A stretch of DNA of 64,000 nucleotides. Origin: Natronosalvus vescus (GTDB lineage: Archaea; Halobacteriota; Halobacteria; Halobacteriales; Natrialbaceae). The notes below the pieces were generated by a model. The model was not told the DNA's origin. It ran no database searches and was given only the letters and a program-made list of their open reading frames with translations. Below are positions 1-64,000 of the stretch, in pieces. The DNA lies in contig NZ_CP099546.1 of assembly GCF_023973145.1 (NCBI RefSeq), forward strand, positions 2,542,001 through 2,606,000, read 5' to 3'. The position numbers were made by a program, and so were the translations under genes. Every line of letters starts with the position of its first letter. Position 1 is the stretch's first letter.

Positions 1-398
1 GACGTCTCGAGGTAGCGTTCCAGAGCGTCGCCAGCACCGTCTTCGTACGCCTCGAACACGTCCTTCGTCCGCTCGAGGTCGGGCGTGATGTCGACTCGAT
101 CCCCGTCCTTGAAGAAGATCCGATAGTGGGGGTCGAGGTGGGTCAACTCGTAGTAGTCCGCGGGCGTCCGATCGAAGGTCGCGAAAAAGCGCTCGAAGAC
201 GTCGGGCATCAGGTACCACGACGGCCCCATGTCGAAGCGAAAGCCGGCTTCCTCAAGGCGACTTGCCCGGCCGCCGAGCTGGTCGTTCTTCTCGATCACC
301 CGGACAGTCGCACCGGCGTCGGCGAGGTAACACGCCGTCGACAGTCCACCGATTCCAGCGCCGATGACGACGACCGACGCTCCCGCCAGCGATTGCAT
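1..398 (-). CDS. crtI: Phytoene desaturase, N-terminal part (cut by window edge)
   Basis: Flavin-dependent desaturase of carotenoid (bacterioruberin/lycopene) synthesis. The first ~132 residues are visible. Residues 9-19 form the FAD dinucleotide fold (VVVIGAGIGGL), followed by the adenine-ribose end VRVIEKND and the CrtI-type stretch GGRASRLEEAGFRFDMGPSW, then a PDVFERFFATF segment typical of haloarchaeal CrtI. The ATG at 396-398 gives a normal six-residue lead into the Rossmann strand. The C-terminus lies outside the window. Another FAD amine-oxidase-like desaturase (CrtD) is possible, but the GPSWYLMPDVF segment favours CrtI. Confidence 0.85.
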   Translation of the reverse strand, partial: MQSLAGASVVVIGAGIGGLSTACYLADAGATVRVIEKNDQLGGRASRLEEAGFRFDMGPSWYLMPDVFERFFATFDRTPADYYELTHLDPHYRIFFKDGDRVDITPDLERTKDVFEAYEDGAGDALERYLET

Positions 399-422
399 GG
401 TCGTCTGTGGTCTCGGCTAGTT

Positions 423-459
423 GATAAACCTGTGTCATACTTTGGGAGGGGTGGTATAA
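423..459. promoter_or_regulatory. Divergent promoter region between crtI and the SDR gene
   Basis: On the minus strand GGTTTATC (423-430) lies about 25-32 bp before the crtI ATG, the spacing expected for an archaeal TATA box driving a leaderless transcript. On the plus strand GTATAAAC (453-460) is a good TATA box for rightward transcription. It would start near 482, ahead of an in-frame ATG at 495 and the preferred ATG at 564. Confidence 0.4.
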
Positions 460-563
460 ACACGCGTAGGGAGCGCGACCATACACAGCGAGGGATGGAA
501 CCCAGTCGACGCTCACCAGCCGGTATCCGGTGGCTTGGTATTCCCGGCCGTCCTCGAGCCCGT

Positions 564-1289
564 ATGGACGAATCAACTGTCGTCGTCACCGGCGGCACGG
601 GCGGCATCGGCAGCGCGGTGGCAGCGGCGTTTCTCGAAGCGGGCGCGACGGTCGTCATCGGTGCTCGAGACGCCGCCGAAATCGAGGAAACGGTCGACTC
701 GCTGGCTAGCGATGGCGACGGTGACGGTGACGATGACGGGCACCCACAGATCGAGGGGCTCCGAACCGACGTCCGCGACGAGTTCGACCTCGAGCGCCTG
801 ATGGAGACTGCCTCGAGAGCAGGAAAAACGGGCGGCATCGACGTCGTCGCCGCCTGCGCGGGCGTCTACCACGGAACGCCGGGCGAGACCCCCAGCGATA
901 GCGAGCCCTACAGCCGGTTCGACGATCACCTGGCGACGAACGCGAGAGGTGTGTTCGGAACGATCACCGAAGCGCTTCCCCACCTGAACGAGGGGGCTCG
1001 CGTCCTCGTCCCCACGGGGGCCGTTGCCCGCGAGGCCAAACCGGGCTACGGCTCCTACGCGATGTCGAAAGCCGCCGCCGAGGCCGTCGTGCGGGGATTC
1101 GCCGCCGACACCGATTTCGTCGTGGGCTGTCTCGAGCCGGGCCAGCTCGCCACGGAGCTGACGAACGGGCATGGCCGCGACCCCGAGACGGTTGCTGGGA
1201 TGTTCGTCTGGGCGGCGACCGAGTGCATTCCGGCGACGTTGGATGGTGCCGTCGTCGATCTGAAAACGTGGAAGCAGGCGACGCGGTAG
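564..1289 (+). CDS. Short-chain dehydrogenase/reductase
   Basis: NAD(P)-dependent oxidoreductase of 241 residues, normal SDR length. The cofactor motif TGGTGGIG is at residues 9-16, CAG replaces the usual NAG at 98-100, and the active-site Tyr and Lys are Y165 and K169 (YAMSK). The catalytic Ser expected about 13 residues before the Tyr is apparently Thr151 (VPTGAVA), an unusual substitution. A short Gly/Asp run (residues 51-59) is an acidic halophilic insertion. The start at 564 fits the family; an in-frame ATG at 495 would add a basic extension and is less likely. Substrate unknown; the divergent carotenoid gene does not settle it. Confidence 0.8.
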   Translation: MDESTVVVTGGTGGIGSAVAAAFLEAGATVVIGARDAAEIEETVDSLASDGDGDGDDDGHPQIEGLRTDVRDEFDLERLMETASRAGKTGGIDVVAACAGVYHGTPGETPSDSEPYSRFDDHLATNARGVFGTITEALPHLNEGARVLVPTGAVAREAKPGYGSYAMSKAAAEAVVRGFAADTDFVVGCLEPGQLATELTNGHGRDPETVAGMFVWAATECIPATLDGAVVDLKTWKQATR

Positions 1290-1297
1290 CGGGTACT

Positions 1298-1361
1298 CGT
1301 CGTTCACCGTTTGCTGGTGGACGTTCGCCGTTCACCGTTCGTGGCTCGTCATTTGCCGTTC
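1298..1361. repeat. Degenerate CGTTC-type heptamer repeats
   Basis: Short runs of CGTTCACCGTT / CGTTCGCCGTT follow the SDR stop codon. They resemble the cleaner heptamer array at 19521-19568. No gene is seen between 1290 and 1416. Confidence 0.4.
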
Positions 1362-1416
1362 GTTACGCTCTGCTCGAGCGAATACGTCAGACTTCTCGAA
1401 TTCGAACCAGGAACCG

Positions 1417-2055
1417 CTACAGCGTCCGATCGCTGTCCGGATTCTCGAGCTCCCACAGCAGTTCGGGTAAAAACGCCTCGAGGTTGTCGATCACCCGTCG
1501 GTCGCTCACGTCCAGTCCCTCGCAGTGGTCGTGAGCCGACTCCCTGATGTCGACGTGGAGACCGTCGTCCTCGAGCCAGACCCCGAGGGGGAACACCGAA
1601 CACCGCGTCGGCTTCCAGTCGTGCTCGAGGTGGAGCGAACACAGTCCGTCCTCGCGGAGAAATGCACAGGCCTGGCCGTCCTCGGCGACGTGCTCCTCGC
1701 GTTCTTTTTCCTCGCGGGTGACGAACGGCTCACCTCGAAACTGGGTCGTCGTCTCCGCAAGGTTCGCCCGCTGGGCCAGCTCGAGGAGGTCGCGGTCGTA
1801 CAGCAACACGCCGTGGTGACAACACCAGGTACAGTCTTCGACGCACTCGAAGGTGAGGTCGGGATCGAACTCGACGACGACCTCGCGGTCGGGGTAGACT
1901 TCGACGCGGCGGTTCCCGTCGTCGTCACTCGAGGCCTTCGTTGCACCATCGCCATCACTCGAGCTATTCCTCGCCTCGTCGCCGTCGGTGGACACGGCTG
2001 GACGCAGGGGTTCCGCAGGGAAGTGCCTTTGCTCTGCCCCTCGTGATCCACTCAC
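1417..2055 (-). CDS. YkgJ-family cysteine cluster protein
   Basis: Predicted Zn/Fe-chelating protein (YkgJ/Flagellin-N-methylase-like family). The cysteine pattern is complete: CVEDCTWCC, then CAFLREDGLCSLH, then RCSVFPL. The family's role is poorly known; it is often linked to metal binding or protein methylation. The first ~50 residues are Ser/Asp-rich linker. The first possible start is a GTG at 2055 that overlaps the TGA of the upstream small gene (GTGA), suggesting coupled translation; a later GTG just before EVYPDREVVVEF is an alternative giving a compact protein. It is the last gene of the leftward series that follows the cobalamin operon. Confidence 0.75.
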   Translation of the reverse strand: MSGSRGAEQRHFPAEPLRPAVSTDGDEARNSSSDGDGATKASSDDDGNRRVEVYPDREVVVEFDPDLTFECVEDCTWCCHHGVLLYDRDLLELAQRANLAETTTQFRGEPFVTREEKEREEHVAEDGQACAFLREDGLCSLHLEHDWKPTRCSVFPLGVWLEDDGLHVDIRESAHDHCEGLDVSDRRVIDNLEAFLPELLWELENPDSDRTL

Positions 2056-2234
2056 TCACCGACGACCAGGTACGTGCGCGAACCGCGGTGCTCGAGGGAG
2101 ACGTCGTCGGTGTCGACACTGGTGCGGACGAACTCCTGGACACCAATCGCGTCGAGGTCGCTCACGTCGATTCGCCGGGCTGTCGCCTGGCTCGAGTCAG
2201 TTTCGTCGCCATCGATCATCGATACGCTGTGCAT
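2052..2234 (-). CDS. Small conserved-looking haloarchaeal protein
   Basis: 60-residue acidic protein of unknown function, with no recognised motif. The body (ARRIDVSDLDAIGVQEFVRT) has good halophilic codon use, and its stop codon overlaps the start of the YkgJ gene by 4 bp, supporting a real coupled gene. ATG at 2234 is chosen; an in-frame ATG at 2219 (MIDGDE) is equally plausible. A longer reading up to 2417 would only be an antisense-frame shadow of the neighbouring gene. Confidence 0.55.
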   Translation of the reverse strand: MHSVSMIDGDETDSSQATARRIDVSDLDAIGVQEFVRTSVDTDDVSLEHRGSRTYLVVGE

Positions 2235-2313
2235 ACTCGGGCATTCGACCGACGGTATGTGAAGTCGATCCGTCCAGAGTGAAAGTGAAAGTAGCCGACT
2301 GGGTCTGGAACGG

Positions 2314-2745
2314 TCACGACTGTCCCAGCACCGACACCGAGACCCGGTGGCTCCCGGTATCGGTCTCGAGGTCGACCGCACCGACGATCGCTGCCCGCGC
2401 TCGCCGTCGCCAGGCATCGAGCGCGTCGGCGTGGCGCTCGCGGACGGTCTCGGGATCGGCCGACTCGTCCATCGTCGCGGCGACGGACTCGAGCGTCGGA
2501 TAGGCGTCGACGGCCTCGTCCTCGAGCAGCCGCTCTGGCTCGAGGTGAATCGCTCCCGTTTCAGGCGAGTCGTCGACCTGGAACACGTGCAGACGGGCGC
2601 GCATCCGACCGTGAAACGGTGGCGTCACTCGAAGGACGGCCTCGCCAGGGTTCTCACGGGTGTAGCCGAACGCGTCGACGACGTCCTCAGCGGTGACCGC
2701 GAGCGAGCGAATCGGCGTCGAATCGTCGCGTTCGTCCGCCATCAC
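2314..2745 (-). CDS. Hypothetical haloarchaeal protein
   Basis: 143 residues, no catalytic motif recognised. It begins MADERDDSTPIRSLAVTAED (ATG at 2742; a second ATG at 2745 precedes it). The middle portion has β-strand-like hydrophobic spacing (VLRVTPPFHGRMRARLHVF) and the C-terminal half is helical and acidic (RERHADALDAWRRRARAAI). It lies 57 bp downstream of cbiZ on the same strand, so read-through from the cobalamin operon is likely. Function cannot be assigned. Confidence 0.65.
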   Translation of the reverse strand: MMADERDDSTPIRSLAVTAEDVVDAFGYTRENPGEAVLRVTPPFHGRMRARLHVFQVDDSPETGAIHLEPERLLEDEAVDAYPTLESVAATMDESADPETVRERHADALDAWRRRARAAIVGAVDLETDTGSHRVSVSVLGQS

Positions 2746-2802
2746 TGGAGGAAGGGAACGGAGGCGGTTAACAGTACTGTCAAATGCCCCAACTGAACGC
2801 CG

Positions 2803-3555
2803 CTACAGCCGAAAGACCGTCGCTCGAGCGTCAGTCGAGACGCCATACGTTGCGGCCGAAACGGACTCCGGAACCGTCGCGTCCGTTGTCTCGTATCGGG
2901 AGGTGAGCGCCGCCGTCACGGCCTCCCGGACACATGCTCGCGTGGCTGCACCGACGTCCGTTGCGCTGCCCGAAAACGGCCGCGATTGTCCCGCCGGGTC
3001 GTGGCCGACGACGATCGCGTCAGTCGTGGTGCCGGGAAAGCCCGTCCGAGTCAGCAGGGTCGCCGCCTTGGCTTCGGCCGCGACCGCGAGCAGGTTCTCG
3101 AGTGCCCCGGCCTCGAGTGCCCGCGTGGTGCCGACGACGAGGTTGACGGTGCCGGGTGGAGCGGTCGTGTCCGATTGCCCGCTCGACGACTCCTCGAGAC
3201 GGTGGCGATCGCGTTCGCCGCTCGGTTTCATCGGCAGCGCTGCCGGGTTCGAGACGCCTGCGGTGGCGTAGACGGTGACCGAGTCGTGGTGGGCCCCGCG
3301 GGCGTGCTCGAGGTCGACACCAGTGAGGAGGACGGGCGCCTCGTCACGTGGGTAGCCCGCATCGGCGAGTCGCGCATCGACGTAGGGCGCGAGGTCGTCG
3401 CAGTTCCACCCCTCCGGGACGGAGATGTTGTAGGTACAATCTGCTCCCGTTCGGCCGCCGTTCCAGCCCGTCGAGAGCCACTCGGTGTCGGGTCGACTGA
3501 TGCGCAGGACGCCGTCTCGTCGCTCCGCCTCGTACGCGGGCGCTGACTCAGCCAT
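2803..3555 (-). CDS. cbiZ: Adenosylcobinamide amidohydrolase
   Basis: CbiZ cleaves the aminopropanol side chain of adenosylcobinamide to give adenosylcobyric acid, allowing salvaged corrinoids to re-enter the archaeal pathway at CbiB. The 250-residue length matches the family. Recognisable segments are STGWNGG near the N-terminus, the Thr/Gly-rich VTVYATAGVSNPAAL and GTVNLVVGTTRALEAGALEN, then TRTGFPGTTTDAIVVGHDP. A ~20-residue Ser/Glu-rich linker separates the two halves. It overlaps cobD by 8 bp and is the last cobalamin gene of the operon. Presence of cbiZ with cbiB, cobY and cobS is the classic archaeal salvage arrangement. Confidence 0.92.
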   Translation of the reverse strand: MAESAPAYEAERRDGVLRISRPDTEWLSTGWNGGRTGADCTYNISVPEGWNCDDLAPYVDARLADAGYPRDEAPVLLTGVDLEHARGAHHDSVTVYATAGVSNPAALPMKPSGERDRHRLEESSSGQSDTTAPPGTVNLVVGTTRALEAGALENLLAVAAEAKAATLLTRTGFPGTTTDAIVVGHDPAGQSRPFSGSATDVGAATRACVREAVTAALTSRYETTDATVPESVSAATYGVSTDARATVFRL

Positions 3556-4579
3556 CGGTCAACACCTCGAGCAACCGATCGTTGGAGGCCCGATCTTTGA
3601 TCGCCACGCGGACATGGGAGTCGAGGCCGCGAAAGGAGGTCGCGTCGCGGATGACGACGCCAGCCTCTCGGGTTCGTCGACACAGCGAATCGACGTCCTC
3701 GTCGCCAATGACCTCGAGCAGTAGAAACGGTGCGTCCGACGGGGTGACCTCGTAGCGGTCGTCCGCGGCGAGCGTGTCGGTCATACGTTCCCGTTCCTCA
3801 GCGACCTCCCGTCGCGTCCCCCGGACGAACTCCGTCTGACGCATGCAATGTGCACCAACGGCGGCCGTGGGCGTCCCCAGGTTCCACGCGCGTCGGGCGA
3901 TCTCGAGTCGTTCCCGGATCTCTCCAGTGGCGACCGCGAACCCGGCCCGTAGTCCCGGCAGGCCGAACAGTTTGGTGAGCGACCGGGCGACGACGACGTG
4001 ATCGTCGTGGCCGGCCATCGACGGCTCGTCGGTGAACCCGAGGAAGGCTTCGTCGACGAGCAGCGTCGTCTCCGCCGCACGACAGCGGTCGGCGAACGTC
4101 TCGACTCGCGAGCGTGGGGTGAGTTCCCCGGTCGGATTGTTCGGGGTGCAGATGATGACTAGCGAGGCCTCCAGAAGCGTCACATCGTCGACCTCGCACA
4201 ACTCGTCGTGGGGCACGAACCGGGGCGTCGCCCCTTGCAGTCGAACCTCGCGGGCGTACTCGCCGAAGCTCGGTGCCGGTACCAGGACCGTCTCGCCGGG
4301 CTCGAGGCAGGCCTCGAGCGTCAGTCGAATCGCCGCGAGGCCGCCGGGGGTCGGGATTACGTCGTTTTCGCTACAACCGACGTAGTCCGACACAGCGGCC
4401 CGGTAGTCCGGATACGCGTCGTCAGGGTATCGTCGAGCCGTCTCGAGCGCATCCGCGTACACGTCGATGACCCTGTCCGGAATGCGGGGATTGGTGTTCG
4501 CCGAGAAATCCAGCAGCGACCGGTCGGGCTCACCCCCGTGGGGGACGCGAGATACGGTCTCGACGCTGTCAGGATTCAT
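3548..4579 (-). CDS. cobD: L-threonine-O-3-phosphate decarboxylase-type aminotransferase
   Basis: Fold-type I PLP enzyme that makes (R)-1-amino-2-propanol phosphate for the nucleotide loop of cobalamin. Motifs: FSANTNP substrate loop (residues 25-31), TPGGLAAI, CTPNNPTGEL (144-153), VDEAF (175-179) and the Schiff-base lysine K203 in SLTKLFGLPGLRAGF. Length of 343 residues fits the family. ATG at 4579 is preferred because the sequence upstream is basic shadow of cobT. Histidinol-phosphate aminotransferase (HisC) is a close relative, but the operon context favours CobD. It overlaps cobT by 11 bp. Confidence 0.88.
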   Translation of the reverse strand: MNPDSVETVSRVPHGGEPDRSLLDFSANTNPRIPDRVIDVYADALETARRYPDDAYPDYRAAVSDYVGCSENDVIPTPGGLAAIRLTLEACLEPGETVLVPAPSFGEYAREVRLQGATPRFVPHDELCEVDDVTLLEASLVIICTPNNPTGELTPRSRVETFADRCRAAETTLLVDEAFLGFTDEPSMAGHDDHVVVARSLTKLFGLPGLRAGFAVATGEIRERLEIARRAWNLGTPTAAVGAHCMRQTEFVRGTRREVAEERERMTDTLAADDRYEVTPSDAPFLLLEVIGDEDVDSLCRRTREAGVVIRDATSFRGLDSHVRVAIKDRASNDRLLEVLTDG

Positions 4580-5615
4580 CGCCGACCTCCTCCGATATCG
4601 GTCGTTCGTCCTGGTGCGTCGTCTCCGACTCGTCCTCGATGCCGAGGCGCTCACAGACCGTTTCGATCCGCCCCCGCACCGTCGCGAACGAGCCGTCGGG
4701 GACGAGCGAGAGTGCCCCGCCCATCGCCACGCCCTCTTTCGCCTCGCCGGCGCAATAGCGCGTCATGGCGACGTGATCCGCACGATCGAACCCGGGATCG
4801 GTGACGGTCACCTCGAGATTGAATCGGTCGGCCGCCTCCGCGAGGTCGACGGCGGGGTCGTCGGCAACGAAGGCGGTCGTCGCCAGGGAGAGCGGATCGT
4901 CGATCCCGGCGTGACGAAGGATCGCCGCGGCGGCCACCAGCTGGGTGCCGCCGCCGAGCGTGACGTCGATGTCGGCCTCGAGTGCGCCCGCGGCGACGCC
5001 CGCGACCGCGGCTTGGACGGGATCGCCGACGTCCTCGATTGCCGCCACCGGCTCACCCGCACACGCACCGGGCTCGAGATCGCTCGACTCGAGTCCCGAC
5101 GAGACGACCGTGCGCTTTCGCTCGAGCGGGTTCTCGGGCAGGGACGAGGAGACCGACAGTGGCTCGCCGAGGGCAGTCATCACGCCAAGGGCCGTCGTCG
5201 TCCCGCCCGGGATCGTCTCCCCGATGAGGAGTTCGTCGTCGGGGAGACTCGAGCCGAACGTCACCGCGCGGTCGTAGATCGCTGTGGCGTCTGAAACCGC
5301 TGTGGCGGCTCTGATATCGGCGCCCGGCTCGGCTCCGACCGAGACGGTCGGCGCGGCCGTCGATTCAGCCAGTCCGGCGTCGAGAACGGTCACGTCGAAG
5401 CCGACGACCTCCCTGACGGCGCGGGTGATCGCCGCCGGGGTCGGACAGCCGGTGGGGCTGACCGGTGTTACCGGTGCGGCCGTGGGCCGACCGTAAACGA
5501 GGATTTCGGCGTCTGCAGCGGGGGTGTATTTCATCACGTCGGCGGCGGCCCCGGCGGCGCTGAGGCCGTCGATGAGCCCCGTCGCGGTCGATCCGGCGGC
5601 GAGGATTACTCGCAT
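4569..5615 (-). CDS. cobT: CobT-like nicotinate-nucleotide:base phosphoribosyltransferase (archaeal type)
   Basis: Predicted to activate the lower-ligand base to its α-ribotide for cobalamin assembly. The 348-residue sequence fits the archaeal CobT-like (UPF0284) subgroup: Gly/Ala-rich N-terminus, SPTGCPTPAAITRAVR, GETIPGGTTTALGVMTALG, DVTLGGGTQLVAAAAILRH, and the C-terminal GEAKEGVAMGGALSL. The last ~20 residues are an acidic tail. It overlaps cobY by 10 bp and cobD by 11 bp, so it is translated within the operon. The base used cannot be read from sequence. Confidence 0.88.
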   Translation of the reverse strand: MRVILAAGSTATGLIDGLSAAGAAADVMKYTPAADAEILVYGRPTAAPVTPVSPTGCPTPAAITRAVREVVGFDVTVLDAGLAESTAAPTVSVGAEPGADIRAATAVSDATAIYDRAVTFGSSLPDDELLIGETIPGGTTTALGVMTALGEPLSVSSSLPENPLERKRTVVSSGLESSDLEPGACAGEPVAAIEDVGDPVQAAVAGVAAGALEADIDVTLGGGTQLVAAAAILRHAGIDDPLSLATTAFVADDPAVDLAEAADRFNLEVTVTDPGFDRADHVAMTRYCAGEAKEGVAMGGALSLVPDGSFATVRGRIETVCERLGIEDESETTHQDERPISEEVGDES

Positions 5616-6388
5616 CGGTCGCCCTCCGATGTCGGTGTCGTTTCAGTCGTCGGCTCGTCCCCGAGCACTCGTTCACTGTCTGTCCCGTCCCCGAGCGACC
5701 GTCTGCTGGACGAACCGTCCTCGAGTGTTCGGTCGGTGCCCGTCGGCCCACCCTCAAAGCGGGCCAGCAGTGTCGCCGCCGCCCGGGCCTCCGATCGTCT
5801 GTTCACGTTGCTCGCCAGTCGCCAGTCGGTGATCATCTCGGTCATAGGTTGGGTCGACTCGCCGACGATGTTGACCCCGGTCGGCGCGAGGTGTGGTCGC
5901 TCCGGAAGCGTCGTCCCGACGCCGAAGCCGAGGCGGCGTTTCATCGCCACCGGGACGCAGACTGTGAGCGATCTGTTGGCTTCCCCGTCCGCGGTCGTTT
6001 CCGTTCGCGTTCGTCGCCGGTAGCGCTCGAGCACGGTGTCGATCACCGCTCCCTCAAGCAACGGGAGATCGGCGGCGACGGTCAGTACGGGCGTTGAGAG
6101 TGAGTTCGAGGGTGACTCGAGGATCGACTGGAGATCGGCGACGTACCCCTCACCACGTGTCTCGAGAACCTCGACCTCGAGCCCCGCGGGGGACTCGTTC
6201 TCGAGGAGATGGGCCCGGGTATCCGGCGCGTTCGGTGAGACGGCAGCGACCACCGTCTCGACCTGGCTTTCCCGGAGTGCCTCCAGGACGCGATCGATCA
6301 TCGTCACCCCGCCGATTTCGAACAGCGGCTTCTCGACCGGGCTCTCGAGGCGCGACCCCTCGCCGCCACACATCACCAGAACGTCCAC
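5606..6388 (-). CDS. cobY: GTP:adenosylcobinamide-phosphate guanylyltransferase
   Basis: CobY, the archaeal replacement for bacterial CobU, transfers GMP to adenosylcobinamide phosphate. The nucleotidyltransferase signature is at the N-terminus (VDVLVMCGGEGSRLESPVEK), with VAADLPLL and PTGVNIVG further on. A GTG at 6388, inside the end of cobS (16-bp overlap), gives a full signature; longer readings upstream are shadows. The core is about 210 residues; the remaining ~45 form a low-complexity tail with degenerate repeats (TLEDGSS, SLGDGTD, VLGDEPT) not expected in the family, perhaps a halophilic linker. Confidence 0.88.
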   Translation of the reverse strand: MDVLVMCGGEGSRLESPVEKPLFEIGGVTMIDRVLEALRESQVETVVAAVSPNAPDTRAHLLENESPAGLEVEVLETRGEGYVADLQSILESPSNSLSTPVLTVAADLPLLEGAVIDTVLERYRRRTRTETTADGEANRSLTVCVPVAMKRRLGFGVGTTLPERPHLAPTGVNIVGESTQPMTEMITDWRLASNVNRRSEARAAATLLARFEGGPTGTDRTLEDGSSSRRSLGDGTDSERVLGDEPTTETTPTSEGDRCE

Positions 6389-7215
6389 GCGATCACCCCC
6401 ACGTGAAGCCCGAGGATGCGGCCGATCTCGTTCGCTGCGCCGAACACGTCGCCGGAGACGCCCTCGAGGTGGCGGTGGGCCCACCACCACGGGAGTGCGG
6501 TGCCGAGGAGTCCGCCAGCGAGTGCCAGGCCGGCGACCGGTTGTGGCCACGTCAGGGCGAGTACCGGGATCGACAGCAGTGTGGGAACCACGAACGCGCT
6601 GGGATCGGTGGCGCTCGTCAACTGTGAGCCGAACCCGTCGTGTGCGGCCGTTCCGAAGCAGGCCATGGCGGCCATCCCGAGTTTGGCACCGACCTCGGCG
6701 GCGATGACGGCCGCGACAGCGACCGCGAGCGGGATGCCCGCGAGGGAGAGCCCTGCCATGAGAAGTCCCGCGATGACGACGACGACCGCCAGGACGGCTC
6801 CGACACCCGCGGTCGTATCCGTCATGACGGCTCGTCTGCGCTCGGTATCGCCGTGAACGACGACCGCATCGCCGAGGTCGGCGACGCCGTCGAGGTGATT
6901 GATACCGGTCAGGAGGTAGATTCCGACCAGGTAGGCCACGGTTACCGTCGGAGCCGGCAGCCCGGACGTCAGAAACACCAGCAGTCCCAGCAGCGAGCCG
7001 ACGAGCCAGCCGACGACCGGGATCGTCCACGGCCGCGATCGGAAGGCGTCCCAGTCAGTTGCCGCCGCACCGTCGGCACCACCACCTGAACCGACCCGTG
7101 GAACCGGGAGCCGCGTCAGAAACGTGACCGCACCCCGGAGCGCTTGAAGCCAATCGCCGACGATCGACCCTTGGGATCGGTTCGATTGTCGCGATCGTCG
7201 CGGTCGTCGCGTCAT
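6373..7215 (-). CDS. cobS: Adenosylcobinamide-GDP ribazoletransferase (cobalamin synthase)
   Basis: Integral membrane enzyme joining adenosylcobinamide-GDP with α-ribazole (phosphate), the last assembly step. 280 residues with about six or seven hydrophobic segments. Motifs: FLTRLPVP near the N-terminus, the acidic metal-binding loop NHLDGVADLGDAV, RRRAVMTDTTAGVGAV, and GDVFGAANEI near the C-terminus. ATG at 7215 overlaps the cbiB stop by 4 bp (ATGA). An Arg/Gln/Ser-rich stretch of ~20 residues precedes the conserved core. A long upstream extension in this frame is not coding. Confidence 0.92.
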   Translation of the reverse strand: MTRRPRRSRQSNRSQGSIVGDWLQALRGAVTFLTRLPVPRVGSGGGADGAAATDWDAFRSRPWTIPVVGWLVGSLLGLLVFLTSGLPAPTVTVAYLVGIYLLTGINHLDGVADLGDAVVVHGDTERRRAVMTDTTAGVGAVLAVVVVIAGLLMAGLSLAGIPLAVAVAAVIAAEVGAKLGMAAMACFGTAAHDGFGSQLTSATDPSAFVVPTLLSIPVLALTWPQPVAGLALAGGLLGTALPWWWAHRHLEGVSGDVFGAANEIGRILGLHVGVIAWTFW

Positions 7216-8240
7216 CCAGTAGCCTCCGCCTCGAGCGCCAATTCGAGAGCACCTGCCTCGAGATGCTCCGGCTGTCCAGCGGCGAGGGCTTCGAAAGACG
7301 ACCCGACCACCCACTCTAGTGCTGGAGCGACGACGGCGAACAGTGCCGCGAGACCGACCAGACACACCGCGGCGAGGCCGACCACGGAGACCGCCCGTCG
7401 GCCGTCCGCGAGCGTGGGTGGCGACGCGTCGGGACACAACACGTACGCGTCGGGCTTCTCGAGTCGAACGTCGAGCCCACAGGCCAGCGTCGCCATCGGC
7501 CACCCCGAGTTCGGCGAGGCGGGCACCCGCGCCCACCGGCGCGCTTGAGCGAGCGCCCGGGGGCGTCTCGAGGCGAGGGCGAGACACAGCGCGGTGGCTC
7601 GAGCGGGGAGGTACATCATGGCGTCGTCGAGGCGGGCGCTCGCGGTACCGATCGGCTTCTCGGGGTAGCCGAGCATCGAATCGAGCGTGTTGACGCCTTT
7701 TACCCAGGCAGCGACGGCGGCCGCGGTCGGGAGCGAAATCGGTGCCAGCAGCGCGAAGGGAAGGAGCGTCGACGCGAAGCCATCAGCGAGGTTTTCGGCC
7801 GCGCTTTCGATCGCCGCCGAGCGGACGTCCTCGTCGGTGAGCGTCGTCGCGTCGCGGCCGACCAGTCCGCGAACGCGCTCGCGGGCGGTCTCGAGGTCGG
7901 CGGCGGTCGCCTCGATCACCTCCTGAGTCAGATCCAGGAGCATCCGAACGCTCGTCGTCAGGGCGAGGACGACGGTAGCGGCGAGGATGCCAGCAAACGG
8001 ATGGAACGCCGTTGCGAGGAGGACGAATCCGCCGGCGACGGCGGCCGGGAGCAACGGCAACGCGAGCGCGACGCCGACCCCGAGCCATCGCTCGGTACCG
8101 GGTTCGAGCGTCCACTCCCGATCGACGAGGGCCACCACTCGCCCGAACCAGGCAACGGGGTGGAACGCCGTTCGCGGTTCGCCGACCACTAGGTCGAGTC
8201 CGAGCGCCAGGCCGATAACGAGGAGGGTCGTCGCCGTCAT
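7212..8240 (-). CDS. cbiB: Adenosylcobinamide-phosphate synthase
   Basis: Membrane enzyme that amidates adenosylcobyric acid with aminopropanol phosphate, the product of CobD; it also accepts the corrinoid released by CbiZ. 342 residues with several hydrophobic segments. Signature segments: DLVVGEPRTAFHPVAWFGR at the N-terminus, AAIESAAENLADGFASTLLPF, and NTLDSMLGYPEKPIGTASAR. Both ends overlap neighbours by 4 bp (HAD hydrolase upstream, cobS downstream), so the unit is a single operon. Confidence 0.93.
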   Translation of the reverse strand: MTATTLLVIGLALGLDLVVGEPRTAFHPVAWFGRVVALVDREWTLEPGTERWLGVGVALALPLLPAAVAGGFVLLATAFHPFAGILAATVVLALTTSVRMLLDLTQEVIEATAADLETARERVRGLVGRDATTLTDEDVRSAAIESAAENLADGFASTLLPFALLAPISLPTAAAVAAWVKGVNTLDSMLGYPEKPIGTASARLDDAMMYLPARATALCLALASRRPRALAQARRWARVPASPNSGWPMATLACGLDVRLEKPDAYVLCPDASPPTLADGRRAVSVVGLAAVCLVGLAALFAVVAPALEWVVGSSFEALAAGQPEHLEAGALELALEAEATG

Positions 8241-8956
8241 CCTCGATCGTCCTCCGGCTGGCAGTCAGTCGTCTCGGCACCGGTATCGACGGAATCGCAC
8301 TCGAGCGTGTCGAACGCTTCGGGCGTTTCGAGCGAGTCGAGCGAGTCGAGTCGGCCGGGAACCGCCTCGAGGGGCGTCTGTTCGAGGAGGATCGCGGTAC
8401 CGCCGATGGCCTCGATCCCGCCATCGGTTCGAGGGTCGTCACCGACGTGGATCAGGTTCGTGGGGTCGACGTCGAGTCGTGACGCCGTCACCTCGAACAT
8501 CTCAGGAGCCGGTTTGCGCCAGCCACAGCCGATACTGGTGACGATTGCGTCGAAGTCGTCCCGGTCGAGGCCGGCCCTGATGAGGGTTCGACCGACGAGT
8601 TCCGGTACGCTACAGTTCGAACAGAGGCCGACGGAACCTCGTTCACGAGCGGCCTCGAGTGCCTCGGGCGCTCCGGGGCGAATCGCGACGACGGGATCGA
8701 AGGCGGCGACGACTGCCCGACGAACGACGTTCCCTTCCCACTCGATTCCCGCGCTCGCCAGTGCCCGACCAACGTGGGCTGGCAGCGGGACTTCGGCACC
8801 CTCGGGGGCGTCGACCCACGGACGTGCGTAGCGCTCGTGCCAGTCTTCGGGGATCGCAACGTCCCGTTTCTCGAGTTCGGCTGCCACCGCCGTCGCGGGG
8901 TCTGCTGGACGCTCAGTACGGACGAGCGTCCCGAACAGGTCGAACGATACTGCCAC
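8237..8956 (-). CDS. HAD-superfamily hydrolase heading the cobalamin operon
   Basis: 239-residue haloacid-dehalogenase-like phosphatase. Motif I is FDLFGT (nucleophile D6; the +2 residue is Phe, as in dehalogenase/HAD-IA proteins), motif II is CSNCS, motif III the Lys of GCGWRKPAP, motif IV HVGDDPRTD. The start is GTG at 8956. It overlaps cbiB by 4 bp and is the first gene of the operon, so it probably acts in the pathway. An α-ribazole-phosphate or adenosylcobalamin-phosphate phosphatase role is an inference; no dedicated CobC/CobZ is visible here. The last ~35 residues are an acidic tail. Confidence 0.8.
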   Translation of the reverse strand: MAVSFDLFGTLVRTERPADPATAVAAELEKRDVAIPEDWHERYARPWVDAPEGAEVPLPAHVGRALASAGIEWEGNVVRRAVVAAFDPVVAIRPGAPEALEAARERGSVGLCSNCSVPELVGRTLIRAGLDRDDFDAIVTSIGCGWRKPAPEMFEVTASRLDVDPTNLIHVGDDPRTDGGIEAIGGTAILLEQTPLEAVPGRLDSLDSLETPEAFDTLECDSVDTGAETTDCQPEDDRG

Positions 8957-9432
8957 GTGCGTGTAACTGGTACAAGTTTACTTGAGTTTCGCGGTCGCAC
9001 GTCGGGGCGGTGGCTACCGAACTCGAGTGACGTCCACTACGTAGAGAAGGCGGCTCCCGCGTCAGGGAACAGATTGCTGGCACGCGAACTGCTCCGGTAC
9101 TGGATGACGGTCGTCGGGAGCCAGTTACTGGTACGAACTCGAGAACTAAAAGTCCTTCTGGGTATTACAGCCCCTGGTACGTCGGGCGGTTACAGTGGCA
9201 GATTTCTCGGCGATGTGACGGAACGTGTTGACACCGGCTCGAGCCGGGGTGAGTACCGAGAATCGTGCCCCGTCGAGTCGGAAATCGATTCCCGTAGAGA
9301 TCGGTGCGGAACCGGTCGCCTCACTATTCGGGGTGATCGATGAGTCGACCCTCTCTCCGTTCAGGGTGGGGGATACACTACTCAGATCACGCTCCGAGGG
9401 GTGGTCGACGAACCGGTCGCGTTGCGTTCCGA
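8957..9432. promoter_or_regulatory. Intergenic region with promoter of the cobalamin operon
   Basis: No credible gene. On the minus strand AAGTAAAC (8976-8983) lies about 20-27 bp before the GTG at 8956 and may be a TATA-like element of a leaderless transcript. ACTGGTAC occurs here at 8965 and ACTGGTACG at 9128, with TGGTACG again at 9175. The segment 9233-9246 is a perfect 14-bp palindrome (CCGGCTCGAGCCGG). No cobalamin riboswitch of the bacterial type is recognised. Confidence 0.35.
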
Positions 9433-10029
9433 TCACGTGATCCGCGCCAGCTTCTGCTCCACGACCTGCTGAACCCGATGGTTCACGAACACGTGAACGG
9501 CTGACAGGACGAGGAAGGCGGCGATGACCACGCCGGCGAGAACGGTCATCGGGAGGGCGGCAAACCCGGGGACACCGAGCGCTGCGGCGGCGAGGATCGT
9601 TGCGCCGATGAGGCTCGTCGCTGCGTACCATCGATCCCACCGATCCCGTTGGTGGGTGTCCGTATCGAGGTACATCACGAGCAGGTCGGCGTTGTCCGAG
9701 AGCGTGATGAGGCCACGATCCTGGTCGTAATCGACGATTCCCGCGTCGTCCATCTTCGGCAAGTGCGTCTGGTAGAGGGCTACGTAGACGCGTTTGCGCT
9801 GATCGGAACTCAACGCGTTCACGTCGGTGTCGTTCTCCCAGGCGGCGATCTGTTCGGCCAGTTCACCCAGGGTTACCGTCTCCTCGGCGTCGAGGAGATA
9901 GGTCAGTACCTCACGCCGCCGTCGGTTTTTCAGCAACTCGAAGATGACGTCTTTCGAGAGCGTTTCGTCAGTATCGTTGGCCGTAACGGAGGTAATCTCT
10001 TCGGGGAGGGAGGTATCGATCGAGGACAT
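9433..10029 (-). CDS. DUF7344-type winged-helix membrane protein
   Basis: 198 residues. The N-terminal half is a winged-helix domain of the large haloarchaeal family (LSKDVIFELLKNRRRREVLTYL ... RVYVALYQTHLPKMDDAGIVDYD), the C-terminal half carries two hydrophobic segments (ATSLIGATILAAAALG and MTVLAGVVIAAFLVLSAVHV). Probably a membrane-bound DNA-binding regulator; targets unknown. ATG at 10029 is preferred to a GTG at 10038. A palindromic repeat begins 22 bp upstream. Related genes lie at 45848 and 46472, and a broken one at 59926. Confidence 0.75.
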   Translation of the reverse strand: MSSIDTSLPEEITSVTANDTDETLSKDVIFELLKNRRRREVLTYLLDAEETVTLGELAEQIAAWENDTDVNALSSDQRKRVYVALYQTHLPKMDDAGIVDYDQDRGLITLSDNADLLVMYLDTDTHQRDRWDRWYAATSLIGATILAAAALGVPGFAALPMTVLAGVVIAAFLVLSAVHVFVNHRVQQVVEQKLARIT

Positions 10030-10051
10030 TACTGACACCTCTCGGTTGCTT

Positions 10052-10134
10052 CATACGGATTGCTGTAACTTTTCACCGGTGATTGCCCCACCGGGTCGGA
10101 AATCACCGGTAAGAGACTACCGCAAACCGTATCG
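10052..10134 (+). repeat. Interspersed imperfect palindrome, copy A
   Basis: 83-bp element whose ends (CATACGGATTGCTGTA and, inverted, ATACGGTTTGCGGTA) and inner arms (CACCGGTGATT / AATCACCGGT) pair around a central ACCGGGTCGG. It aligns without gaps to copy B (46350-46432) with about 63 of 83 identical positions. It sits directly upstream of the DUF7344-type gene, opposite to its direction. It could act as operator, terminator or mobile palindromic element. Confidence 0.7.
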
Positions 10135-11113
10135 GGGCTATACGCTGGTCGAGGCAGTTCCGGTCGCCACGGTTCATCGGTCGCGTCGTTTCGCTCGAGC
10201 AGTTGGCTGCGTATCGCAACCATAACACCGTCAAATCCCTCTGAATGCAACCGCTGCACTGGCGAGGGGAAACTCGCAGTCACGTTTGACACACCATTTC
10301 TTACGCCAACGGTGACTCTCTTAAACACGGTCACGTTTTGCATGGGTTGCGAAGGCGGTACGCGCCCACTTCGATGCTCGAGGTGCGGATCTGTCGGTGG
10401 ATCGGACTCGAGGTGCGCAGTGGTCGAACCAGCGGGTGAGTTCTCGAGCGTCGCCATAGACCCGTAAACGGTGCCAATCGGTCGTTTGGTAGTCGTTTCG
10501 GACGACCGACCGATGGTATCGAATCGTTGCACAGGGTGCGGGTTTCGGTGACGGATCGGAACGCGATCGTTCGTCGGCGATGAACGGGTAGGTGTGACAT
10601 ACGCGGGGGTGGTCTGGTCTGCGATCTCACTCGAGCCTTCGTCGAAACCCATGGTACCCGAAGCGTGTTGCCGGCGTGTACGCGCCACACCCTCCCACCT
10701 TCGTGGTCGACTGCTTAACGGTCGTGGTCGGTTCGCCATCGAAGCCCGAGTTTACTCCGTACAGTCGACTGTTACCGACCGATTTCGATGGATCGACACT
10801 GACTGCGCGACCGCCGCGATTCCATTGCGTTCGTTGGCGACGCCAGGGGTGTCAGGTGGCGTTGTCGGCACCCATCGGTGCAGAACGGACGAACAGTCCA
10901 GGGGCGTCTTCGTCCGCGAGTGTGTCCGGCTGTGGGAACGAGCATCGTCGCAATCGGTACGTACCCTGTGTCGTCGCTCGAGGCCGTAGGATCGGTTCAG
11001 GGGCGAACCACTGGTGACTTTTCGTTCGGAACACATAGCGTTTGGAAAGTCGGTGTTACCATCGAAACCATCTGTGCCCCTTACAACCACGGCTGGGTTC
11101 TCACCGCGTACTG
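10135..11113. other. Long intergenic region without a recognisable gene
   Basis: About 980 bp in which reading frames on both strands have non-halophilic composition (Arg/Ser/Pro/Thr-rich, few acidic residues) and no recognisable domain. An inverted repeat CGGTCGT / ACGACCG lies near 10479-10507. It may hold decayed coding DNA, regulatory sequence for the TFB gene or an unannotated RNA; nothing more can be supported. Confidence 0.4.
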
Positions 11114-12067
11114 ATGACGCGGTCCGTTAGCGAACAGATACGAGACGAGTCACCGCGGACGAACACCGGCCGGTGTCCAGATTGCGAAACGAGCACAGTC
11201 GTAAGTGACCCCGACCGCGGCGAGCTGGTCTGTCGGGAGTGCGGCCTCGTGTTGAGCGAGGATCCCATCGACTACGGGCCAGAGTGGCGGGCGTTCAACG
11301 CCAAAGAGCACGATCAGCTCTCACGCGTCGGCGCACCGCTCACCCAGTCGATGCACGACCGCGGTCTGACGACCACTATCGACTGGCGCAATCGTGACGC
11401 AAACGGACACACGATGTCGGCCGACAAACACGGCCAACTCCACCGACTTCGCGTCTGGCAGGAGCGCATCCGGACGAAGAACGCCGGCGAACGCAACCTC
11501 AAGTACGCTCTCTCGGAAATCGATCGGATGGCGAGCGCACTCGGGCTCCCCAACCCGGTCAAAGAGACCGCGAGCGTGATCTATCGACGGGCACTCGATC
11601 AGGATCTCATTCGCGGCCGATCGATCGAGGGCGTGGCCACGAGCGCCCTCTACACGGCCTGTCGGGAGGAGGGGATTCCTCGCAGTCTCGAGGAAGTAAC
11701 CGCCGTCTCACGCGTCGACCAACGCGAGATCGGTCGCACCTACCGTTACATCGCCGACGAACTGGATATCAACCTCGAGCCAACGAACCCGCGCCAGTTC
11801 GTGCCCCGATTCTGCTCGGAACTCGAGGTCGGCAACGACGTCGAATCGAAGGCGATCGAAATCATCGACGCGACGACCAGGCAGGGACTCCACTCCGGCA
11901 AATCTCCGACCGGTTTCGCCGCCGCCGCGATCTACGCGGCAGGATTGCTCTGTAACGAGACGATTCCACAGCGGGCGGTCGCCCAGACGGCGCAGACGAC
12001 CGTCGTCACCGTACGAAATCGCTATCGGGAACAGCTCGAGGCGATCGGTCACGAAGAAATCGCGTGA
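11114..12067 (+). CDS. tfb: Transcription initiation factor B
   Basis: 317-residue TFB, the archaeal TFIIB that recruits RNA polymerase to TBP-bound TATA boxes. N-terminal zinc ribbon CPDC (C21, C24) and CREC, then the B-reader segment DYGPEWRAFN, then two cyclin-like repeats (RNLKYALSEIDRMASALGLP ... ; second from about residue 210, FCSELEVGNDVESKAIEII), each ending in its helix-turn-helix. ATG at 11114 leaves a short Ser/Arg lead before the ribbon. Haloarchaea carry several TFBs used for condition-specific expression; which paralogue this is cannot be told. Confidence 0.95.
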   Translation: MTRSVSEQIRDESPRTNTGRCPDCETSTVVSDPDRGELVCRECGLVLSEDPIDYGPEWRAFNAKEHDQLSRVGAPLTQSMHDRGLTTTIDWRNRDANGHTMSADKHGQLHRLRVWQERIRTKNAGERNLKYALSEIDRMASALGLPNPVKETASVIYRRALDQDLIRGRSIEGVATSALYTACREEGIPRSLEEVTAVSRVDQREIGRTYRYIADELDINLEPTNPRQFVPRFCSELEVGNDVESKAIEIIDATTRQGLHSGKSPTGFAAAAIYAAGLLCNETIPQRAVAQTAQTTVVTVRNRYREQLEAIGHEEIA

Positions 12068-12216
12068 TGGTGGTGTTCTTTTCGCGTCGGTCACGGTCGC
12101 GTCGACAGCGACGGTCGCTGTCGCCGGCATAGCGTCGAGTTTCATCGAGGTCGGTCTGTCTCGAGCGGTTGCCACGGCCAGTTTCAGGGTAGCAGTCGGT
12201 CTCGAGGCTTCGGCCT

Positions 12217-12277
12217 GTGGCGAGTTTAGGCGGTGTCGAGGCCGGGGTCTATGGCGAGTTTAGGCGGTGTCGAGGCC
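12217..12277. repeat. Two-copy 34-bp direct repeat
   Basis: A 27-bp sequence starting TGGCGAGTTTAGGCGGTGTC is exactly repeated at 12217-12243 and 12251-12277 (period 34), with a partial third copy just upstream. It lies in the 239-bp gap after tfb, just beyond the 3' end of the convergent small gene. Function unknown. Confidence 0.75.
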
Positions 12278-12306
12278 GCGGCCTGAACCTGTGGCGTTCG
12301 GCCAGC

Positions 12307-12483
12307 TTACATAATCGATCGTTCGTCACCGGTATACACGTCCTCGTTGAGGAGTGCGTGTAGGTTCTCGTAGGGGACAAACGCGATGAACTGCTCGTCG
12401 TCGTCGTACAGCTCGAGTCCTTTGTCGGTTCGGTCGTACCGTTCACAGCGAATCTGGCCTTCGGGTAAGATAGCACGGTACAT
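12307..12483 (-). CDS. Small conserved-looking haloarchaeal protein (58 aa)
   Basis: Compact acidic protein beginning MYRAILPEGQIRCERYDRTD and ending YTGDERSIM. The pattern of a short β-rich domain (GLELYDDDEQFIAFVPYENL) resembles a recurrent haloarchaeal small protein with unknown role. ATG at 12483 is followed by halophilic composition; upstream extension is not. TATA-like CTATAG at 12508-12513 on the minus strand is ~25-30 bp before the ATG, suggesting a leaderless transcript. Palindromic element C begins ~36 bp upstream. Confidence 0.65.
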   Translation of the reverse strand: MYRAILPEGQIRCERYDRTDKGLELYDDDEQFIAFVPYENLHALLNEDVYTGDERSIM

Positions 12484-12518
12484 ACGTACGGTTACGTCAC
12501 CAGGCCCTATAGCGGTTT

Positions 12519-12600
12519 GGCCGGTCGGTTGTAGTCTCGTACCGAAAATCGCCTGTACCGTATCGGTGATTTTTGGAAAACAGTTACAACCGACCGTATG
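12519..12600 (-). repeat. Interspersed imperfect palindrome, copy C (diverged)
   Basis: Perfect 12-bp inverted arms CGGTCGGTTGTA (12522-12533) and TACAACCGACCG (12585-12596) enclose a second pair of arms (ACCGAAAATCGCC / GGTGATTTTTGG, imperfect). Read on the minus strand it shares CATACGG, TTGTAACT, TTTT and CGGTACGAGACTAC with copies A and B. It lies between the divergent genes starting at 12483 and 12836. Confidence 0.6.
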
Positions 12601-12835
12601 AGCACAACCATTATCAGTTTGAATCCGGAACGTCTGAATGGCGCATACGTCCACCATACCACCTACCACTGTGCGCCCGGCTGTGTCCATACAGCCGTTT
12701 TTGGCGAAACCACTCCTTACTCACCGTCGATTTAATTCCCTCGAGACGCACTGCCGATTCGACTCCCTCGAGACGAATCGTTCGCCCAACTGCACGAACG
12801 AAATCTGTTTACCGCCAAGCCCGATAGCATGGACA

Positions 12836-14815
12836 GTGACCGACGAACAGCCCTCCCCATCGGATGACGAACCCGTGGATTCCGCGGATTCGACGGCTGC
12901 CGAGGACGACCTGACCGGACTCTCGCTCTCGCAGTTTCACGACGCTTGCCAGCGAGCGGGTCGGCCGGTCGTCACCGCGTCGGAAGTCGCCCGCGCGGTC
13001 GAGCGCGCACAGACCGCGGTGAGCGACGATCTGGAATCCCTCGCCACGGACGGTGTGCTCGAGCGATTGGCCGTCTCGCGAGATCCCGTCGTCTGGTTCC
13101 CGTCGGAACTCGAGGATCTCACCGAACGCGAGCGGGTGGTCGTCTTCCCCAAACGCCGTGAGATCCTCGTCGATCAACCGGAACAGTTCACCCGCGCCCA
13201 GCTTTCGCAGTTCGCCCACCTCGCGGATACGAACGGCGAGGGTGGATACCGGTACCTCGTCCGCCCAGAGGACGTCTGGCAGGCGCCACACGACTCGTTT
13301 TCGGGGCTCCGTCGAACGATGCGCCAGGCGCTCGGCCAGCGATCGGACGCCCTCGAGGACTGGGTCGAGAGCCAGTGGGATCGCGCCAGCCAGTTCCGAC
13401 TCACCACCCATCCCGACGGCTACACGGTGCTCGAGGCGCGATCCCCCGAGATAATGGGCAACGTCGCCAGACAGAAACTCGACGAATCGCACGTCCACGC
13501 GCCCATCTCCGACACCGAAGACTGGGTGCGAGAGGGATCGGAGGCGGCGATCAAGCGCACCCTCTACGAGGCGGGGTACCCCGTCCGGGACGACCGCGAC
13601 CTCGAGTCCGGGGAGCCCCTAGAGTTCGCCCTCGAGGTCTCACTCCGGGACTACCAGCAGACCTGGGTCGATCGCTTCCTCGAGCAGGGCGAGGGCGTCT
13701 ACGTCGGCCCGCCGGGGAGCGGGAAGACGATCGCCGCCATTGCGACGATGGAGCGCGTCGGCGGGGAGACGCTGATCCTCGTCCCGAGCCGTGACCTCGC
13801 GCGTCAGTGGGCCGAAACCATCGTCGACGTGACGTCGCTCGACCCGAGCCAGGTCGGCCAGTACCACGGCGGCCAGAAGACGATCCGGCCGGTGACGGTC
13901 GCCACCTACCAAATCGCGGGGATGGATCGCCACCGCTCGCTCTTCGACGAGCGCGAGTGGGGGCTGGTGGTCTTCGACGAGTGCCAGCACGTCCCTTCGG
14001 ACGTCTACCGCCGTAGCACCCACCTCCAGTCCCGTCACCGACTGGGATTGTCGGCGAGTCCAGTGCGGGAGGACGACCGCGTCGCCGAAATCTTCACCCT
14101 GATCGGGCCGCCGATCGGCACCGACTGGGAGGCGCTGTTCGAGGCCGGCTTCGTCGCCGAACCCGAACTCGAGATCCGGTACGTGCCGTGGGGAGACGAC
14201 GAACACGGAAACGCCTACGGCTCAGCCGACGGCCGCGAACGCTACCGGCTCGCGGCGACGAACCCCGGCAAGGTACAGGAGGTTCGGTACCTGCTCGCCG
14301 CCCATCCCAACGCACGGGCGCTCGTGTTCGTCGACTACCTCGAGCAGGGTCGCGACATCGCGGCGGCACTGGACGTCCCCTTCCTGAGCGGCGAGACGCC
14401 CCACCTCGAGCGCCAGCGACTGCTCGATGCGTTCCGGCACGACGAACTCGACACGCTCGTCCTCTCACGGGTGGGCGACGAGGGGATCGACCTGCCGAGT
14501 GCGGATCTGGCGATCGTCGCCTCCGGGTTAGGTGGGTCGCGACGACAGGGAACCCAGCGAGCGGGTCGGACGATGCGACCCGCTGGCGGCGCGCTGATGT
14601 ACGTGCTGGCGACGCGCGGGACGCGAGAGGAGGAGTTCGCCCGGCGACAGCTCCAGCACCTCGGTCGACAGGGGGTGACGGTTCGCGAGGAGACCGTCGA
14701 GCGCGACCTCGAGGGCGAGGACGAGGCCGAGGTCGACGCCGAGGGTGGGGTCGACACCGAGCGTGATGCAGAGACCGATGGTGACTCGACGGCGACGTCC
14801 GATGAACCTAGCTGA
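12836..14815 (+). CDS. rad25: Rad25/XPB-type DNA helicase
   Basis: 659-residue superfamily 2 helicase related to XPB of nucleotide excision repair and transcription. Motif I is GPPGSGKT, motif II FDECQH, motif III GLSASPVR, motif VI QRAGRTMRP; motif Ia ILVPSRDLARQW. The N-terminal ~230 residues contain a winged-helix-like segment (SEVARAVERAQTAVSDDLES) and damage-recognition-like region. GTG at 12836 gives MTDEQPSPSDDEP; longer readings upstream include non-halophilic sequence. The last ~55 residues are a Glu/Asp tail. The flanks suggest a monocistronic unit. Confidence 0.9.
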   Translation: MTDEQPSPSDDEPVDSADSTAAEDDLTGLSLSQFHDACQRAGRPVVTASEVARAVERAQTAVSDDLESLATDGVLERLAVSRDPVVWFPSELEDLTERERVVVFPKRREILVDQPEQFTRAQLSQFAHLADTNGEGGYRYLVRPEDVWQAPHDSFSGLRRTMRQALGQRSDALEDWVESQWDRASQFRLTTHPDGYTVLEARSPEIMGNVARQKLDESHVHAPISDTEDWVREGSEAAIKRTLYEAGYPVRDDRDLESGEPLEFALEVSLRDYQQTWVDRFLEQGEGVYVGPPGSGKTIAAIATMERVGGETLILVPSRDLARQWAETIVDVTSLDPSQVGQYHGGQKTIRPVTVATYQIAGMDRHRSLFDEREWGLVVFDECQHVPSDVYRRSTHLQSRHRLGLSASPVREDDRVAEIFTLIGPPIGTDWEALFEAGFVAEPELEIRYVPWGDDEHGNAYGSADGRERYRLAATNPGKVQEVRYLLAAHPNARALVFVDYLEQGRDIAAALDVPFLSGETPHLERQRLLDAFRHDELDTLVLSRVGDEGIDLPSADLAIVASGLGGSRRQGTQRAGRTMRPAGGALMYVLATRGTREEEFARRQLQHLGRQGVTVREETVERDLEGEDEAEVDAEGGVDTERDAETDGDSTATSDEPS

Positions 14816-14922
14816 ACTCGGTAGTCGCGGCTGTTTCACTGTTTGTTCGCGCTCCGATCGAGACAGGTTCGAGAGACCATCCGAACGACTGCTATCTCCT
14901 CGAGAGCGCGTCTGAGCAACCG

Positions 14923-15315
14923 CTACAGTTCCACGCGAGGGGTGGCGACCTGGCCGTCGGGTTCGGCCGCAGCCTCGGCCTCCGCGTCGGCTTCGACGAC
15001 CGCGGCTCGCTCGGCCTCGGCGGGAACCCGGGTCACCTCCTCGACGGTTACACCGAAGGCGTCGTTCAGCTCGCGTCTCACGAGCGCCAGATCCTCGCCA
15101 CGCTCGCCGACGAGGTCGATCCGGGCCTCGAGCGTGACGGTCGTATCGTTCAGGCCGGGCTCGAGGCCGCGGACGGTGGCGTCGACGACGCGGTCGACGG
15201 TCGCGACTCGTTCGACGATTCGTGCGCCCGCAGTGACGAGGTCGCCAGTCGCGTTCACGGGAACGCGCACGGCGAGCGTCGCCACGACGGTACGTGGGTA
15301 GTCTGTTCGTGCCAT
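14923..15315 (-). CDS. Uncharacterised protein with strongly folded leader
   Basis: 130 residues: a β/α-like domain (TVVATLAVRVPVNATGDLVT ... LVRRELNDAFGVTVEEVTRV) followed by a ~30-residue Ala/Glu-rich tail. No known family recognised. ATG at 15315 is the first start with halophilic composition; the frame is open further upstream, but that sequence is unlike coding DNA and contains the cloverleaf-like fold at 15319-15381, ending three bases before the ATG. Convergent with rad25. Confidence 0.6.
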   Translation of the reverse strand: MARTDYPRTVVATLAVRVPVNATGDLVTAGARIVERVATVDRVVDATVRGLEPGLNDTTVTLEARIDLVGERGEDLALVRRELNDAFGVTVEEVTRVPAEAERAAVVEADAEAEAAAEPDGQVATPRVEL

Positions 15316-15318
15316 GAG

Positions 15319-15381
15319 TCCCCCGCCGCGAGTCGAACGCGGCGGGTGGGCGGTGCCCACGCGGTGTCCAACACCGGGGGA
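15319..15381 (-). other. Cloverleaf-like RNA fold abutting a start codon
   Basis: Read on the minus strand, TCCCCCG (15375-15381) pairs perfectly over 7 bp with CGGGGGA (15319-15325) like an acceptor stem. Inside are a short GTG-TTGGA-CAC hairpin, a perfect GTGGGC-ACC-GCCCAC hairpin (15346-15360) and a 5-bp T-arm-like stem whose loop reads GTTCGACTC, the tRNA T-loop consensus. It is 63 nt, lacks U8, a proper D-arm and a 7-nt anticodon loop, so it is not a normal tRNA. The same bases can form other hairpins (CCCGCCGCG/CGCGGCGGG, 9 bp). Confidence 0.45.
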
Positions 15382-15890
15382 AACCGCGTGATTCAGACTC
15401 GTCGGCCAAACGGGAGCGTCGAGACACCGACCACCAATAGCAGTGTGGGGCCAGTGTGTGAAGACAAACCGTCCGGCCGGACGAATGAACCTACGCGGCG
15501 CGGACGGTGACCCCGTCGACCATGTTCGACGGAATCGGGTGACCGGATTCCAGTCCACGACCTGCGAGTCCGGGGGTACCGGAGTCAGCGGTGACGCCAT
15601 ACCGTCCGGAGACGGCGGCGACACCGACCTTCCCGGCCCACGCGTTGCCACTCGGGGTGGCGCTTGCGTCGGTCGGGACGGTCGTGGTGGTGATCATCGG
15701 TGGTCGTGATCGCTCGGTGGCGATCAGCTATCGAACACATCTGGCCGGAGTGTCATAATCGTTTCCCCGGGTTGACAGAAGTTCGCACACCTCGAGGGTC
15801 GCGACTGTTACGAAGAGGCGAACCTTCAAGGTAACACGTGGGCAGTGTGTCGATAATGAGCGAGTTGCGTGCACGTGGTGGGGTGAAACG
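15382..15890. other. Intergenic region upstream of HerA-like gene
   Basis: No gene can be supported. A 14-bp perfect palindrome CGTCCGGCCGGACG lies at 15470-15483. CACGCGGT (15358-15365) and ACCGCGTG (15383-15390) can pair across the cloverleaf-like fold. A 68-codon minus-strand frame (15491-15697) is Gly/Ser/Thr-rich with no recognisable domain. ATGAGCGAG at 15856 precedes the GTGAGCGAG start of the next gene by 35 bp, out of frame. Confidence 0.35.
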
Positions 15891-17753
15891 GTGAGCGAGA
15901 CCCGCGAGGTTCTCGTCGGCGAATCGGCAGCGGGAGACGACGTCACACTCCCCGTGGTCGAACTGCTGACCGGCCGTGGGTTCGTCACCGGGAAGTCGGG
16001 ATCCGGGAAGTCGAACACGGCATCGGTAATCGCCGAGGAGTTACTCGAGGCGGGCTTTCCCCTGCTCATCGTCGACACCGACGGGGAGTACTACGGGCTG
16101 AAAGAGGAGTACGAGATGCTCCACGCGGGTGCCGACGAGGAGTGTGACATCCAGATCGGCCCCGAACACGCCGAACAGATGGCGTCGCTGGCGCTCGAGG
16201 AGAACGTGCCCGTGATCCTCGACGTGTCTGGGTATCTCGACGAGGAAGAGGCCGACAAACTGTTGCGGGAGACGGCCCGACAGCTGTTCGTCAAGGAGAA
16301 GAAGCTCAAAAAGCCGTTCTTGCTCGTCGTCGAGGAGGTTCACGAGTACATCCCGGAGGGGGGCGGCATGGGCGAAACCGGTCGATTGCTGATTAAAATC
16401 GGCAAACGCGGCCGCAAACACGGTCTCGGCATCCTGGGCATCAGCCAGCGGCCAGCGGACGTCAAAAAGGACTTCATCACGCAGGCGAACTGGCTGGTCT
16501 GGCATCGACTGACCTGGGAGAACGACACCAAAGTCGTCGGGCGGATCATCGATACGGAGTACTCCGAACTCGTGTCGGAACTCGACGACGGCCAGGCGTT
16601 CATCCAGATGGACTGGATGGATGCGGGCGTCAGCAAGATTCAGTTCCGGCGCAAGCGAACCTTCGACGCCGGGGCCACGCCGGGGCTGGACGACTTCGAA
16701 CGTCCCGAGTTGAAGTCCGTCTCCGACGCGCTGGTCGACGACCTCCAGAACATCTCCGAGCGGAAGAACCGCGAGGAAGACCGGATCGAGGAACTCGAGA
16801 AACGGCTCGATTCGAAGGAGTCGCGCATCGAGAGTCTCGAGGACGAACTCTCCTCCGCACGAGACGTCTCGGAGGCGGCCCGACAGATGGCCGACGCGCT
16901 CTCCCAGGCCGACACGGTACAGACGACGTTCCCGGATTCCGGCGGCGATCTGCGTCGATTGCACGACGAACTGGTCGAACTCGAGGAGAAGCGGGACGAA
17001 CTCACCGAACGGCTCGAGGAACGCGAGGCCGAAAACGAGGAACTTCGGGAGGAACTCGAGGAGCGCGACCGGTGGGTGACCGAACTCGAGGAACGAATCG
17101 AGCACCTCGAGGCCGAAAACGACGAACTTCGCGAGCGCTGTGTCGAACTCGAGTTGTGGCTCGAGCCCGCCGATGGTGAGGAGCCCGACAATATTCTGGT
17201 TGCGCCTGTAGACGACGACTCGAGGGCTGGCGACGTGGGCCAGGCGGACGGGGCCGATGGGTGCGATGGCAGCGACGGAGCCGAGGAACGCGAAGAGACG
17301 CCCATCGTCCACGCCGGCGGTGACGACCTCGCGTTCGGCTACACCGACGTCGAGGACGCGAGCGACGAGGAGATCCTCGAAGGCGACGAGCGAACGGTTG
17401 CGGAGGTTAGAGAGCGTGAACGCGAACGCGACCTGCTCGTCGCCGACGAGTACGAGACGATCGACGGCCTGCTTGGCCTCGAGGAGATCGAAGCACGCGT
17501 CCAGGCGGCCTGTGACGACTCACGGTGTGGCGAACCGACGGCCCGACGCGTCATCGAGACGGTCGCGATCGACGGGCCGCTCGAGACGGAGGCCGTCGCG
17601 GCGGCGGTCGACCGGTCACCCGTCGCCGTCCAGAGTCTGCTCTCCGAACTGCGAACCCGAGACGTTCTCGATCGACGGGACGACGGCACCTACGTGCTGG
17701 ATCGGTGGTTGCTCGAGGCGCTCGAGTCGGTTCCGTCGCCGGAGTCCGACTGA
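15891..17753 (+). CDS. HerA-like ATPase with long coiled coil and winged-helix end
   Basis: 620-residue DUF87/HerA-type P-loop ATPase. Walker A GKSGSGKS at residues 34-41, Walker B-like LLIVDTDGEYYG and LLVVEEVHEY, and sensor-like GILGISQRP. From about residue 275 to 430 runs an uninterrupted coiled coil (repeated EELEKRLDSKE, ELTERLEEREAENEELREEL), then an acidic linker and a C-terminal winged-helix-like domain (TARRVIETVAIDGPLETEAV ... LLSELRTRDVL). Probably a hexameric DNA translocase or related motor; no NurA nuclease neighbour is present, so a repair role is not certain. GTG start at 15891. Confidence 0.82.
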   Translation: MSETREVLVGESAAGDDVTLPVVELLTGRGFVTGKSGSGKSNTASVIAEELLEAGFPLLIVDTDGEYYGLKEEYEMLHAGADEECDIQIGPEHAEQMASLALEENVPVILDVSGYLDEEEADKLLRETARQLFVKEKKLKKPFLLVVEEVHEYIPEGGGMGETGRLLIKIGKRGRKHGLGILGISQRPADVKKDFITQANWLVWHRLTWENDTKVVGRIIDTEYSELVSELDDGQAFIQMDWMDAGVSKIQFRRKRTFDAGATPGLDDFERPELKSVSDALVDDLQNISERKNREEDRIEELEKRLDSKESRIESLEDELSSARDVSEAARQMADALSQADTVQTTFPDSGGDLRRLHDELVELEEKRDELTERLEEREAENEELREELEERDRWVTELEERIEHLEAENDELRERCVELELWLEPADGEEPDNILVAPVDDDSRAGDVGQADGADGCDGSDGAEEREETPIVHAGGDDLAFGYTDVEDASDEEILEGDERTVAEVRERERERDLLVADEYETIDGLLGLEEIEARVQAACDDSRCGEPTARRVIETVAIDGPLETEAVAAAVDRSPVAVQSLLSELRTRDVLDRRDDGTYVLDRWLLEALESVPSPESD

Positions 17754-17889
17754 ACGACGAGACTCGGCCGACGGTGTCGACATTCTCGATCAGCGACCGG
17801 TTCCTGTAATCGTCCCGAATACGTAGTGCACGAGAGTAAAGACGGATCGCCCGCTTCATCGCTGCTATCCATGATAGATCGTTTCTGAA

Positions 17890-18696
17890 TCACCCGACTA
17901 CCGCTTTCGTCAGTTGGTACGTCATGGGGACGGTATTGTGCGTCTCGTCGAAGTACGCCTCGATAGTCTCGATCGTGTCCTCACGGAGGGTCGGGCGATC
18001 GTCTTTCGCAACGTTTTCGAGTGCAACGATGAACATCCCGGATTGGGTCACTGCGGCCTCCCAGTAGTGCGCTGGCGAGAGAACGGGCGTCCGTACCGTC
18101 CCGGTCTCGAACGCGATTTCGTCGACGTCGTCACCCAGTCGTTCCCGTACGACGTCGGGATCGCCCCACAGAACGGGTGGATCCGGTGCGTCCGAATTCG
18201 GTGGCAGGTATTCGGCCACCGTCTTCCCCATCGCCGGGACGACGCTCGTGGGCGTCCACGCCGTGAACGCGATCTGGCCACCCGATCGCGTGACGCGGAT
18301 TAGCTCTCGTGCGGCAGCAGTGGGTGGGTCGGCGAACATGTGGCCGACGCACGAGAGCGTGGTGTCGAACGTATCGTCGTCGAAGGGAAGATTCGTCGCA
18401 GTACCGTCACGCCAGGAGATGTCCTCGACGCCTGCGATCGCGGCGTTCTCTCGGGCCGCATCGAGCATGGCCGGGGTGATGTCTAGCCCGGCGACGCTGG
18501 CACCTCGTCGGGCGGCCGTGATGGCGACGTTTCCGGTTCCACACCCGACGTCCAGCACGACGTCGTCCGAACCGACGTCCGTGGCATCGACGAGGTGCGC
18601 TGCCATGGACAGGAATTGTGGTGCGATGTCCGAATACGATCCGAGCGACCACACGCGTTTTGCCTGTTCGTCTGCCGGTGACGTTTCTTGCCCCAT
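17890..18696 (-). CDS. Class I SAM-dependent methyltransferase
   Basis: 268-residue methyltransferase of the UbiE/Methyltransf_11 type. SAM motif I is VLDVGCGTGNVA, the acidic ribose loop is AGLDITPAML, motif II DGTATNLPFDDDTFD, post-motif FTAWTP. Substrate unknown; small-molecule methylation is typical. ATG at 18696 (MGQETSPADEQ) gives the usual short lead; an upstream ATG at 18711 is possible. An imperfect inverted repeat (18715-18738) overlaps its promoter region. Confidence 0.8.
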   Translation of the reverse strand: MGQETSPADEQAKRVWSLGSYSDIAPQFLSMAAHLVDATDVGSDDVVLDVGCGTGNVAITAARRGASVAGLDITPAMLDAARENAAIAGVEDISWRDGTATNLPFDDDTFDTTLSCVGHMFADPPTAAARELIRVTRSGGQIAFTAWTPTSVVPAMGKTVAEYLPPNSDAPDPPVLWGDPDVVRERLGDDVDEIAFETGTVRTPVLSPAHYWEAAVTQSGMFIVALENVAKDDRPTLREDTIETIEAYFDETHNTVPMTYQLTKAVVG

Positions 18697-18714
18697 GATA
18701 GCAAACCACACTAT

Positions 18715-18738
18715 CGACTCGCATAACGCTATGCGTCG
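18715..18738. promoter_or_regulatory. Inverted repeat upstream of methyltransferase
   Basis: CGACTCGCATA and TATGCGTCG are complementary (with a 2-nt bulge) around ACGC. It lies 18 bp before the methyltransferase ATG at 18696, so it could be an operator; it could equally be a terminator for the small membrane gene upstream. Confidence 0.35.
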
Positions 18739-18792
18739 AGCAATACCGGAACAACTGCAACGGTGTACACCCCGTCAGTGCGTCCAGATCGG

Positions 18793-19005
18793 TCACGCGT
18801 CCGGATCGTGTAACAGAATCCCGAGATAGATCGAGACGATGGCGGCGGCGACCCCGAGTCCGAAGACGATCGTAAAGACCGAACCGGTGTCGAGGATCGT
18901 CGCATCGGTCGTCAGAAAACCGACGAAGCCGACCGCGAGCAGGATAAACGCAAGTGACCGACAGAGGAGGGGAACTCGCTCGAGGGCGTCGCGGGTGACC
19001 GTCAT
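18793..19005 (-). CDS. Small two-helix membrane protein
   Basis: 70 residues with two hydrophobic helices (SLAFILLAVGFVGFL and VFTIVFGLGVAAAIVSIYLG) and short charged ends (MTVTRDALERVP, LLHDPDA). No family recognised. ATG at 19003-19005. Divergent from the MazG gene, with 85 bp between them. Confidence 0.65.
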   Translation of the reverse strand: MTVTRDALERVPLLCRSLAFILLAVGFVGFLTTDATILDTGSVFTIVFGLGVAAAIVSIYLGILLHDPDA

Positions 19006-19090
19006 CAGCTGTGCAAAGACGTGGCGGACACGAAAAGCTATCGTTCACTTGATCGACGGATATTTGGGTGGATCTCTCGACCGCTCGAGT

Positions 19091-19441
19091 ATGAACGATT
19101 CGACCCCGTCCGGAACAGGCGGTGGCGAGAGCGAACTGGACGCCCAGCACCGTGTCGCCGCGTTTCTCGAGGCCAACGACCTCGAGACGGGGCCGTCCTA
19201 TCGCGTTCTCGACCTCGTTTCGGAAGTCGGCGAGGTCGCAAAGGAGGTGAACACGTCGACGAACTACGGCGATGACCCCGAGGCCGTCGACATCGCTCGT
19301 GACGAGATCGGTGACACGTTGTTCGCGCTGCTCGCGCTGTGCGTGGAGGCCGATATCGACGCCGGGGCCGCCTTCGAGGAGGCACTCGAGAAGTACGAGC
19401 GGCGGCTGGACGCGGGCGGTAGTGCGGGTTCGGGTTCGTAG
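19091..19441 (+). CDS. MazG-like nucleotide pyrophosphohydrolase
   Basis: 116-residue all-α NTP pyrophosphatase, predicted to remove aberrant or excess nucleotides. Metal-binding ExxE and ExxD pairs are visible in VSEVGEVAKEV and ARDEIGDTLFALLALC. The ATG at 19091 gives a Ser/Gly linker before the fold. The C-terminal GGSAGSGS is a flexible tail. Confidence 0.82.
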   Translation: MNDSTPSGTGGGESELDAQHRVAAFLEANDLETGPSYRVLDLVSEVGEVAKEVNTSTNYGDDPEAVDIARDEIGDTLFALLALCVEADIDAGAAFEEALEKYERRLDAGGSAGSGS

Positions 19442-19520
19442 GCGAGGGGGTACCTGTCTTCGCTCGTTCGAGTGTCTCTGTTGTTCACTGCCAGTGTCGG
19501 GTTGCCAGCCGCCAGCTGCC

Positions 19521-19568
19521 GTCGTTCGTCGTTCATCGTTCGTCGTTCGTCGTTCGTCGTTCGTCGTA
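19521..19568. repeat. Heptamer tandem repeat (GTCGTTC)n
   Basis: About seven nearly perfect copies of GTCGTTC between the MazG gene and the MATE gene; one copy begins ATC instead of GTC. Related but degenerate copies are at 1298-1361. Probably a slippage-prone microsatellite. Confidence 0.8.
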
Positions 19569-19670
19569 TGTGAGCATCACCCGTGACAGATGGTTTCGAA
19601 TCGAAAGCGGTCGGGACTGCCGCCTCGAGAAGTCCTTTTTATCGGGCTTGAGTAGGGCCCGGTAGTTCTC

Positions 19671-21194
19671 GTGGCCAGTCGTGTCCCCAACCCGTTCCGA
19701 CTGCTGATCCTCTGGATCGGCTACGCCCTCGCTCGAGTCGGCCTGATCGAGCGCGAGCGGGCGCGCCGGACGACCGACCTCGCCTGGCCGCGGATCGTCA
19801 CCGGTATCGCCAGGATGTCAAAAAGCGCCGTCGACGTCGCGATGGTCGGCATCGCGGTCGGCTCGGCAGCGATTGCGGGCGTCGGGTTCGCCGGCCCGTT
19901 CTGGGGGCTGGCCTTCTCCGTGGGTGGCGGCGTCGCCGGCGGTACGATCGCGCTCGTCTCCCAGCGCTTTGGCGCCGAGGCCTACGAACAACTCGGGCAG
20001 GCGATTCGCTCGAGCGTGTTTCTCGTGATCGTCGTCTCGCTGCCGGTTACGGCGACGTTCTGGCTGTACGCAGAGTCGTTCATCTCGCTGATCACGTCCA
20101 ATCCGGACGCGATCGGCCACGGCGCGGACTACCTCCGGATCGTCGCCCTCGGTATTCCGTTCGCCGGCCTCAACCTCGTCGGGAGTCGCGTCTTCGTCGG
20201 AATGGACGACGCCTGGACGCCGATGCTGGTTCGGGCCGGCGGTGCCGTCGCGAACATCGGGCTCAACGCCGTGTTGATCTTCGGGCTGGATCTCGGCGTC
20301 GTGGGGGCGGCCCTCGGCACCGTCTTCGCGAACGTTGCCGTCACCGCTACCTTCGCGATCGGCCTAATCGCAGGGCGCCTCCCCGGCGCTGGCACCTTTC
20401 CCGTTCGAGTCGACCCCTTCGGGAGCTACGTCCACGCCTCGACGCTTCATGATCTGGTCACGATCGGCCTCCCGGTGTTTGGTACCAATCTCGTGTGGAC
20501 GATCGCCGAATTCCCCATGCTCGCCATCGTCGACGTCTTCGGGGAGGACACCGTCGCCGCCTACGTGATCGCCCGGCGCATCTGGGGCGTGATGAACACG
20601 CCCGGCTGGGGCTTCGGTCTCGCCTCCTCGAGCCTGGTCGGACAGGAACTGGGGACGGGCGACGAGTCGACGGCCGAACAGTACGGCCGGGAGATCATCC
20701 GCTTCGCCGTCGCGGTGTACGCCGTTTCGGCGATTCTCGTGTTTACCTTCGCCGAGCAGATCACGCTGCTGTTTACCGACAACCCGAACGATCCGGCGGT
20801 GCCGATCGCCGTCTCGCTCGTCTACGCCGCCTGCGCCGCCGTCATTCTCAGAGGCGTCTCGGGCGGTGCGGCCGGGCCACTCAACGCCAGTGGCGACACC
20901 CGGTGGCCGTTCTACAGCCAGTTCCTCGGGATGTTCGGCTTTGCAATTCCGCTGGCGTACCTCGGTGCGAACGGCCTCGAGCTCCCCCCGCTCGAGATCG
21001 CCGTTCCCGTCGTCGATCTGTCGGCGACGGTGCCAGGGGTCTCGATTCCTGCGCTCGGCCTGATGGGGCTCTACCTGGCGTTTATCGCCGAAACCGCCGT
21101 GCCGGCGGCGGTCAACTACTATCGGTTTACGACCGGGAAGTGGAAGCAGATCAGTCGATCGTACCGGCCTGACACCCCTACCGCCGACGACTGA
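19671..21194 (+). CDS. MATE-family multidrug/sodium antiporter
   Basis: 507-residue membrane exporter with about twelve hydrophobic segments. Typical MATE elements are GGVAGGTIALVSQRFGA in the N-half, VGSRVFVGMDDAWTPM, and the C-half repeat GFGLASSSLVGQELG. Exports organic cations or polar compounds in exchange for Na+ or H+; the substrate is unknown. The GTG at 19671 follows TTTTTATC (~19635-19642), a likely TATA region. Soluble ends are short; about 25 hydrophilic residues follow the last helix. Confidence 0.85.
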   Translation: MASRVPNPFRLLILWIGYALARVGLIERERARRTTDLAWPRIVTGIARMSKSAVDVAMVGIAVGSAAIAGVGFAGPFWGLAFSVGGGVAGGTIALVSQRFGAEAYEQLGQAIRSSVFLVIVVSLPVTATFWLYAESFISLITSNPDAIGHGADYLRIVALGIPFAGLNLVGSRVFVGMDDAWTPMLVRAGGAVANIGLNAVLIFGLDLGVVGAALGTVFANVAVTATFAIGLIAGRLPGAGTFPVRVDPFGSYVHASTLHDLVTIGLPVFGTNLVWTIAEFPMLAIVDVFGEDTVAAYVIARRIWGVMNTPGWGFGLASSSLVGQELGTGDESTAEQYGREIIRFAVAVYAVSAILVFTFAEQITLLFTDNPNDPAVPIAVSLVYAACAAVILRGVSGGAAGPLNASGDTRWPFYSQFLGMFGFAIPLAYLGANGLELPPLEIAVPVVDLSATVPGVSIPALGLMGLYLAFIAETAVPAAVNYYRFTTGKWKQISRSYRPDTPTADD

Positions 21195-21358
21195 GACTGA
21201 CTTTCTTTCCGACCACTGTGACCGAAACGCAGATGTAGGGGGCTCGAGTATGTTGACCCGACAATGACGGTCGACGCTCACTGGACTGGCGGTCGAACCG
21301 AACGCGACGCATCGATCGTCACTCGAGGGGGGTCGCTGGTGCAGCGCGTGATCGATCC

Positions 21359-22507
21359 ATGAGTGAGGTCAGGGTTCGCGTAGCCGACGCCGTCGACGCC
21401 TACCTCCAGCGGAAGGCCGTCGGCAACCCCGATGGCCCCGGTGCAGGTACCTACGCCTCGAACGCCGAGTCGATCCTCCGGCGCTGGACCGAGTGGCTCG
21501 AGCGCGACCACGAGGTGGCCTCGCTGTTCGACCTCGAGGACGTCCACATGCGCGCCTACGCCGAGGAACTGGCCGACCGAACCAACCGCGGGGAGTACAC
21601 CGCATCGACGGCCGGCACGTACTTCGCCGTCGTCAGGGCCTTTCTCTCCTGGTGTGTCCACGGCGGCATCCTCGAGACGAACCCGGCCGCGACCGAGACC
21701 GCCGAGTCGGCGCTCCCGGTAGACGACGGCGATTCGGCGGAGACCCACTGGACGCGCGAGCAGCGAGAAGCGCTCGAGTCGTTCGTCCGCGAGCGCTCGG
21801 TCGAGGCCGAGGACGCTCCGCGTGCGGAACGGCTCGCCCGACTTCGCGAGTACGCCATGGTGGTCGTCCTCGCCCACTCCGGCGTCCGTGGCTCGGAGCT
21901 GTTTCGCGTCCCCGAGGACGATCGTCGAACCGGTGCGACCTGGGACGACGTCGACTTCTACTCCGGAACGATCCGCGTCCTCGGCAAGTCACAGCGCCTC
22001 GAGGACGTCCCGTTGCCGGCTGCCGCTCGGACGCCGTTGCGCCGATATCGCGTGGTACAGGATCCACCGACCAACGAGTGGCCGCTGTTCCCGACGCGAC
22101 ACGCACCGTCGGTTGCGCGTCGCGTACGAACCGTCCTCGCCGAGCGCGGGTTCGACGAGGCCGAAATCGACGCCCTCTGCGAACAGTGGACGGCCGCCGA
22201 ACTCTCCAGACGGTACGCAATCGCACCCCCAGCGATCACGACCGAGGGGGCCCGATCGATCCTGAAACGGCTGTGTGAGGCGGCCGAGATCGACGTCGGT
22301 GGCGACTACCTCACACCCAGAGGTGCTCGCCCGGGACTCGGCGAGCGAACCTACCCCTCAAAGCAGGCGACGGCCGAAACGGCCCTGCGTGAGAGCATCC
22401 ACGATCAGTCGATCGCGGTCGTGGAGGAACCGCCGGTGTTCGAAAGCCCCGATGGGCACTCGAGCGAGGAAGAGACGCCGGTCTCGGAATCCAACACGGA
22501 AGACTGA
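21359..22507 (+). CDS. Tyrosine-recombinase-like protein lacking key catalytic residues
   Basis: 382 residues with a SAM-like N-terminal core-binding domain (YASNAESILRRWTEWL) and a recombinase-like C-terminal domain. The first catalytic Arg (HSGVRGSELFRV) and the β-hairpin Lys (LGKSQRLEDVPLP) are visible. The box-II segment reads TPRGARPGLGERTY where HxxR is expected, and no nucleophile Tyr follows LRESIHDQSIAVVEE. It is therefore probably a DNA-binding pseudo-recombinase. No tRNA, att-like repeat or phage gene lies beside it. An acidic tail ends the protein. Confidence 0.72.
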   Translation: MSEVRVRVADAVDAYLQRKAVGNPDGPGAGTYASNAESILRRWTEWLERDHEVASLFDLEDVHMRAYAEELADRTNRGEYTASTAGTYFAVVRAFLSWCVHGGILETNPAATETAESALPVDDGDSAETHWTREQREALESFVRERSVEAEDAPRAERLARLREYAMVVVLAHSGVRGSELFRVPEDDRRTGATWDDVDFYSGTIRVLGKSQRLEDVPLPAAARTPLRRYRVVQDPPTNEWPLFPTRHAPSVARRVRTVLAERGFDEAEIDALCEQWTAAELSRRYAIAPPAITTEGARSILKRLCEAAEIDVGGDYLTPRGARPGLGERTYPSKQATAETALRESIHDQSIAVVEEPPVFESPDGHSSEEETPVSESNTED

Positions 22508-22551
22508 ATCGCATACCGCTAATTGAGTCGCGAACTGAAGTCTGATTCGCA

Positions 22552-23637
22552 CTACCGCGTCGCCACGGCAGTCGCAGGGCTCGCCACTGGCTGTACCGGC
22601 GCACCACCCTGATCACAGAGCAGCGCCGTCACGTAGGCAGTGACGTCGATTTTGTCCTCGAACAGCCGATCACGCCGATTACGCCAGCGCGCGCTCGTTT
22701 CCGGATCGTCGACGATCTCCCGAATCAGTTCGAGCCCGCGTTCCTCGTCGGGCGTCGACCGCATCAGGTCGTAGGACTGCTCGAGCTCGACGAAGTTGCT
22801 CATGTCTGCCTCACGGGCGGCGAACGACTGAATGCGAACTGTCGGCGTCCCAAGGAGGGCGGATTCGGTCGCCATCGTCGCGGAATCGCCGGCGTAGCAG
22901 TCGGCGTAGTAGAGCAGGTCGTGGATTCGCGTGGGGGACACCGGTAGCTGGTAGGCCTCGAGATCCGCGGGCAGCTCGTCGGTGCTCGTGATGTACACCG
23001 AGCCGTACTCCTCGAGCATCGAGACGAGCCGTCGTTTCCCCTCGAGTGAGAGGCCCGCTTCGCCGACGTCGTGCAGGGCGTCCCACCGCCGGAACCGGAG
23101 GACGAAGTATCGATCGTCGGGATCGACGCCGGCCTCCCTGAGCGCGTCGGGATCGGGCTCGAAGTACGCCGGATGGAGGTAGGCGAGTTCGTGAAACCCG
23201 TCGTAGCGGACGTGGTTCGGCCCGTACTCCTCCTCGTACCCGCGCGGCGTGGCGACTACGTGGGCGAACGGGGTCGTGATCCGGTGGGAGGTCGTTCCCT
23301 CGTTGTCGACGAAGACCACGCTCCGGGCGCCGACCAGCGGCGCGACGTGCGAGACGGCGACGCCACCGATGGCCGTCATCACGTCCGGATCGATGGCACG
23401 AACCCGCCGTAGCAAGCGGAGTTCGTACGCCAGTTGCACCCTCGCCAGCTCCGACAGCGAGTCCTGCGGGCCGGCGAGCACCTCGTGGGGGATGCCGTAG
23501 GCGTTGAGCAACGGGATCGCGAGGTCGTTCTCCCTCGCGAAGACGAACACCTCGTGACCCCGAGCCTCAAGTTCGGTGATGACGTGCCGGTAGAAGTGGA
23601 CGTGAGCGGGGTGCTGGATCGTGACGACCGCCTTCAT
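22552..23637 (-). CDS. DUF354 glycosyltransferase-like protein
   Basis: 361-residue GT-B-fold protein of the DUF354 family found in archaeal glycan clusters. It starts MKAVVTIQHPAHVHFYRHVI, the N-terminal Rossmann strand and donor loop; the C-half has YYADCYAGDSATMATESALLG, the nucleotide-sugar-binding region resembling UDP-GlcNAc 2-epimerase and MurG relatives. It overlaps the upstream GT2 gene by 4 bp, so the two form a pair. Donor and acceptor unknown. Confidence 0.8.
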   Translation of the reverse strand: MKAVVTIQHPAHVHFYRHVITELEARGHEVFVFARENDLAIPLLNAYGIPHEVLAGPQDSLSELARVQLAYELRLLRRVRAIDPDVMTAIGGVAVSHVAPLVGARSVVFVDNEGTTSHRITTPFAHVVATPRGYEEEYGPNHVRYDGFHELAYLHPAYFEPDPDALREAGVDPDDRYFVLRFRRWDALHDVGEAGLSLEGKRRLVSMLEEYGSVYITSTDELPADLEAYQLPVSPTRIHDLLYYADCYAGDSATMATESALLGTPTVRIQSFAAREADMSNFVELEQSYDLMRSTPDEERGLELIREIVDDPETSARWRNRRDRLFEDKIDVTAYVTALLCDQGGAPVQPVASPATAVATR

Positions 23638-24806
23638 CGAACGGTCACCACGGTGTCGGCGTTCTCCGCGTGGTCGAGGGCCATCGCGAGCACGAGGCAG
23701 ATAGATCCGAGAAAGGCGTAGAGAACGGTCATCCCGACCCAGACTGCGCGGCTGTTCGTGCGCGTTCTCGTTGCTGTGGCCCAGGCGAGGCCAGCCGATG
23801 CGAGAAGCCAGCCCGCGACGCCGAGGCCGTAGACGAGCACCAGCGGGTGGAACTCGCGGACGACGTAGCGTCGTCCGAGACGACGAAGGAAGCCGGTGAG
23901 CAACAATTTCGAGAGCCGTGGGACGAACGTGCGGTACTCGATGTGGCTCTGTTCGTCGCCGTACACCGCCGGCATGGAGACGTCCGCAACCCGAAAGCCG
24001 GCGGTGTTGAGTTCGACCAGGAGATCGTTCGCGAAGCCGTACGCCTCGTAGAGCGTCTCGAGGTCGACGGCCTCGAGTGCCTCCCGCGAGATGGCCGTGT
24101 AGCCGTTCTGGGGATCCATCATCTCCCAGTAGCCGCTGGCGACTTTCGTGAGGAAGGTCAGCGTGAGGTTGCCAAAGAGCCGCCAGCGAGACATCGAGGC
24201 GTAATCGTCTCGGCCGGCGAGTCGGTTGCCCTTGGCGTAGGCAGCCGTTCCGTCAACGACCGGATCGAGCAGTCGATCCAGCTGGTCGGGATCCATCTGA
24301 GCGTCCCCGGCCATCACGGCCGTGACGTCCATCCCGTCGGCGAGCGCGTGTTCGTAGCCGGTTTTGATCGCTCCGCCGACGCCGCGGTTTTCGGCGTGGC
24401 GTATAGGGATTACCGTCGTTCCAGCGTCGTCGTGATCGTCGCTCGAGTACGCTTCGTCGGGTTGCCGTGGTGTGGTTTCGAGAGCGGCCTGCCCATTTCC
24501 GTCGCTCATCTCTCCAGTGTTCGGCGGAACCGTCGCTGTCGAACCACCATCAGCGACCGGGTCGCTAAGGGAGTCATTCGAGGCGTCCCGCGTGTCGGTG
24601 GCCCCGCCGTCGGCACGTCTTTGTTCCGGAAGTGGATCGCAGTGGCGTTTGATCTCCGCCCACGTGTCGTCGGTCGATCGATCGTCGACGACGTAAACCC
24701 GATCGACGAACTCGGGCATGGTGTCGATGACCGTGCTGACGAGCCCTTCCTCGTTGTAGGCGGGCACAACAACGCCGACGGTGTGATCACGGTACACGGT
24801 GATCAC
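23634..24806 (-). CDS. GT2 glycosyltransferase with acidic insertion and two C-terminal helices
   Basis: Dolichyl-phosphate-sugar synthase-like family 2 transferase. N-terminal VVVPAYNEE, the VVDDRSTDDT loop, and the metal motif AGDAQMDPDQ are present; C-terminal hydrophobic segments follow (PLVLVYGLGVAGWLLASAG; VGMTVLYAFLGSICLVLAMA). Residues ~57-125 form a low-complexity Asp/Ser/Thr-rich insertion between the donor loop and the GVGGAIKTGYEHAL helix, absent from most relatives. The start is GTG at 24806 or GTG at 24797; the start region contains two perfect GTGATCAC palindromes 16 bp apart. Confidence 0.82.
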   Translation of the reverse strand: MITVYRDHTVGVVVPAYNEEGLVSTVIDTMPEFVDRVYVVDDRSTDDTWAEIKRHCDPLPEQRRADGGATDTRDASNDSLSDPVADGGSTATVPPNTGEMSDGNGQAALETTPRQPDEAYSSDDHDDAGTTVIPIRHAENRGVGGAIKTGYEHALADGMDVTAVMAGDAQMDPDQLDRLLDPVVDGTAAYAKGNRLAGRDDYASMSRWRLFGNLTLTFLTKVASGYWEMMDPQNGYTAISREALEAVDLETLYEAYGFANDLLVELNTAGFRVADVSMPAVYGDEQSHIEYRTFVPRLSKLLLTGFLRRLGRRYVVREFHPLVLVYGLGVAGWLLASAGLAWATATRTRTNSRAVWVGMTVLYAFLGSICLVLAMALDHAENADTVVTVR

Positions 24807-25024
24807 CTCGTCTCCGCGCGCATCGCTTGCTCGAGCCGGCGACGTGTCGGTAACTGCGTGCGGGTGGACGTGTGTCTCATCTACGACTCTCGTCCGTTCG
24901 GTCGCTCATTGTTATGCGACGCTTGCACGAGGAGTAGCCCGAAGCTATCTCAGCTGCGTACGGGAAGTGGCCGAAACCAGCCGAATCGCCCCTTCTCGAG
25001 ACACGGTAGGCGAACGGTATCGGC

Positions 25025-26881
25025 CTAGAGAACGAGCAACAGCGCGATCGTCAGTGCCAGCGTAATGAGCAAGACGGTGAATCCGATCGACGCACGGAGG
25101 CTAATCGTGGATGGGCGACCGCCGTCTGCCGAACGACGCTCTTCGACGTCGACGAGCCACGACGGAAGCCGGCGAGCACCGCCCTCGACGGCGAGTACGG
25201 GGTTGTTTCCGATCCAGTAGCCGGTTCGTACGAGCGAGACCGCCGTGCGGTCGACGGCTGCGAACGTCTCGGTGACCAGCAGCATCGACCAGCGGCCGGT
25301 CGTGTACCCGAGTTTGTTGACGACCAGCGCCGGGTCATCGTACTCGAGTTTCGAGAGCGGTTTCCGGATGATCGGGAACGCGATCGCGGAGATGACGAGC
25401 AGGAGCACCGCGTCCTGTAAGTGGCCCATACTGTAGGGGTCGAGCGTTCCCTCGACACCGAGGCCGGCGAACTGCGTGCCGTCGATCACCGGCATGAGGT
25501 CGGTGAAGATCGGCCAGCCGATCGCCGGAATGCCAAGGATGACACAGGCACCGCCGACAGAGAGCATCGCGGTGGTCTGACCGGGTCTGGCGTCGCGAAC
25601 CTCCCGGTCGCTCTCGCCGTGGAAGAACACGTAGTAGCCGAGTTTGATGAACGAGAGGAACGTGCCGACCCCGCCGATGAACAGCAGGACGAACAGCGGC
25701 CAGTGGGCGTCCCCGCCGAAGTAGCCCGTGGCGGCGTCGAACACCATCCCCTTGCTGATGAAGCCGCTGAAGCCAGGGACGGCGGTAATCGAGAGGGCGC
25801 CGATGAAGAACGCGACGGCAGTGATCGGCATCTCGCGCCAGAGGCCGCCGAGTTTGTACAGGTCGTTCTCCCGGGTGCGGTAGATGACGACCCCGACGGC
25901 CATGAACAGCAGGCTCTTGTAGAGGACGTTGTTGAACAGGTGCCCCATCGCTCCGGCGACGCCGATGGCCGACCCGAGGCCGATGCCGGCGACCATGTAC
26001 CCCAGCTGGGCCTGGATGTGGTAGGACAGCAGCGCCCGCATGTCGTGCTGGAGCAGCGCGAAGATGACGCCGTAGACGGCCATCAGGCCGCCCATGTACG
26101 CGAGCCACAGGTGCCCTTCGGGGAACGCCCGGAGCAGGACGTAGGCGCTCGTTTTCGTCGTAAACGCCGCGAGGAACACCGAGGCCGCAAAGTGCGGTTT
26201 GGGGTAGGTGTCCGGCAGCCAGGTGTGGAACCCGATGAAGGCGACGTTGACGCCGATTCCGAGCACGGCGAGCAGGGCCGGAATTCCCGTGGCGATCCCG
26301 CCGTCGATGAGCAGGTCACCGGTGTAACCCGTTGCCCCCTCGCCGTACACGAACGTCCCTGCCTGGGCGTAGTGGGCGATGACGGCGAACAGGACGAGGC
26401 TGCCACCGATCCCGTGAGCCAGCGCGTAGCGATAGCCCGCGCGGACGGCATCGCGGCCGTAGTGCCAGACCAGCAGCGTGCTCGTGACGGCCATGATCTC
26501 CCACATGAACACGAGCACGAGCCAGTCGCCGGCGAAGACGGCTCCCAGCGCGCTGGCGACGTACGCGAGCGCGAAGGCAGCCATCACTCGGGGTGCCTCA
26601 CTCGAGTAGGCGTAGAGCACCGCGAAGGTTCCCAAAAAGCCCAACCCGATGGCGACGAAGCGGGTGTACTCGTCGACGAGGTACGGCTGGACGTCGAAGC
26701 CGAGGAACGTCATCGACACGTGCGAGCCCTCGGGGGCGACGAACGCGATGGCCGTCACTGCAGCGAGGCTGAGTGCGCCGAGGGCGAATCCGGCGATTCG
26801 GGGCAGCACGAGCATCAAGAGGGCGGCAGCGAAGACCAGCAACGGCGGATAGATCGCCGTCATGGCGTCGATCTCAGTCAA
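25025..26881 (-). CDS. mnhD: Mrp antiporter, proton-channel subunit (MnhA/D-type), third copy
   Basis: 618-residue NuoL/M/N-like subunit of an Mrp-type Na+/H+ antiporter. About 14 transmembrane segments plus a long C-terminal soluble part and final helix. Channel motifs: the Glu in DWLVLVFMWEIMAVTSTLLVW, the broken helix GVNVAFIGFHTWLPDTYPKP, and a Lys in AAFTTKTSAYVLLR. Last gene of the operon; it overlaps the preceding D subunit by 8 bp (an ATG at 26863 is an alternative start). Confidence 0.85.
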   Translation of the reverse strand: MTEIDAMTAIYPPLLVFAAALLMLVLPRIAGFALGALSLAAVTAIAFVAPEGSHVSMTFLGFDVQPYLVDEYTRFVAIGLGFLGTFAVLYAYSSEAPRVMAAFALAYVASALGAVFAGDWLVLVFMWEIMAVTSTLLVWHYGRDAVRAGYRYALAHGIGGSLVLFAVIAHYAQAGTFVYGEGATGYTGDLLIDGGIATGIPALLAVLGIGVNVAFIGFHTWLPDTYPKPHFAASVFLAAFTTKTSAYVLLRAFPEGHLWLAYMGGLMAVYGVIFALLQHDMRALLSYHIQAQLGYMVAGIGLGSAIGVAGAMGHLFNNVLYKSLLFMAVGVVIYRTRENDLYKLGGLWREMPITAVAFFIGALSITAVPGFSGFISKGMVFDAATGYFGGDAHWPLFVLLFIGGVGTFLSFIKLGYYVFFHGESDREVRDARPGQTTAMLSVGGACVILGIPAIGWPIFTDLMPVIDGTQFAGLGVEGTLDPYSMGHLQDAVLLLVISAIAFPIIRKPLSKLEYDDPALVVNKLGYTTGRWSMLLVTETFAAVDRTAVSLVRTGYWIGNNPVLAVEGGARRLPSWLVDVEERRSADGGRPSTISLRASIGFTVLLITLALTIALLLVL

Positions 26882-28844
26882 GGACGCTCACCCCCGTGAC
26901 ACCCTCGACGATGGTGTTCGCCAGCTCGAGGAAGACGGCGTAGTCGGGGACGATCCCGAGGACGACCGCGCCGGTGACGATAACGGCGATCGGCATCAAC
27001 ATGAGCCAGGTACTCTCGCCGAAGGAGAGGCCAGAGTGGCGTTCCCAGCCGCCGGGCGGTGCGCCACCGTGGTGGTGATGGTCGTCGTGGTCGTCGTGGT
27101 CGTCGGCGTGTTTCTCGTGGCCGTCGCCCTCGTGGGCGGGCTCGTTTCGTTCGTCGGCGGTGCCGTCGTCGCCCGAGCCTGTGCCGAATGGAACGTCGGC
27201 GTCGCTCGGGTTCGTGTCGACGGCGTAAGCGGGTTGGTCTTCGCGGTCGTCATCGTGGGATTCCTCGTCGTGACCGGCGTCATCGTCGCCCCCACGCCCG
27301 CCATCGGTCGCAACCGCCTGTTCGTCCTCGTGGGCGAGCACGCCGTAGGACTCCCGTTTCCCGCCAGCAGGGAACTCGAGCAGCGGCTTGGCGTCGTGGC
27401 GATCCTCGCTCTCGAAGAACGCGGTGTAGACGACCGGCCAGAGGTAGGCGATGTTCAGCACTCCGGAGACGATGAGCGACGCGGCGAAGATCCACAGCCA
27501 GGTGGCCTCGAGGCCGAACGCCGTCACGTCCGCGCCGCTCGCGGCCCCGATCAGCAGGTAGAACTTGCTGACGAAGCCGGCGAGCAGCGGGATGCCGGCC
27601 ATGCTGGCCGCCCCGAGGGCGAACGCCGACATCGTGACTGGCATTCGTTTCCCGATACCGGCCATCTCGCTGACGTAGTCGGTGTGGGTCTCGACGTGTA
27701 CCGCCCCGGCACAGAAGAACAGCGTGAGCTTGCCGAACGCGTGCGCCGGGATGTGCAACAGTGCGCCAAGCACCGCGATCGGGTGGAGCATCGAGAGCCC
27801 CAGTACGATGTAGGACAGCTGGGCGGTCGTCGAGTACGCCAGCCGACGCTTGAGGTGATCTTTCCGGAGCGCGATGATGCTCGCCGCCGTGAGCGTGAAC
27901 GCGGCGAGGATCGCCACCGGCACGTTGAGCGGGACGTCGCCGACCACCGGGGCCGACAGCGGGAACGCCCGCGGGAACTCGAGGCCGAAGACATCCAGGT
28001 AGACGCGGGCGACGCCGAACGCCCCGGACTTGACGACGGCCACGGCGTGGAGCAGCCCGGAGACGGGCGTCGGCGCGACCATCGCGTCCGCGAGCCACGA
28101 GTGTAGCGGCATCACGGCTGCCTTCACGCCGAAGCCGGCGATCAGCAGGTAGAACGCGGCTTGGGCGATGGCCGGATCGGCCGCAGCGGCGTCGGTCAGG
28201 AGTCCGATGCCGCCGGCCTCGAAGGCGAGGGTCGCCTCGCCGGCCTGGTTCGTCAGCCAGTAGACCAGGACGGTGCCGGCGAGCAGGAACACCCCGCCAC
28301 CGAAGAACGTGTAGGTGAGGTACTTCCGGCCGGCGATGCGCGCCTCCGCGTCCTCGTTGTGGGCGACCAGCGGGTATGTCACGAGCGAGAGCAGCTCGTA
28401 GAACACGAAGATCGTGAGCAGGTTCGAGGCGAACGCGATCCCCACCGCCGTCGACAGGCTGGCGGCGAACGCCGCGAAAAATCGCGTCTGGGCGTGTTCG
28501 TCGAGCCCGCGCATGTACCCCGCCGCGTAAAACGAGGTAAAGATCCAGAGGAAGCTCGCGAGCAGCGCGAAGAGCATCCCGAGCGGATCCGCTCGCAGGG
28601 CGAAGTCGACGCCGGCGACGAATTCGAGGCCGGTCGCCTCGCTGAAACTCCACTGGTAGATCGTTCCAGACATAACGCCCGGCAGCATGCTCGCGACGAT
28701 GGCGAACTTCGAGAGCGCGGCCAGGACGGACCACCCTTCCCGGACGTTCGGATGACGATACGACGCGACGATGAAGACCACAGCGATCGCCGAGACGAGC
28801 ACGGCAGCCAGCGGTCGCGGGTCGGTAACGACGTGTTCAGACAT
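26874..28844 (-). CDS. mnhD: Mrp antiporter, MnhD-type subunit with His/Asp-rich loop
   Basis: 656-residue proton-channel subunit. Core motifs include the Glu of NLLTIFVFYELLSLVTYP, FGVKAAVMPLHSWLADAM, PTPVSGLLHAVAVVKSGAFG and KDHLKRRLAYSTTAQLSYI. Between the last conserved helices (about residues 510-595) is a hydrophilic insertion dense in Asp, Glu and His (for example EKHADDHDDHDDHHHHGG), not part of the standard fold, which may bind Zn2+ or other divalent metals. It overlaps both neighbours. Confidence 0.85.
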   Translation of the reverse strand: MSEHVVTDPRPLAAVLVSAIAVVFIVASYRHPNVREGWSVLAALSKFAIVASMLPGVMSGTIYQWSFSEATGLEFVAGVDFALRADPLGMLFALLASFLWIFTSFYAAGYMRGLDEHAQTRFFAAFAASLSTAVGIAFASNLLTIFVFYELLSLVTYPLVAHNEDAEARIAGRKYLTYTFFGGGVFLLAGTVLVYWLTNQAGEATLAFEAGGIGLLTDAAAADPAIAQAAFYLLIAGFGVKAAVMPLHSWLADAMVAPTPVSGLLHAVAVVKSGAFGVARVYLDVFGLEFPRAFPLSAPVVGDVPLNVPVAILAAFTLTAASIIALRKDHLKRRLAYSTTAQLSYIVLGLSMLHPIAVLGALLHIPAHAFGKLTLFFCAGAVHVETHTDYVSEMAGIGKRMPVTMSAFALGAASMAGIPLLAGFVSKFYLLIGAASGADVTAFGLEATWLWIFAASLIVSGVLNIAYLWPVVYTAFFESEDRHDAKPLLEFPAGGKRESYGVLAHEDEQAVATDGGRGGDDDAGHDEESHDDDREDQPAYAVDTNPSDADVPFGTGSGDDGTADERNEPAHEGDGHEKHADDHDDHDDHHHHGGAPPGGWERHSGLSFGESTWLMLMPIAVIVTGAVVLGIVPDYAVFLELANTIVEGVTGVSVLD

Positions 28845-30424
28845 CAGGCAGACACCTCCAGGTCAGCGGATTCGACGAACGGCGCGAGCAACTCGAAGAA
28901 GACGTCCCCGGCGAAGCCGAGGGCGACGGCCAGGACGGCAGTGACGACGAGGACACCGAGCATCCCCACGGTGACCTGCCGTGTTCCCGTCGAGTGGCCG
29001 CCGTCGGTGACGGGCGTTCCGGCGCCGTGATCAGGATCGTGGTCGTGGTCGCGACCACGGCCGTGGGGTAACTCGAGTGCGGACGACGGCGTGAAGTACA
29101 TCTTCTCGAGCAGTCGGGCGACGTACGCCAGCGTGAGCATCGTGCTGAGGAAGATGACGCCGGCGACCGTCCAGGCCTGGGCCTCAATGGCCCCGACGGC
29201 GATGTACCACTTGCCGATGAAGCCGATCGACGGCGGGATGCCGACGAGGGTGATCAGGAGGACGGCCATCGAGCCGGCGGCGAACGGCCGACTCGAGGCG
29301 AGGCCGGCGTACTCGTCGACGGTTCGCGCCCCGTAGCCGAGGGCGACGACGCCGACGGCGATGAACAGGCCGGCTTTCATCAGGCCGTGGCCGACGAGGT
29401 GGATCAGCGCGCCCACCAGCGCCGTCTCGGTGAGCAGGCCGTAGGCGGCGACGATGAGGCCGAACTGCGACACCGAGGAGTACGCGAGCATCCGCTTAAC
29501 GTCGGTCTGGATGACCGCGAGAACGCTGCCTGCAACGACGCTCACCGCACCGACGGTGACCACGAGTTCGGTCGCGTACGGCGTCGACGCGATGAAGTCG
29601 GCGCCGAAGACGGTGAACATGAGCCGAGCCAGCGCGTAGGCCGAGACGGTCGAGACGAGCGCGGCGATCAGCGGTGTCACGCCGTCGGGGGCGTGCTGGT
29701 AGGCGTCGGGTTGCCAGCTGTGCAGCGGCCACTGGGCCACCTTGATCGCGAATCCGATGAAGATGAACGCGAACGCGGCCCGGGCGAGTTGCAGGTTCTG
29801 GCCCTCGAGCGTGGGCACTGTTGCGGCGAGGTCGATCATGTTTAGGGTGCCCGTCGCCATGAAGAGGAAACCGACGCCGATCAGGTAGATCGACGCGCCG
29901 ACGGTGCCGATGATGAGGTACTTGAGTGCGGCGACCGCCGATTCGGGCCCGTCGCCGCTCGAGATCAGCGCGTAGGTGCCGAGGCCGACGATTTCGAGGA
30001 AGACGAACATGTTGAACACGTCGCCGGTCATCGTGAGGCCGAGCAGGCCGCCCACGAGCAGCAGGTAGCCGCTGTAGAACGTGTTCCCGCGGGGGCCGCC
30101 GACGCGGGTGTACGCGAGCAGCCCGAGCGCGGTGCCGGTCACGAGCAGGGCGATCATCGTCGAGAGGGTGTCGGCGACGAGTTCGATCCCCATCGGCCGG
30201 GGGAAGCCGCCGAGCTGGTGGATGACGGCGACCTCGAGGTTCGATCCCGACGCGCCGTAGACCCGCGTGGCGAGGTAGACGGTTCCGGCGAACAGGGCGA
30301 TCGTCGTCGCGAGGGTGACAGCCCATCCCGTCCGGTCGTATCTGAGTCCGAGCGCGATCGGCACGGTGGCCATCAGAATCGGCACGACGACGAGCAGGGC
30401 CGGCAGGAGGTCGACGCTACTCAT
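28844..30424 (-). CDS. mnhD: Mrp antiporter subunit D
   Basis: 526-residue NuoN/M-like subunit. Motifs: GDVFNMFVFLEIVGLGTYAL (channel Glu), IKVAQWPLHSWQPDAYQHAP (Lys and broken helix), IQTDVKRMLAYSSVSQFGLI and GHGLMKAGLFIAVG. A short loop before the last helix is also His/Asp-rich (HGRGRDHDHDPDHGAG). ATG at 30424 is preferred; it overlaps mnhC by 8 bp. Confidence 0.88.
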   Translation of the reverse strand: MSSVDLLPALLVVVPILMATVPIALGLRYDRTGWAVTLATTIALFAGTVYLATRVYGASGSNLEVAVIHQLGGFPRPMGIELVADTLSTMIALLVTGTALGLLAYTRVGGPRGNTFYSGYLLLVGGLLGLTMTGDVFNMFVFLEIVGLGTYALISSGDGPESAVAALKYLIIGTVGASIYLIGVGFLFMATGTLNMIDLAATVPTLEGQNLQLARAAFAFIFIGFAIKVAQWPLHSWQPDAYQHAPDGVTPLIAALVSTVSAYALARLMFTVFGADFIASTPYATELVVTVGAVSVVAGSVLAVIQTDVKRMLAYSSVSQFGLIVAAYGLLTETALVGALIHLVGHGLMKAGLFIAVGVVALGYGARTVDEYAGLASSRPFAAGSMAVLLITLVGIPPSIGFIGKWYIAVGAIEAQAWTVAGVIFLSTMLTLAYVARLLEKMYFTPSSALELPHGRGRDHDHDPDHGAGTPVTDGGHSTGTRQVTVGMLGVLVVTAVLAVALGFAGDVFFELLAPFVESADLEVSA

Positions 30425-30794
30425 CGGCACGCACCTCCCGGAGGGTGTCCTCGCGAAGCGTCCCGTACTCCGAGTGGATCCGGACGATCAGCGCCAGGCC
30501 GACCGCCGTGAGCGCGATCCCGACGACAATAGCCGTCAGGACGATCACGTGCGGGAGCGGGCTGGCGAGCAGAAGTTCGCTCGAGCCCGGATCCGGGTCG
30601 GCGGGAACGACAGGCGATCCACCGCCTTCCACGTAGGCGACGGCGACGAAGAACAGGAAGATCGCCGTCTGGAACAGGTTGACGCCGATCAGCTTCTTGA
30701 CGAGGTTCTCGCTGGCGATGGTCATGTAGAGACCGATGCCGAGCAGGACGAACATCAGGGCGTACGCGTAGTGGGTACCGAGCAACTCAATCAT
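30417..30794 (-). CDS. mnhC: Mrp antiporter subunit C
   Basis: 125 residues with three hydrophobic helices, NuoK-like: YALMFVLLGIGLYMTI, NLVKKLIGVNLFQTAIFLFF and PLPHVIVLTAIVVGIALTAVG. The conserved GVNLFQTA and the HVIVLTAIVVG helix identify MnhC/MrpC. Overlaps mnhB by 8 bp. Needed for the proton path in the complex. Confidence 0.92.
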   Translation of the reverse strand: MIELLGTHYAYALMFVLLGIGLYMTIASENLVKKLIGVNLFQTAIFLFFVAVAYVEGGGSPVVPADPDPGSSELLLASPLPHVIVLTAIVVGIALTAVGLALIVRIHSEYGTLREDTLREVRADE

Positions 30795-31314
30795 CGTCTG
30801 AGACCTCCGTTCGATCGTTCGTTTCTCGTTCCGGCCGCGACCGGCGCCGCTGCGGGGTGAACCCGGCCGCCGTCGCGAAAAAGAGCGTGATGACCACGCC
30901 CGCGACGATCAGGGCGATGCCGCCGACCTCGATGGCTTCCATCCCCCACTTCGTGCCGTCAGGGATGCCGAGGACGGTGTCGAACAACCGGTACTCGAGG
31001 AACGCCCCACCGAGAGCGATCGTCGCCAGGCCGACGCCGACGAAGATGGCGACGCCGCCGGCGACGAGACCGACGAGGACGCTGTTTTTCAGCCACTGGC
31101 GGGTCGGCTCGATGCCGAACGCGAACGCCAGCATCAGGACGGTGACGCCGATGATGGCCCCGCCCTGGAAGCTTCCGCCAGGGGTGTCCGCCCCGTGAAG
31201 GGTCATGAACATCCCGTAGGTGAGCGTGAACGGGGCGATGATCTTCACCGCCGTCAGGATGACCTGACTTTCGGTGTAGGTGTCCTCGTAGCCGGTCGTG
31301 TTCCGGTCGGCCAT
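30787..31314 (-). CDS. mnhB: Mrp antiporter subunit B
   Basis: 175-residue MnhB domain protein with four hydrophobic segments. Diagnostic parts: ILTAVKIIAPFTLTYGMFMT, HGADTPGGSFQGGAIIGVTV (conserved TPGGSFQGG), and GMEAIEVGGIALIVAGVV. A charged tail of ~25 residues is cytoplasmic. ATG at 31314 coincides with the last base of the DUF4040 gene's stop codon. Confidence 0.92.
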   Translation of the reverse strand: MADRNTTGYEDTYTESQVILTAVKIIAPFTLTYGMFMTLHGADTPGGSFQGGAIIGVTVLMLAFAFGIEPTRQWLKNSVLVGLVAGGVAIFVGVGLATIALGGAFLEYRLFDTVLGIPDGTKWGMEAIEVGGIALIVAGVVITLFFATAAGFTPQRRRSRPERETNDRTEVSDDD

Positions 31315-31853
31315 CAGGCGAACACCTCCCGTTTCAGTACCAGGAGCGTCGCAATACCGGCGGCGAAGACGACGACTGCCTCGCCGAAGGTGTCGAACCC
31401 TCGGTAGGCCGCCAGCACCGCCGTGACGGCGTTCTGGACGCCCGTATCGTCGTAGGTCTGCTCGAGGTACGCCTGGGTGACCTCAGGGTTCGACCAGACG
31501 GGGGCGTCGGGGTCGCCGACGGCGTACATCTCCGGCAGCAGTTGTATGGTGAGGACGAGGACGAACGCCCCACAGACGACGACCGCCGGGACGTTGACCG
31601 ACTCGAACAGTTTGTCCGTGCTCGGTCGGGTCGTTCGGGCGATGGTCAACAGCAACAGTATAGTCGTCACCCCGGCACCGATCGCGGCTTCGGTCATAGC
31701 GACGTCGGGGGCGAGCAGGAACGTGTAGAGGATCGCCATCCCGAGGCTGTAGGCGCCGAAGACGACGATCGCGGAGAGTACGTCCCGGAACAGCGCCGTG
31801 GCGACGGCCGCCAGGAGGATGAAGATCGCGAGCGTGTACGCGACCGCGCTCAT
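31314..31853 (-). CDS. DUF4040/MbhD-like antiporter subunit
   Basis: 179 residues corresponding to the C-terminal domain of bacterial MrpA split off as its own subunit. The DUF4040 portion is residues ~1-75 (LFRDVLSAIVVFGAYSLGMA, LLAPDVAMTEAAIGAG); the second part (ILAAYRGFDTFGEAVVVFAA in modified form) matches the MbhE-like region. Six or so hydrophobic segments. Overlaps mnhG by 4 bp. Confidence 0.88.
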   Translation of the reverse strand: MSAVAYTLAIFILLAAVATALFRDVLSAIVVFGAYSLGMAILYTFLLAPDVAMTEAAIGAGVTTILLLLTIARTTRPSTDKLFESVNVPAVVVCGAFVLVLTIQLLPEMYAVGDPDAPVWSNPEVTQAYLEQTYDDTGVQNAVTAVLAAYRGFDTFGEAVVVFAAGIATLLVLKREVFA

Positions 31854-32260
31854 CGGTTATCACCCCCGGTGGCGTCCTGTGACGGCGCATCGTCACGTTC
31901 GTCGGCTTTGTCGGCGCCGCCGTCGCTCTCGAGGCGCTCGTTCGCCTCCCCATCGTCGGCCGTCCAGGGTTCGATCCCCATATCGGCCGCCGAGCGGGCG
32001 ATGGCGTGAGCCGCCGTCGGGTTCGTGATGAACACGAAAAACAGCAAGAGGACGGTGTACACCGTCGCGTGCTGCCAGCCCAGTGCGAGGGCGACGGCGG
32101 CCAGGGCGAGACCGGCCCCGAGCGTGTCCGTCTGGGATGCGGTGTGCGCCCTGGCGTAGACGTCCGGCAGTCGGAGCACGCCCACCGCGGAGACGAACGT
32201 GAAGAACACCCCCAGTGCGAGGAGTACGACGATCGCGCCCACGTAGAGCGTCTCGATCAC
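31850..32260 (-). CDS. mnhG: Mrp antiporter subunit G
   Basis: 136 residues. Three helices: TLYVGAIVVLLALGVFFTFV, DTLGAGLALAAVALALGW and VYTVLLLFFVFITNPTAAHA, with the MnhG hallmarks GVLRLPDVYARAHTASQTDT and TNPTAAHAIAR. The final ~45 residues are an acidic soluble tail. The GTG at 32260 overlaps the mnhF stop (GTGA). A longer frame running into mnhF is a shadow. Confidence 0.92.
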   Translation of the reverse strand: MIETLYVGAIVVLLALGVFFTFVSAVGVLRLPDVYARAHTASQTDTLGAGLALAAVALALGWQHATVYTVLLLFFVFITNPTAAHAIARSAADMGIEPWTADDGEANERLESDGGADKADERDDAPSQDATGGDNR

Positions 32261-32538
32261 AGCACCCCACCCCGTTCGACCGTGAACTTCGAGATGGCGA
32301 CGGCCATCAGGAAGTTGAGAAGCGCGTAGATCAACGCGACGTCGAGGAACCAGGGCTGCTCGAGCCCCGCTGCCAGTAGCGCGAGGATGACGACGGTGTT
32401 CGTCCCCAGGACGTTGACCGCGAGCAGGCGATCCTGCGTCGTGGGGCCGGCGACTGCCCGGTAGAACATGGCAATCGCGAGGACGACGAACACCGCGGCG
32501 GCGATCAGGAACAACTCGTTCACGTCTGCCGGGATCAC
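32257..32538 (-). CDS. mnhF: Mrp antiporter subunit F
   Basis: 93 residues, three hydrophobic helices, MnhF signatures RAVAGPTTQDRLLAVNVLGT and LDVALIYALLNFLMAVAISK. GTG start at 32538, overlapping the mnhE stop by 4 bp. Small membrane subunit required for assembly of the antiporter. Confidence 0.92.
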   Translation of the reverse strand: MIPADVNELFLIAAAVFVVLAIAMFYRAVAGPTTQDRLLAVNVLGTNTVVILALLAAGLEQPWFLDVALIYALLNFLMAVAISKFTVERGGVL

Positions 32539-33581
32539 GACTCCTCACCTCCGGCCTCGAGAACTTCCGTGTCGCCCCGTTCGCGCGGGCTCGCAATCGA
32601 CGCCGAGCCACGGCCGTGGAAGACGAAGCGAATCGCCCGCTCGAGGCCGCCGTCGAAGAGATCTTCGCGGGCGTCGTCGATCAAGGTGTGAACCAGCAGG
32701 CGCTGGTCGTTCGCCCGAACCGTGAGCGTGCCGGGCGTGAGCGTGATGCTGTTGGCCAGTGCGAGCAGCGGCAGGCCGCTTCGAACGCGGGTCTTCACGC
32801 GCGTCATTTTGGGGTTTATCGGCATCGACGGTCTGAGAATGACGAGCGAGATGAGCAGGTTGGCCTTGACGATCTCGACGATGAGATAGGGGACGTAGAT
32901 ACTGAATCGGAGCACCCGTAGCGGTGACGTCGGAAACGTCGGTGCCGTCGTGAACGTCACGTGTGAGAGCGTCAGGGCGACGATCAAGCCGACCGCGGTG
33001 CCGGTTACGAGGTCGAACCAGTAGGTTGGATCGCCGAGAACCAGGTAAAACGCGAAGGAAACGCCAAATAGTGAGAGGAAACGGCTCCAGCTCGCCGTCC
33101 CGACGAGGCGTTCGTGCTGGGCCGGTCGCTCGACCGGGGCCTCCACGAACGGGAGGCCGACCCGCTCGAGTTCGCGCTCGAGCGGTTGGAGCAGGGGTGC
33201 CGACGCGCCGGGGTGGTATTCGGGGTCGAGCACCAGTCTATCCAGGTCGTGATCGTCGGCGTAGGCGGCGAACGTCTCGGCGTAGTCCTTCGGGCCGAAG
33301 AGGTACTCGTCGGTGCCAAGGACGGCCGTCTCACAGGAGACGTCGGCATCGACGTCCGTCGCGTCCTCCTGTACCCACGTCATCGCCCGATCGAGCAATC
33401 GATTCGCCGCCTCGAGCGTCTCGCGCTCTTCGGGCACCTCCGCTTCGTAGGGGACGGCGACGACGAGGTGACACGTGAGCGCCTCGGGGGCTCCCTCGAG
33501 GCCGGACTGTACCGCGTAGGCGACCGTCTGTCGGACGGTTGGCGACTCGGAGAGCGGAATCAGCAGGCGCTCACTGCCCAC
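32535..33581 (-). CDS. mnhE: Mrp antiporter subunit E fused to universal-stress-like domain
   Basis: 348 residues in two parts. Residues 1-~150 resemble a UspA-type α/β domain (RLLIPLSESPTVRQTVAYAV, then DDHDLDRLVLDPEYHPG), possibly sensing nucleotides. Residues ~165-330 are MnhE: two or three helices, RFSIYVPYLIVEIVKANLLI, KTRVRSGLPLLALANSITLT and PGTLTV. It is the first gene of the nine-gene operon, so the regulatory-looking domain is made first. A Glu-rich tail ends the protein. Confidence 0.88.
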   Translation of the reverse strand: MGSERLLIPLSESPTVRQTVAYAVQSGLEGAPEALTCHLVVAVPYEAEVPEERETLEAANRLLDRAMTWVQEDATDVDADVSCETAVLGTDEYLFGPKDYAETFAAYADDHDLDRLVLDPEYHPGASAPLLQPLERELERVGLPFVEAPVERPAQHERLVGTASWSRFLSLFGVSFAFYLVLGDPTYWFDLVTGTAVGLIVALTLSHVTFTTAPTFPTSPLRVLRFSIYVPYLIVEIVKANLLISLVILRPSMPINPKMTRVKTRVRSGLPLLALANSITLTPGTLTVRANDQRLLVHTLIDDAREDLFDGGLERAIRFVFHGRGSASIASPRERGDTEVLEAGGEES

Positions 33582-34286
33582 GGGGGATCCCTCCGGTCAC
33601 ACGAAATATGTTACTCATGGCTCTGCTGTCTGTTAGTCGACCCAAGCGGTACCCGTAGGAAAACTATTTCGTTATCCGCCGGAGAAAGGCTGTTCGAGGG
33701 CGATATTTGCGACGTTCGTGTTGGACGTACGTCGAATCATGTTTGGATTGACTGGTAGAATATCAAGACCGACTCGAGGTTCGCACACGTGCCTTGACAC
33801 TTGCAGGAGAGTCGTTGAGGGCGACGACGATCAGCTGTTTCCCCACGTACCTGCCAGTCAGCCCTTTATTCTGCATCACTCGCAATTCCAGGGCGTGGGT
33901 CGGGTTCGTCCGCTCACCCGACAGTGATCGCTCTATGACGGGACGGTTGTGGCAGCGACCGGCTTCACCGGCTGTAGCGGGTCGGGTACGGCACGACAGG
34001 AAAAGGATGACGGGCAGCCGGATCCTGACGTAACCGGCCCACGGGCCGATTCCGGGGAGAAAACGGACACCGGGAATGGGGGTGCGGAAACGACCGTTGG
34101 CAATGGGGATGCAGAAAATGGACGACGACAATGAAGATACGGATGATGCTGAGAGCGGCGCGACGAGAACGTCTGGCCCGTATCCAGACGGATGATCGCC
34201 CTCGAGGGACGCTCCACCAACCCTACACTCGACTGGCGTGTACCGGCCGCCTACTTATCTGAACGCGACCGGAATCGCCCGGTACG
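33582..34286. other. Intergenic region with a possible lipoprotein remnant
   Basis: 705 bp. From 33949 to 34134 a plus-strand frame (GTG start) reads VAATGFTGCSGSGTARQEKD and continues Asp/Gly/Asn-rich like a haloarchaeal lipoprotein just after its lipobox, but a stop codon (33930-33932) lies 16 bp upstream and no Tat signal precedes it. The adjacent gene at 34287 is an intact small lipoprotein of the same style, so this may be a truncated duplicate. The rest holds upstream sequence of the Mrp operon and nothing else recognisable. Confidence 0.35.
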
Positions 34287-34553
34287 ATGTCCTCGAACGA
34301 GTGTTCTCGCCGACGAGTTATCCGTCTCGGTAGCGCCGCGACTGTCGTCACACTGCTGGCGGGCTGTGCCGGACCTGGCGACGATGGCGAACCCGAAGCA
34401 GAGGAAGGAACCGGAAACGGGCAGGATCGCGAGGAGGAAGACGATCACGAAGCGGTCGACGACGATGACGACGGTGACGATGACGACGTTGCAGGTACGG
34501 ACGACGATGGGACGGATGCTGAGGAAGACGAAGAGGAGGACTCGAACAGTTGA
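34287..34553 (+). CDS. Small Tat-exported hyperacidic lipoprotein
   Basis: 88 residues. The N-terminus has the twin-arginine signal SRRRVIRLGSAATVV followed by lipobox LAGC (Cys about residue 27), so it should be exported folded and lipid-anchored. The mature part is almost only Asp, Glu, Gly and Thr (for example EEDDHEAVDDDDDGDDDD), with no domain. Likely a surface or cation-binding protein; function unknown. Its reading frame is followed by pyrD. Confidence 0.65.
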   Translation: MSSNECSRRRVIRLGSAATVVTLLAGCAGPGDDGEPEAEEGTGNGQDREEEDDHEAVDDDDDGDDDDVAGTDDDGTDAEEDEEEDSNS

Positions 34554-34708
34554 TAGCGCCCGTTGGAGGCAGTCTCTCATCCGGAACGGCCGTCGACCGC
34601 TCGAGCCTCGACCGACGTATCCCTCGAGCCCGACGATCGTTCCGGATCGAACCCCACCCACACCCGTATTCGAGCGTTTTAGGTACCCCGAGCGTCGAGT
34701 ACGTACCG

Positions 34709-35773
34709 ATGACGCTGTACTCGCGGCTTCGGCCGCTCGCGTTCGCGCTCCCGCCCGAGACGGCCCACGACCTCGGAAAGCGACTGCTCCGGGCGAGCCA
34801 GTCCACGCGGCCGACGCGAGCAGCCCTTCGTCACGCCTACCGGTACGACCACCCCGCCCTCGAGATCGAGCGCTTCGGCTCCCGGTTCCCCAACCCGGTC
34901 GGGGTCGCCGCCGGTTTCGACAAAAACGCCGAGTGTACCCACGCGCTCTCGGCGTTGGGCTTTGGCTTCGTCGAAATCGGAACGGTGACGCCGTACCCCC
35001 AGCGAGGCAACGATCGCCCGCGGCTGTTCCGCCTGCTCGAGGACGACGCGATGGTCAACCGAATGGGGTTCAACGGTCACGGGATGGAACGCGTAAAAAC
35101 GCGGCTCGAGGCCGATGGGATCCCGAACGTCCCGCTGGGAGTCAACGTCGGGAAGATGAACACCTCGAGCGAGGACGAAGCGATCGAGGACTACCGGCGC
35201 GTGTTCGATCGGCTCTCCCCGTTTGCCGACTACGTCGTCGTCAACGTCTCCTGTCCGAACACACCCGAGACATTCGACGAAAGTTCCCCCGAGCACCTCG
35301 AGGCGATCTTCGAGACCATCGCGGCCGAAAACGACGCCGACGTGCCGGTTCTCGTCAAGATCGGCCCAGATTCGCCCGACGAGTCGATCCTCGACCTCCT
35401 CGAGATCGTCGAGTCGGAGGGCGTCGACGGCATCGTCGCGACGAACACGACGACCAGCCGTGACGGTCTTCGGTCGCCCGAACGCGAGGAGTGGGGCGGA
35501 ATGAGCGGCGCGCCGCTGTGCGATCGCTCGACCGAGGTAATCCGCCTCCTGGCGACGCACACCGACCTGCCGATCGTCGGCGTCGGCGGCGTCGACTCGG
35601 CCGAGAGCGCCTACGAGAAGATCAGGGCGGGTGCCTCGCTCGTCCAGTTGTACACTGGGTTCGTCTACAACGGCCCCACGACAGCGCAGGAGATCAATCG
35701 CGATCTGGTCTCGTTGCTCACGGCGGACGGCTTTTCGTCGGTCGAGGCGGCGGTTGGGGCGGATCTCGAGTAG
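34709..35773 (+). CDS. pyrD: Dihydroorotate dehydrogenase (class 2 layout)
   Basis: 354-residue FMN enzyme of pyrimidine synthesis oxidising dihydroorotate to orotate. The N-terminal helix extension LYSRLRPLAFALPPETAHDL is that of membrane-associated, quinone-using class 2 enzymes. FMN/substrate motifs: NPVGVAAGFDKNAE, GTVTPYPQRGNDRPR, MGFNGHG, VNVSCPNTP, KIGPD, IVATNTTTSRDG, GVGGVDSAES and GASLVQLYTGFVYNGP. The residue before PNTP, the catalytic base position, is Cys as in class 1 enzymes rather than Ser. ATG at 34709 matches the family start. Confidence 0.92.
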   Translation: MTLYSRLRPLAFALPPETAHDLGKRLLRASQSTRPTRAALRHAYRYDHPALEIERFGSRFPNPVGVAAGFDKNAECTHALSALGFGFVEIGTVTPYPQRGNDRPRLFRLLEDDAMVNRMGFNGHGMERVKTRLEADGIPNVPLGVNVGKMNTSSEDEAIEDYRRVFDRLSPFADYVVVNVSCPNTPETFDESSPEHLEAIFETIAAENDADVPVLVKIGPDSPDESILDLLEIVESEGVDGIVATNTTTSRDGLRSPEREEWGGMSGAPLCDRSTEVIRLLATHTDLPIVGVGGVDSAESAYEKIRAGASLVQLYTGFVYNGPTTAQEINRDLVSLLTADGFSSVEAAVGADLE

Positions 35774-35818
35774 TCCGATCACCCGATCGAGTTCCCCTGC
35801 TTCTTTCACCAGTGTCGA

Positions 35819-37183
35819 TCAGTCCACGTCGACTCGCGTCCCGAATCCTGCCTCGCCGACGACCTCGCCGTCGTCGTAGACGACCTCTCCGCGCACGATG
35901 GTCGTCACCGCCTTCCCGGTGAACGACTCGCCCTCGAACGGCGTCACGGGGTGTTTCGAGTGCAGTTCGCTCGGATCCTCGAGCGTCCACTCGAGATCGG
36001 GGTCGACGATCGTCACGTCGGCGTCGGTACCTACCTGGAGCGAGCCCTTCTGCGGATACATACCCCATATCTGGGCGGGCCGAACCGAGTGGTGATAGAC
36101 CCACTCCTCGAGAGTAAGTCGCCCGTCCGCGACGAACGAGAGCATGACGGGAATCTCGGTCTCGAGGCCGACGAAGCCCGAGATGGCGTCCCAGGTGTTT
36201 CCGAACGGATCGTCGACCAGTTTCTCCTCGGCCGTGTGGGGTGCGTGGTCGGTGGCGATGCTGTCGATGGCTCCGTTCTCGAGGGCTGCCCAGAGTCGGT
36301 CGCGCTCGTCGGCGTTCCGGATCGGCGGCTGGATCCGGGCGACGTTCCCCTTCTCGCGCAGGACGTCCTCGGTGAACCAGAGGTAGTGCGGACACGTCTC
36401 CGCTGTGACGTCGATCCCCCGATCCTTCCCGCGGGCGACCGCCTCCGCCCCCGATCCCGAGGAGACGTGGTACATGTGGATCTTCGCTCCAGTCTCTTCG
36501 GCGAAGGTGCACATCCGTTCGATCGCTTCGCGCTCGGCGATCACCGGCCTCGAGCGGGCGAAGTCGATCGGCCTGTTCTTCCCGTCCGTTTTGAACTGCT
36601 CGGTGGTGTAGTCGACGATCTCGCCGTTTTCCTCGTGGAAGCCCAGCCGTTTGCCCGTCTCCCTGATGCGTTCCATCGCCTCGATGATCTCGCCGTCGTT
36701 CGGCGGTGGGACGTCCCCGACGGTGGAACCGAGAAAGATCTTGTAGCCGAGCGCGCCTGCTTCGTCGAGAGCGGAAATCCGCTCGAGGTTCTCGGAGGTG
36801 ACGACGACGAAACTCTGGAAGTCGACGTGGGCGGACGCCTCCCCGCGGTCGAACTTGAGCTCGAGGTGTTCCGGGCGGTCGATGACGGGATCGGTGTTCG
36901 GCATCCCGACGACGGTCGAGACGCCGCCGGCGGCCGCCGCCCGTGTCGCGCTCTCCCAGTCTTCTTTGTACTCGAGGCCCGGTTCCCGGTTGTGGATGTG
37001 GCAGTCGACGATGCCGGGGACGATCACGTTCCCCGCGGCGTCGAGGGTACGCGCTGCCTCGGGTAACTGGTCGCTCTGGCCGACGGCGACGATCGTTCCG
37101 TCTTCGATGGCGAGGCCGGCGTCGATGCTGGCACCCGCCGGCGTGACGACGGTACCGTTTCGAACGACGAGATCGACGGTCAT
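35819..37183 (-). CDS. pyrC: Dihydroorotase / cyclic amidohydrolase
   Basis: 454-residue amidohydrolase. Metal ligands: HIHNREPG near residue 60, the bridging Lys in ALGYKIFLGST, His in MYHVSSGSG, His in AETCPHYLWF and Asp in IATDHAPHT. The family also includes allantoinase and hydantoinase, which share the Lys; dihydroorotase is favoured by the HxHxREPG motif and by convergent pyrD just 45 bp away. ATG at 37183 starts MTVDLVVRNGTVVTP, the usual β-sandwich strand; longer readings are shadows. Confidence 0.82.
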   Translation of the reverse strand: MTVDLVVRNGTVVTPAGASIDAGLAIEDGTIVAVGQSDQLPEAARTLDAAGNVIVPGIVDCHIHNREPGLEYKEDWESATRAAAAGGVSTVVGMPNTDPVIDRPEHLELKFDRGEASAHVDFQSFVVVTSENLERISALDEAGALGYKIFLGSTVGDVPPPNDGEIIEAMERIRETGKRLGFHEENGEIVDYTTEQFKTDGKNRPIDFARSRPVIAEREAIERMCTFAEETGAKIHMYHVSSGSGAEAVARGKDRGIDVTAETCPHYLWFTEDVLREKGNVARIQPPIRNADERDRLWAALENGAIDSIATDHAPHTAEEKLVDDPFGNTWDAISGFVGLETEIPVMLSFVADGRLTLEEWVYHHSVRPAQIWGMYPQKGSLQVGTDADVTIVDPDLEWTLEDPSELHSKHPVTPFEGESFTGKAVTTIVRGEVVYDDGEVVGEAGFGTRVDVD

Positions 37184-37329
37184 TGTCGGGAGTTCCAAAG
37201 CAGCGGGCAAATAGCTTCTGTTGACGATGTCGGCTGCGACGGGCGGCTGTGGCACGGTCGGGAGGCGCTGGCCTGTGGGTTCCTCTCGAGAACCGTGCCG
37301 TAGGTGGCGGATACGAACCGGTACGCCGC

Positions 37330-37338
37330 CTATACTAA
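37330..37338 (+). promoter_or_regulatory. TATA box of the epimerase gene
   Basis: CTATACTAA ends 27 bp before the ATG at 37366, the spacing of a leaderless haloarchaeal promoter. Confidence 0.55.
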
Positions 37339-37365
37339 ACCGCGGACGGCTGGTGGTCAGCGCCG

Positions 37366-38367
37366 ATGGAGACACCACTCGCCGGCAACACGGTTCTCGT
37401 CACCGGTGGCGCCGGCTTCATCGGCAGCCACCTCGTCGACGCGCTGGCCCCCGATAACGAGGTGCGCGTCCTCGACAACTTCTCGAACGGCACCCGCGAG
37501 CACGTCCACGAGGAGGCGACCGTCATCGACGGCGACCTGCGAAATCCGATGGATATCCAGCGAGCAGCCCGCGACGTCGACGTGATCTTCCACCAGGGAG
37601 CGGTCGTCAGCGTTTCCGAGAGCGTCGACGCCCCACGGGCGACCAACGAGATCAACCTCGAGGCCACCCTCGACATGTTCGAACAGGCACGACTCGAGGA
37701 CGCCCGGGTGGTCGTCGCCTCGAGCGCTGCCGTCTACGGACACCCCGTCGAGGTGCCGATCACCGAGTCTGCACGCCTCGAGCCGACGTCGCCCTACGGC
37801 GTCCAGAAGCTGGCTCTCGACCACTACGCCCGTCTGTACAACGACCTGTATGGACTCGAAACAGTTGCCCTGCGCTACTTCAACGTTTACGGCCCGCGGC
37901 AGCAGGGCCCCTACAGCGGCGTGATCTCGACGTTCCTCGAGCAGGCTCGCGCCGACGAACCGATCACTATCGAAGGTGACGGCGAGCAGACGCGCGATTT
38001 CGTCCACGTCGATGACGTCGTCCGGGCGAATCTGCAGGCGGCGACGACGGACGCCGTCGGCACCGCGTACAACGTCGGCACCGGAACTCGAACATCGATC
38101 GGCGAGCTCGCAACCCTCATCCGGGAGGTAACCGACTCGTCGTCACGAATCGTCCATCGTGATCCTCGAACGGGCGATATCCGCCACAGTGTCGCCGACA
38201 TATCACGAGCCGGCGATCGCCTTGGATTCGAGCCATTGATCGACCTCGAGACCGGACTGCGCGGACTCGTTTCTAGTTCCAAACGAACGACAGCAGCGGC
38301 CGGTGCGGACGACGATGCTGCCGGTCAAGGAGGCGATACCCCTGAGCCGGTCGGCACTGGAGAGTAA
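37366..38367 (+). CDS. NAD-dependent sugar-nucleotide epimerase/dehydratase
   Basis: 333-residue extended SDR of the UDP-glucose 4-epimerase type. Cofactor motif VTGGAGFIGSHLVDAL, HQGAVVSVSES, catalytic ASSAAVYG with YxxxK in SPYGVQK, RYFNVYGPRQ, and the C-terminal substrate region DGEQTRDFVHVDDVV and AYNVGTGTRTSIGELA. Probably supplies sugar nucleotides for surface glycans; the precise epimerisation is not readable. A Ala/Asp-rich tail of ~35 residues follows the fold. Monocistronic, with its own TATA box. Confidence 0.88.
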   Translation: METPLAGNTVLVTGGAGFIGSHLVDALAPDNEVRVLDNFSNGTREHVHEEATVIDGDLRNPMDIQRAARDVDVIFHQGAVVSVSESVDAPRATNEINLEATLDMFEQARLEDARVVVASSAAVYGHPVEVPITESARLEPTSPYGVQKLALDHYARLYNDLYGLETVALRYFNVYGPRQQGPYSGVISTFLEQARADEPITIEGDGEQTRDFVHVDDVVRANLQAATTDAVGTAYNVGTGTRTSIGELATLIREVTDSSSRIVHRDPRTGDIRHSVADISRAGDRLGFEPLIDLETGLRGLVSSSKRTTAAAGADDDAAGQGGDTPEPVGTGE

Positions 38368-38472
38368 ACGCCGTTCGACCGCGTGCTTTGAGATGGGTGG
38401 GTTGGGGGAAGGGACTTGAGGCAAATGGGGTCTTCCGATGGAACGGCGTCCCTGTACTCTGGCTCGCTGGGT

Positions 38473-38589
38473 CACTCGTCGATCAGCTTCGACGAGTGTC
38501 TCTCCTCAGTAACTGTCACCGGTTCCTCTCACTCTCGACATGAACTGGTTATCGGTGGGCTGCCTGCTCGAGACGAAGTCAGCCCACCG
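38473..38589. other. Pair of perfect 10-bp hairpins (candidate RNA or element remnant)
   Basis: CACTCGTCGA (38473-38482) pairs with TCGACGAGTG (38489-38498) across 6 nt, and CGGTGGGCTG (38553-38562) pairs with CAGCCCACCG (38580-38589) across 17 nt. Both stems are perfect. They lie in a 309-bp gap with no credible gene. This could be a small RNA, a bidirectional terminator pair or the leftover end of a transposable element (IS200/IS605 ends form hairpins). Confidence 0.45.
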
Positions 38590-38676
38590 TTGAAACGTTC
38601 CCGAAGGGAGAGGAGTCAGGCACGTGATTCTGTAGGCCGGCGATAACTAACCCGCTGTCTCGGTATAGTGACCGGT

Positions 38677-39030
38677 ATGATATCCAGCATCATCGTATTC
38701 GTCGTCAGCTTGCTGATCGGTGCCCTCGGCATCTACGTCGGCGCTCGCATCATTGTCGATACGGAAGACTACACATACGCGCTCGTAACTGCCCTCATCG
38801 GGGCGGTCGTGTGGGCCGTCGTCGGGTTCTTCCTTGGGTGGATCCCGCTGCTCGGGCCTGCACTCGTCCTCCTCGCGTATCTGGCAGTGATAAACGCACG
38901 CTACCCCGGCGGCTGGATACAGGCGGCGGCGATTACCCTCGTCGCCTGGGTAAGCGTCCTCGTCGTCCTCTACGCCCTCGCGTTCCTCGGCGTGACGACG
39001 TTCGATGCAGCCGGAGTTCCGGGCGTCTAA
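38677..39030 (+). CDS. Small polytopic membrane protein
   Basis: 117 residues with four hydrophobic helices (ISSIIVFVVSLLIGALGIYV, YALVTALIGAVVWAVVGFFL, LLGPALVLLAYLAVI, AITLVAWVSVLVVLYALAFL). No family recognised beyond generic haloarchaeal membrane protein. ATG at 38677 starts directly at the first helix; a GTG at 38668 would add three residues. No neighbour on the same strand within 300 bp. Confidence 0.7.
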   Translation: MISSIIVFVVSLLIGALGIYVGARIIVDTEDYTYALVTALIGAVVWAVVGFFLGWIPLLGPALVLLAYLAVINARYPGGWIQAAAITLVAWVSVLVVLYALAFLGVTTFDAAGVPGV

Positions 39031-39380
39031 TAGTGTGGTCACGTACCGCCGATCGGTGACCGGAGATGGGCGACCGGCGGTGCATCGTCTCCCCATCCCC
39101 TATGATGAGTCGGTGATTTTGACATTCACGCGACCGGTACGTTCCAGTTCCTCGTTCTCGCCACCTCGAGCGTGGGCCACACCCGTACTCTCGGCCGACG
39201 CCGTTCGAACCGATCACCGGATCGAAACTTACGTCGCTCGAGACTGTCGCCTAATACAATATCACTTGTGTACTTATAAAAACTACTTTGGCAGCGCGTG
39301 TCGTTGGGTGTTGACGTACGTTCCATAGCCACTATCTTCCCAACGCCACGCCGACCAAAACCACCCTATCCGATCGAATA
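39031..39380. other. AT-richer intergenic region
   Basis: No gene seen. A strong TATA-like element (TATAAAAACT, 39275-39284) lies about 100 bp before the regulator gene at 39381, leaving a 5' leader of ~70 bp if used. Reading frames are short and non-halophilic. Confidence 0.35.
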
Positions 39381-39866
39381 ATGCCACTCACACACCTACC
39401 AATCAGACACGTTTTACCGGCACTGGATCGGTTCACAGTCTACCTCGAACCGCCACTGCTCGTGCTCACGCAGTTGCAAAGCCAGGGCCAGAGCGACGAA
39501 CTGTCACACGTCGCTGCCGTGTTCGGTATCCTGGTGTTGGGACTTCTGGGTGGCGTTCTCTTTCTTCGGAACCGGCTAGCAGAGTCGAGTCCGACACAGC
39601 GGTCACACGAACCCCCGACAGAGTCGCTTCTTACCGACCGCGAGCGGGTGTGCTCGCTCATCGAACAAAACGGCGGCCGGATGAAGCAGTCAGCGATCGT
39701 CGACTCCGTCGACTGGTCGAAGGCGAAGGTGAGTCGTCTGCTGGCGGAGCTGGAAGACGACGACGAGATTACGAAGCTTCGACTCGGGCGGGAGAACCTC
39801 GTGTGTATCCGCGGGAACGAACCCTCACTCTCACAGTCGAGTGAGCCACCCAGTGACGTCCACTGA
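39381..39866 (+). CDS. Membrane-anchored winged-helix regulator
   Basis: 161 residues. One transmembrane helix (SHVAAVFGILVLGLLGGVLFL) is followed by a linker and a winged-helix domain (RVCSLIEQNGGRMKQSAIVDSVDWSKAKVSRLLAELEDDDEITKLRLGRE in shortened form), similar to haloarchaeal MarR/IclR-like HTH proteins. The hydrophobic first 30 residues may be a second membrane segment or a signal. Likely a membrane-tethered transcription regulator; target unknown. Confidence 0.7.
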   Translation: MPLTHLPIRHVLPALDRFTVYLEPPLLVLTQLQSQGQSDELSHVAAVFGILVLGLLGGVLFLRNRLAESSPTQRSHEPPTESLLTDRERVCSLIEQNGGRMKQSAIVDSVDWSKAKVSRLLAELEDDDEITKLRLGRENLVCIRGNEPSLSQSSEPPSDVH

Positions 39867-40122
39867 TAGGGAATCCTGTACCAATGTACCGCCGATCACC
39901 TATCCGGGATCGATGATCAAGGGTGCGTGACGACACCGATCTCTAAAGCGGTCGGAAAGCGATTTGTACCGACAGCGAGCCCGTTTCGGTTAGTGTGGTG
40001 ACACGACCAGTGTCCCTGCAGGTCAGCACGTCGCTACGTGGCAGCCCCTATCGCTAATGAGGGGTTTCGACGTCGCTTGCTCGTTGAATCCGCCACTATG
40101 AGAGTCAGTTTGGAATTACCCC
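39867..40122. other. Intergenic region
   Basis: No gene or RNA recognised in the stretch before the promoter of the acidic repeat protein. Confidence 0.3.
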
Positions 40123-40157
40123 TCGAAAGCGTAGAGTCGGTTTATACGAGCTTTCGA
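40123..40157 (+). promoter_or_regulatory. Inverted repeat enclosing a TATA box
   Basis: TCGAAAGC (40123-40130) and GCTTTCGA (40150-40157) are perfect inverted arms around TTTATA (40141-40146), 33 bp before the ATG at 40190. The symmetric arms next to the TATA box suggest an operator for a dimeric regulator. Confidence 0.45.
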
Positions 40158-40189
40158 CGACCCTCAAACGCCGTAACGGCACGAGAGAC

Positions 40190-42127
40190 ATGAGCTTACA
40201 GAAACAACTAGTCGTTGTGCTCGTCGCCTTGATGGTGCTATTCAGTGGTATCGCCATGGTGGCGGGTGCCACGGCAGCATCGGCGTCGAGTACAGCCGTA
40301 CAGGACGACACGGACGAGGAGGAGGACGCACAGCCGTCTGCGAGCGTCACATTGAGTGACCAGACGACGGACGGGAACGCTGTCGTCGTCGACGAAGTGA
40401 CCATGGACGAAGGTGGCTTCGTGACGATACACGACAGCACCTTGCTCGAGGGGAACGTCATCGGGAGCGTAGTCGGCGTCTCTGCGTACCTCGAAGCTGG
40501 TACTCACGAGAACGTCGAGGTCACCCTCGATGAGTCACTCGAGGAGGACGAAACCCTGATCGCGATGCCGCATCAGGACACGAACGACAACCAGGAGTAC
40601 GACTTCGTCGAGACTGAGGGTCAGGAAGATGGCCCGTACCTCACCGAGGAAGGTGAGCCGGTGACCGACGACGCACAGGTGACCCTCGAGGTCGAGGAGC
40701 CGGTTGAGGAAGACGAAGAAGAGCCAGAGGAGGCTCCTGAGGAAGACGAAGAGGAGCCGGTTGAAGAAGACGAGGAGGAACCGACTGACGAAGACGTCGT
40801 CATGGAGCCTGATCACGACGCCGTCGAAGACGGTGTTGCGATCGTGGGTCCGATGTCGGTGACTATCGAACAATTCACGGTCGAACAATTCACGATCGAG
40901 AACGCCAACATCTCTGTCTTCGTCCTCGATGAGGACGGTGAGTATGAAGAGGTCGATGAGGTAGACGAAGAAGAAGACGATGTTGACGAGGTAGACGAGG
41001 AAGAAGACTACGCTGACGAGGAAGAAGACGACGTTGACGAAGTCGATGAGGAAGAAGACTACGCTGATGAGGAAGAAGACGACGTTGACGAAGTCGATGA
41101 GGAAGAAGACTACGCTGATGAGGAAGAAGACGACGTTGACGAAGTCGATGAGGAAGAAGACTACGCTGATGAGGAAGAAGACGACGTTGACGAAGTCGAT
41201 GAGGAAGAAGACTACGCTGACGAGGAAGAGGAGGACGTTGACGAGGAAGAAGATGTCGATGAAGTAGATGAACAAGAGGTGACCATCGAACAACTCACGA
41301 TCGAATCCCTCACCATCGAGCACGTCGAGATCCACGTCTTCGTTCTCGATGACGACTTTGACCTCGATCGACTCGAGGAGATCATGAGTGACGAAGCCAT
41401 TGATGATGTCGACGAAGAGGAGGACGTTGACGACGTAGATGAGGAAGAGGAGGACGTTGACGAGGTCGACGAGGAAGAAGACTACGCTGACGAGGAAGAA
41501 GACGACGTTGACGAGGTTGACGAAGAGGAAGAGGACGTTGACGACGAAGACGAGGTCGAAGATGACGTTGACGAGGTAGACGAAGAAGAAGACGCCGATG
41601 AGGTTGACGAAGAGGAAGAGGACGTTGACGACGAAGACGAGGTCGAAGATGACGAACTCGAGTCCTTCACCGTCGAAAACCTCGAGGCACCGGAGAACGC
41701 GGCGGTCGGTGACACGATCATGGTCAACGCGACCATCTCGAACCCGAACGATGAGGAAGCCACCCAGGACGTGCAGTTTCGACTCGAGGGTGACCTCGTC
41801 GAGTCACAGTCGATGACGCTCGACGCGGGTGCCAGCGAAACCGTCGAATTCGAAATCGACACCACAGACGTTCCGGCCGGTGAGTACGTCCACATGATCC
41901 TGACGGACGCGTTCGGTGAGGTCGACTTCATCGAGCTGACGGACGAGATGGAGGATGACGAAACCGATGACGACGAGGTAGACGACGAAGAAACGGATGA
42001 CGAAGAAACCGATGAGGACGAGATAGACGACGACGAGACAACGGATGAAGAAGACACGGACGATGACGATACCGACACGGACAACACGTCCGACCGAGTC
42101 GCCATCGTCCTGAGCGGACTGGTCTGA
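40190..42127 (+). CDS. Secreted hyperacidic repeat protein
   Basis: 645 residues. A signal peptide (hydrophobic VVLVALMVLFSGIAMVAGATA) precedes a β-domain resembling the haloarchaeal DUF7282 type (ASVTLSDQTTDGNAVVVDEV, DSTLLEGNVIGSVVGVSAYL). Two TIEQ-repeat segments (VTIEQFTVEQFTIENANISV near 222; VTIEQLTIESLTIEHVEIHV near 364) flank long Asp/Glu tracts. From about residue 264 a 17-residue unit DEEEDYADEEEDDVDEV repeats. Near residue 500 is a CARDB-like β-domain (ENAAVGDTIMVNATISNPND), then a second acidic tail. Probably a surface or matrix protein binding cations. No C-terminal anchor. Confidence 0.82.
   Translation: MSLQKQLVVVLVALMVLFSGIAMVAGATAASASSTAVQDDTDEEEDAQPSASVTLSDQTTDGNAVVVDEVTMDEGGFVTIHDSTLLEGNVIGSVVGVSAYLEAGTHENVEVTLDESLEEDETLIAMPHQDTNDNQEYDFVETEGQEDGPYLTEEGEPVTDDAQVTLEVEEPVEEDEEEPEEAPEEDEEEPVEEDEEEPTDEDVVMEPDHDAVEDGVAIVGPMSVTIEQFTVEQFTIENANISVFVLDEDGEYEEVDEVDEEEDDVDEVDEEEDYADEEEDDVDEVDEEEDYADEEEDDVDEVDEEEDYADEEEDDVDEVDEEEDYADEEEDDVDEVDEEEDYADEEEEDVDEEEDVDEVDEQEVTIEQLTIESLTIEHVEIHVFVLDDDFDLDRLEEIMSDEAIDDVDEEEDVDDVDEEEEDVDEVDEEEDYADEEEDDVDEVDEEEEDVDDEDEVEDDVDEVDEEEDADEVDEEEEDVDDEDEVEDDELESFTVENLEAPENAAVGDTIMVNATISNPNDEEATQDVQFRLEGDLVESQSMTLDAGASETVEFEIDTTDVPAGEYVHMILTDAFGEVDFIELTDEMEDDETDDDEVDDEETDDEETDEDEIDDDETTDEEDTDDDDTDTDNTSDRVAIVLSGLV
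40979..41233 (+). repeat. 51-bp in-frame tandem repeat
   Basis: Five 51-bp units beginning GACGTTGACGAAGTCGATGA (first unit GATGTTGACGAGGTAGACGA). Units at 41030, 41081 and 41132 are identical at the nucleotide level and the fourth, at 41183, differs only near its end, indicating recent expansion. Each adds 17 residues to the acidic protein. Confidence 0.9.
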
Positions 42128-42299
42128 TTCGGTTTCTCGAGCAGTATTTTTCCTGCAGTATCCGCGAACCAGTCGATGTGAACCTGTGAAACGCTATTTC
42201 TCGACCGGTCAGTGATTCCGAAAATCAACAGGGTGTTCTACGAGTGCTTCCCCGAGCGGTGAGTGACCGGCGTTTCCTACTGGGTTGGGTTACGGGTTT

Positions 42300-43613
42300 C
42301 TAATCGTCGCTGTCGTCGGTGTCATCTGCATCGTCGCTGTCGTCGCTGTCATCGGTGTCATCCGCATCGTCGGTGTCGTCGCTGTCGTCGCTGTCATCAT
42401 CATCGTCGGTGTCGTCGCTGTCATCATCATCGTCGCTGTCGTCACTGTCGTCATCATCGGACACAGTATCGTCACTATCATCGTCATCCGCCGTGTCCGT
42501 ATCGTCGTCAGTACCAGCGCTATCGTCGTCACCATCGACACTATCGTCATCCGTTTCATCGCCTCCTTCCTCACCCGGTTCATCCGTCGAGTCCGAGTCC
42601 GCACTACCCGGCGCGTCCGGCGGCGTCTCTATCGTGACCCAGAAGTACGTGTACTCCATGGCGTCCTCCATCGACGGGGTGGCAGGTGCGTCGTCTTCGA
42701 ACAACATGACGGCAATACGGACGGTCTCACCGTCCTCTGAAACCGGCGTCACCGTTCGCTCGGCGGTGATCTGCCCGGCGTCCGTCGACCGGCTGATCAC
42801 CGTCACCTCCCGATGGGTAATCCGCTCGACGACCTCGCCATCTTCGACCACCTGCTCTTGCATCACGAGCGTATACTCCATCTCCTGGCCTTCGTTGTTG
42901 TGGATCTGGAACGTGATTGGAATCTCGCTTCCCGGAGCGACCGTCGATGGCATATCCGCGACGAGTTCGTCGTCGTCGTGGGCCGTATAAATCCCAAGCT
43001 GGGTGAACCCGCCGGCGGCCATCGGCGCTGCGAACGCGTACAGGAGCATCCCGATGGCGGCGATAACCGTAATCGCCAGCACAACCGCCGAGGCCCGGGT
43101 CGTCCCAGTTCCGACGGCGTGGGAGAGACGATTTCTGAACGCAGTCAGCGAAACGGAGAACCGATCGGACTCGGGCACTCTGAGTCGCCGAATCACGCCA
43201 AGCTGGGCCAGTACGAGCGTCACGAGCGCGAGTGCGCCGACGACCGACCCTATCTCGAGTCCCCACTCTGTCAGCGGGAGCACGAGGACGATCATCGGGA
43301 CGATGGCGATGGACAGGCCGAGGCCCAGGGCGACGCGTTCGACGACGTCAATCCCGCCGGGGCGGTTTTCGCTCATCGACTGCGAGCCGACGGCTCGTGC
43401 CCGGGCTGCGACCGGAAAGAGCACGGAGACGAGCGCGTAGCCGGGGAGGAAGGCGACGAATGCGAGCGCCGCGACCAGTCGAATGTTGCTGCCGGACGGC
43501 AGGGTTATCACGAGCCAGTAAGCGACGACGGCTGTGAGCGAAACGATCGCGAGGTCGCTTGGGTACCGAAACACCGCGTCGACGGTATTCTGTGTCCTGG
43601 TGGTGAGACTCAT
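42300..43613 (-). CDS. DUF1616 membrane protein with Ser/Asp-repeat tail
   Basis: 437 residues. Four N-terminal helices (LAIVSLTAVVAYWLVITLP, LVAALAFVAFLPGYALVSVL, LSIAIVPMIVLVLPLTEW, VVGALALVTLVLAQLGVI), a fifth at VVLAITVIAAIGMLLYAFA, then an extracellular β-domain (PGSEIPITFQIHNNEGQEMEY). The last ~90 residues are Asp/Ser/Thr repeats encoded by a simple GTCATC/GTCGTC-rich tract. DUF1616 proteins occur next to archaeal glycan and S-layer genes. It is convergent with the acidic repeat protein, and both carry hyperacidic tails. Confidence 0.8.
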   Translation of the reverse strand: MSLTTRTQNTVDAVFRYPSDLAIVSLTAVVAYWLVITLPSGSNIRLVAALAFVAFLPGYALVSVLFPVAARARAVGSQSMSENRPGGIDVVERVALGLGLSIAIVPMIVLVLPLTEWGLEIGSVVGALALVTLVLAQLGVIRRLRVPESDRFSVSLTAFRNRLSHAVGTGTTRASAVVLAITVIAAIGMLLYAFAAPMAAGGFTQLGIYTAHDDDELVADMPSTVAPGSEIPITFQIHNNEGQEMEYTLVMQEQVVEDGEVVERITHREVTVISRSTDAGQITAERTVTPVSEDGETVRIAVMLFEDDAPATPSMEDAMEYTYFWVTIETPPDAPGSADSDSTDEPGEEGGDETDDDSVDGDDDSAGTDDDTDTADDDDSDDTVSDDDDSDDSDDDDDSDDTDDDDDSDDSDDTDDADDTDDSDDSDDADDTDDSDD

Positions 43614-44122
43614 CGTTGCCTCGGGTGTGGAAGTCTGTTACGAACGCCGGACATACTCGAATCAGTGAAGCGCTTGTTCCAGTCGGGCTTTGTTATGGAC
43701 GGATTACCGTCGGGACGGTCGTTCGATCGACCGAAAGACGCTCTTCTGGCCCGTCTGACGACCCGTTCCAGAACAAGTGCAGCCGTGACGGTGGTCGCTG
43801 GAAGGATCCTCGCTGTAATAGATTCGTCACGAATCGATGCTGTGTGGCTGTATACTGACGCTTCTCGAGGCTCAGGTTCGTGGTGTCTACGCCGCCTCAG
43901 GTGCATGGTATCTTCGCCGCGCCAGATCGTGGTGTCTTCGCCGAGGTAGCCGTGCAATCCGTAATCTCGCATCCAAAACTAGTGACGGGTGGCCAACCGA
44001 ATGAAGTGGACGGCTGGCAGACTGGATGATGTGAGCGGATGGGGCGACTGAAATGACCGGGAGGGCTCTCGAGCAGTAGCGCCGACCAGGTGGTCGATCG
44101 TCGTCGGTGTTTCGGGAACTCG
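43614..44122. other. Intergenic region with a degenerate 24-bp triple repeat
   Basis: At 43878-43950 three imperfect units of about 24 bp recur (TCGTGGTGTCTACGCCGCCT; GCATGGTATCTTCGCCGCGC; TCGTGGTGTCTTCGCCGAGG). Otherwise no gene is supported in the 509 bp; frames are short and poor in acidic residues. Confidence 0.45.
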
Positions 44123-44398
44123 TCAGGCGTTAACGTACTGACTTTCCCACTCCCGGCGCTCGTGGATCTGATCGACCCCCGCGTCGGTAATCGCGTAATA
44201 GTTCGTCCGTCGATCGAGCTGCCCTTTCTCGACGAGTTCCTTGTTGACGAGGGTGTCCAGGTTCGGATACAGGCGTCCGTGATTGATCTCGGAGCTGTAA
44301 TACTGTTCGACTTCCTCTTTGACTGTCTGGCCAGACGGTCGATCCGCGCCGGCGATTACGTACAGCAGGTCACGCTGAAACCCGGTCAAGTCATGCAT
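44123..44398 (-). CDS. PadR-family transcription regulator
   Basis: 91-residue winged-helix protein: LTGFQRDLLYVIAGADRPSG, EEVEQYYSSEINHGRLYPNL (recognition helix) and wing TNYYAITDAGVDQI. Typical PadR core without the C-terminal dimerisation helix pair of larger members. ATG at 44398. Likely represses nearby or efflux/phenolic-response genes; no direct target is evident. Confidence 0.85.
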   Translation of the reverse strand: MHDLTGFQRDLLYVIAGADRPSGQTVKEEVEQYYSSEINHGRLYPNLDTLVNKELVEKGQLDRRTNYYAITDAGVDQIHERREWESQYVNA

Positions 44399-44579
44399 TG
44401 CTCAATCACATTGACCGTTCCGTTGAGTGGATATTTGTTATCCGCATCATACAGATTCGGCAGGCTGCCGTTCACGACATCGGACGTGACCGTTTCGCAG
44501 CTATGAGCGGCTTACTCTCGATGAAACAGTGTGTATCGTGACGTTCGCAGGGACGGTCGTTCGGCCTCGATCCGCTCAG

Positions 44580-44960
44580 CTACTGATCGCTTGGACACGA
44601 TGGTTCGATCAGCGCTCTTGTCTCGACGCTCGAGTCGCTGTGGGCTGCGGAGACGGCGATCCCGTCGGAGCCGATCTCGACGTGAAGGTGGTCGATCGTC
44701 GCTTCGTATGCCGTAGTGTGCGAGCCGTTTTTCTCGAATCGGATGCACTCAGCGAGCAGTTCGCTTTCGAGGAGGTTGTTGATTCGTCGATAGACCGTCG
44801 CCGACGAACAGTCTGCTTTCTCGGTGAGTTCTTTGGCCGTCCGTGGCCCCTCGCTCGTTGCTATGAGGATCGTCCGTGCACACTCGTCGCCGAGGACGTT
44901 GAGCTGTGTTGCTGGGTTGACTGCCGATTCCGCCGCCGTATTGTTTGCGTGAGTAGACAT
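44580..44960 (-). CDS. Winged-helix transcription regulator
   Basis: 126 residues, ArsR-like HTH: VLGDECARTILIATSEGPRT, KADCSSATVYRRINNLLESE (recognition helix), wing ECIRFEKNGSHTTAYEA. The C-terminus resembles small haloarchaeal HTH_20 regulators. Start ATG at 44960; ATG at 44969 or GTG 44972 would extend it by 3-4 residues. A TATA box inside an inverted repeat lies ~120 bp upstream. Confidence 0.78.
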   Translation of the reverse strand: MSTHANNTAAESAVNPATQLNVLGDECARTILIATSEGPRTAKELTEKADCSSATVYRRINNLLESELLAECIRFEKNGSHTTAYEATIDHLHVEIGSDGIAVSAAHSDSSVETRALIEPSCPSDQ

Positions 44961-45442
44961 TGGTTGCATCACCGTGTTGGCTCCCTGATCGACACATCAG
45001 GGGATGTACCGATGGTCAACCACCGACACTGCTAGACCATCAGCACCTTCCTGTGTTCTAACTCGTAAGGGGTAGTGGTATTTTATAACGAACTACCTTA
45101 TCCGGTATAGGCTGGGATTTCATTTTCGAAACCTTGGATTTCTTTACGGAAAGTTAGGCTTTCATACGACGGTAGGGTGTGTTTTCTCGATGAATTCCAG
45201 CCAAATCGGGAACATTCCGCGAGAGGATTGTCTGTATATAGGGCCCGTAATCGGGCGAAAACGTGTACAGAGGTCGTTCAACCGGGAGAAAACCCCGTGT
45301 TAACCCGGTGATTACGGAGTCACCCACCTGAACGGTCGTCCGCTTTTATTCGGATCTGAGAACGCTCGTTGTACGTTGCTCGGTGGCGCCGCGCCACTCG
45401 AGTATCGATCTCACCCCCATCTCGATCCCACGCCCCACTGCC
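44961..45442. promoter_or_regulatory. AT-rich intergenic region with TATA inside an inverted repeat
   Basis: GGTAGT (45071-45076) and ACTACC (45092-45097) flank TTTATA (45082-45087), readable as a TATA box in either direction. The following 250 bp are AT-rich for this genome and hold no gene; TATATAGGG lies near 45236 and TTTTATTCGG near 45344, possible promoters for the small zinc ribbon gene. Confidence 0.4.
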
Positions 45443-45634
45443 ATGACATCAACCCGACTCACCTGGACGCCGAAGGAATCGTCGACGACTGGAACACGCT
45501 GTAAAAACTGTGGAACACACGTAACACAGCAGTTCGCTCGAGTATTCGGTGACAACGGTGACGTTGTCCACGGGTGCCCGTCGTGTACGACGTACCGAGA
45601 GATGCAATCCGGCGGACATCTCCCGTCGCGCTAA
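45443..45634 (+). CDS. Small zinc-ribbon protein (DUF7563-like)
   Basis: 63 residues with a single treble-clef zinc site: CKNCGTHVTQQFARVFGDNG followed by HGCPSCTTYREM. This CxxC-x(~25)-CxxC layout with FARVFGDN matches a widespread haloarchaeal small zinc-finger family. Role unknown; such proteins affect motility and biofilm in some species. ATG at 45443 is the natural start. Confidence 0.72.
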   Translation: MTSTRLTWTPKESSTTGTRCKNCGTHVTQQFARVFGDNGDVVHGCPSCTTYREMQSGGHLPSR

Positions 45635-45847
45635 TACGCAGTATTGACACGTCGTTCGTCACGAAATCGTACTTTTCCAAACGTGAACTCACGACGTGAA
45701 GCGATCGACCCACACTAGTTGAATTTACCCCAATCTGACACTATATTTTACATCAGATTGAAGAGTGTTGTAGTCGAAGGCCGTAGCAATACGATGGTAG
45801 GTGGTGGAATGTGTGCGAACGGAACCAGTCGTTGGAGCACCTGAGTA

Positions 45848-46351
45848 ATGTCCGTACAGGAGCGCCGAACGGAGACTCTCGCGGAAAGTGAGGTCTTTCA
45901 CATCCTCGGAAACGACCGGCGGCGAGCAATCGTCCAGTTGCTCGCCGATCAGCCGGGTCAGCTAGACGTCTCTGACGTTGCCTCGGAGATCGCCGAAATG
46001 GAGTCCGACGCCGGCTCCGTCCCGAACAATCTCTATAAGAGCGTCTACGTCTCTCTGCAGCAGACGCATCTCCCGCAACTCGAGGAGGACGGCGTCATCG
46101 CGTACGATTCGACGGCGAAAACGATCGAACCTGGTGTCCACTTCGAGGACGTGTACCGATACGTCGACGGTGCCCACACCGAGTACAGCCCCGTCCTGGT
46201 GAGTCACCTATCGCTGTGCGTGCTCGGTCTGCTGGTTATCGCGCTCACCGGACTCTCGTTGCCCGTAGTGTCGAGCATCGATCCAGTGCTCTCGAGCGTA
46301 CTCATCCTGCTCGCAATCGGTGCGAGCAGTCTGTATCGGCTCCTGGGTTGA
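45848..46351 (+). CDS. DUF7344-type winged-helix membrane protein
   Basis: 167 residues. Winged helix: ESEVFHILGNDRRRAIVQLL, DVASEIAEMES, LYKSVYVSLQQTHLPQLEED, VIAYDSTAKTIEPG. Two C-terminal helices (LSLCVLGLLVIALTGLSLP; PVLSSVLILLAIGASSLYRL). Palindromic element B starts exactly at its stop codon. Paralogue of the genes at 9433 and 46472. Confidence 0.75.
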   Translation: MSVQERRTETLAESEVFHILGNDRRRAIVQLLADQPGQLDVSDVASEIAEMESDAGSVPNNLYKSVYVSLQQTHLPQLEEDGVIAYDSTAKTIEPGVHFEDVYRYVDGAHTEYSPVLVSHLSLCVLGLLVIALTGLSLPVVSSIDPVLSSVLILLAIGASSLYRLLG

Positions 46352-46432
46352 TGCGATTTGCTGTACCTTTTTACCGGGTATTCCCCTACCGGGTCGGCAA
46401 TACGCGGTAAGAGACTGCAGCAGATCGTATGA
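46350..46432 (+). repeat. Interspersed imperfect palindrome, copy B
   Basis: 83-bp element aligning gap-free with copy A; the central ACCGGGTCGG and the GGTAAGAGACT block are identical. Arms GATTTGCTGTA and (inverted) GATCTGCTGCA pair. Located between convergent DUF7344-type genes, where it could serve as a transcription terminator. Confidence 0.7.
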
Positions 46433-46471
46433 GGCGAGCGGTTGAAAAGCGAACGACGGACTGTTGGACTC

Positions 46472-47005
46472 TTATCGCCGAGAGAGAAATGCCAGCGAGT
46501 GCCCCGGCCGCTGGGTGGTGTGATGAAGGAGTGCGAGAACGAACACGAGGAGACACACTCCCAGGACGACGAGGGGGCCGATGGTCGGCGACATCGAGCC
46601 CACGGAAAACGAGGCGAGGGTGAACACGATCGCCCCGGCCACCGACAAGGAGGCGTAGTACCAGTGCCAGGGTCGCTGATTCTGGAGGTCGCGATCCAGA
46701 TATGGTTCGAACGTCTCCTCGTTTGGGACGAGTTCGATCCGGTGGGCGTCTGGATCCCAGTTGACGATGCCGTGATCCTCGAGCATCGGGAGGTGGGTTT
46801 GATACAGGGAGATGTAGACCCGGCGGCGCTGGGCTCGCGTGACGTCGTCCGTGCTGATCTCGTTTTCCCAGGCGGCAACCTGTTCGACCAGTGGCGCGAG
46901 GTCGCAGGTTCCCTGCTGGCGCTTGAGGTACTGTACGGTCTGTCGTCGTCTGGCGTTGCTGAACACGTCGAACAGCTCCGCCTGTGAAAGCGTGCCGTCG
47001 GTCAT
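46472..47005 (-). CDS. DUF7344-type winged-helix membrane protein
   Basis: 177 residues: winged helix (LFDVFSNARRRQTVQYLKRQ, RRVYISLYQTHLPMLEDHGI, VNWDPDAHRIELV) and two helices (SLSVAGAIVFTLASFSVG; LVVLGVCLLVFVLALLHH). The sequence is closest in layout to the gene at 9433 (QIAAWEN / QVAAWEN segment shared). ATG at 47005; an extension to 47095 is not coding-like. Confidence 0.75.
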   Translation of the reverse strand: MTDGTLSQAELFDVFSNARRRQTVQYLKRQQGTCDLAPLVEQVAAWENEISTDDVTRAQRRRVYISLYQTHLPMLEDHGIVNWDPDAHRIELVPNEETFEPYLDRDLQNQRPWHWYYASLSVAGAIVFTLASFSVGSMSPTIGPLVVLGVCLLVFVLALLHHTTQRPGHSLAFLSRR

Positions 47006-47412
47006 AGTCCTCGAGGCCCTCGAACGGCGGGAGTCCGATCCCAGGTGTACAACGTCATCGAAATGCTCACGAGGCCTACTCCAACCGAGTGTCACTTTAC
47101 TATCTCGCGTCTACCCCGTCGAAATCGCCATATACCGGTCGGATACGGTGAGTAACACGACAGTCGACACCTTCGATCGGACGCGAGTCAAAAACCGCGT
47201 TCCGCGCTCGAGTCCGTGCGTCCTGGCCGTGTTCGCAACCTCCCGTCGTGACCCCGTAGTCGGGTACTACTCACCCCTCAGGTCGGGGATAACAAAGCCC
47301 GGTTGCCCGAAGTACCTACGTGATTACCCGAACGGGTACTGATCTCCATGTACAGCAACGTATTCCATCGACGAGACCACGGTGACGTATCGACCGCTCG
47401 AGGTGACCGACG
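47006..47412. other. Divergent intergenic region before the sugar gene cluster
   Basis: 407 bp without a gene. It must carry the promoter of the four-gene sugar cluster starting at 47413; ACCTACGTGATTACCCG near 47315 and the AT-rich CAACGTATTCC near 47355 are the only AT-rich spots, with no clear TATA box. Confidence 0.3.
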
Positions 47413-48009
47413 ATGACGAGGGCCGAGCGTCCATTTGAAACGGGCGAAAACTGCACTATCGACGACGAGGCGACGATTGGCTACGGTGTCGACGCCGGGC
47501 GTACCCCGCCGCTGATCGGACACAATGCGACCATCAGACACGGATCGATCATCTACGGTGACGTCGTCATCGGCGACGACTTCGTGACCGGCCACGACGT
47601 CCTCGTCCGCGAGGAGACAACGATCGGCCACGACGTCCTCATCGGGACGAAGTCGATCGTCGACGGGCGTACCGACATCGGCTCGCACGTGAGTATTCAG
47701 TCGGCCGTCTACGTCCCGACCGACACGACGATCGGATCTAACGTCTTCGTCGGCCCCGGTGCCGTCCTGACGAACGACCAGTATCCGATCCGAACCGAGA
47801 GCGGTCTCGAGGGGCCGACGATCGAGGATGGTGCCTCCATCGGCGCGAACGCGACGTTGCTCCCCGGGGTCACGATCGGCGAAAACGCGTTCGTCGCCGC
47901 GGGTGCGCTCATTACTGAGGACGTTCCACCAGACACGCTCGCCGTCGGTGCACCGGCCGAACCACGACCACTCCCGGCACCCCTCGAGGGGCCAAACCAG
48001 CTAGGATGA
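47413..48009 (+). CDS. Left-handed β-helix N-acetyltransferase (WbpD-like)
   Basis: 198 residues of hexapeptide repeats (IGYGVDAGRT, IRHGSIIYGDVVIGDDFVTG, IGHDVLIGTKSIVDGRTDIG, IGANATLLPGVTIGENAFVA). In WbpD/WlbB enzymes the acetyl group is added to the 3-amine of UDP-2-acetamido-3-amino-glucuronate. The next three genes encode the enzymes for the earlier steps, so this role is likely. It overlaps the aminotransferase gene by 4 bp. Confidence 0.82.
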   Translation: MTRAERPFETGENCTIDDEATIGYGVDAGRTPPLIGHNATIRHGSIIYGDVVIGDDFVTGHDVLVREETTIGHDVLIGTKSIVDGRTDIGSHVSIQSAVYVPTDTTIGSNVFVGPGAVLTNDQYPIRTESGLEGPTIEDGASIGANATLLPGVTIGENAFVAAGALITEDVPPDTLAVGAPAEPRPLPAPLEGPNQLG

Positions 48010-49115
48010 CCGAGATAACTATCGCCGATCCCGACCTCGGCTCGGCCGCATACGATCGGGTACACTCGGTTCTCGAGAGTGGACAGCTCGCCGACGGGCC
48101 GGAAGTTCGTCGGTTCGAACGGGAGTTCGCCCGGTACTGCGGGGCCGATCACGGCGTCGCGACGACCAACGGGACGACCGCGCTGGTGACGGCGCTCAAC
48201 GCCCTCGGCGTCGAGGACGGTGACGCCGTCGTGACGACGAGCTTTTCGTTCGTCGCGAGCGCGAACGCGATTCGATTGGCGGGGGCGACGCCGCTGTTCG
48301 CCGATATCGATCCCGAGACGTACACGATCGATCCAGACGACGTCGCCCGGATCGTGCGCAACCGGCCCGACGTGGTTGGCATCCTCCCGGTACACCTCTA
48401 CGGGTTGCCCGCGTCGATGGATCGGCTGCTCGAAGTGGCCGACGATCACGACCTCTTCGTTCTCGAGGACGCCTGCCAGGCCCACGGTGCTGCAATCGAC
48501 GGCAGGCCGGTCGGGAGCCTCGGAGACGCGGCCTGCTTCTCGTTTTACCCGACGAAGAACATGACGACGGGCGAAGGCGGGATGATCACGACGACCCGGG
48601 AGGACGTTGCCCAGGCTGCGGCGGGGTATATCAACCACGGCCGTGACGTGACCGGCGACCGCGGCTACGACCACATCGCACTCGGGCAGAACCACCGGAT
48701 GACGAGCCTGGCGGCCGCCATCGGGCGCACTCAGCTCGAGCGCCTCCCCACGTTTACTGCAGCCAGACAGAACAACGCGGCTGCCTACGACGAAGGGCTG
48801 GCCGACCTGCCGGTTACCACACCGACCGTCCCTGACGGCATGGAACACGTTTACCATCAGTACACGGTCGGGGTGGACGACCGCGACTCGCTCGCGACGT
48901 GGCTCGAGAATCGAGGGATCGGCACGGGCGTCTACTACCCGACGCCGATCCACCGCCAGCCGGCGTACGAAACGGTGAGCACGGCTGCGGCAACGCTCCC
49001 ACACGCCGAGCGGGCGGCCGACCACGTACTGTCGCTCCCGGTACACCCGAACATCGATGCGGACGACCGAGAGACGGTTCTCGAGGCGATTGCTGCTTAC
49101 TACGACGGACAATGA
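48006..49115 (+). CDS. DegT/DnrJ/EryC1 sugar aminotransferase (WbpE-like)
   Basis: 369-residue PLP enzyme transferring an amino group to a 3-keto sugar nucleotide. Motifs: TNGTTALVTALNALGVEDGD, TSFSFVASANAI, PVHLYGLP, EDACQAHGA, Schiff-base Lys in SFYPTKNMTTGEGG, NHRMTSLAAAIG. Glu donor typical. It overlaps both flanking genes by 4 bp, forming a D-E-B-A gene order. Confidence 0.88.
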   Translation: MTEITIADPDLGSAAYDRVHSVLESGQLADGPEVRRFEREFARYCGADHGVATTNGTTALVTALNALGVEDGDAVVTTSFSFVASANAIRLAGATPLFADIDPETYTIDPDDVARIVRNRPDVVGILPVHLYGLPASMDRLLEVADDHDLFVLEDACQAHGAAIDGRPVGSLGDAACFSFYPTKNMTTGEGGMITTTREDVAQAAAGYINHGRDVTGDRGYDHIALGQNHRMTSLAAAIGRTQLERLPTFTAARQNNAAAYDEGLADLPVTTPTVPDGMEHVYHQYTVGVDDRDSLATWLENRGIGTGVYYPTPIHRQPAYETVSTAAATLPHAERAADHVLSLPVHPNIDADDRETVLEAIAAYYDGQ

Positions 49116-50104
49116 CACGGGATACGACGACTTCATCGACGGAACCGATCCGTGCCGGCGTCATCGGCGTCGGCGCAATGGGCGAGAATCACGCACGCAT
49201 CTACGGCGAACTCAGGGGTGTCGACCTCGTCGGCGTCACCGACCTCGACGAGGCACTCGCCGAGTCGGTCGCGAGCCGCTACGACACCGCGGCGGTGCCC
49301 ATGGACGACCTGCTCGCGACCTGCGACGTCGTCACTGTCGCCGTCCCGACTCAGGCCCACTACGAGACGGTGTCGACCTGTCTCGAGGCCGGGGTTCACG
49401 TGCTCGTCGAGAAACCGATCGCGGAGACGCTCGATGAGGGACGAGCGCTGATACGAACGGCCGAGGACGCCGGTCTCATCTTGCAGGTCGGACACATCGA
49501 GCGGTTCAATCCGGCCGTCGAGACCGTCGCCGCGGTGATCGAGGAGCTAGACGTAATCGCCGTCGAGGCCGAACGACTCGGGCCGCCGGTCGACCGCACG
49601 ACGACCGACGACGTCGTCTCCGATCTGATGATTCACGACATCGACGTGGTCGGGTCACTGCTTGAGGATACGCCGACGGTTGTGTCGGCGATGAGTACCG
49701 ACGACGGCCAGTACGCGACGACGACCATGCTGTCCGACGGCGTCATCGTCTCGTTGACGGCGAGTCGTCGAACGCAGAAGAAGGTTCGTCGACTCACGAT
49801 CACCGCCAGCGAGTGTCTCGTCGAGGTCGATTACCTCCAGCAGTCGGTGTTGATCCACCGCGACTCCTACCCCGAGTACGTGACCGACGAGGGAACCAAC
49901 CGCCACCGTCACGAGAGCGTCGTCGAACGGCCTCGCGTCGAGAACGGCGAACCACTCAAGCGGGAACTCGAGGCGTTCGTCGACGCGGTCAGAACCGGCT
50001 CGGAACCGCCCGTAACCGGGGAGGACGGACTGGCCGCCCTCGAGACCGTCGAACGCATCGAACGGCTGTGTGCCGATTCCGATCGGGAGGTGATCGCCCG
50101 ATGA
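49112..50104 (+). CDS. Gfo/Idh/MocA oxidoreductase (WbpB-like)
   Basis: 330 residues: NAD-binding AGVIGVGAMGENHARIYGEL, EKPIAETLDEGRALI (the EKP motif) and C-terminal β-domain. Matches enzymes that oxidise C3 of UDP-N-acetylglucosaminuronate with recycling of NAD. VGHIERFNPAVE and HDIDVVGSLL are typical substrate-site segments. ATG at 49112 overlaps the aminotransferase stop (ATGA). Confidence 0.85.
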   Translation: MTRDTTTSSTEPIRAGVIGVGAMGENHARIYGELRGVDLVGVTDLDEALAESVASRYDTAAVPMDDLLATCDVVTVAVPTQAHYETVSTCLEAGVHVLVEKPIAETLDEGRALIRTAEDAGLILQVGHIERFNPAVETVAAVIEELDVIAVEAERLGPPVDRTTTDDVVSDLMIHDIDVVGSLLEDTPTVVSAMSTDDGQYATTTMLSDGVIVSLTASRRTQKKVRRLTITASECLVEVDYLQQSVLIHRDSYPEYVTDEGTNRHRHESVVERPRVENGEPLKRELEAFVDAVRTGSEPPVTGEDGLAALETVERIERLCADSDREVIAR

Positions 50105-51567
50105 GCAGGGAGCCGATGGGGCTGTACGGCTACGGGGGAACCGAGTCGGCCCAACGGCGGGCGCTGACGCGCGGGGAGGTTCCCGTCGCCGTCTACGGCC
50201 TCGGGAAGATGGGGCTCCCCCTCGCGGGCGTGTTCGCCGAGGTGACCGGCGCGGTGACGGGTGTCGACATCGACCCCGCGGTCGTCGACGCGGTGAACGC
50301 CGGTGAGAGCCACGTCGGCGGCGAACCCGGTCTCGAGGAACTGCTGGCCGACCAGGTCGCTCGCGGGCGTCTCGAGGCGACGACCGACGGCGCGAGCGCG
50401 GCGACGAACGCGCGAATCCACGTCATCATCGTGCCGACGCTGATCACGCCCGACGATCAGCCCGACCTGTCGACGATCGAATCCGTCGTTGCGGACGTCG
50501 CTGGCGGCCTCTCGAAGGGCGATCTCGTCATCGTCGAATCGACCCTTCCCCCGGGCACCTGTCGGGACGTCATCGCCCCGCATCTCGCCGCCGAAAGCGG
50601 TCTCGAGCCCGGTTCCTTCGGCGTCGCCTTCTGTCCCGAACGGACGGCCTCCGGCTCCGCGCTGCGGGACATTCGCGGGCAGTACCCGAAGGTCGTCGGC
50701 GGCGTCGACGACGAGAGCGGGCGCGCGGCGGCGCTCGTGTACGACGAACTCTCGAGCAACGCCGTTCACCTGGTCTCGGACGCGACGACGGCCGAGGCGG
50801 TGAAGGTGTTCGAGGGGGTCTACCGAGACGTCAACATCGCGCTGTCGAACCAGCTGGCCGGCACCGCGCCCGAACTCGGAGTCTCGGTTCGCGAGGTGAT
50901 CGAGACGGCCAACCACATTCCGATGTGTCACCTCCACGATCCGGGGCCGGGCGTCGGCGGCCACTGCATTCCGTACTACCCGCACTTCCTGCTCTCGCAG
51001 GTGGAGACGCCGCTCGAGATGGTCGAACTCGGCCGGCGGGTCAACCGCGAGATGCCTGCCAGAACGGTGACGATGCTCGAGGACGCGCTCACGGCGCTGA
51101 CCCGATCCGGGCGTGACGATGGCGACGTGCTCGAGGACGCCGCCGTGCTCGTTCTCGGCTTCACCTACCGGCCGGGCGTCGAGGAGACCAGGGCCTCACC
51201 CGCGATCGATATCGTCGAGACGCTCCGCGAGCGGGGTGCGGACGTCTGGGGCTGTGACCCGCTGGTCGACCCGGCCGACTTCGGCGCCCAGGCGATCGAC
51301 GTCGACGACCTCGCGTCGGGGCCGACGTTCGACGCGGCGATCCTCGTGACGCCTCAGTCCGACTTCGAGCGGATTCCGTGGGCCACCTTCGAGCCGATGG
51401 TCGTCCTCGACGGCCGGGACGTCCTCGCGCTCGAGGAGACCGACCACCGCGTCGTCACCCTGGGCGGCGCTCGCGGCAACCGGCCGACGGTCATCGACGG
51501 CGACGTGCTGGCCGAAACCGGGACGTCGACGATCGGTCGGCCGGCGGCGTTCGATGCGTCCCGGTAG
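50101..51567 (+). CDS. Nucleotide-sugar 6-dehydrogenase (WbpA-like)
   Basis: 488 residues of the UDP-glucose/UDP-ManNAc dehydrogenase family, oxidising C6 to a carboxylate. N-terminal VAVYGLGKMGLPLAGVFA, ESTLPPGTCRDV, FCPERTASGSALRD; catalytic Cys in GPGVGGHCIPYYPHFL; C-terminal LGFTYRPGVEETRASPA. UDP-GlcNAc is the expected substrate in a WbpA-B-E-D pathway. ATG at 50101 overlaps the oxidoreductase stop by 4 bp. Acidic C-terminal residues are few; the tail ends GRPAAFDASR. Confidence 0.88.
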   Translation: MSREPMGLYGYGGTESAQRRALTRGEVPVAVYGLGKMGLPLAGVFAEVTGAVTGVDIDPAVVDAVNAGESHVGGEPGLEELLADQVARGRLEATTDGASAATNARIHVIIVPTLITPDDQPDLSTIESVVADVAGGLSKGDLVIVESTLPPGTCRDVIAPHLAAESGLEPGSFGVAFCPERTASGSALRDIRGQYPKVVGGVDDESGRAAALVYDELSSNAVHLVSDATTAEAVKVFEGVYRDVNIALSNQLAGTAPELGVSVREVIETANHIPMCHLHDPGPGVGGHCIPYYPHFLLSQVETPLEMVELGRRVNREMPARTVTMLEDALTALTRSGRDDGDVLEDAAVLVLGFTYRPGVEETRASPAIDIVETLRERGADVWGCDPLVDPADFGAQAIDVDDLASGPTFDAAILVTPQSDFERIPWATFEPMVVLDGRDVLALEETDHRVVTLGGARGNRPTVIDGDVLAETGTSTIGRPAAFDASR

Positions 51568-51602
51568 TGACAGTGCCACAGCGACGGAACGACGGTGTCG
51601 CC

Positions 51603-51687
51603 CTCGAGTGAGCACCGACATACCGCCATCCTCGAGTGGTGCACCGAGATACCGTCATCCTCGAGCGGGCACCGGGATACCGTCATC
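51603..51687. repeat. Three-copy 28-29-bp tandem repeat
   Basis: Units begin at 51603, 51631 and 51660: CTCGAGTGAGCACCGACATA, CTCGAGTGGTGCACCGAGAT and CTCGAGCGGGCACCGGGATA, each ending ACCGYCATC. It lies in the 357-bp gap between the sugar cluster and the phosphodiesterase-like gene. No open frame of protein character spans it. Confidence 0.8.
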
Positions 51688-51924
51688 CTCAGATGAGGGT
51701 CAGATACCAGTAGCTGGTCGGTACGGCCTGCTTCTCGTTTGACAGGCACTCGCTACTCGAGCGGCCGCTCGAGTATTCGTCTCCGACCGTCTCGAAGCCG
51801 ATCAATAACGAAACGCTCGGTACTGGTCACCCCGAGTGATGACCGACTGCTCGGGCTCGGGACAACCCACCCGCGACGACGTGACTGGTCGATCGAGTCG
51901 GTACCGGCCGCGACGGTGGCACCG

Positions 51925-53538
51925 ATGACCGTCGTCGTCTTCGCGTTCGAGGGGCTCGACGAGGCGTCTCTCGAGCGGTTTGCACCCGACGTGCCGACGA
52001 TCGCCGACCTTCGCGAGCGTGGGGTCTCGGGAACGCTCGAGCCGACGGTACCGGCGACGCCCGCCAGCGTGTGGACGTCGGTCGTGACGGGTACGGATCC
52101 GAGCTATCACGGGATTTTCGACGAGACGACCGCCGAGGGCTATCCCGGTGCCGGCCGTCCCGTCTCCGCTATCGACGTTCGTCGGCCCACGCTGTGGGAC
52201 TACCTGACCGGCGAGGGGGCCAACACGATCGTCTGTGGGTTGCCGCTGACCGATCCGCCGGGGCCGATGAACGGCGTCGTCGTCCCGGGACGCACGGCCG
52301 GCGACTCGAGCGCTGTCGCGCTTCCGGTCGCCGATCCGGCGGACGACGAATCACCACCTCCCTTCCAGGAATCGAGACGGGGAACGATACCGAACGCCTC
52401 CGACACCGGCTTACCCGCGGGCCGCCCGTGGACGGTCGCCGACCTCGAGGGGCCGGCCGAACTACCGTCGCTCATCGACGCCAGACGCCGCTTGAGCGTC
52501 GACCTCCTCGACACCGAACCGTGGGAACTGGCCATCGTCCACGTCCCGGTGGCCGATCCATCGGGAAGACTGCCCGACGGAACGACTGATACGAGTCGGG
52601 CGATTTACCGCGCTGCCGACCGCCTCGTCGCGTCCGTCCTCGAGACCGTTCCGGACGAGACAACGGTCGTCGGCTGTTCGCCGTTGGGTGCGCCCCAACC
52701 GGTCGAGTACCGCGTGCACGTCAACGAACTGCTCGCAGCAAACGGGTTGCTCGAGCGCGAGCCGAAACGCGGGTCGGGGACTGGATCCGGCCTGGTGCCA
52801 TCGCTCGAGTCACTCCTCGCGACCGCCTCGAGCGCGTTCAGTCGGGCCACGAGCGCGTTCAGTCGGATCTCGAGAATGTTCGGGCGGGCCTCGATGCACC
52901 ACCATCGGAACGACGAGGACTGGACGTCGGCGTACCAGTGGGGTCGTTCCCTGGCGTTCTGTCCGAGTGCGAGCGGTGCGGGCGTTCGCCTCAACGTGGC
53001 CGGCCGCGAACGGTACGGCCGGGTCGTCAACTCCGCCTACGAGGAGACGAGAGCGGCCGTTCTCGAGGCGTTGCGCGACTGTCGTGACCCGGACGGCAAT
53101 CCGGCGTTTGAGTTCGCCTGCAACCGCGAGCATCTGTACGATGGCCCGTTCGTCCGGGAGGCTCCGGACGTGATCTGTTCGACGGCCAGGACGGCGTGTA
53201 CGCTCGCTCCGGAACCCGGCAGGCGGTCGTTTACCCCAGCAGCGGGTGCCACCCAGCCCGGCCCGGGAACGTTCTTCGCGGCCGGGCCAGCGATTCGAGA
53301 GAACGGGAACGCCAACGAGAACGGCCCGCTGACCGCCGCCGACATCGCGCCGCTGGTGATCGCAGCACTCGGTCGTCCCGTCCCAACGTTGATGACGGGT
53401 TCGGTTCCCGAGGAGGTGGTTCGTGGCGCCATCGGGTATGGCACGTACACGACGGTCGCCCACGGGACGGTACTGACCGACCCAACGTTCGACGATGCGC
53501 TGCTGGGGGATCACCTCGAGGAGTTCGACTACCGGTGA
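51925..53538 (+). CDS. Phosphodiesterase-like protein lacking metal ligands (probable pseudoenzyme)
   Basis: 537 residues with the overall layout of type I phosphodiesterase/nucleotide pyrophosphatase, as in the intact gene at 57300. The nucleophile region is kept (ATPASVWTSVVTGTDPSYHGI), but the first Asp is Glu (FAFEGLD against VLGLDG), SDHGFG is replaced by GCSPLGAP, and the C-terminal His (ASHRPEG) by Gln (GATQPGPG). All catalytic His are thus missing. Residues ~285-330 carry Ser/Arg/Ala repeats (ATSAFSRISRMFG). ATG at 51925 is the first start with coding character. Likely structural or regulatory in glycan assembly. Confidence 0.72.
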   Translation: MTVVVFAFEGLDEASLERFAPDVPTIADLRERGVSGTLEPTVPATPASVWTSVVTGTDPSYHGIFDETTAEGYPGAGRPVSAIDVRRPTLWDYLTGEGANTIVCGLPLTDPPGPMNGVVVPGRTAGDSSAVALPVADPADDESPPPFQESRRGTIPNASDTGLPAGRPWTVADLEGPAELPSLIDARRRLSVDLLDTEPWELAIVHVPVADPSGRLPDGTTDTSRAIYRAADRLVASVLETVPDETTVVGCSPLGAPQPVEYRVHVNELLAANGLLEREPKRGSGTGSGLVPSLESLLATASSAFSRATSAFSRISRMFGRASMHHHRNDEDWTSAYQWGRSLAFCPSASGAGVRLNVAGRERYGRVVNSAYEETRAAVLEALRDCRDPDGNPAFEFACNREHLYDGPFVREAPDVICSTARTACTLAPEPGRRSFTPAAGATQPGPGTFFAAGPAIRENGNANENGPLTAADIAPLVIAALGRPVPTLMTGSVPEEVVRGAIGYGTYTTVAHGTVLTDPTFDDALLGDHLEEFDYR

Positions 53539-54281
53539 GCCGTGCCCGTCTGAAACGCCGCGAGCGCTTCGTCGGTCACGCCCTCGCGTGAGAGCAGCGT
53601 GAGCAGGTCGTCCGCCCGGATGACGGACTCACCGCGCGGCGTCAACACGGCGTCGTCGCGTTCGATCGCGATCACGAGGACGTCGTCTGCCAGCACGCCT
53701 TCCCGGCCGGCGCGCTCGAGAGAGAGTCCGGTGATCGGTGCCTCCTCGTCGACGGTCACCTCGATGATCTCCGCCCCGCCGGTGAGGCTGATGTAATCGG
53801 AGAGTGGTTTCGGCGTTTCGTCGTCCGGGCCGAACGGGCGATACGCCTGGAAGTGTTCGGTCTGTAGCAGGTCTTCGTCCTCGATGTCGATCCCGAGGGT
53901 GGCGATTTCACGGGCGATCCGCCGGAGATCCTGGGTGTCGGTGCCGACAGCGAGGACGTGAAGGTTGCGCCGGCCGGTCATCAACTCGCGGACGTTGATG
54001 ACGCCGGGAATCAGCCGAACCTGGTGAGCGAGGCGCTCGCGGTCTTCGACCGGCGCGTTACAGAGATACAGGTTGCGCAGTCGACCGTCCCCCCGCTCGA
54101 AATCGACGACTGCGTGGTAGCCCTCGATCACGCCGGCGTCCTCGAGCTGGCCGATGCGGTTGCGGATCGTCGCTGGCGAGACGCCGACCTCGTCGGCGAT
54201 CATCGGGGCCGACGTCGTGCGCGCGTCCTCCATCAGGGCGTGGATGATGCGCTTGTTGACCTCGTCGAGGCGGATGTCCAT
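53529..54281 (-). CDS. Lrp/AsnC-type regulator with TrkA-C domain
   Basis: 250 residues: N-terminal HTH (LDEVNKRIIHALMEDARTTS, VGVSPATIRNRIGQLEDAGV), an Lrp-type ligand-binding central domain, and a C-terminal RCK_C/TrkA-C domain (ISLTGGAEIIEVTVDEEAPI, GVLADDVLVIAIERDDAVLT, RADDLLTLL). Such fusions may sense K+ status or amino acids and regulate transport genes. Its 3' end overlaps the convergent gene by 10 bp. Confidence 0.82.
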   Translation of the reverse strand: MDIRLDEVNKRIIHALMEDARTTSAPMIADEVGVSPATIRNRIGQLEDAGVIEGYHAVVDFERGDGRLRNLYLCNAPVEDRERLAHQVRLIPGVINVRELMTGRRNLHVLAVGTDTQDLRRIAREIATLGIDIEDEDLLQTEHFQAYRPFGPDDETPKPLSDYISLTGGAEIIEVTVDEEAPITGLSLERAGREGVLADDVLVIAIERDDAVLTPRGESVIRADDLLTLLSREGVTDEALAAFQTGTAHR

Positions 54282-54429
54282 GGTGGTGCCTTCTCAGAAC
54301 GGATACTCGAGCCTTTCGCTCGCCGGCCGATCAGTTGGGGTTCGATTCATCGGGAACGTTGTACCAATGAACCGCCTATCGCCGACCCCTTGGCGGGCGA
54401 TCGGCGGCACCTGAATACGACGATTCCTC

Positions 54430-54627
54430 TCAGTCGACGGGATACTCGACGATCTCGTCGTGATCACAGCACGGACAGACGACCGTCTCCGGGGTGACCG
54501 TCGTACCGCAGTTTCGACACTCATAGACGTGCGACGACGTCTCCGCGGTGGACTGATTCGTCGGTGTGTCGGGCGAGCGGGTATTGGTTCCCGACAGGAG
54601 ATCGGTGACGAGATCGGAGAGGGCCAT
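54430..54627 (-). CDS. Small zinc-ribbon protein
   Basis: 65 residues ending in a rubredoxin-like knuckle pair: YECRNCGTTVTPETVVCPCC followed by HDEIVEYPVD. Two CxxC motifs form one zinc site. The N-terminal helix MALSDLVTDLLSG and Thr-rich linker are common in haloarchaeal small zinc proteins. ATG at 54627 is preferred; a TATA box (ACTTATAC on the minus strand, 54660-54667) is 33 bp upstream. Confidence 0.72.
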   Translation of the reverse strand: MALSDLVTDLLSGTNTRSPDTPTNQSTAETSSHVYECRNCGTTVTPETVVCPCCDHDEIVEYPVD

Positions 54628-54659
54628 GTATGGTCTCGTCCTCGGCTTCAATACTAGTC

Positions 54660-54704
54660 CGTATAAGTATTTCGTCGAATATCGTCACGAGTTATATATA
54701 CTCG
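54660..54704. promoter_or_regulatory. Promoter region with TATA inside an inverted repeat
   Basis: ACTTATAC (minus strand, 54660-54667) suits the zinc-ribbon gene at 54627. A second element, CGAGT-TATATAT-ACTCG (54688-54704), is a TATA-like core within perfect 5-bp inverted arms. The gap 54628-55010 holds no gene; the GT4 start at 55011 is 300 bp away. Confidence 0.4.
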
Positions 54705-55010
54705 AGTCGTGGATCAACAACGACGGGGTCATCAGATACGGTATCCGTGACTGTGGTCGCGAACCCGGGACGACGATCGGTGGTTCGTCGGAGGGATACG
54801 AGTTCCGTTCGATGCGCCCGCCCGTGGTCGGCTGCCGTTTTGCCATTCGGGGAATCGAGTGCCAACGGATGGACGGTGGTTCGGTCACGCCATGACGTCT
54901 CGCCGTCGACCGGTTGGTCGCCGCTGCTCTCGAGTGGACTCACTGCTATCGGTCAGGACGCGTCGAAAGGGATCCTTAACAAAGCCGACAGCCGGCGGCC
55001 GTGCACTCGA

Positions 55011-55976
55011 ATGAACGTTCTCACCCTGACGAACGCGGCGGATGCGCCGTTTATGACCCAACAGATGGCCGCGCTCGAGCGCCGCGGTGTTCGCTTCGAG
55101 ACGCGATGTGTCGCCGGGGACGTCTCCGCCGACTCGCCGAGTGAGTCCCGGGGACTGCGCGAGTACCTCTCCTTTTTTCGAACGGTGCGCCAGGAGGTCG
55201 ACGGCGGCTACGACCTGATTCACGCCCACTACGGGCTGACGGCACCGATGGCACTCGCTCAGCGACAGGTTCCGGTCGTCCTGTCGCTGTGGGGGTCGGA
55301 CGTTCACGGCCCCGTCGCACCGATCAGCCGAACCTGTGCGCCTTTCTGTGACGCCGTGATCGTCATGTCCCCCGAAATGCAGAATGCGCTCGGGCGCGAC
55401 TGTCGCGTCATTCCCGACGGGGTCGACCTCGAGTTGTTCACTCCCGGAGCCCAGTCGCTCGCCCGCGACCGCGTCGGCTGGCCGGACGAGACGTACAACG
55501 TTCTATTCCCGTACGCTCCGGATCGCGCCGTGAAAAACTATCCGCGGGCCGAACGAATCGTCGACGCCGTCGACGGTACGCTCGACCGGCCGGTCGCCCT
55601 GCAAACGGTTTCCGGGGTCGATCACGCCGATATGCGCCACTACATGAACGCCGCCGACGCCCTCCTGTTGACTTCCCACAGCGAGGGGTCGCCCAACGCC
55701 GTCAAGGAGGCGATGGCCTGTAACTGCCCCGTGGTCGCCACCGACGTGGGTGACGTTCGAGAACGCCTCGCGGACGTCTCGCCCTCGTGTGTCGCTGCCA
55801 GCGACGAGACGCTGATCGACGGCCTGGCGCAAGTACTCGAGTCGGGCACGCGCTCGAACGGGCGCGACGCCGCTCGGGAGGTCAGTCTCGAGCGAACGAC
55901 CGACGCGATCCTCGAGGTCTACGGGGACGTGACGGGACTCGAACGACCAGCGAAACGACCGGTAGCATCGCCGTAG
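55011..55976 (+). CDS. GT4 glycosyltransferase
   Basis: 321 residues, GT-B fold. N-terminal MNVLTLTNAADAPFMTQQMA, DLIHAHYGLTAP (acceptor side), VVLSLWGSDV, CDAVIVMSPEM, IPDGVDLELFTP, and donor-site LLTSHSEGSPNAVKEAMACN with CPVVATDVGDVRE (the E-x7-E region). Family uses nucleotide-sugar donors; linkage unknown. Likely acts with the glycan cluster upstream. ATG at 55011; the upstream part of the open frame is not coding. Confidence 0.85.
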   Translation: MNVLTLTNAADAPFMTQQMAALERRGVRFETRCVAGDVSADSPSESRGLREYLSFFRTVRQEVDGGYDLIHAHYGLTAPMALAQRQVPVVLSLWGSDVHGPVAPISRTCAPFCDAVIVMSPEMQNALGRDCRVIPDGVDLELFTPGAQSLARDRVGWPDETYNVLFPYAPDRAVKNYPRAERIVDAVDGTLDRPVALQTVSGVDHADMRHYMNAADALLLTSHSEGSPNAVKEAMACNCPVVATDVGDVRERLADVSPSCVAASDETLIDGLAQVLESGTRSNGRDAAREVSLERTTDAILEVYGDVTGLERPAKRPVASP

Positions 55977-56053
55977 CTACTCGCTACGATAACTATAGTG
56001 TATGGATTCGAATAATATAGTTTTGGCCGAGCAAGCGATATTCGTCAAATCGT

Positions 56054-56998
56054 TTACGTCGGCGAGGAGGTCGCCTCGAGGCCGGGGTCAGCAGCCAGTA
56101 CCCGATCGGCGACGTCGCCCATCGTTTCGACGACCAGATCGGTTTCCCGGCGGCGACGGTCGAGGTGCTCGAGGATCGCCCTGATCCGCTGGTCGTCGCG
56201 TTCGGTCACCAGGTTGTTCGGATGCAGCCAGAGGTGACAGAGTCGACCGTCGTCGGCGACGACCGCCTGGTCGATCGCACGGCAGGCGGTGACGACCATC
56301 GGATCGGCCCAGACGGTCTCGACGGTTCGGCGGGCGGTTCCCTCGAAACCGAACAGAAACAGCGAGGCCGGGACGTTAAGCAGACCGTACTCGTCGACGT
56401 GGGGCTCGACGAGCACCGAGCGATCGAACAGCCCCGTCTCGAACACCGACCGGAACCCTTCTGGCGTCGACGTCCGACCCCGGTAGGCGGTCATCCCGGA
56501 CGCCGCCAGCGCTTCTCGGTGCCCGACCTCGTTGCGGGGATAGACGAACGACGAACACTCGAGTCCCCAGTCATCGGCTAGCTCGAGCGCCCGTTCGAAC
56601 TCGGCGGACGCGATCTCGGACGTCGTCTCCGAGGAGTCGAACAGCACGTGAGAGAACGAGTGGCTGGCGAACTCGTGATCGACCGGCGACTCGATGATCG
56701 ACTCGACGAGATCGGGGCCGAACCGGAGATCCGGTCGATCGCGCCAGTCGGTTCGCTCGCGCTCGAACCAGCCCGCCGGTGCCGGGTGGTCGGCGTGAGT
56801 GCCGTCGCAATCCTCGAGCATGAGGTGGCCGACGACAGCCCAGGTCGCCGGGACGTCGTAGGTTTCGAACAGCCCGCGGAGGGCGTTCCAGCCACGACGG
56901 CCGCTTTCGAGCCGATCCGTGGGTGGATTCTCGAGGTCGTGAAAGCCCCAGCCGAGTTCGGCGTCGACGGAGATGACGACGCTACCCACGACGGTCAC
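56054..56998 (-). CDS. Polysaccharide deacetylase (NodB-like)
   Basis: 314-residue carbohydrate esterase 4-type protein. Motif 1 is SVDAELGWGF (Asp and Glu in place of TFDDG), motif 2 HEFASHSFSHVLF (HxxxH-type zinc site), then SSFVYPRNEVGHREAL and a late LWLHPNN. It would remove N-acetyl groups from surface or secreted polysaccharide. GTG at 56998 starts MTVVGSVVISVDAE; no signal peptide, so it may act in the cytoplasm on lipid-linked or nucleotide sugars. Confidence 0.82.
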   Translation of the reverse strand: MTVVGSVVISVDAELGWGFHDLENPPTDRLESGRRGWNALRGLFETYDVPATWAVVGHLMLEDCDGTHADHPAPAGWFERERTDWRDRPDLRFGPDLVESIIESPVDHEFASHSFSHVLFDSSETTSEIASAEFERALELADDWGLECSSFVYPRNEVGHREALAASGMTAYRGRTSTPEGFRSVFETGLFDRSVLVEPHVDEYGLLNVPASLFLFGFEGTARRTVETVWADPMVVTACRAIDQAVVADDGRLCHLWLHPNNLVTERDDQRIRAILEHLDRRRRETDLVVETMGDVADRVLAADPGLEATSSPT

Positions 56999-57271
56999 CT
57001 CCCGTGTCTCTCATAGCGACACTTGCAGTAATCGCTCCCATATCCCGTGCATGACCACGAGTCGGTTTTGTTATGGAGCACCTGCAGCATCGGTCGGGTT
57101 ACTCGAGGGTGGCGATTCGGCGTCTCTGCAGGGGGCACGGCACGACTGACGGTTTCCGGCACTACACCTCTCGGTGACCCTCTCACCCCTCCGACAGTGT
57201 CCCGTTCGTGGCCGTTTCCGACCTGCAGTCGCTGGATAACAAAGGCAACGCTGGGCTATGTGACCGGTAAC

Positions 57272-57288
57272 AGGCGTTGCTAACGCCT
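57272..57288. other. Short perfect hairpin upstream of phosphodiesterase gene
   Basis: AGGCGTT-GCT-AACGCCT forms a 7-bp stem 11 bp before the ATG at 57300, in the expected leader region. The rest of the 57000-57299 gap shows no gene. Confidence 0.4.
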
Positions 57289-57299
57289 CGATCATCATC

Positions 57300-58895
57300 A
57301 TGAGCGGATCTATCACCCCACCGGCATCCGAGCGAGCGTTCGTTCTCGGACTCGATGGCGTACCGTGGCATCTCATTGACCGCTGGAGCGACGACGGCAC
57401 CCTGGAGAACTTCGCTCGGCTTCGATCGGAGGGGGCAACCGGGCCGCTCGACAGCACTCGTCCGGCGACGACGCCGTTGGCCTGGCCCTCGATCGCGACC
57501 GGCGTCTGGCCCGATAAACACGGGATTTATGGCTTTCAGAAGCTCTCCTCGTCGTACTCCCACCGGATGTACACGAGCCAGGACTGCACACAGCCCCCGC
57601 TGTGGGAGCAACTCGAGCCAGCAGTCGTCGGAAACGTGCCGATGACCTACCCGGCGACCGAAATCGACGGCGAACTCGTGACGGGGATGATGACGCCCTC
57701 GACCGACCAGAAGTTCACCCACCCGCCCGACCTGGCCGACGAGATCGAGGAGGCGATACCCGACTACGAGATCAGCCTCAACTACCCCGAGTACGCCGAT
57801 CGGCTGGAGGACTTCGAGGATGCCGTCGCCGATATTCTGGACAAACGACGGCGGCTCATGCGCCTCCTGATGGACAAGCGCGAGGACTGGGAGCTGTTCT
57901 TCTTCGTTTACACCGCTCCGGATCGCTTCCAGCATCTCATCTGGGACGAGGATCGGATTCTCGAGCACTACCGCGATCTCGACGACATCCTGGGCGAGGT
58001 GATGGACTACACCGACGAACACGACGCCGACCTCTACGTGGTCTCCGACCACGGCTTCGGTCCGATCGATCGGCTGGCCTACCCGAACCACTTCCTCGAG
58101 AGGGAGGGGTACCTGTTCCAGACCGAGGACGATGGAACCCGCGGGGCGCTCGCGAGCCTCGGCATCTCGCGTGAGCGGGTAACCAGCGCGCTCAGTCGGG
58201 TGGGCATCTCCGAGGAATTCTTGGTGTCGGCGCTGCCGCGACAGCTGGTCGACTCCGTCGCGTCCCAGATCCCCGGCCAGCACGCCCTCTACGACGTCGA
58301 CTACGAGCAAACGGTCGCGTTCGTTCACGACGCTGGCAACCTCTACATCAACGACACCGACCGGTTCGATCACGGTGTCGTCTCGCCCCGGGAAATCGAC
58401 TCGCTCAAGACCGAACTCACCGACTTCTTCGAGTCGATCACCGACGAGTCGGGCGAACGCGTGTTCGTCGTCTACGACGGCGAGGATCTGTTCCCGACGG
58501 ATTCGAACGCGCCGAACCTGATCGTCAACGGCGCGGGCACCTACGAGGGCCGCAACGCGATCACCGACGAACCGTTCGGCGACCCTACCCCGACCGCCGC
58601 GAGCCATCGCCCCGAAGGGATCATGCTCTGTCGCGGCCCCTCGATCGAACCGGGGGCGACTCTGCGGGGCGCTCGCGTGGTGGACGTCGCACCGACGCTC
58701 CTCCACGGGATCGGCAAGCCGGTGCCCACGAACGCCGACGGACGCGTGCTGTTCGATGCGTTTCGTCCGGACGCCGAGCCGACCGGCACGAAGGTCGAGC
58801 GCAAAAACGTCACCAGCGATCGCAACCGGACGGACGTCGACGACGACTTCTCCGGCGTCGAAGACCGATTGAAAGGGCTTGGTTACATGGAGTGA
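57300..58895 (+). CDS. Type I phosphodiesterase / alkaline-phosphatase-superfamily protein
   Basis: 531 residues. Metal and nucleophile residues are complete: Asp in VLGLDGVPW, Thr in ATTPLAWPSIATGVWPDKHG, Asp/His in TAPDRFQHLIW, Asp-His in VVSDHGFGPID, His in AASHRPEGI. Predicted to cleave phosphodiester or nucleotide-sugar bonds; in haloarchaea such genes lie among glycosylation genes. ATG at 57300. The C-terminal ~40 residues are a short linker ending RLKGLGYME, typical of these proteins. Paralogue of the degenerate protein at 51925. Confidence 0.85.
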   Translation: MSGSITPPASERAFVLGLDGVPWHLIDRWSDDGTLENFARLRSEGATGPLDSTRPATTPLAWPSIATGVWPDKHGIYGFQKLSSSYSHRMYTSQDCTQPPLWEQLEPAVVGNVPMTYPATEIDGELVTGMMTPSTDQKFTHPPDLADEIEEAIPDYEISLNYPEYADRLEDFEDAVADILDKRRRLMRLLMDKREDWELFFFVYTAPDRFQHLIWDEDRILEHYRDLDDILGEVMDYTDEHDADLYVVSDHGFGPIDRLAYPNHFLEREGYLFQTEDDGTRGALASLGISRERVTSALSRVGISEEFLVSALPRQLVDSVASQIPGQHALYDVDYEQTVAFVHDAGNLYINDTDRFDHGVVSPREIDSLKTELTDFFESITDESGERVFVVYDGEDLFPTDSNAPNLIVNGAGTYEGRNAITDEPFGDPTPTAASHRPEGIMLCRGPSIEPGATLRGARVVDVAPTLLHGIGKPVPTNADGRVLFDAFRPDAEPTGTKVERKNVTSDRNRTDVDDDFSGVEDRLKGLGYME

Positions 58896-58902
58896 CTGTC
58901 CG

Positions 58903-58957
58903 GTAACGCGACCGTTACCCGGTTGCACCAGTGTCCGCGAACCGATATATAGGTTCG
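58903..58957 (+). promoter_or_regulatory. DoxX operon promoter with inverted repeats
   Basis: GGTAAC (58903-58908) and GTTACC (58915-58920) form one inverted repeat. CGAACC (58938-58943), GATATATA (58944-58951) and GGTTCG (58952-58957) form a perfect palindrome-flanked TATA box, 27 bp before the ATG at 58978. A third GGTAAC lies at 58969-58974. This looks like a repressor-controlled leaderless promoter. Confidence 0.55.
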
Positions 58958-58977
58958 AATACGTACCTGGTAACGTA

Positions 58978-59079
58978 ATGCAACCACAACTGTCCGCTGC
59001 ACTGTTTCGCTCGAGAACTGCTGACGACCGCGCCGCTCGCGACCACGACCGCAACCGCGACCTCGAGGTGAGCGCCTGA
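58978..59079 (+). CDS. 33-residue protein translationally coupled to doxX
   Basis: MQPQLSAALFRSRTADDRAA continues to LEVSA; its TGA overlaps the ATG of the DoxX gene (TGATG). The TATA box 27 bp upstream makes this the first start codon of a leaderless mRNA. Charged, no cysteines or membrane segment. It may be a real small protein or a coupling/leader peptide; conservation is unknown. Confidence 0.5.
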   Translation: MQPQLSAALFRSRTADDRAARDHDRNRDLEVSA

Positions 59080-59495
59080 TGTTCGAGGCAACCGGTGCCG
59101 ACGTCCTGTTCGTTCTCGCACGGGTGCTCTTCGGCGGCATCCTCGCGTTCATGGGACTGAACCACTTTCTGAACCTCGAGTCGATGGCGGGCTACGCGGA
59201 GTTCAAGGGCCTTCCCGCACCGAAGGCGTCGGTGCTCCTCAGCGGCGGGTTGCTCGTCTTCGGCGGCCTCTCACTGATCCTCGGTGTGTTCCCGGCGATC
59301 GGTGCGGGCGCGCTGGCCGTGTTCCTGTTCGTCTCGGCCGTGAAGATGCACGACTTCTGGAACGCCGAGGGCGAGGAGGCCCAGAACGAGATGACGAGCT
59401 TCCTGAAGAACGTCTACGGGGCGGGTGCGGCGCTGCTGTTCCTCGCGGTTAGCTCCGTGCAGTGGCCGTACGCGCTCAACGTTACCGTCTTCTGA
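59079..59495 (+). CDS. DoxX-family membrane protein
   Basis: 138 residues, four hydrophobic helices with the DoxX layout: LFVLARVLFGGILAFMGLNH, KASVLLSGGLLVFGGLSLIL, IGAGALAVFLFVSAVKMHDF, GAGAALLFLAVSSVQWPYAL. Related to thiosulfate:quinone oxidoreductase subunits and redox-stress membrane proteins; no such partner here. Co-transcribed with the 33-codon ORF. Confidence 0.85.
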   Translation: MFEATGADVLFVLARVLFGGILAFMGLNHFLNLESMAGYAEFKGLPAPKASVLLSGGLLVFGGLSLILGVFPAIGAGALAVFLFVSAVKMHDFWNAEGEEAQNEMTSFLKNVYGAGAALLFLAVSSVQWPYALNVTVF

Positions 59496-59559
59496 CGCGG
59501 TGCGAGTAGACGTCGTTCGCGGTCTGATTTGAGTTAGGCTTTGCGGATCGAAGACGTCA

Positions 59560-59800
59560 TCAACATCGCCCCGACTCCTACCGAAGCGCCGAACTGTACA
59601 GTTCCACTGCTCGATCACGCTGAGCCTTGGCTATCAAACTGTGGATTCCTCTCTCACACTGCCCAACTGGTGGTGCGCCTATAGAAACAACTGAAACGAT
59701 CCACCATTGATTGCCGACACGTCTGGCGGTCAGATGTTCAATGACGTGCAGTGGCTACTCGTGTATACCCCTTCCCGAACCACCCATGTTTCGCCGGGAG
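59560..59800. mobile_element. Possible decayed mobile element in low-GC patch
   Basis: Low-GC segment with short frames on both strands and no CTCGAG. The stretch around 59656-59760 (CTATAGAAACAACTGAAACG ... GTCAGATGTTCAATGACG) looks like repeated insertion-element DNA of haloarchaea as far as I can judge from memory; I cannot confirm this. No transposase remains and no inverted ends were found. Confidence 0.25.
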
Positions 59801-59925
59801 GATTGCAGGACGGTCGATTTCATTATCTCACTCACGTACTTTACGCTATTAGGCCAGTCCCAACCGGCTACGTATTAACTGCGTCACGTACTAACTATTG
59901 ACTTGGGTGGGGCAGAGTATTCAAA

Positions 59926-60263
59926 GTGGTATCATTAGACCGGATATTTGACCTTCTAAGCAACGAACGACGACGGTATGCGTTGTACTATCTTGACCAA
60001 AAGGATGGGCCGGTTCCCGTAGATGAAGTCGCTGAGCAAGGTACTGAGTGGGAGACTGAGGGCGCGCCATCATCGATTCCGGGGGAAAGTTCGACCGTGT
60101 TGAACTGAGCCTCTATCATACTGTGTTGCCGAAAGCGGCTGAAGGTGAATTCGTTGAGTATGACCCTGACGAGGGAGTGGTAGACGTTACCGGCACGCCC
60201 GTAGAGGTGGACGCTCTCATCACGGTGGCCAAGGTCATCGAACGGCCAGACCGAAACCCATAG
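59926..60263 (+). pseudogene. Frameshifted DUF7344-type regulator
   Basis: The first part (GTG at 59926) reads SLDRIFDLLSNERRRYALYY and VAEQGTEWETEGAPSSIP; after about 60084 the same protein continues in another frame as GKFDRVELSLYHTVLPKAAE ... EYDPDEGVVDVTG to a stop at 60261-60263. The two parts together make one complete soluble winged helix. A one- or two-base indel near 60055-60085 (a run of five G at 60081-60085) breaks it. Low GC sets it apart from its neighbours. Confidence 0.72.
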
Positions 60264-60473
60264 TCTGGATCGTCTACGCTCTGTATTGATGGATTTCCCC
60301 CGTCACACTGGACGTTCGTGAGACTTCCGCGCTATGAGTTCAGCACAGGGTGTTCGAATTCTCGGCTTCTGTCAGGAGTGGCGTGACCGACTCAGAGCAG
60401 ACGTTCACCACGATAGGTTCGCGTAATTCCTCGGACTGATCAGGAGCCGGGTGTATCTCACTCGTCGGCCACT
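60264..60473. other. Intergenic region
   Basis: Nothing recognisable. Frames are short, and base composition is between the low-GC patch and the normal genome. Confidence 0.3.
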
Positions 60474-60656
60474 TCAGTCGTCACTAACCTCCGAAGAACT
60501 CGTCTTTTCGACGGCCTGAAACTCCGTCGATCCACATTGGCACCCGGTTCTCGCCCCGATCGGTTGTGCCGTGCCGTCAGGCCACTGTACCGCTGCATAG
60601 GCGGCACCACAATCGAGACATTCGGCGATTGTACGCTTGCTCTCTCCCGGGGGCAT
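60474..60656 (-). CDS. Small zinc-ribbon protein downstream of Bat-type regulator
   Basis: 60 residues, beginning MPPGESKRTIAECLDCGAAY and containing RTGCQCGSTEFQAVE. CxxC and CxCGS pairs form one zinc site. Such small proteins are often found beside HTH_10 regulators in haloarchaea. Same strand as the Bat-type gene, 65 bp behind it, so co-transcription is likely. Confidence 0.72.
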   Translation of the reverse strand: MPPGESKRTIAECLDCGAAYAAVQWPDGTAQPIGARTGCQCGSTEFQAVEKTSSSEVSDD

Positions 60657-60721
60657 ACTCCTTGTTGGACGGGTAACGCTGTCAGCGCTACTGTTGGGTA
60701 TCCAATACCTTTTTGTACGGT

Positions 60722-61378
60722 TCATCGAGTCGAATCCGTGGCGGGAAGGGTGCTCCCGAGGATGTGTTTCATCCCACGACGGAGGCGAGACCCGAGGGCT
60801 TGCTGGGAAATACCGAGTTCGTCGCCGAGTTCTTTCATCGTCACCTCACGCGGGGATTCGAAGTATCCACGCTCGTAAGCGAGTTTCAGCGCGTCTTGTT
60901 GCGCCCCAGTGAGTGCTGCCTCGACTTCGGTCTCAACCGGTCGCAGTGCGTGCAGTTCCGTCAGCGTGACGGGAATCGCCACCTCTCGACAGCGGGAATG
61001 GAAGGTAGCAACATCGCTTCGAGTATCCCCGCGAATGTCGAACGTCCACTCCTGGTTCGTGCCGGTCGCTTTGATGAGCGGGACGTCGGTCTCGGTCAGC
61101 ACGCTCAGCACGTCGTCGTACTCGAGCGACCACTCGACACGCAGGAGATACTCGTCGTCGATAGAATCGACGAGCTGAATGTGCCGCACGCCTGGATGTT
61201 CGGTAAACGCGCCCTCGATGTCGTCAACTTCTGTTCCTCGCACCCAGAAGTAGGGGATCACCACGTCATGCGAGGGGATCAGTCGCTCCAGTTCGACCGT
61301 CACGTCCGGGAGGTGGGTGAAGACGGTTCCGAGGGGGAACTGATCGGATGGAACGGTAAAGGTCGCTTCAGTCGCCAT
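60722..61378 (-). CDS. Bat-type (HTH_10) transcription regulator
   Basis: 218 residues. N-terminal β-rich sensor domain (ATFTVPSDQFPLGTVFTHLP; VEWSLEYDDVLSVLTETDVP) of the bacterio-opsin-activator type, and the C-terminal HTH_10 (LTGAQQDALKLAYERGYFES, VTMKELGDELGISQQALGSR). No PAS or GAF domain. Target unknown. ATG at 61378. Confidence 0.85.
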   Translation of the reverse strand: MATEATFTVPSDQFPLGTVFTHLPDVTVELERLIPSHDVVIPYFWVRGTEVDDIEGAFTEHPGVRHIQLVDSIDDEYLLRVEWSLEYDDVLSVLTETDVPLIKATGTNQEWTFDIRGDTRSDVATFHSRCREVAIPVTLTELHALRPVETEVEAALTGAQQDALKLAYERGYFESPREVTMKELGDELGISQQALGSRLRRGMKHILGSTLPATDSTR

Positions 61379-61518
61379 TATTCGAACGATGTTGCGTTGG
61401 TTGTAAAACCTCTTCTGGCCAATCTGGCAGTCGGACAAACGACTCCGTCAATCTGCTTTTTGTCGGCGATCGAGTTGCTGACAACGCGCTGTGTATCCAG
61501 CAGGAATCTTGAACCCGA

Positions 61519-62931
61519 TCACTGCGGACGGAGTCGCTGGTACCCCGATTTCGCAACCGTCCAGGCCGGATACAGCCTCGAGTAGACGGCATCGGGAGCG
61601 TTCCGCGCCCCTGCACGAAGAACTCGGTGGTGGAGCGGCGACCCCGAGTTGTCCACGATCGAGGAGAGATCCGCCTGATCCAGCCACTCGAAGAACGCTC
61701 GCTCGGCAGGTGACTCGGGTTCCGTTTCCCGCGACCGGTCGCGAATGTCCTCCCACATGTATCGTTCGTCCTCGCCGAGTATCCAATGCCCCTCCTCGAG
61801 CGCGCGCCGGATCTCCGGATACTCGTCCTCGGAAAACGGGTAGCCGTGGTCGCTTGGCTCGAGGCCCGACAGCCGAAGGCCGACGGCCGTCCGGTAACAC
61901 TTCTCGCAGGTGCCACAGTTGCCGTCCATCCGGTTGTTACAGGTCTGCAACTCGAGGCCGGGCGCATCGCTGTCGACGTACGCGGCGATGGCGTCGAGAC
62001 GCTCCTGTCGAGTCAGGTCGTAGCAGTCGTGGTGACACTGCGTCCCGCCCCAGCGGACGTGATCGTCGATGTCCGGTCGCGATCCCCACTCGAGGTCGAT
62101 CCCCTCCCAGTGGGTCGCGGCCATGTAGAGATCGTCGATGCCGCGGGCAGCCGCCATCGGGGCACAGAGACCGAGAAGCCCGAGGCCGTGGCCGACGGAG
62201 CTGTACCAGCCGCCGTCGACGTAGCGCTTGTAGTGAGCGAGCAACATCGGGTGGTCGAGAAACGAGAGCATGTTCGCCTCGACGAAGGCCGTCTCGAGGC
62301 TGCGTTCGTCGGCGAAGTCGGTCACCCGTCGGGTGAGGTGGTTCCACTGCTCGTCCCCCGAGGAATCCGGCGAGATCGTCCAGCCGCGGATGCTGATCAA
62401 CGTCGGGGCTTCCTCGCGATGGCGGACGTACGAACAGGTCGAGTCGACACCGCCGGTGAAGAGGAGGCCGCTCTCGCCTCCCGAGGACGGGTTCCGCTCG
62501 TCCAGGCCAATGCCGTCGGTCTCGACCGGGCGGGCTGACTCGGCCGACGTAGGCGATGGTGGCGCGTCGGCGGACTCGAGGCTTCGTTCGTTGGCGAAGT
62601 CGTTGTCGACTACTTCGCGCGCGTAGAGCTCGCCACCCTCGAGGAAGTCGTACATCTCGAGCATCGTCGCTTTGATCTCCTCTACGGCGGCGACGAAGGT
62701 CGCGTCGACGGCATCGGCGGTGACGTCGGCCCCGTTGGCCCAGGCGACCGGGCAGACCTGTGCGAGCGCCGGGATGACCAGGATCGACTCCGGCACGTCC
62801 TCGATCGAGGTATCGTAGGTGATCTCGAGCGGGTCGCCCGTGAAGAAGCGCGCGAGGTCGCGAGAGGGCTGGACGGTCGTTCGGAGGGTTCGGTCGGTCG
62901 TCGTCGGTGTCTCGATGTGTATCGATGGCAT
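61519..62931 (-). CDS. PP-loop ATPase of unknown role near glycan genes
   Basis: 470 residues. PP-loop LLFTGGVDSTCSYVRH near residue 155, and a C-terminal zinc-site candidate CNNRMDGNCGTCEKCYRTA. This combination occurs in QueC/ExsB-like and amidotransferase-like AMP-forming enzymes. The region YMAATHWEGIDLEWGSRPDI may contact the substrate. It could adenylate a carboxylate or sugar acid for amidation, which would fit a neighbouring uronic-acid pathway, but this is inference. ATG at 62931. Region 62932-63249 upstream shows no gene. Confidence 0.65.
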   Translation of the reverse strand: MPSIHIETPTTTDRTLRTTVQPSRDLARFFTGDPLEITYDTSIEDVPESILVIPALAQVCPVAWANGADVTADAVDATFVAAVEEIKATMLEMYDFLEGGELYAREVVDNDFANERSLESADAPPSPTSAESARPVETDGIGLDERNPSSGGESGLLFTGGVDSTCSYVRHREEAPTLISIRGWTISPDSSGDEQWNHLTRRVTDFADERSLETAFVEANMLSFLDHPMLLAHYKRYVDGGWYSSVGHGLGLLGLCAPMAAARGIDDLYMAATHWEGIDLEWGSRPDIDDHVRWGGTQCHHDCYDLTRQERLDAIAAYVDSDAPGLELQTCNNRMDGNCGTCEKCYRTAVGLRLSGLEPSDHGYPFSEDEYPEIRRALEEGHWILGEDERYMWEDIRDRSRETEPESPAERAFFEWLDQADLSSIVDNSGSPLHHRVLRAGARNAPDAVYSRLYPAWTVAKSGYQRLRPQ

Positions 62932-63211
62932 AGGTGATGTGCTCTGGCCGTCGGAATCCCGGCGGCGCGGTCGTCATCGAGGCCACCACACAGGGGGGTA
63001 AAAATAGCCACAATCGTTGAACCGTCACGAACTGCAGAAATCACTCCCTAGCGACGGATGGCCGTCCGTACTCGAGAATCCTGGGACGACCGGCTACCGG
63101 TATCGGTTCCGTTACCGGACGTATCTCGCCGGTGTCGGGTTATCTCCCGGGCGTTCCGTCGGTGCCGATCCCCGCTCGAGCCCCGAACCACCGCTTGCGC
63201 CCGGTAGGGGC

Positions 63212-63219
63212 GATATAAC
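63212..63219 (+). promoter_or_regulatory. TATA box upstream of the last gene
   Basis: GATATAAC lies 30 bp before the ATG at 63250 and 80 bp before the ATG at 63300. The spacing fits a leaderless transcript starting at the short upstream ORF. Confidence 0.5.
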
Positions 63220-63249
63220 AAACCCTCGCGTACGCAACCCCTCACAACG

Positions 63250-63303
63250 ATGCGAACTGTAGCTCCAGTGACTGACCGTCCGTCCGTCGGAGTGATCCGA
63301 TGA
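63250..63303 (+). CDS. 17-codon upstream ORF overlapping the membrane protein start
   Basis: MRTVAPVTDRPSVGVIR, whose TGA overlaps the next ATG (ATGA). Placed at the likely transcription start, it may couple translation of the membrane protein. Too short for family recognition. Confidence 0.35.
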   Translation: MRTVAPVTDRPSVGVIR

Positions 63304-64000
63304 GACGCACGTTATTGAACCTCGTGCTGGCGGCTGGCTTTCTCGGCGTCGCGGTTGCAATCGCCGTCGCCCGTCGATCTCCGCCCTCGGGATACGAGAC
63401 GTCGATCTACACGGCGACGCCGACGATCACCTGGGTCGGGTTCGGCCTGGCACTCGCCATCGCTATCGGGTTGACGATCGGCGCTCGAGACTGGTATCAG
63501 GGCGGGGCGATCGCCCTCGGCGGCCTGACCGTGACGAGCATCGTCAGCCTGCCGGTGATCCGAAACTACCACTTCCAGGGGAAAGGGGACGCGCTCACCC
63601 ACCTCGGCTGGGTGCGTGACTTCGTCCAGGGGACGATGCAGCCCAACGAGCTGTTCTATCCTGGGTTGCACTCGATCGCGTCGGTACTCCATCTCGCTGG
63701 CGGCGTCTCGATGCAACGGGCGCTCCTGATCGCCGTCATCATTCTTTTCATCCCGTTCCTCGTGTTCGTTCCGCTCATCGCGCGGGACATCACGGGCACC
63801 AACGCGGCCGCCGGTTTCGCCGCCATCGCTTCCTGGATGGTGTTGCCGATCAACAACGTCGCCACGCACATGGGCCCGCACACGAACTCGAACGCGCTCT
63901 TCGTGGTACCCGTCGCCCTCTTTGCGATCCTCACCTTTATGAGCCGCCGGAGCGACCTCGAGCGGCTTCCGTTCGGCATCTCGCCGTTTACGGTCGGCGT
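63300..64000 (+). CDS. Polytopic membrane protein, N-terminal part (cut by window end)
   Basis: The first ~233 residues: helices LLNLVLAAGFLGVAVAIAVA, TITWVGFGLALAIAIGLTIG, GGAIALGGLTVTSIVSLPV, LLIAVIILFIPFLVFVPLIA, ATHMGPHTNSNALFVVPVAL. Between helices lies YHFQGKGDALTHLGWVRDFV, an acidic/His loop resembling the extracytoplasmic motifs of GT-C glycosyltransferases and oligosaccharide-transfer proteins. Truncated, so the family cannot be fixed. Likely part of the glycan region. Confidence 0.6.
   Translation, partial: MRRTLLNLVLAAGFLGVAVAIAVARRSPPSGYETSIYTATPTITWVGFGLALAIAIGLTIGARDWYQGGAIALGGLTVTSIVSLPVIRNYHFQGKGDALTHLGWVRDFVQGTMQPNELFYPGLHSIASVLHLAGGVSMQRALLIAVIILFIPFLVFVPLIARDITGTNAAAGFAAIASWMVLPINNVATHMGPHTNSNALFVVPVALFAILTFMSRRSDLERLPFGISPFTVG

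Follow-up and report, generated by a model that had tools for sequence, protein, structure and literature searches.

A tRNA-like element at the start codon of a haloarchaeal gene family and its possible role as a tRNase Z processing signal

The locus and its tRNA-like element

The window analysed here, a stretch of 64,000 nucleotides from the Natronosalvus vescus genome, carries on its minus strand an ORF for a 130-amino-acid protein (positions 14923 to 15315, stop codon included). The ORF converges with a gene for an XPB-like helicase (12638 to 14815, plus strand), an arrangement also found in several relatives, and diverges from one for a coiled-coil-containing HerA-like ATPase (15891 to 17753, plus strand). 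Homologue searches, AlphaFold and Foldseek place the 130-amino-acid protein in an unannotated haloarchaeal family with a predicted ferredoxin-like fold. Searches of Pfam, NCBIfam and PDB sequences with the protein returned no related family. Homologues were present in 31 of 61 relatives, and a profile search extended the family to 234 of 391 Halobacteria genomes and 63 of 86 genera. AlphaFold modelled the core confidently as strand-helix-strand-strand-helix-strand (mean pLDDT 85.8); Foldseek gave weak ferredoxin-like matches only (DUF211 proteins, S6 and EF-1 beta; best E 4e-3).

The DNA preceding the initiation codon on the minus strand can form a 63-nt cloverleaf-like fold, hereafter the tRNA-like element or TLS (15319 to 15381), identified by folding, family conservation and covariation. 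Read from 15381 to 15319, the strand consists of TCCCCCG, GTGTTGGACAC, CGC, GTGGGCACCGCCCAC, CCG, CCGCG, TTCGACT, CGCGG and CGGGGGA, and is followed by CTC and the ATG at 15315. All seven bases of the 5′ strand of the acceptor-like helix, TCCCCCG (15375 to 15381), pair with the 3′ strand, CGGGGGA (15325 to 15319). The T-arm, CCGCG-TTCGACT-CGCGG (15326 to 15342), has a 5-bp stem and a loop at 15337 to 15331. A hairpin at the place of the anticodon arm (15346 to 15360) has a 3-nt loop, carries no anticodon and differs widely in length among relatives. A further hairpin, GTGT-TGG-ACAC (15364 to 15374), reads as a shortened D-arm: several relatives from the window's family (L017, L019, L020 and L022) keep U8 and a longer, GG-containing D-loop, as in the arrangement TA-GTGT-ACTGGTCA-ACAC of L017. 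Between acceptor and ATG lie a discriminator-like C and a 2-nt spacer (15318 to 15316). Refolding agreed with a preliminary description of this DNA, which had reported a cloverleaf with a perfect 7-bp acceptor, two hairpins and a 5-bp T-arm ending 3 nt ahead of the start codon, and had remarked on the lack of U8, a normal D-arm and an anticodon loop.

The minimum free energy of the 63-nt TLS was −38.5 kcal/mol (z = −2.9), a value equalled by 3 of 200 shuffles; longer folding windows favoured a competing fold over the cloverleaf. A competing hairpin (15358 to 15390, minus strand) pairs CACGCGGT (15390 to 15383) with ACCGCGTG (15365 to 15358) and is conserved only near the window's genus. Since folding energy alone is weak evidence in GC-rich DNA, the reality of the TLS was judged from conservation and covariation. 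Neither ARAGORN nor Rfam called a tRNA at the TLS, which lacks the 7-nt anticodon loop, the U8 and the normal D-arm of a functional tRNA. The element is present once in the whole genome. The two strands of the window hold 1037 ATGs between them, and the one at 15315 alone is preceded at the corresponding distance by a T-arm with a 5-bp stem and TTCGA in its loop.

Conservation and covariation in the Halobacteria

Upstream DNA was extracted for 126 non-identical homologues and 98 clear cases were counted; a further locus, L055, in which an alternative ATG puts the register out of step, was left out of the count. Every counted locus has a T-loop of the form TTCGANN, TTCGACT in 71 instances, closed by a T-stem of 5 bp (88 loci) or 4 bp (10 loci). 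The gap between the acceptor 7-mer and the ATG measures 2, 3, 4 and 5 nt in 63, 29, 5 and 1 loci, respectively, so that the tie to the downstream start codon, previously noted for the window, holds at all 98 loci. The codon frame 5′ of the ATG varies among relatives (CTATG versus CTCATG) though the nucleotides persist, indicating that the TLS is conserved as such and not as part of a protein. On these grounds, a protein-coding cause of the upstream conservation was excluded.

Acceptor pairing was assessed by a swap test that searched the 140 nt 5′ of the T-arm, at 73 non-redundant loci, for a perfect complement to bases one to six of the 3′ acceptor strand; this procedure superseded a graded-score swap test that had little power over GC-rich regions. 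The complement was present in 78% of the loci's own upstream sequences, as opposed to 14% of sequences swapped in from partners with a different acceptor and 20% of shuffled ones. For loci with rare acceptors the figures were 80% and 11%. In a gapless acceptor and T-arm alignment of 60 distinct sequences, 95.1% of cells were paired, 9 of the 12 pairs showed changes on both sides and the covariation score was 0.41, values biased towards pairing in the acceptor, whose 5′ strand was picked as the best match, unbiased in the T-stem, and controlled by the swap test. The paired fraction and the score fell to 80.5% and 0.155 on shuffling, and did not exceed 54% and 0.13 when partners were slid. Compensatory changes between related genomes, which the preliminary description had proposed to look for, are thus found in both acceptor and T-stem. 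In the acceptor they replace the helix as a whole: UCCCCCG/CGGGGGA in the window corresponds to UCCCUCG/CGAGGGA in L010, GCCUCCG/CGGAGGC in L018, GCUUCCG/CGGAAGC in L114, GCGCCCG/CGGGCGC in L027 and CCCCUG/CAGGGG in L115 and L129. Within the TLS helices, G.U combinations outnumbered A.C combinations by 16 to 5, as expected for an RNA of the minus (TLS) strand. The arrangement can be lost, as seen from two exceptions in family f17: in L128 the TLS lies 19 nt 5′ of the ATG and in L131 an extended hairpin, devoid of the T-loop, takes the place of the T-arm.

Genome scans measured the specificity of the association. A pattern combining T-arm, acceptor and ATG, GTTCGACTCNCGNCGNGGGNNTATG, yielded 32 matches over 257 Gb of prokaryote genomes. 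Twenty-nine of these were haloarchaeal, all preceding a gene of the family, and two of the remaining three were real tRNAs. When a looser pattern was applied to the 391 Halobacteria genomes, 72 matched, 71 of them only once, and the family gene was found downstream in 29 of the 30 matches read; a reversed control pattern had no match in the same 391 genomes.

The leader contains a second conserved hairpin (15468 to 15508, minus strand) with arms ACCGTCCG and CGGACGGT and apex GCCGCGTAGG. A similar hairpin was found in 77 loci, usually 150–250 nt 5′ of the ATG. Its arms change together across families, each family's version staying complementary, and a CCGCGTRA core is mostly retained; several families have a three-way junction at this position. 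Covariation within the window's own family is moderate. The hairpin is possibly a new structured RNA domain. Short conserved stretches also directly adjoin the TLS on its 5′ side in many relatives, for example GGCCAGC in L019, L045 and L069, and a GAGAGGYATCGCT-like sequence in L025, L115, L118, L127, L129 and L130.

tRNA-like relatives and plasmid paralogues

Acceptor and T-arm are the only parts of the TLS that are universal across the family. The region corresponding to D- and anticodon arms ranges from a single hairpin (L109, L111, L119) to the very long stems of Halorubrum. In two species, a near-complete tRNA-Glu(UUC) occupies the TLS slot, 3 nt before the ATG (L070, 364 to 438, minus strand; L073, 344 to 418). 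ARAGORN calls this element a tRNA-Glu, and its alignment score is 67 versus a maximum of 28 for shuffled sequences. These tRNA-like relatives, the tRNA-Glu among them, indicate that the TLS is derived from a tRNA or exchangeable with one. Across the relatives the tRNA mimic shrinks in some and grows in others, a natural series that reveals the parts retained by selection.

Members of a second subfamily, about 26–32% identical, are preceded at a distance of about 56–61 nt by a tRNA-Gly(GCC)-like sequence; their ATG has a Shine-Dalgarno-like GGAGATGA or GAGGTGA in front of it. On haloarchaeal plasmids, these paralogues are found immediately 3′ of a TROVE (Ro60-like) gene, preceded in turn by an array of 13–22 further tRNAs on the two plasmids read. 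The complete succession of tRNA array, TROVE gene, tRNA-Gly(GCC)-like sequence and paralogue extends from 3394 to 8294 in L174 (NZ_CP118160.1) and from 130 to 5285 in L175 (NZ_CP119561.1). This plasmid region looks like a tRNA/RNA-quality-control island. The position of the paralogues after tRNA-Gly and beside the TROVE gene suggests that the family protein is tied to tRNA biology, probably as a tRNA- or RNA-handling factor. TROVE (PF05731) is absent from the window's genome and from most genomes carrying its subfamily. The tRNA-Gly-like element is itself variable. In L089 it has two extra hairpins 5′ of the T-arm and a total length of 124 nt, which makes a working tRNA unlikely; in L082 it looks truncated, with the T-arm and the 3′ part of the acceptor left.

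Interpretation of the leader

The reading we favour, with a probability of about one half, is that the leader ends in a t-element, that cleavage by tRNase Z at this element would generate a leaderless mRNA, and that the encoded protein is probably a tRNA- or RNA-handling factor. The leader would be transcribed and fold into the TLS, and tRNase Z would cut after the discriminator position, predicted to be C15318. The cut would leave 1–4 nt ahead of the AUG, producing the leaderless type of mRNA that haloarchaea mostly use. No Shine-Dalgarno sequence is visible in the uncut leader, where a very stable helix abuts the AUG. Protein output would then follow the cellular capacity for tRNA 3′ processing. 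The preliminary description had named RNase P and tRNase Z as enzymes that could create the mRNA 5′ end. An RNase P cut would fall 5′ of the TLS and only the 3′ cut, that of tRNase Z, would itself yield such an end, a role that fits TLS anatomy and the 5S rRNA precedent.

That precedent comes from Haloferax, where the t-element of 5S rRNA is processed by tRNase Z (PMC3296008, PMC4326828) and t-elements flanking a crRNA undergo processing in vivo (PMC4326828). Leaderless transcripts, which have 0–5 nt by definition, account for 72% of coding transcripts in Haloferax (PMC4983044), and the TLS-ATG gap falls inside this definition at all 98 loci. Cutting of 5S t-elements by tRNase Z and the leaderless length of the 1–4 nt remainder are what favours a tRNase Z-made leaderless mRNA. 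The window's genome has its own tRNA-like elements before 5S rRNA (L216, L218), which stop 3 nt short of the 5S match; one of them consists of acceptor and T-arm only. The minihelix of acceptor and T-arm is the part recognised by tRNase Z, and the retention of both while other arms vary counts in favour of this enzyme. The near-complete tRNA-Glu(UUC) that fills the TLS slot in L070 and L073 speaks for the t-element as well. The leaderless outcome is further favoured by the paralogues, which have their tRNA-like sequence at a distance and carry a Shine-Dalgarno-like stretch instead. Counting against the t-element are the displaced and T-loop-less variants of f17 and, where a t-element is taken as the whole explanation, the hairpin 150–250 nt upstream, for which a simple processing signal does not account. 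Moreover, the predicted Haloferax t-elements examined by Hölzle in 2012 were reportedly uncleaved in vitro, and the TLS could serve as a binding site only. A purified H. volcanii tRNase Z exists.

Like the 5S t-element of Haloferax volcanii (PMC3296008, PMC4326828), in which acceptor and T-arm suffice, other hairpins are optional and an anticodon is dispensable, the TLS would sit directly 5′ of the mature end of a functional RNA, its acceptor stopping 2–5 nt before the ATG at all 98 loci. Of the defining parts of a t-element, the T-arm with its tRNA T-loop was found at 98 of 98 loci, and the acceptor showed covariation. The TLS differs in that it is followed by a start codon and not by an rRNA, that its cleavage is predicted, and that it has an extra structured domain upstream. 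tRNA-like folds also act as RNase P/tRNase Z processing marks in mascRNA and mitochondrial t-elements, which are eukaryotic, whereas the product predicted here is a leaderless archaeal mRNA. Tentatively, the arrangement might represent a new type of archaeal gene control, in which tRNase Z turns an untranslatable transcript into a leaderless one and output tracks, or feeds back on, tRNA 3′ processing, with the CCGCGURA hairpin perhaps acting as a sensor. The literature searched contained no paper on a tRNA-like processing mark conserved as an mRNA leader; such marks before haloarchaeal 5S rRNA are already known. If the cut occurs, it would define a post-transcriptional route to leaderless mRNAs in haloarchaea and connect tRNA metabolism with a protein family that is widespread and unstudied.

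The TLS might instead be a tRNA-mimic operator, bound in its own leader by the ferredoxin-like product or by another tRNA-binding protein that represses translation or processing. ThrRS represses its own synthesis through such an operator. The predicted fold, the abutment of the TLS on the start codon and the vicinity of tRNA-Gly and TROVE genes to the paralogues speak for this possibility, which we consider rather unlikely: the arms beyond acceptor and T-arm vary in sequence and length, and the ability of a near-complete tRNA-Glu to replace the TLS fits a general tRNA-processing signal better than an operator. In operators of the thrS type and in T-box leaders, too, the leader of an mRNA holds a structure that resembles or senses tRNA, but the TLS is archaeal and lacks a specifier, an antiterminator and any mimic of an anticodon. 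No T-box or known riboswitch was matched in the leader by Rfam, relaxed thresholds giving chance-level hits only.

The leader, with its upstream hairpin domain and tRNA-like domain, could also be a stand-alone Y-RNA-like RNA whose 3′ end abuts the gene. The bacterial Y RNA YrlA, a partner of Ro60/Rsr, has a tRNA-like domain that is anticodon-free like the TLS (PMC8394870), and TROVE loci hold paralogues of the TLS-associated gene. However, TROVE is co-encoded with the plasmid paralogues only, no basal stem joining 5′ and 3′ ends was detected in the leader, and the TLS abuts an ORF with a spacing, constant within 2–5 nt, that an independent RNA would not need. We therefore regard this explanation as improbable.

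The preliminary description had also proposed that competing stems would allow switching. Both stems are indeed present, and a cleavage-free switch, in which cloverleaf and competing hairpin alternate to gate access to the start codon, would agree with the longer folds and with the CACGCGGT/ACCGCGTG-type stem, kept with a compensatory change in the window's genus (L002–L008) and similar in L010. Switching did not prove general: anti-acceptor pairing is not family-wide, a 5-mer complement occurring in 32% of own upstream sequences versus 12% of swapped and 20% of shuffled ones, mainly for one acceptor type, which makes such a switch quite improbable. Lastly, although some relatives clearly resemble tRNAs, a functionless decayed tRNA gene or integration site is barely conceivable given the class-wide compensatory changes and a pattern that is single in nearly all matching genomes and almost invariably precedes the family gene.
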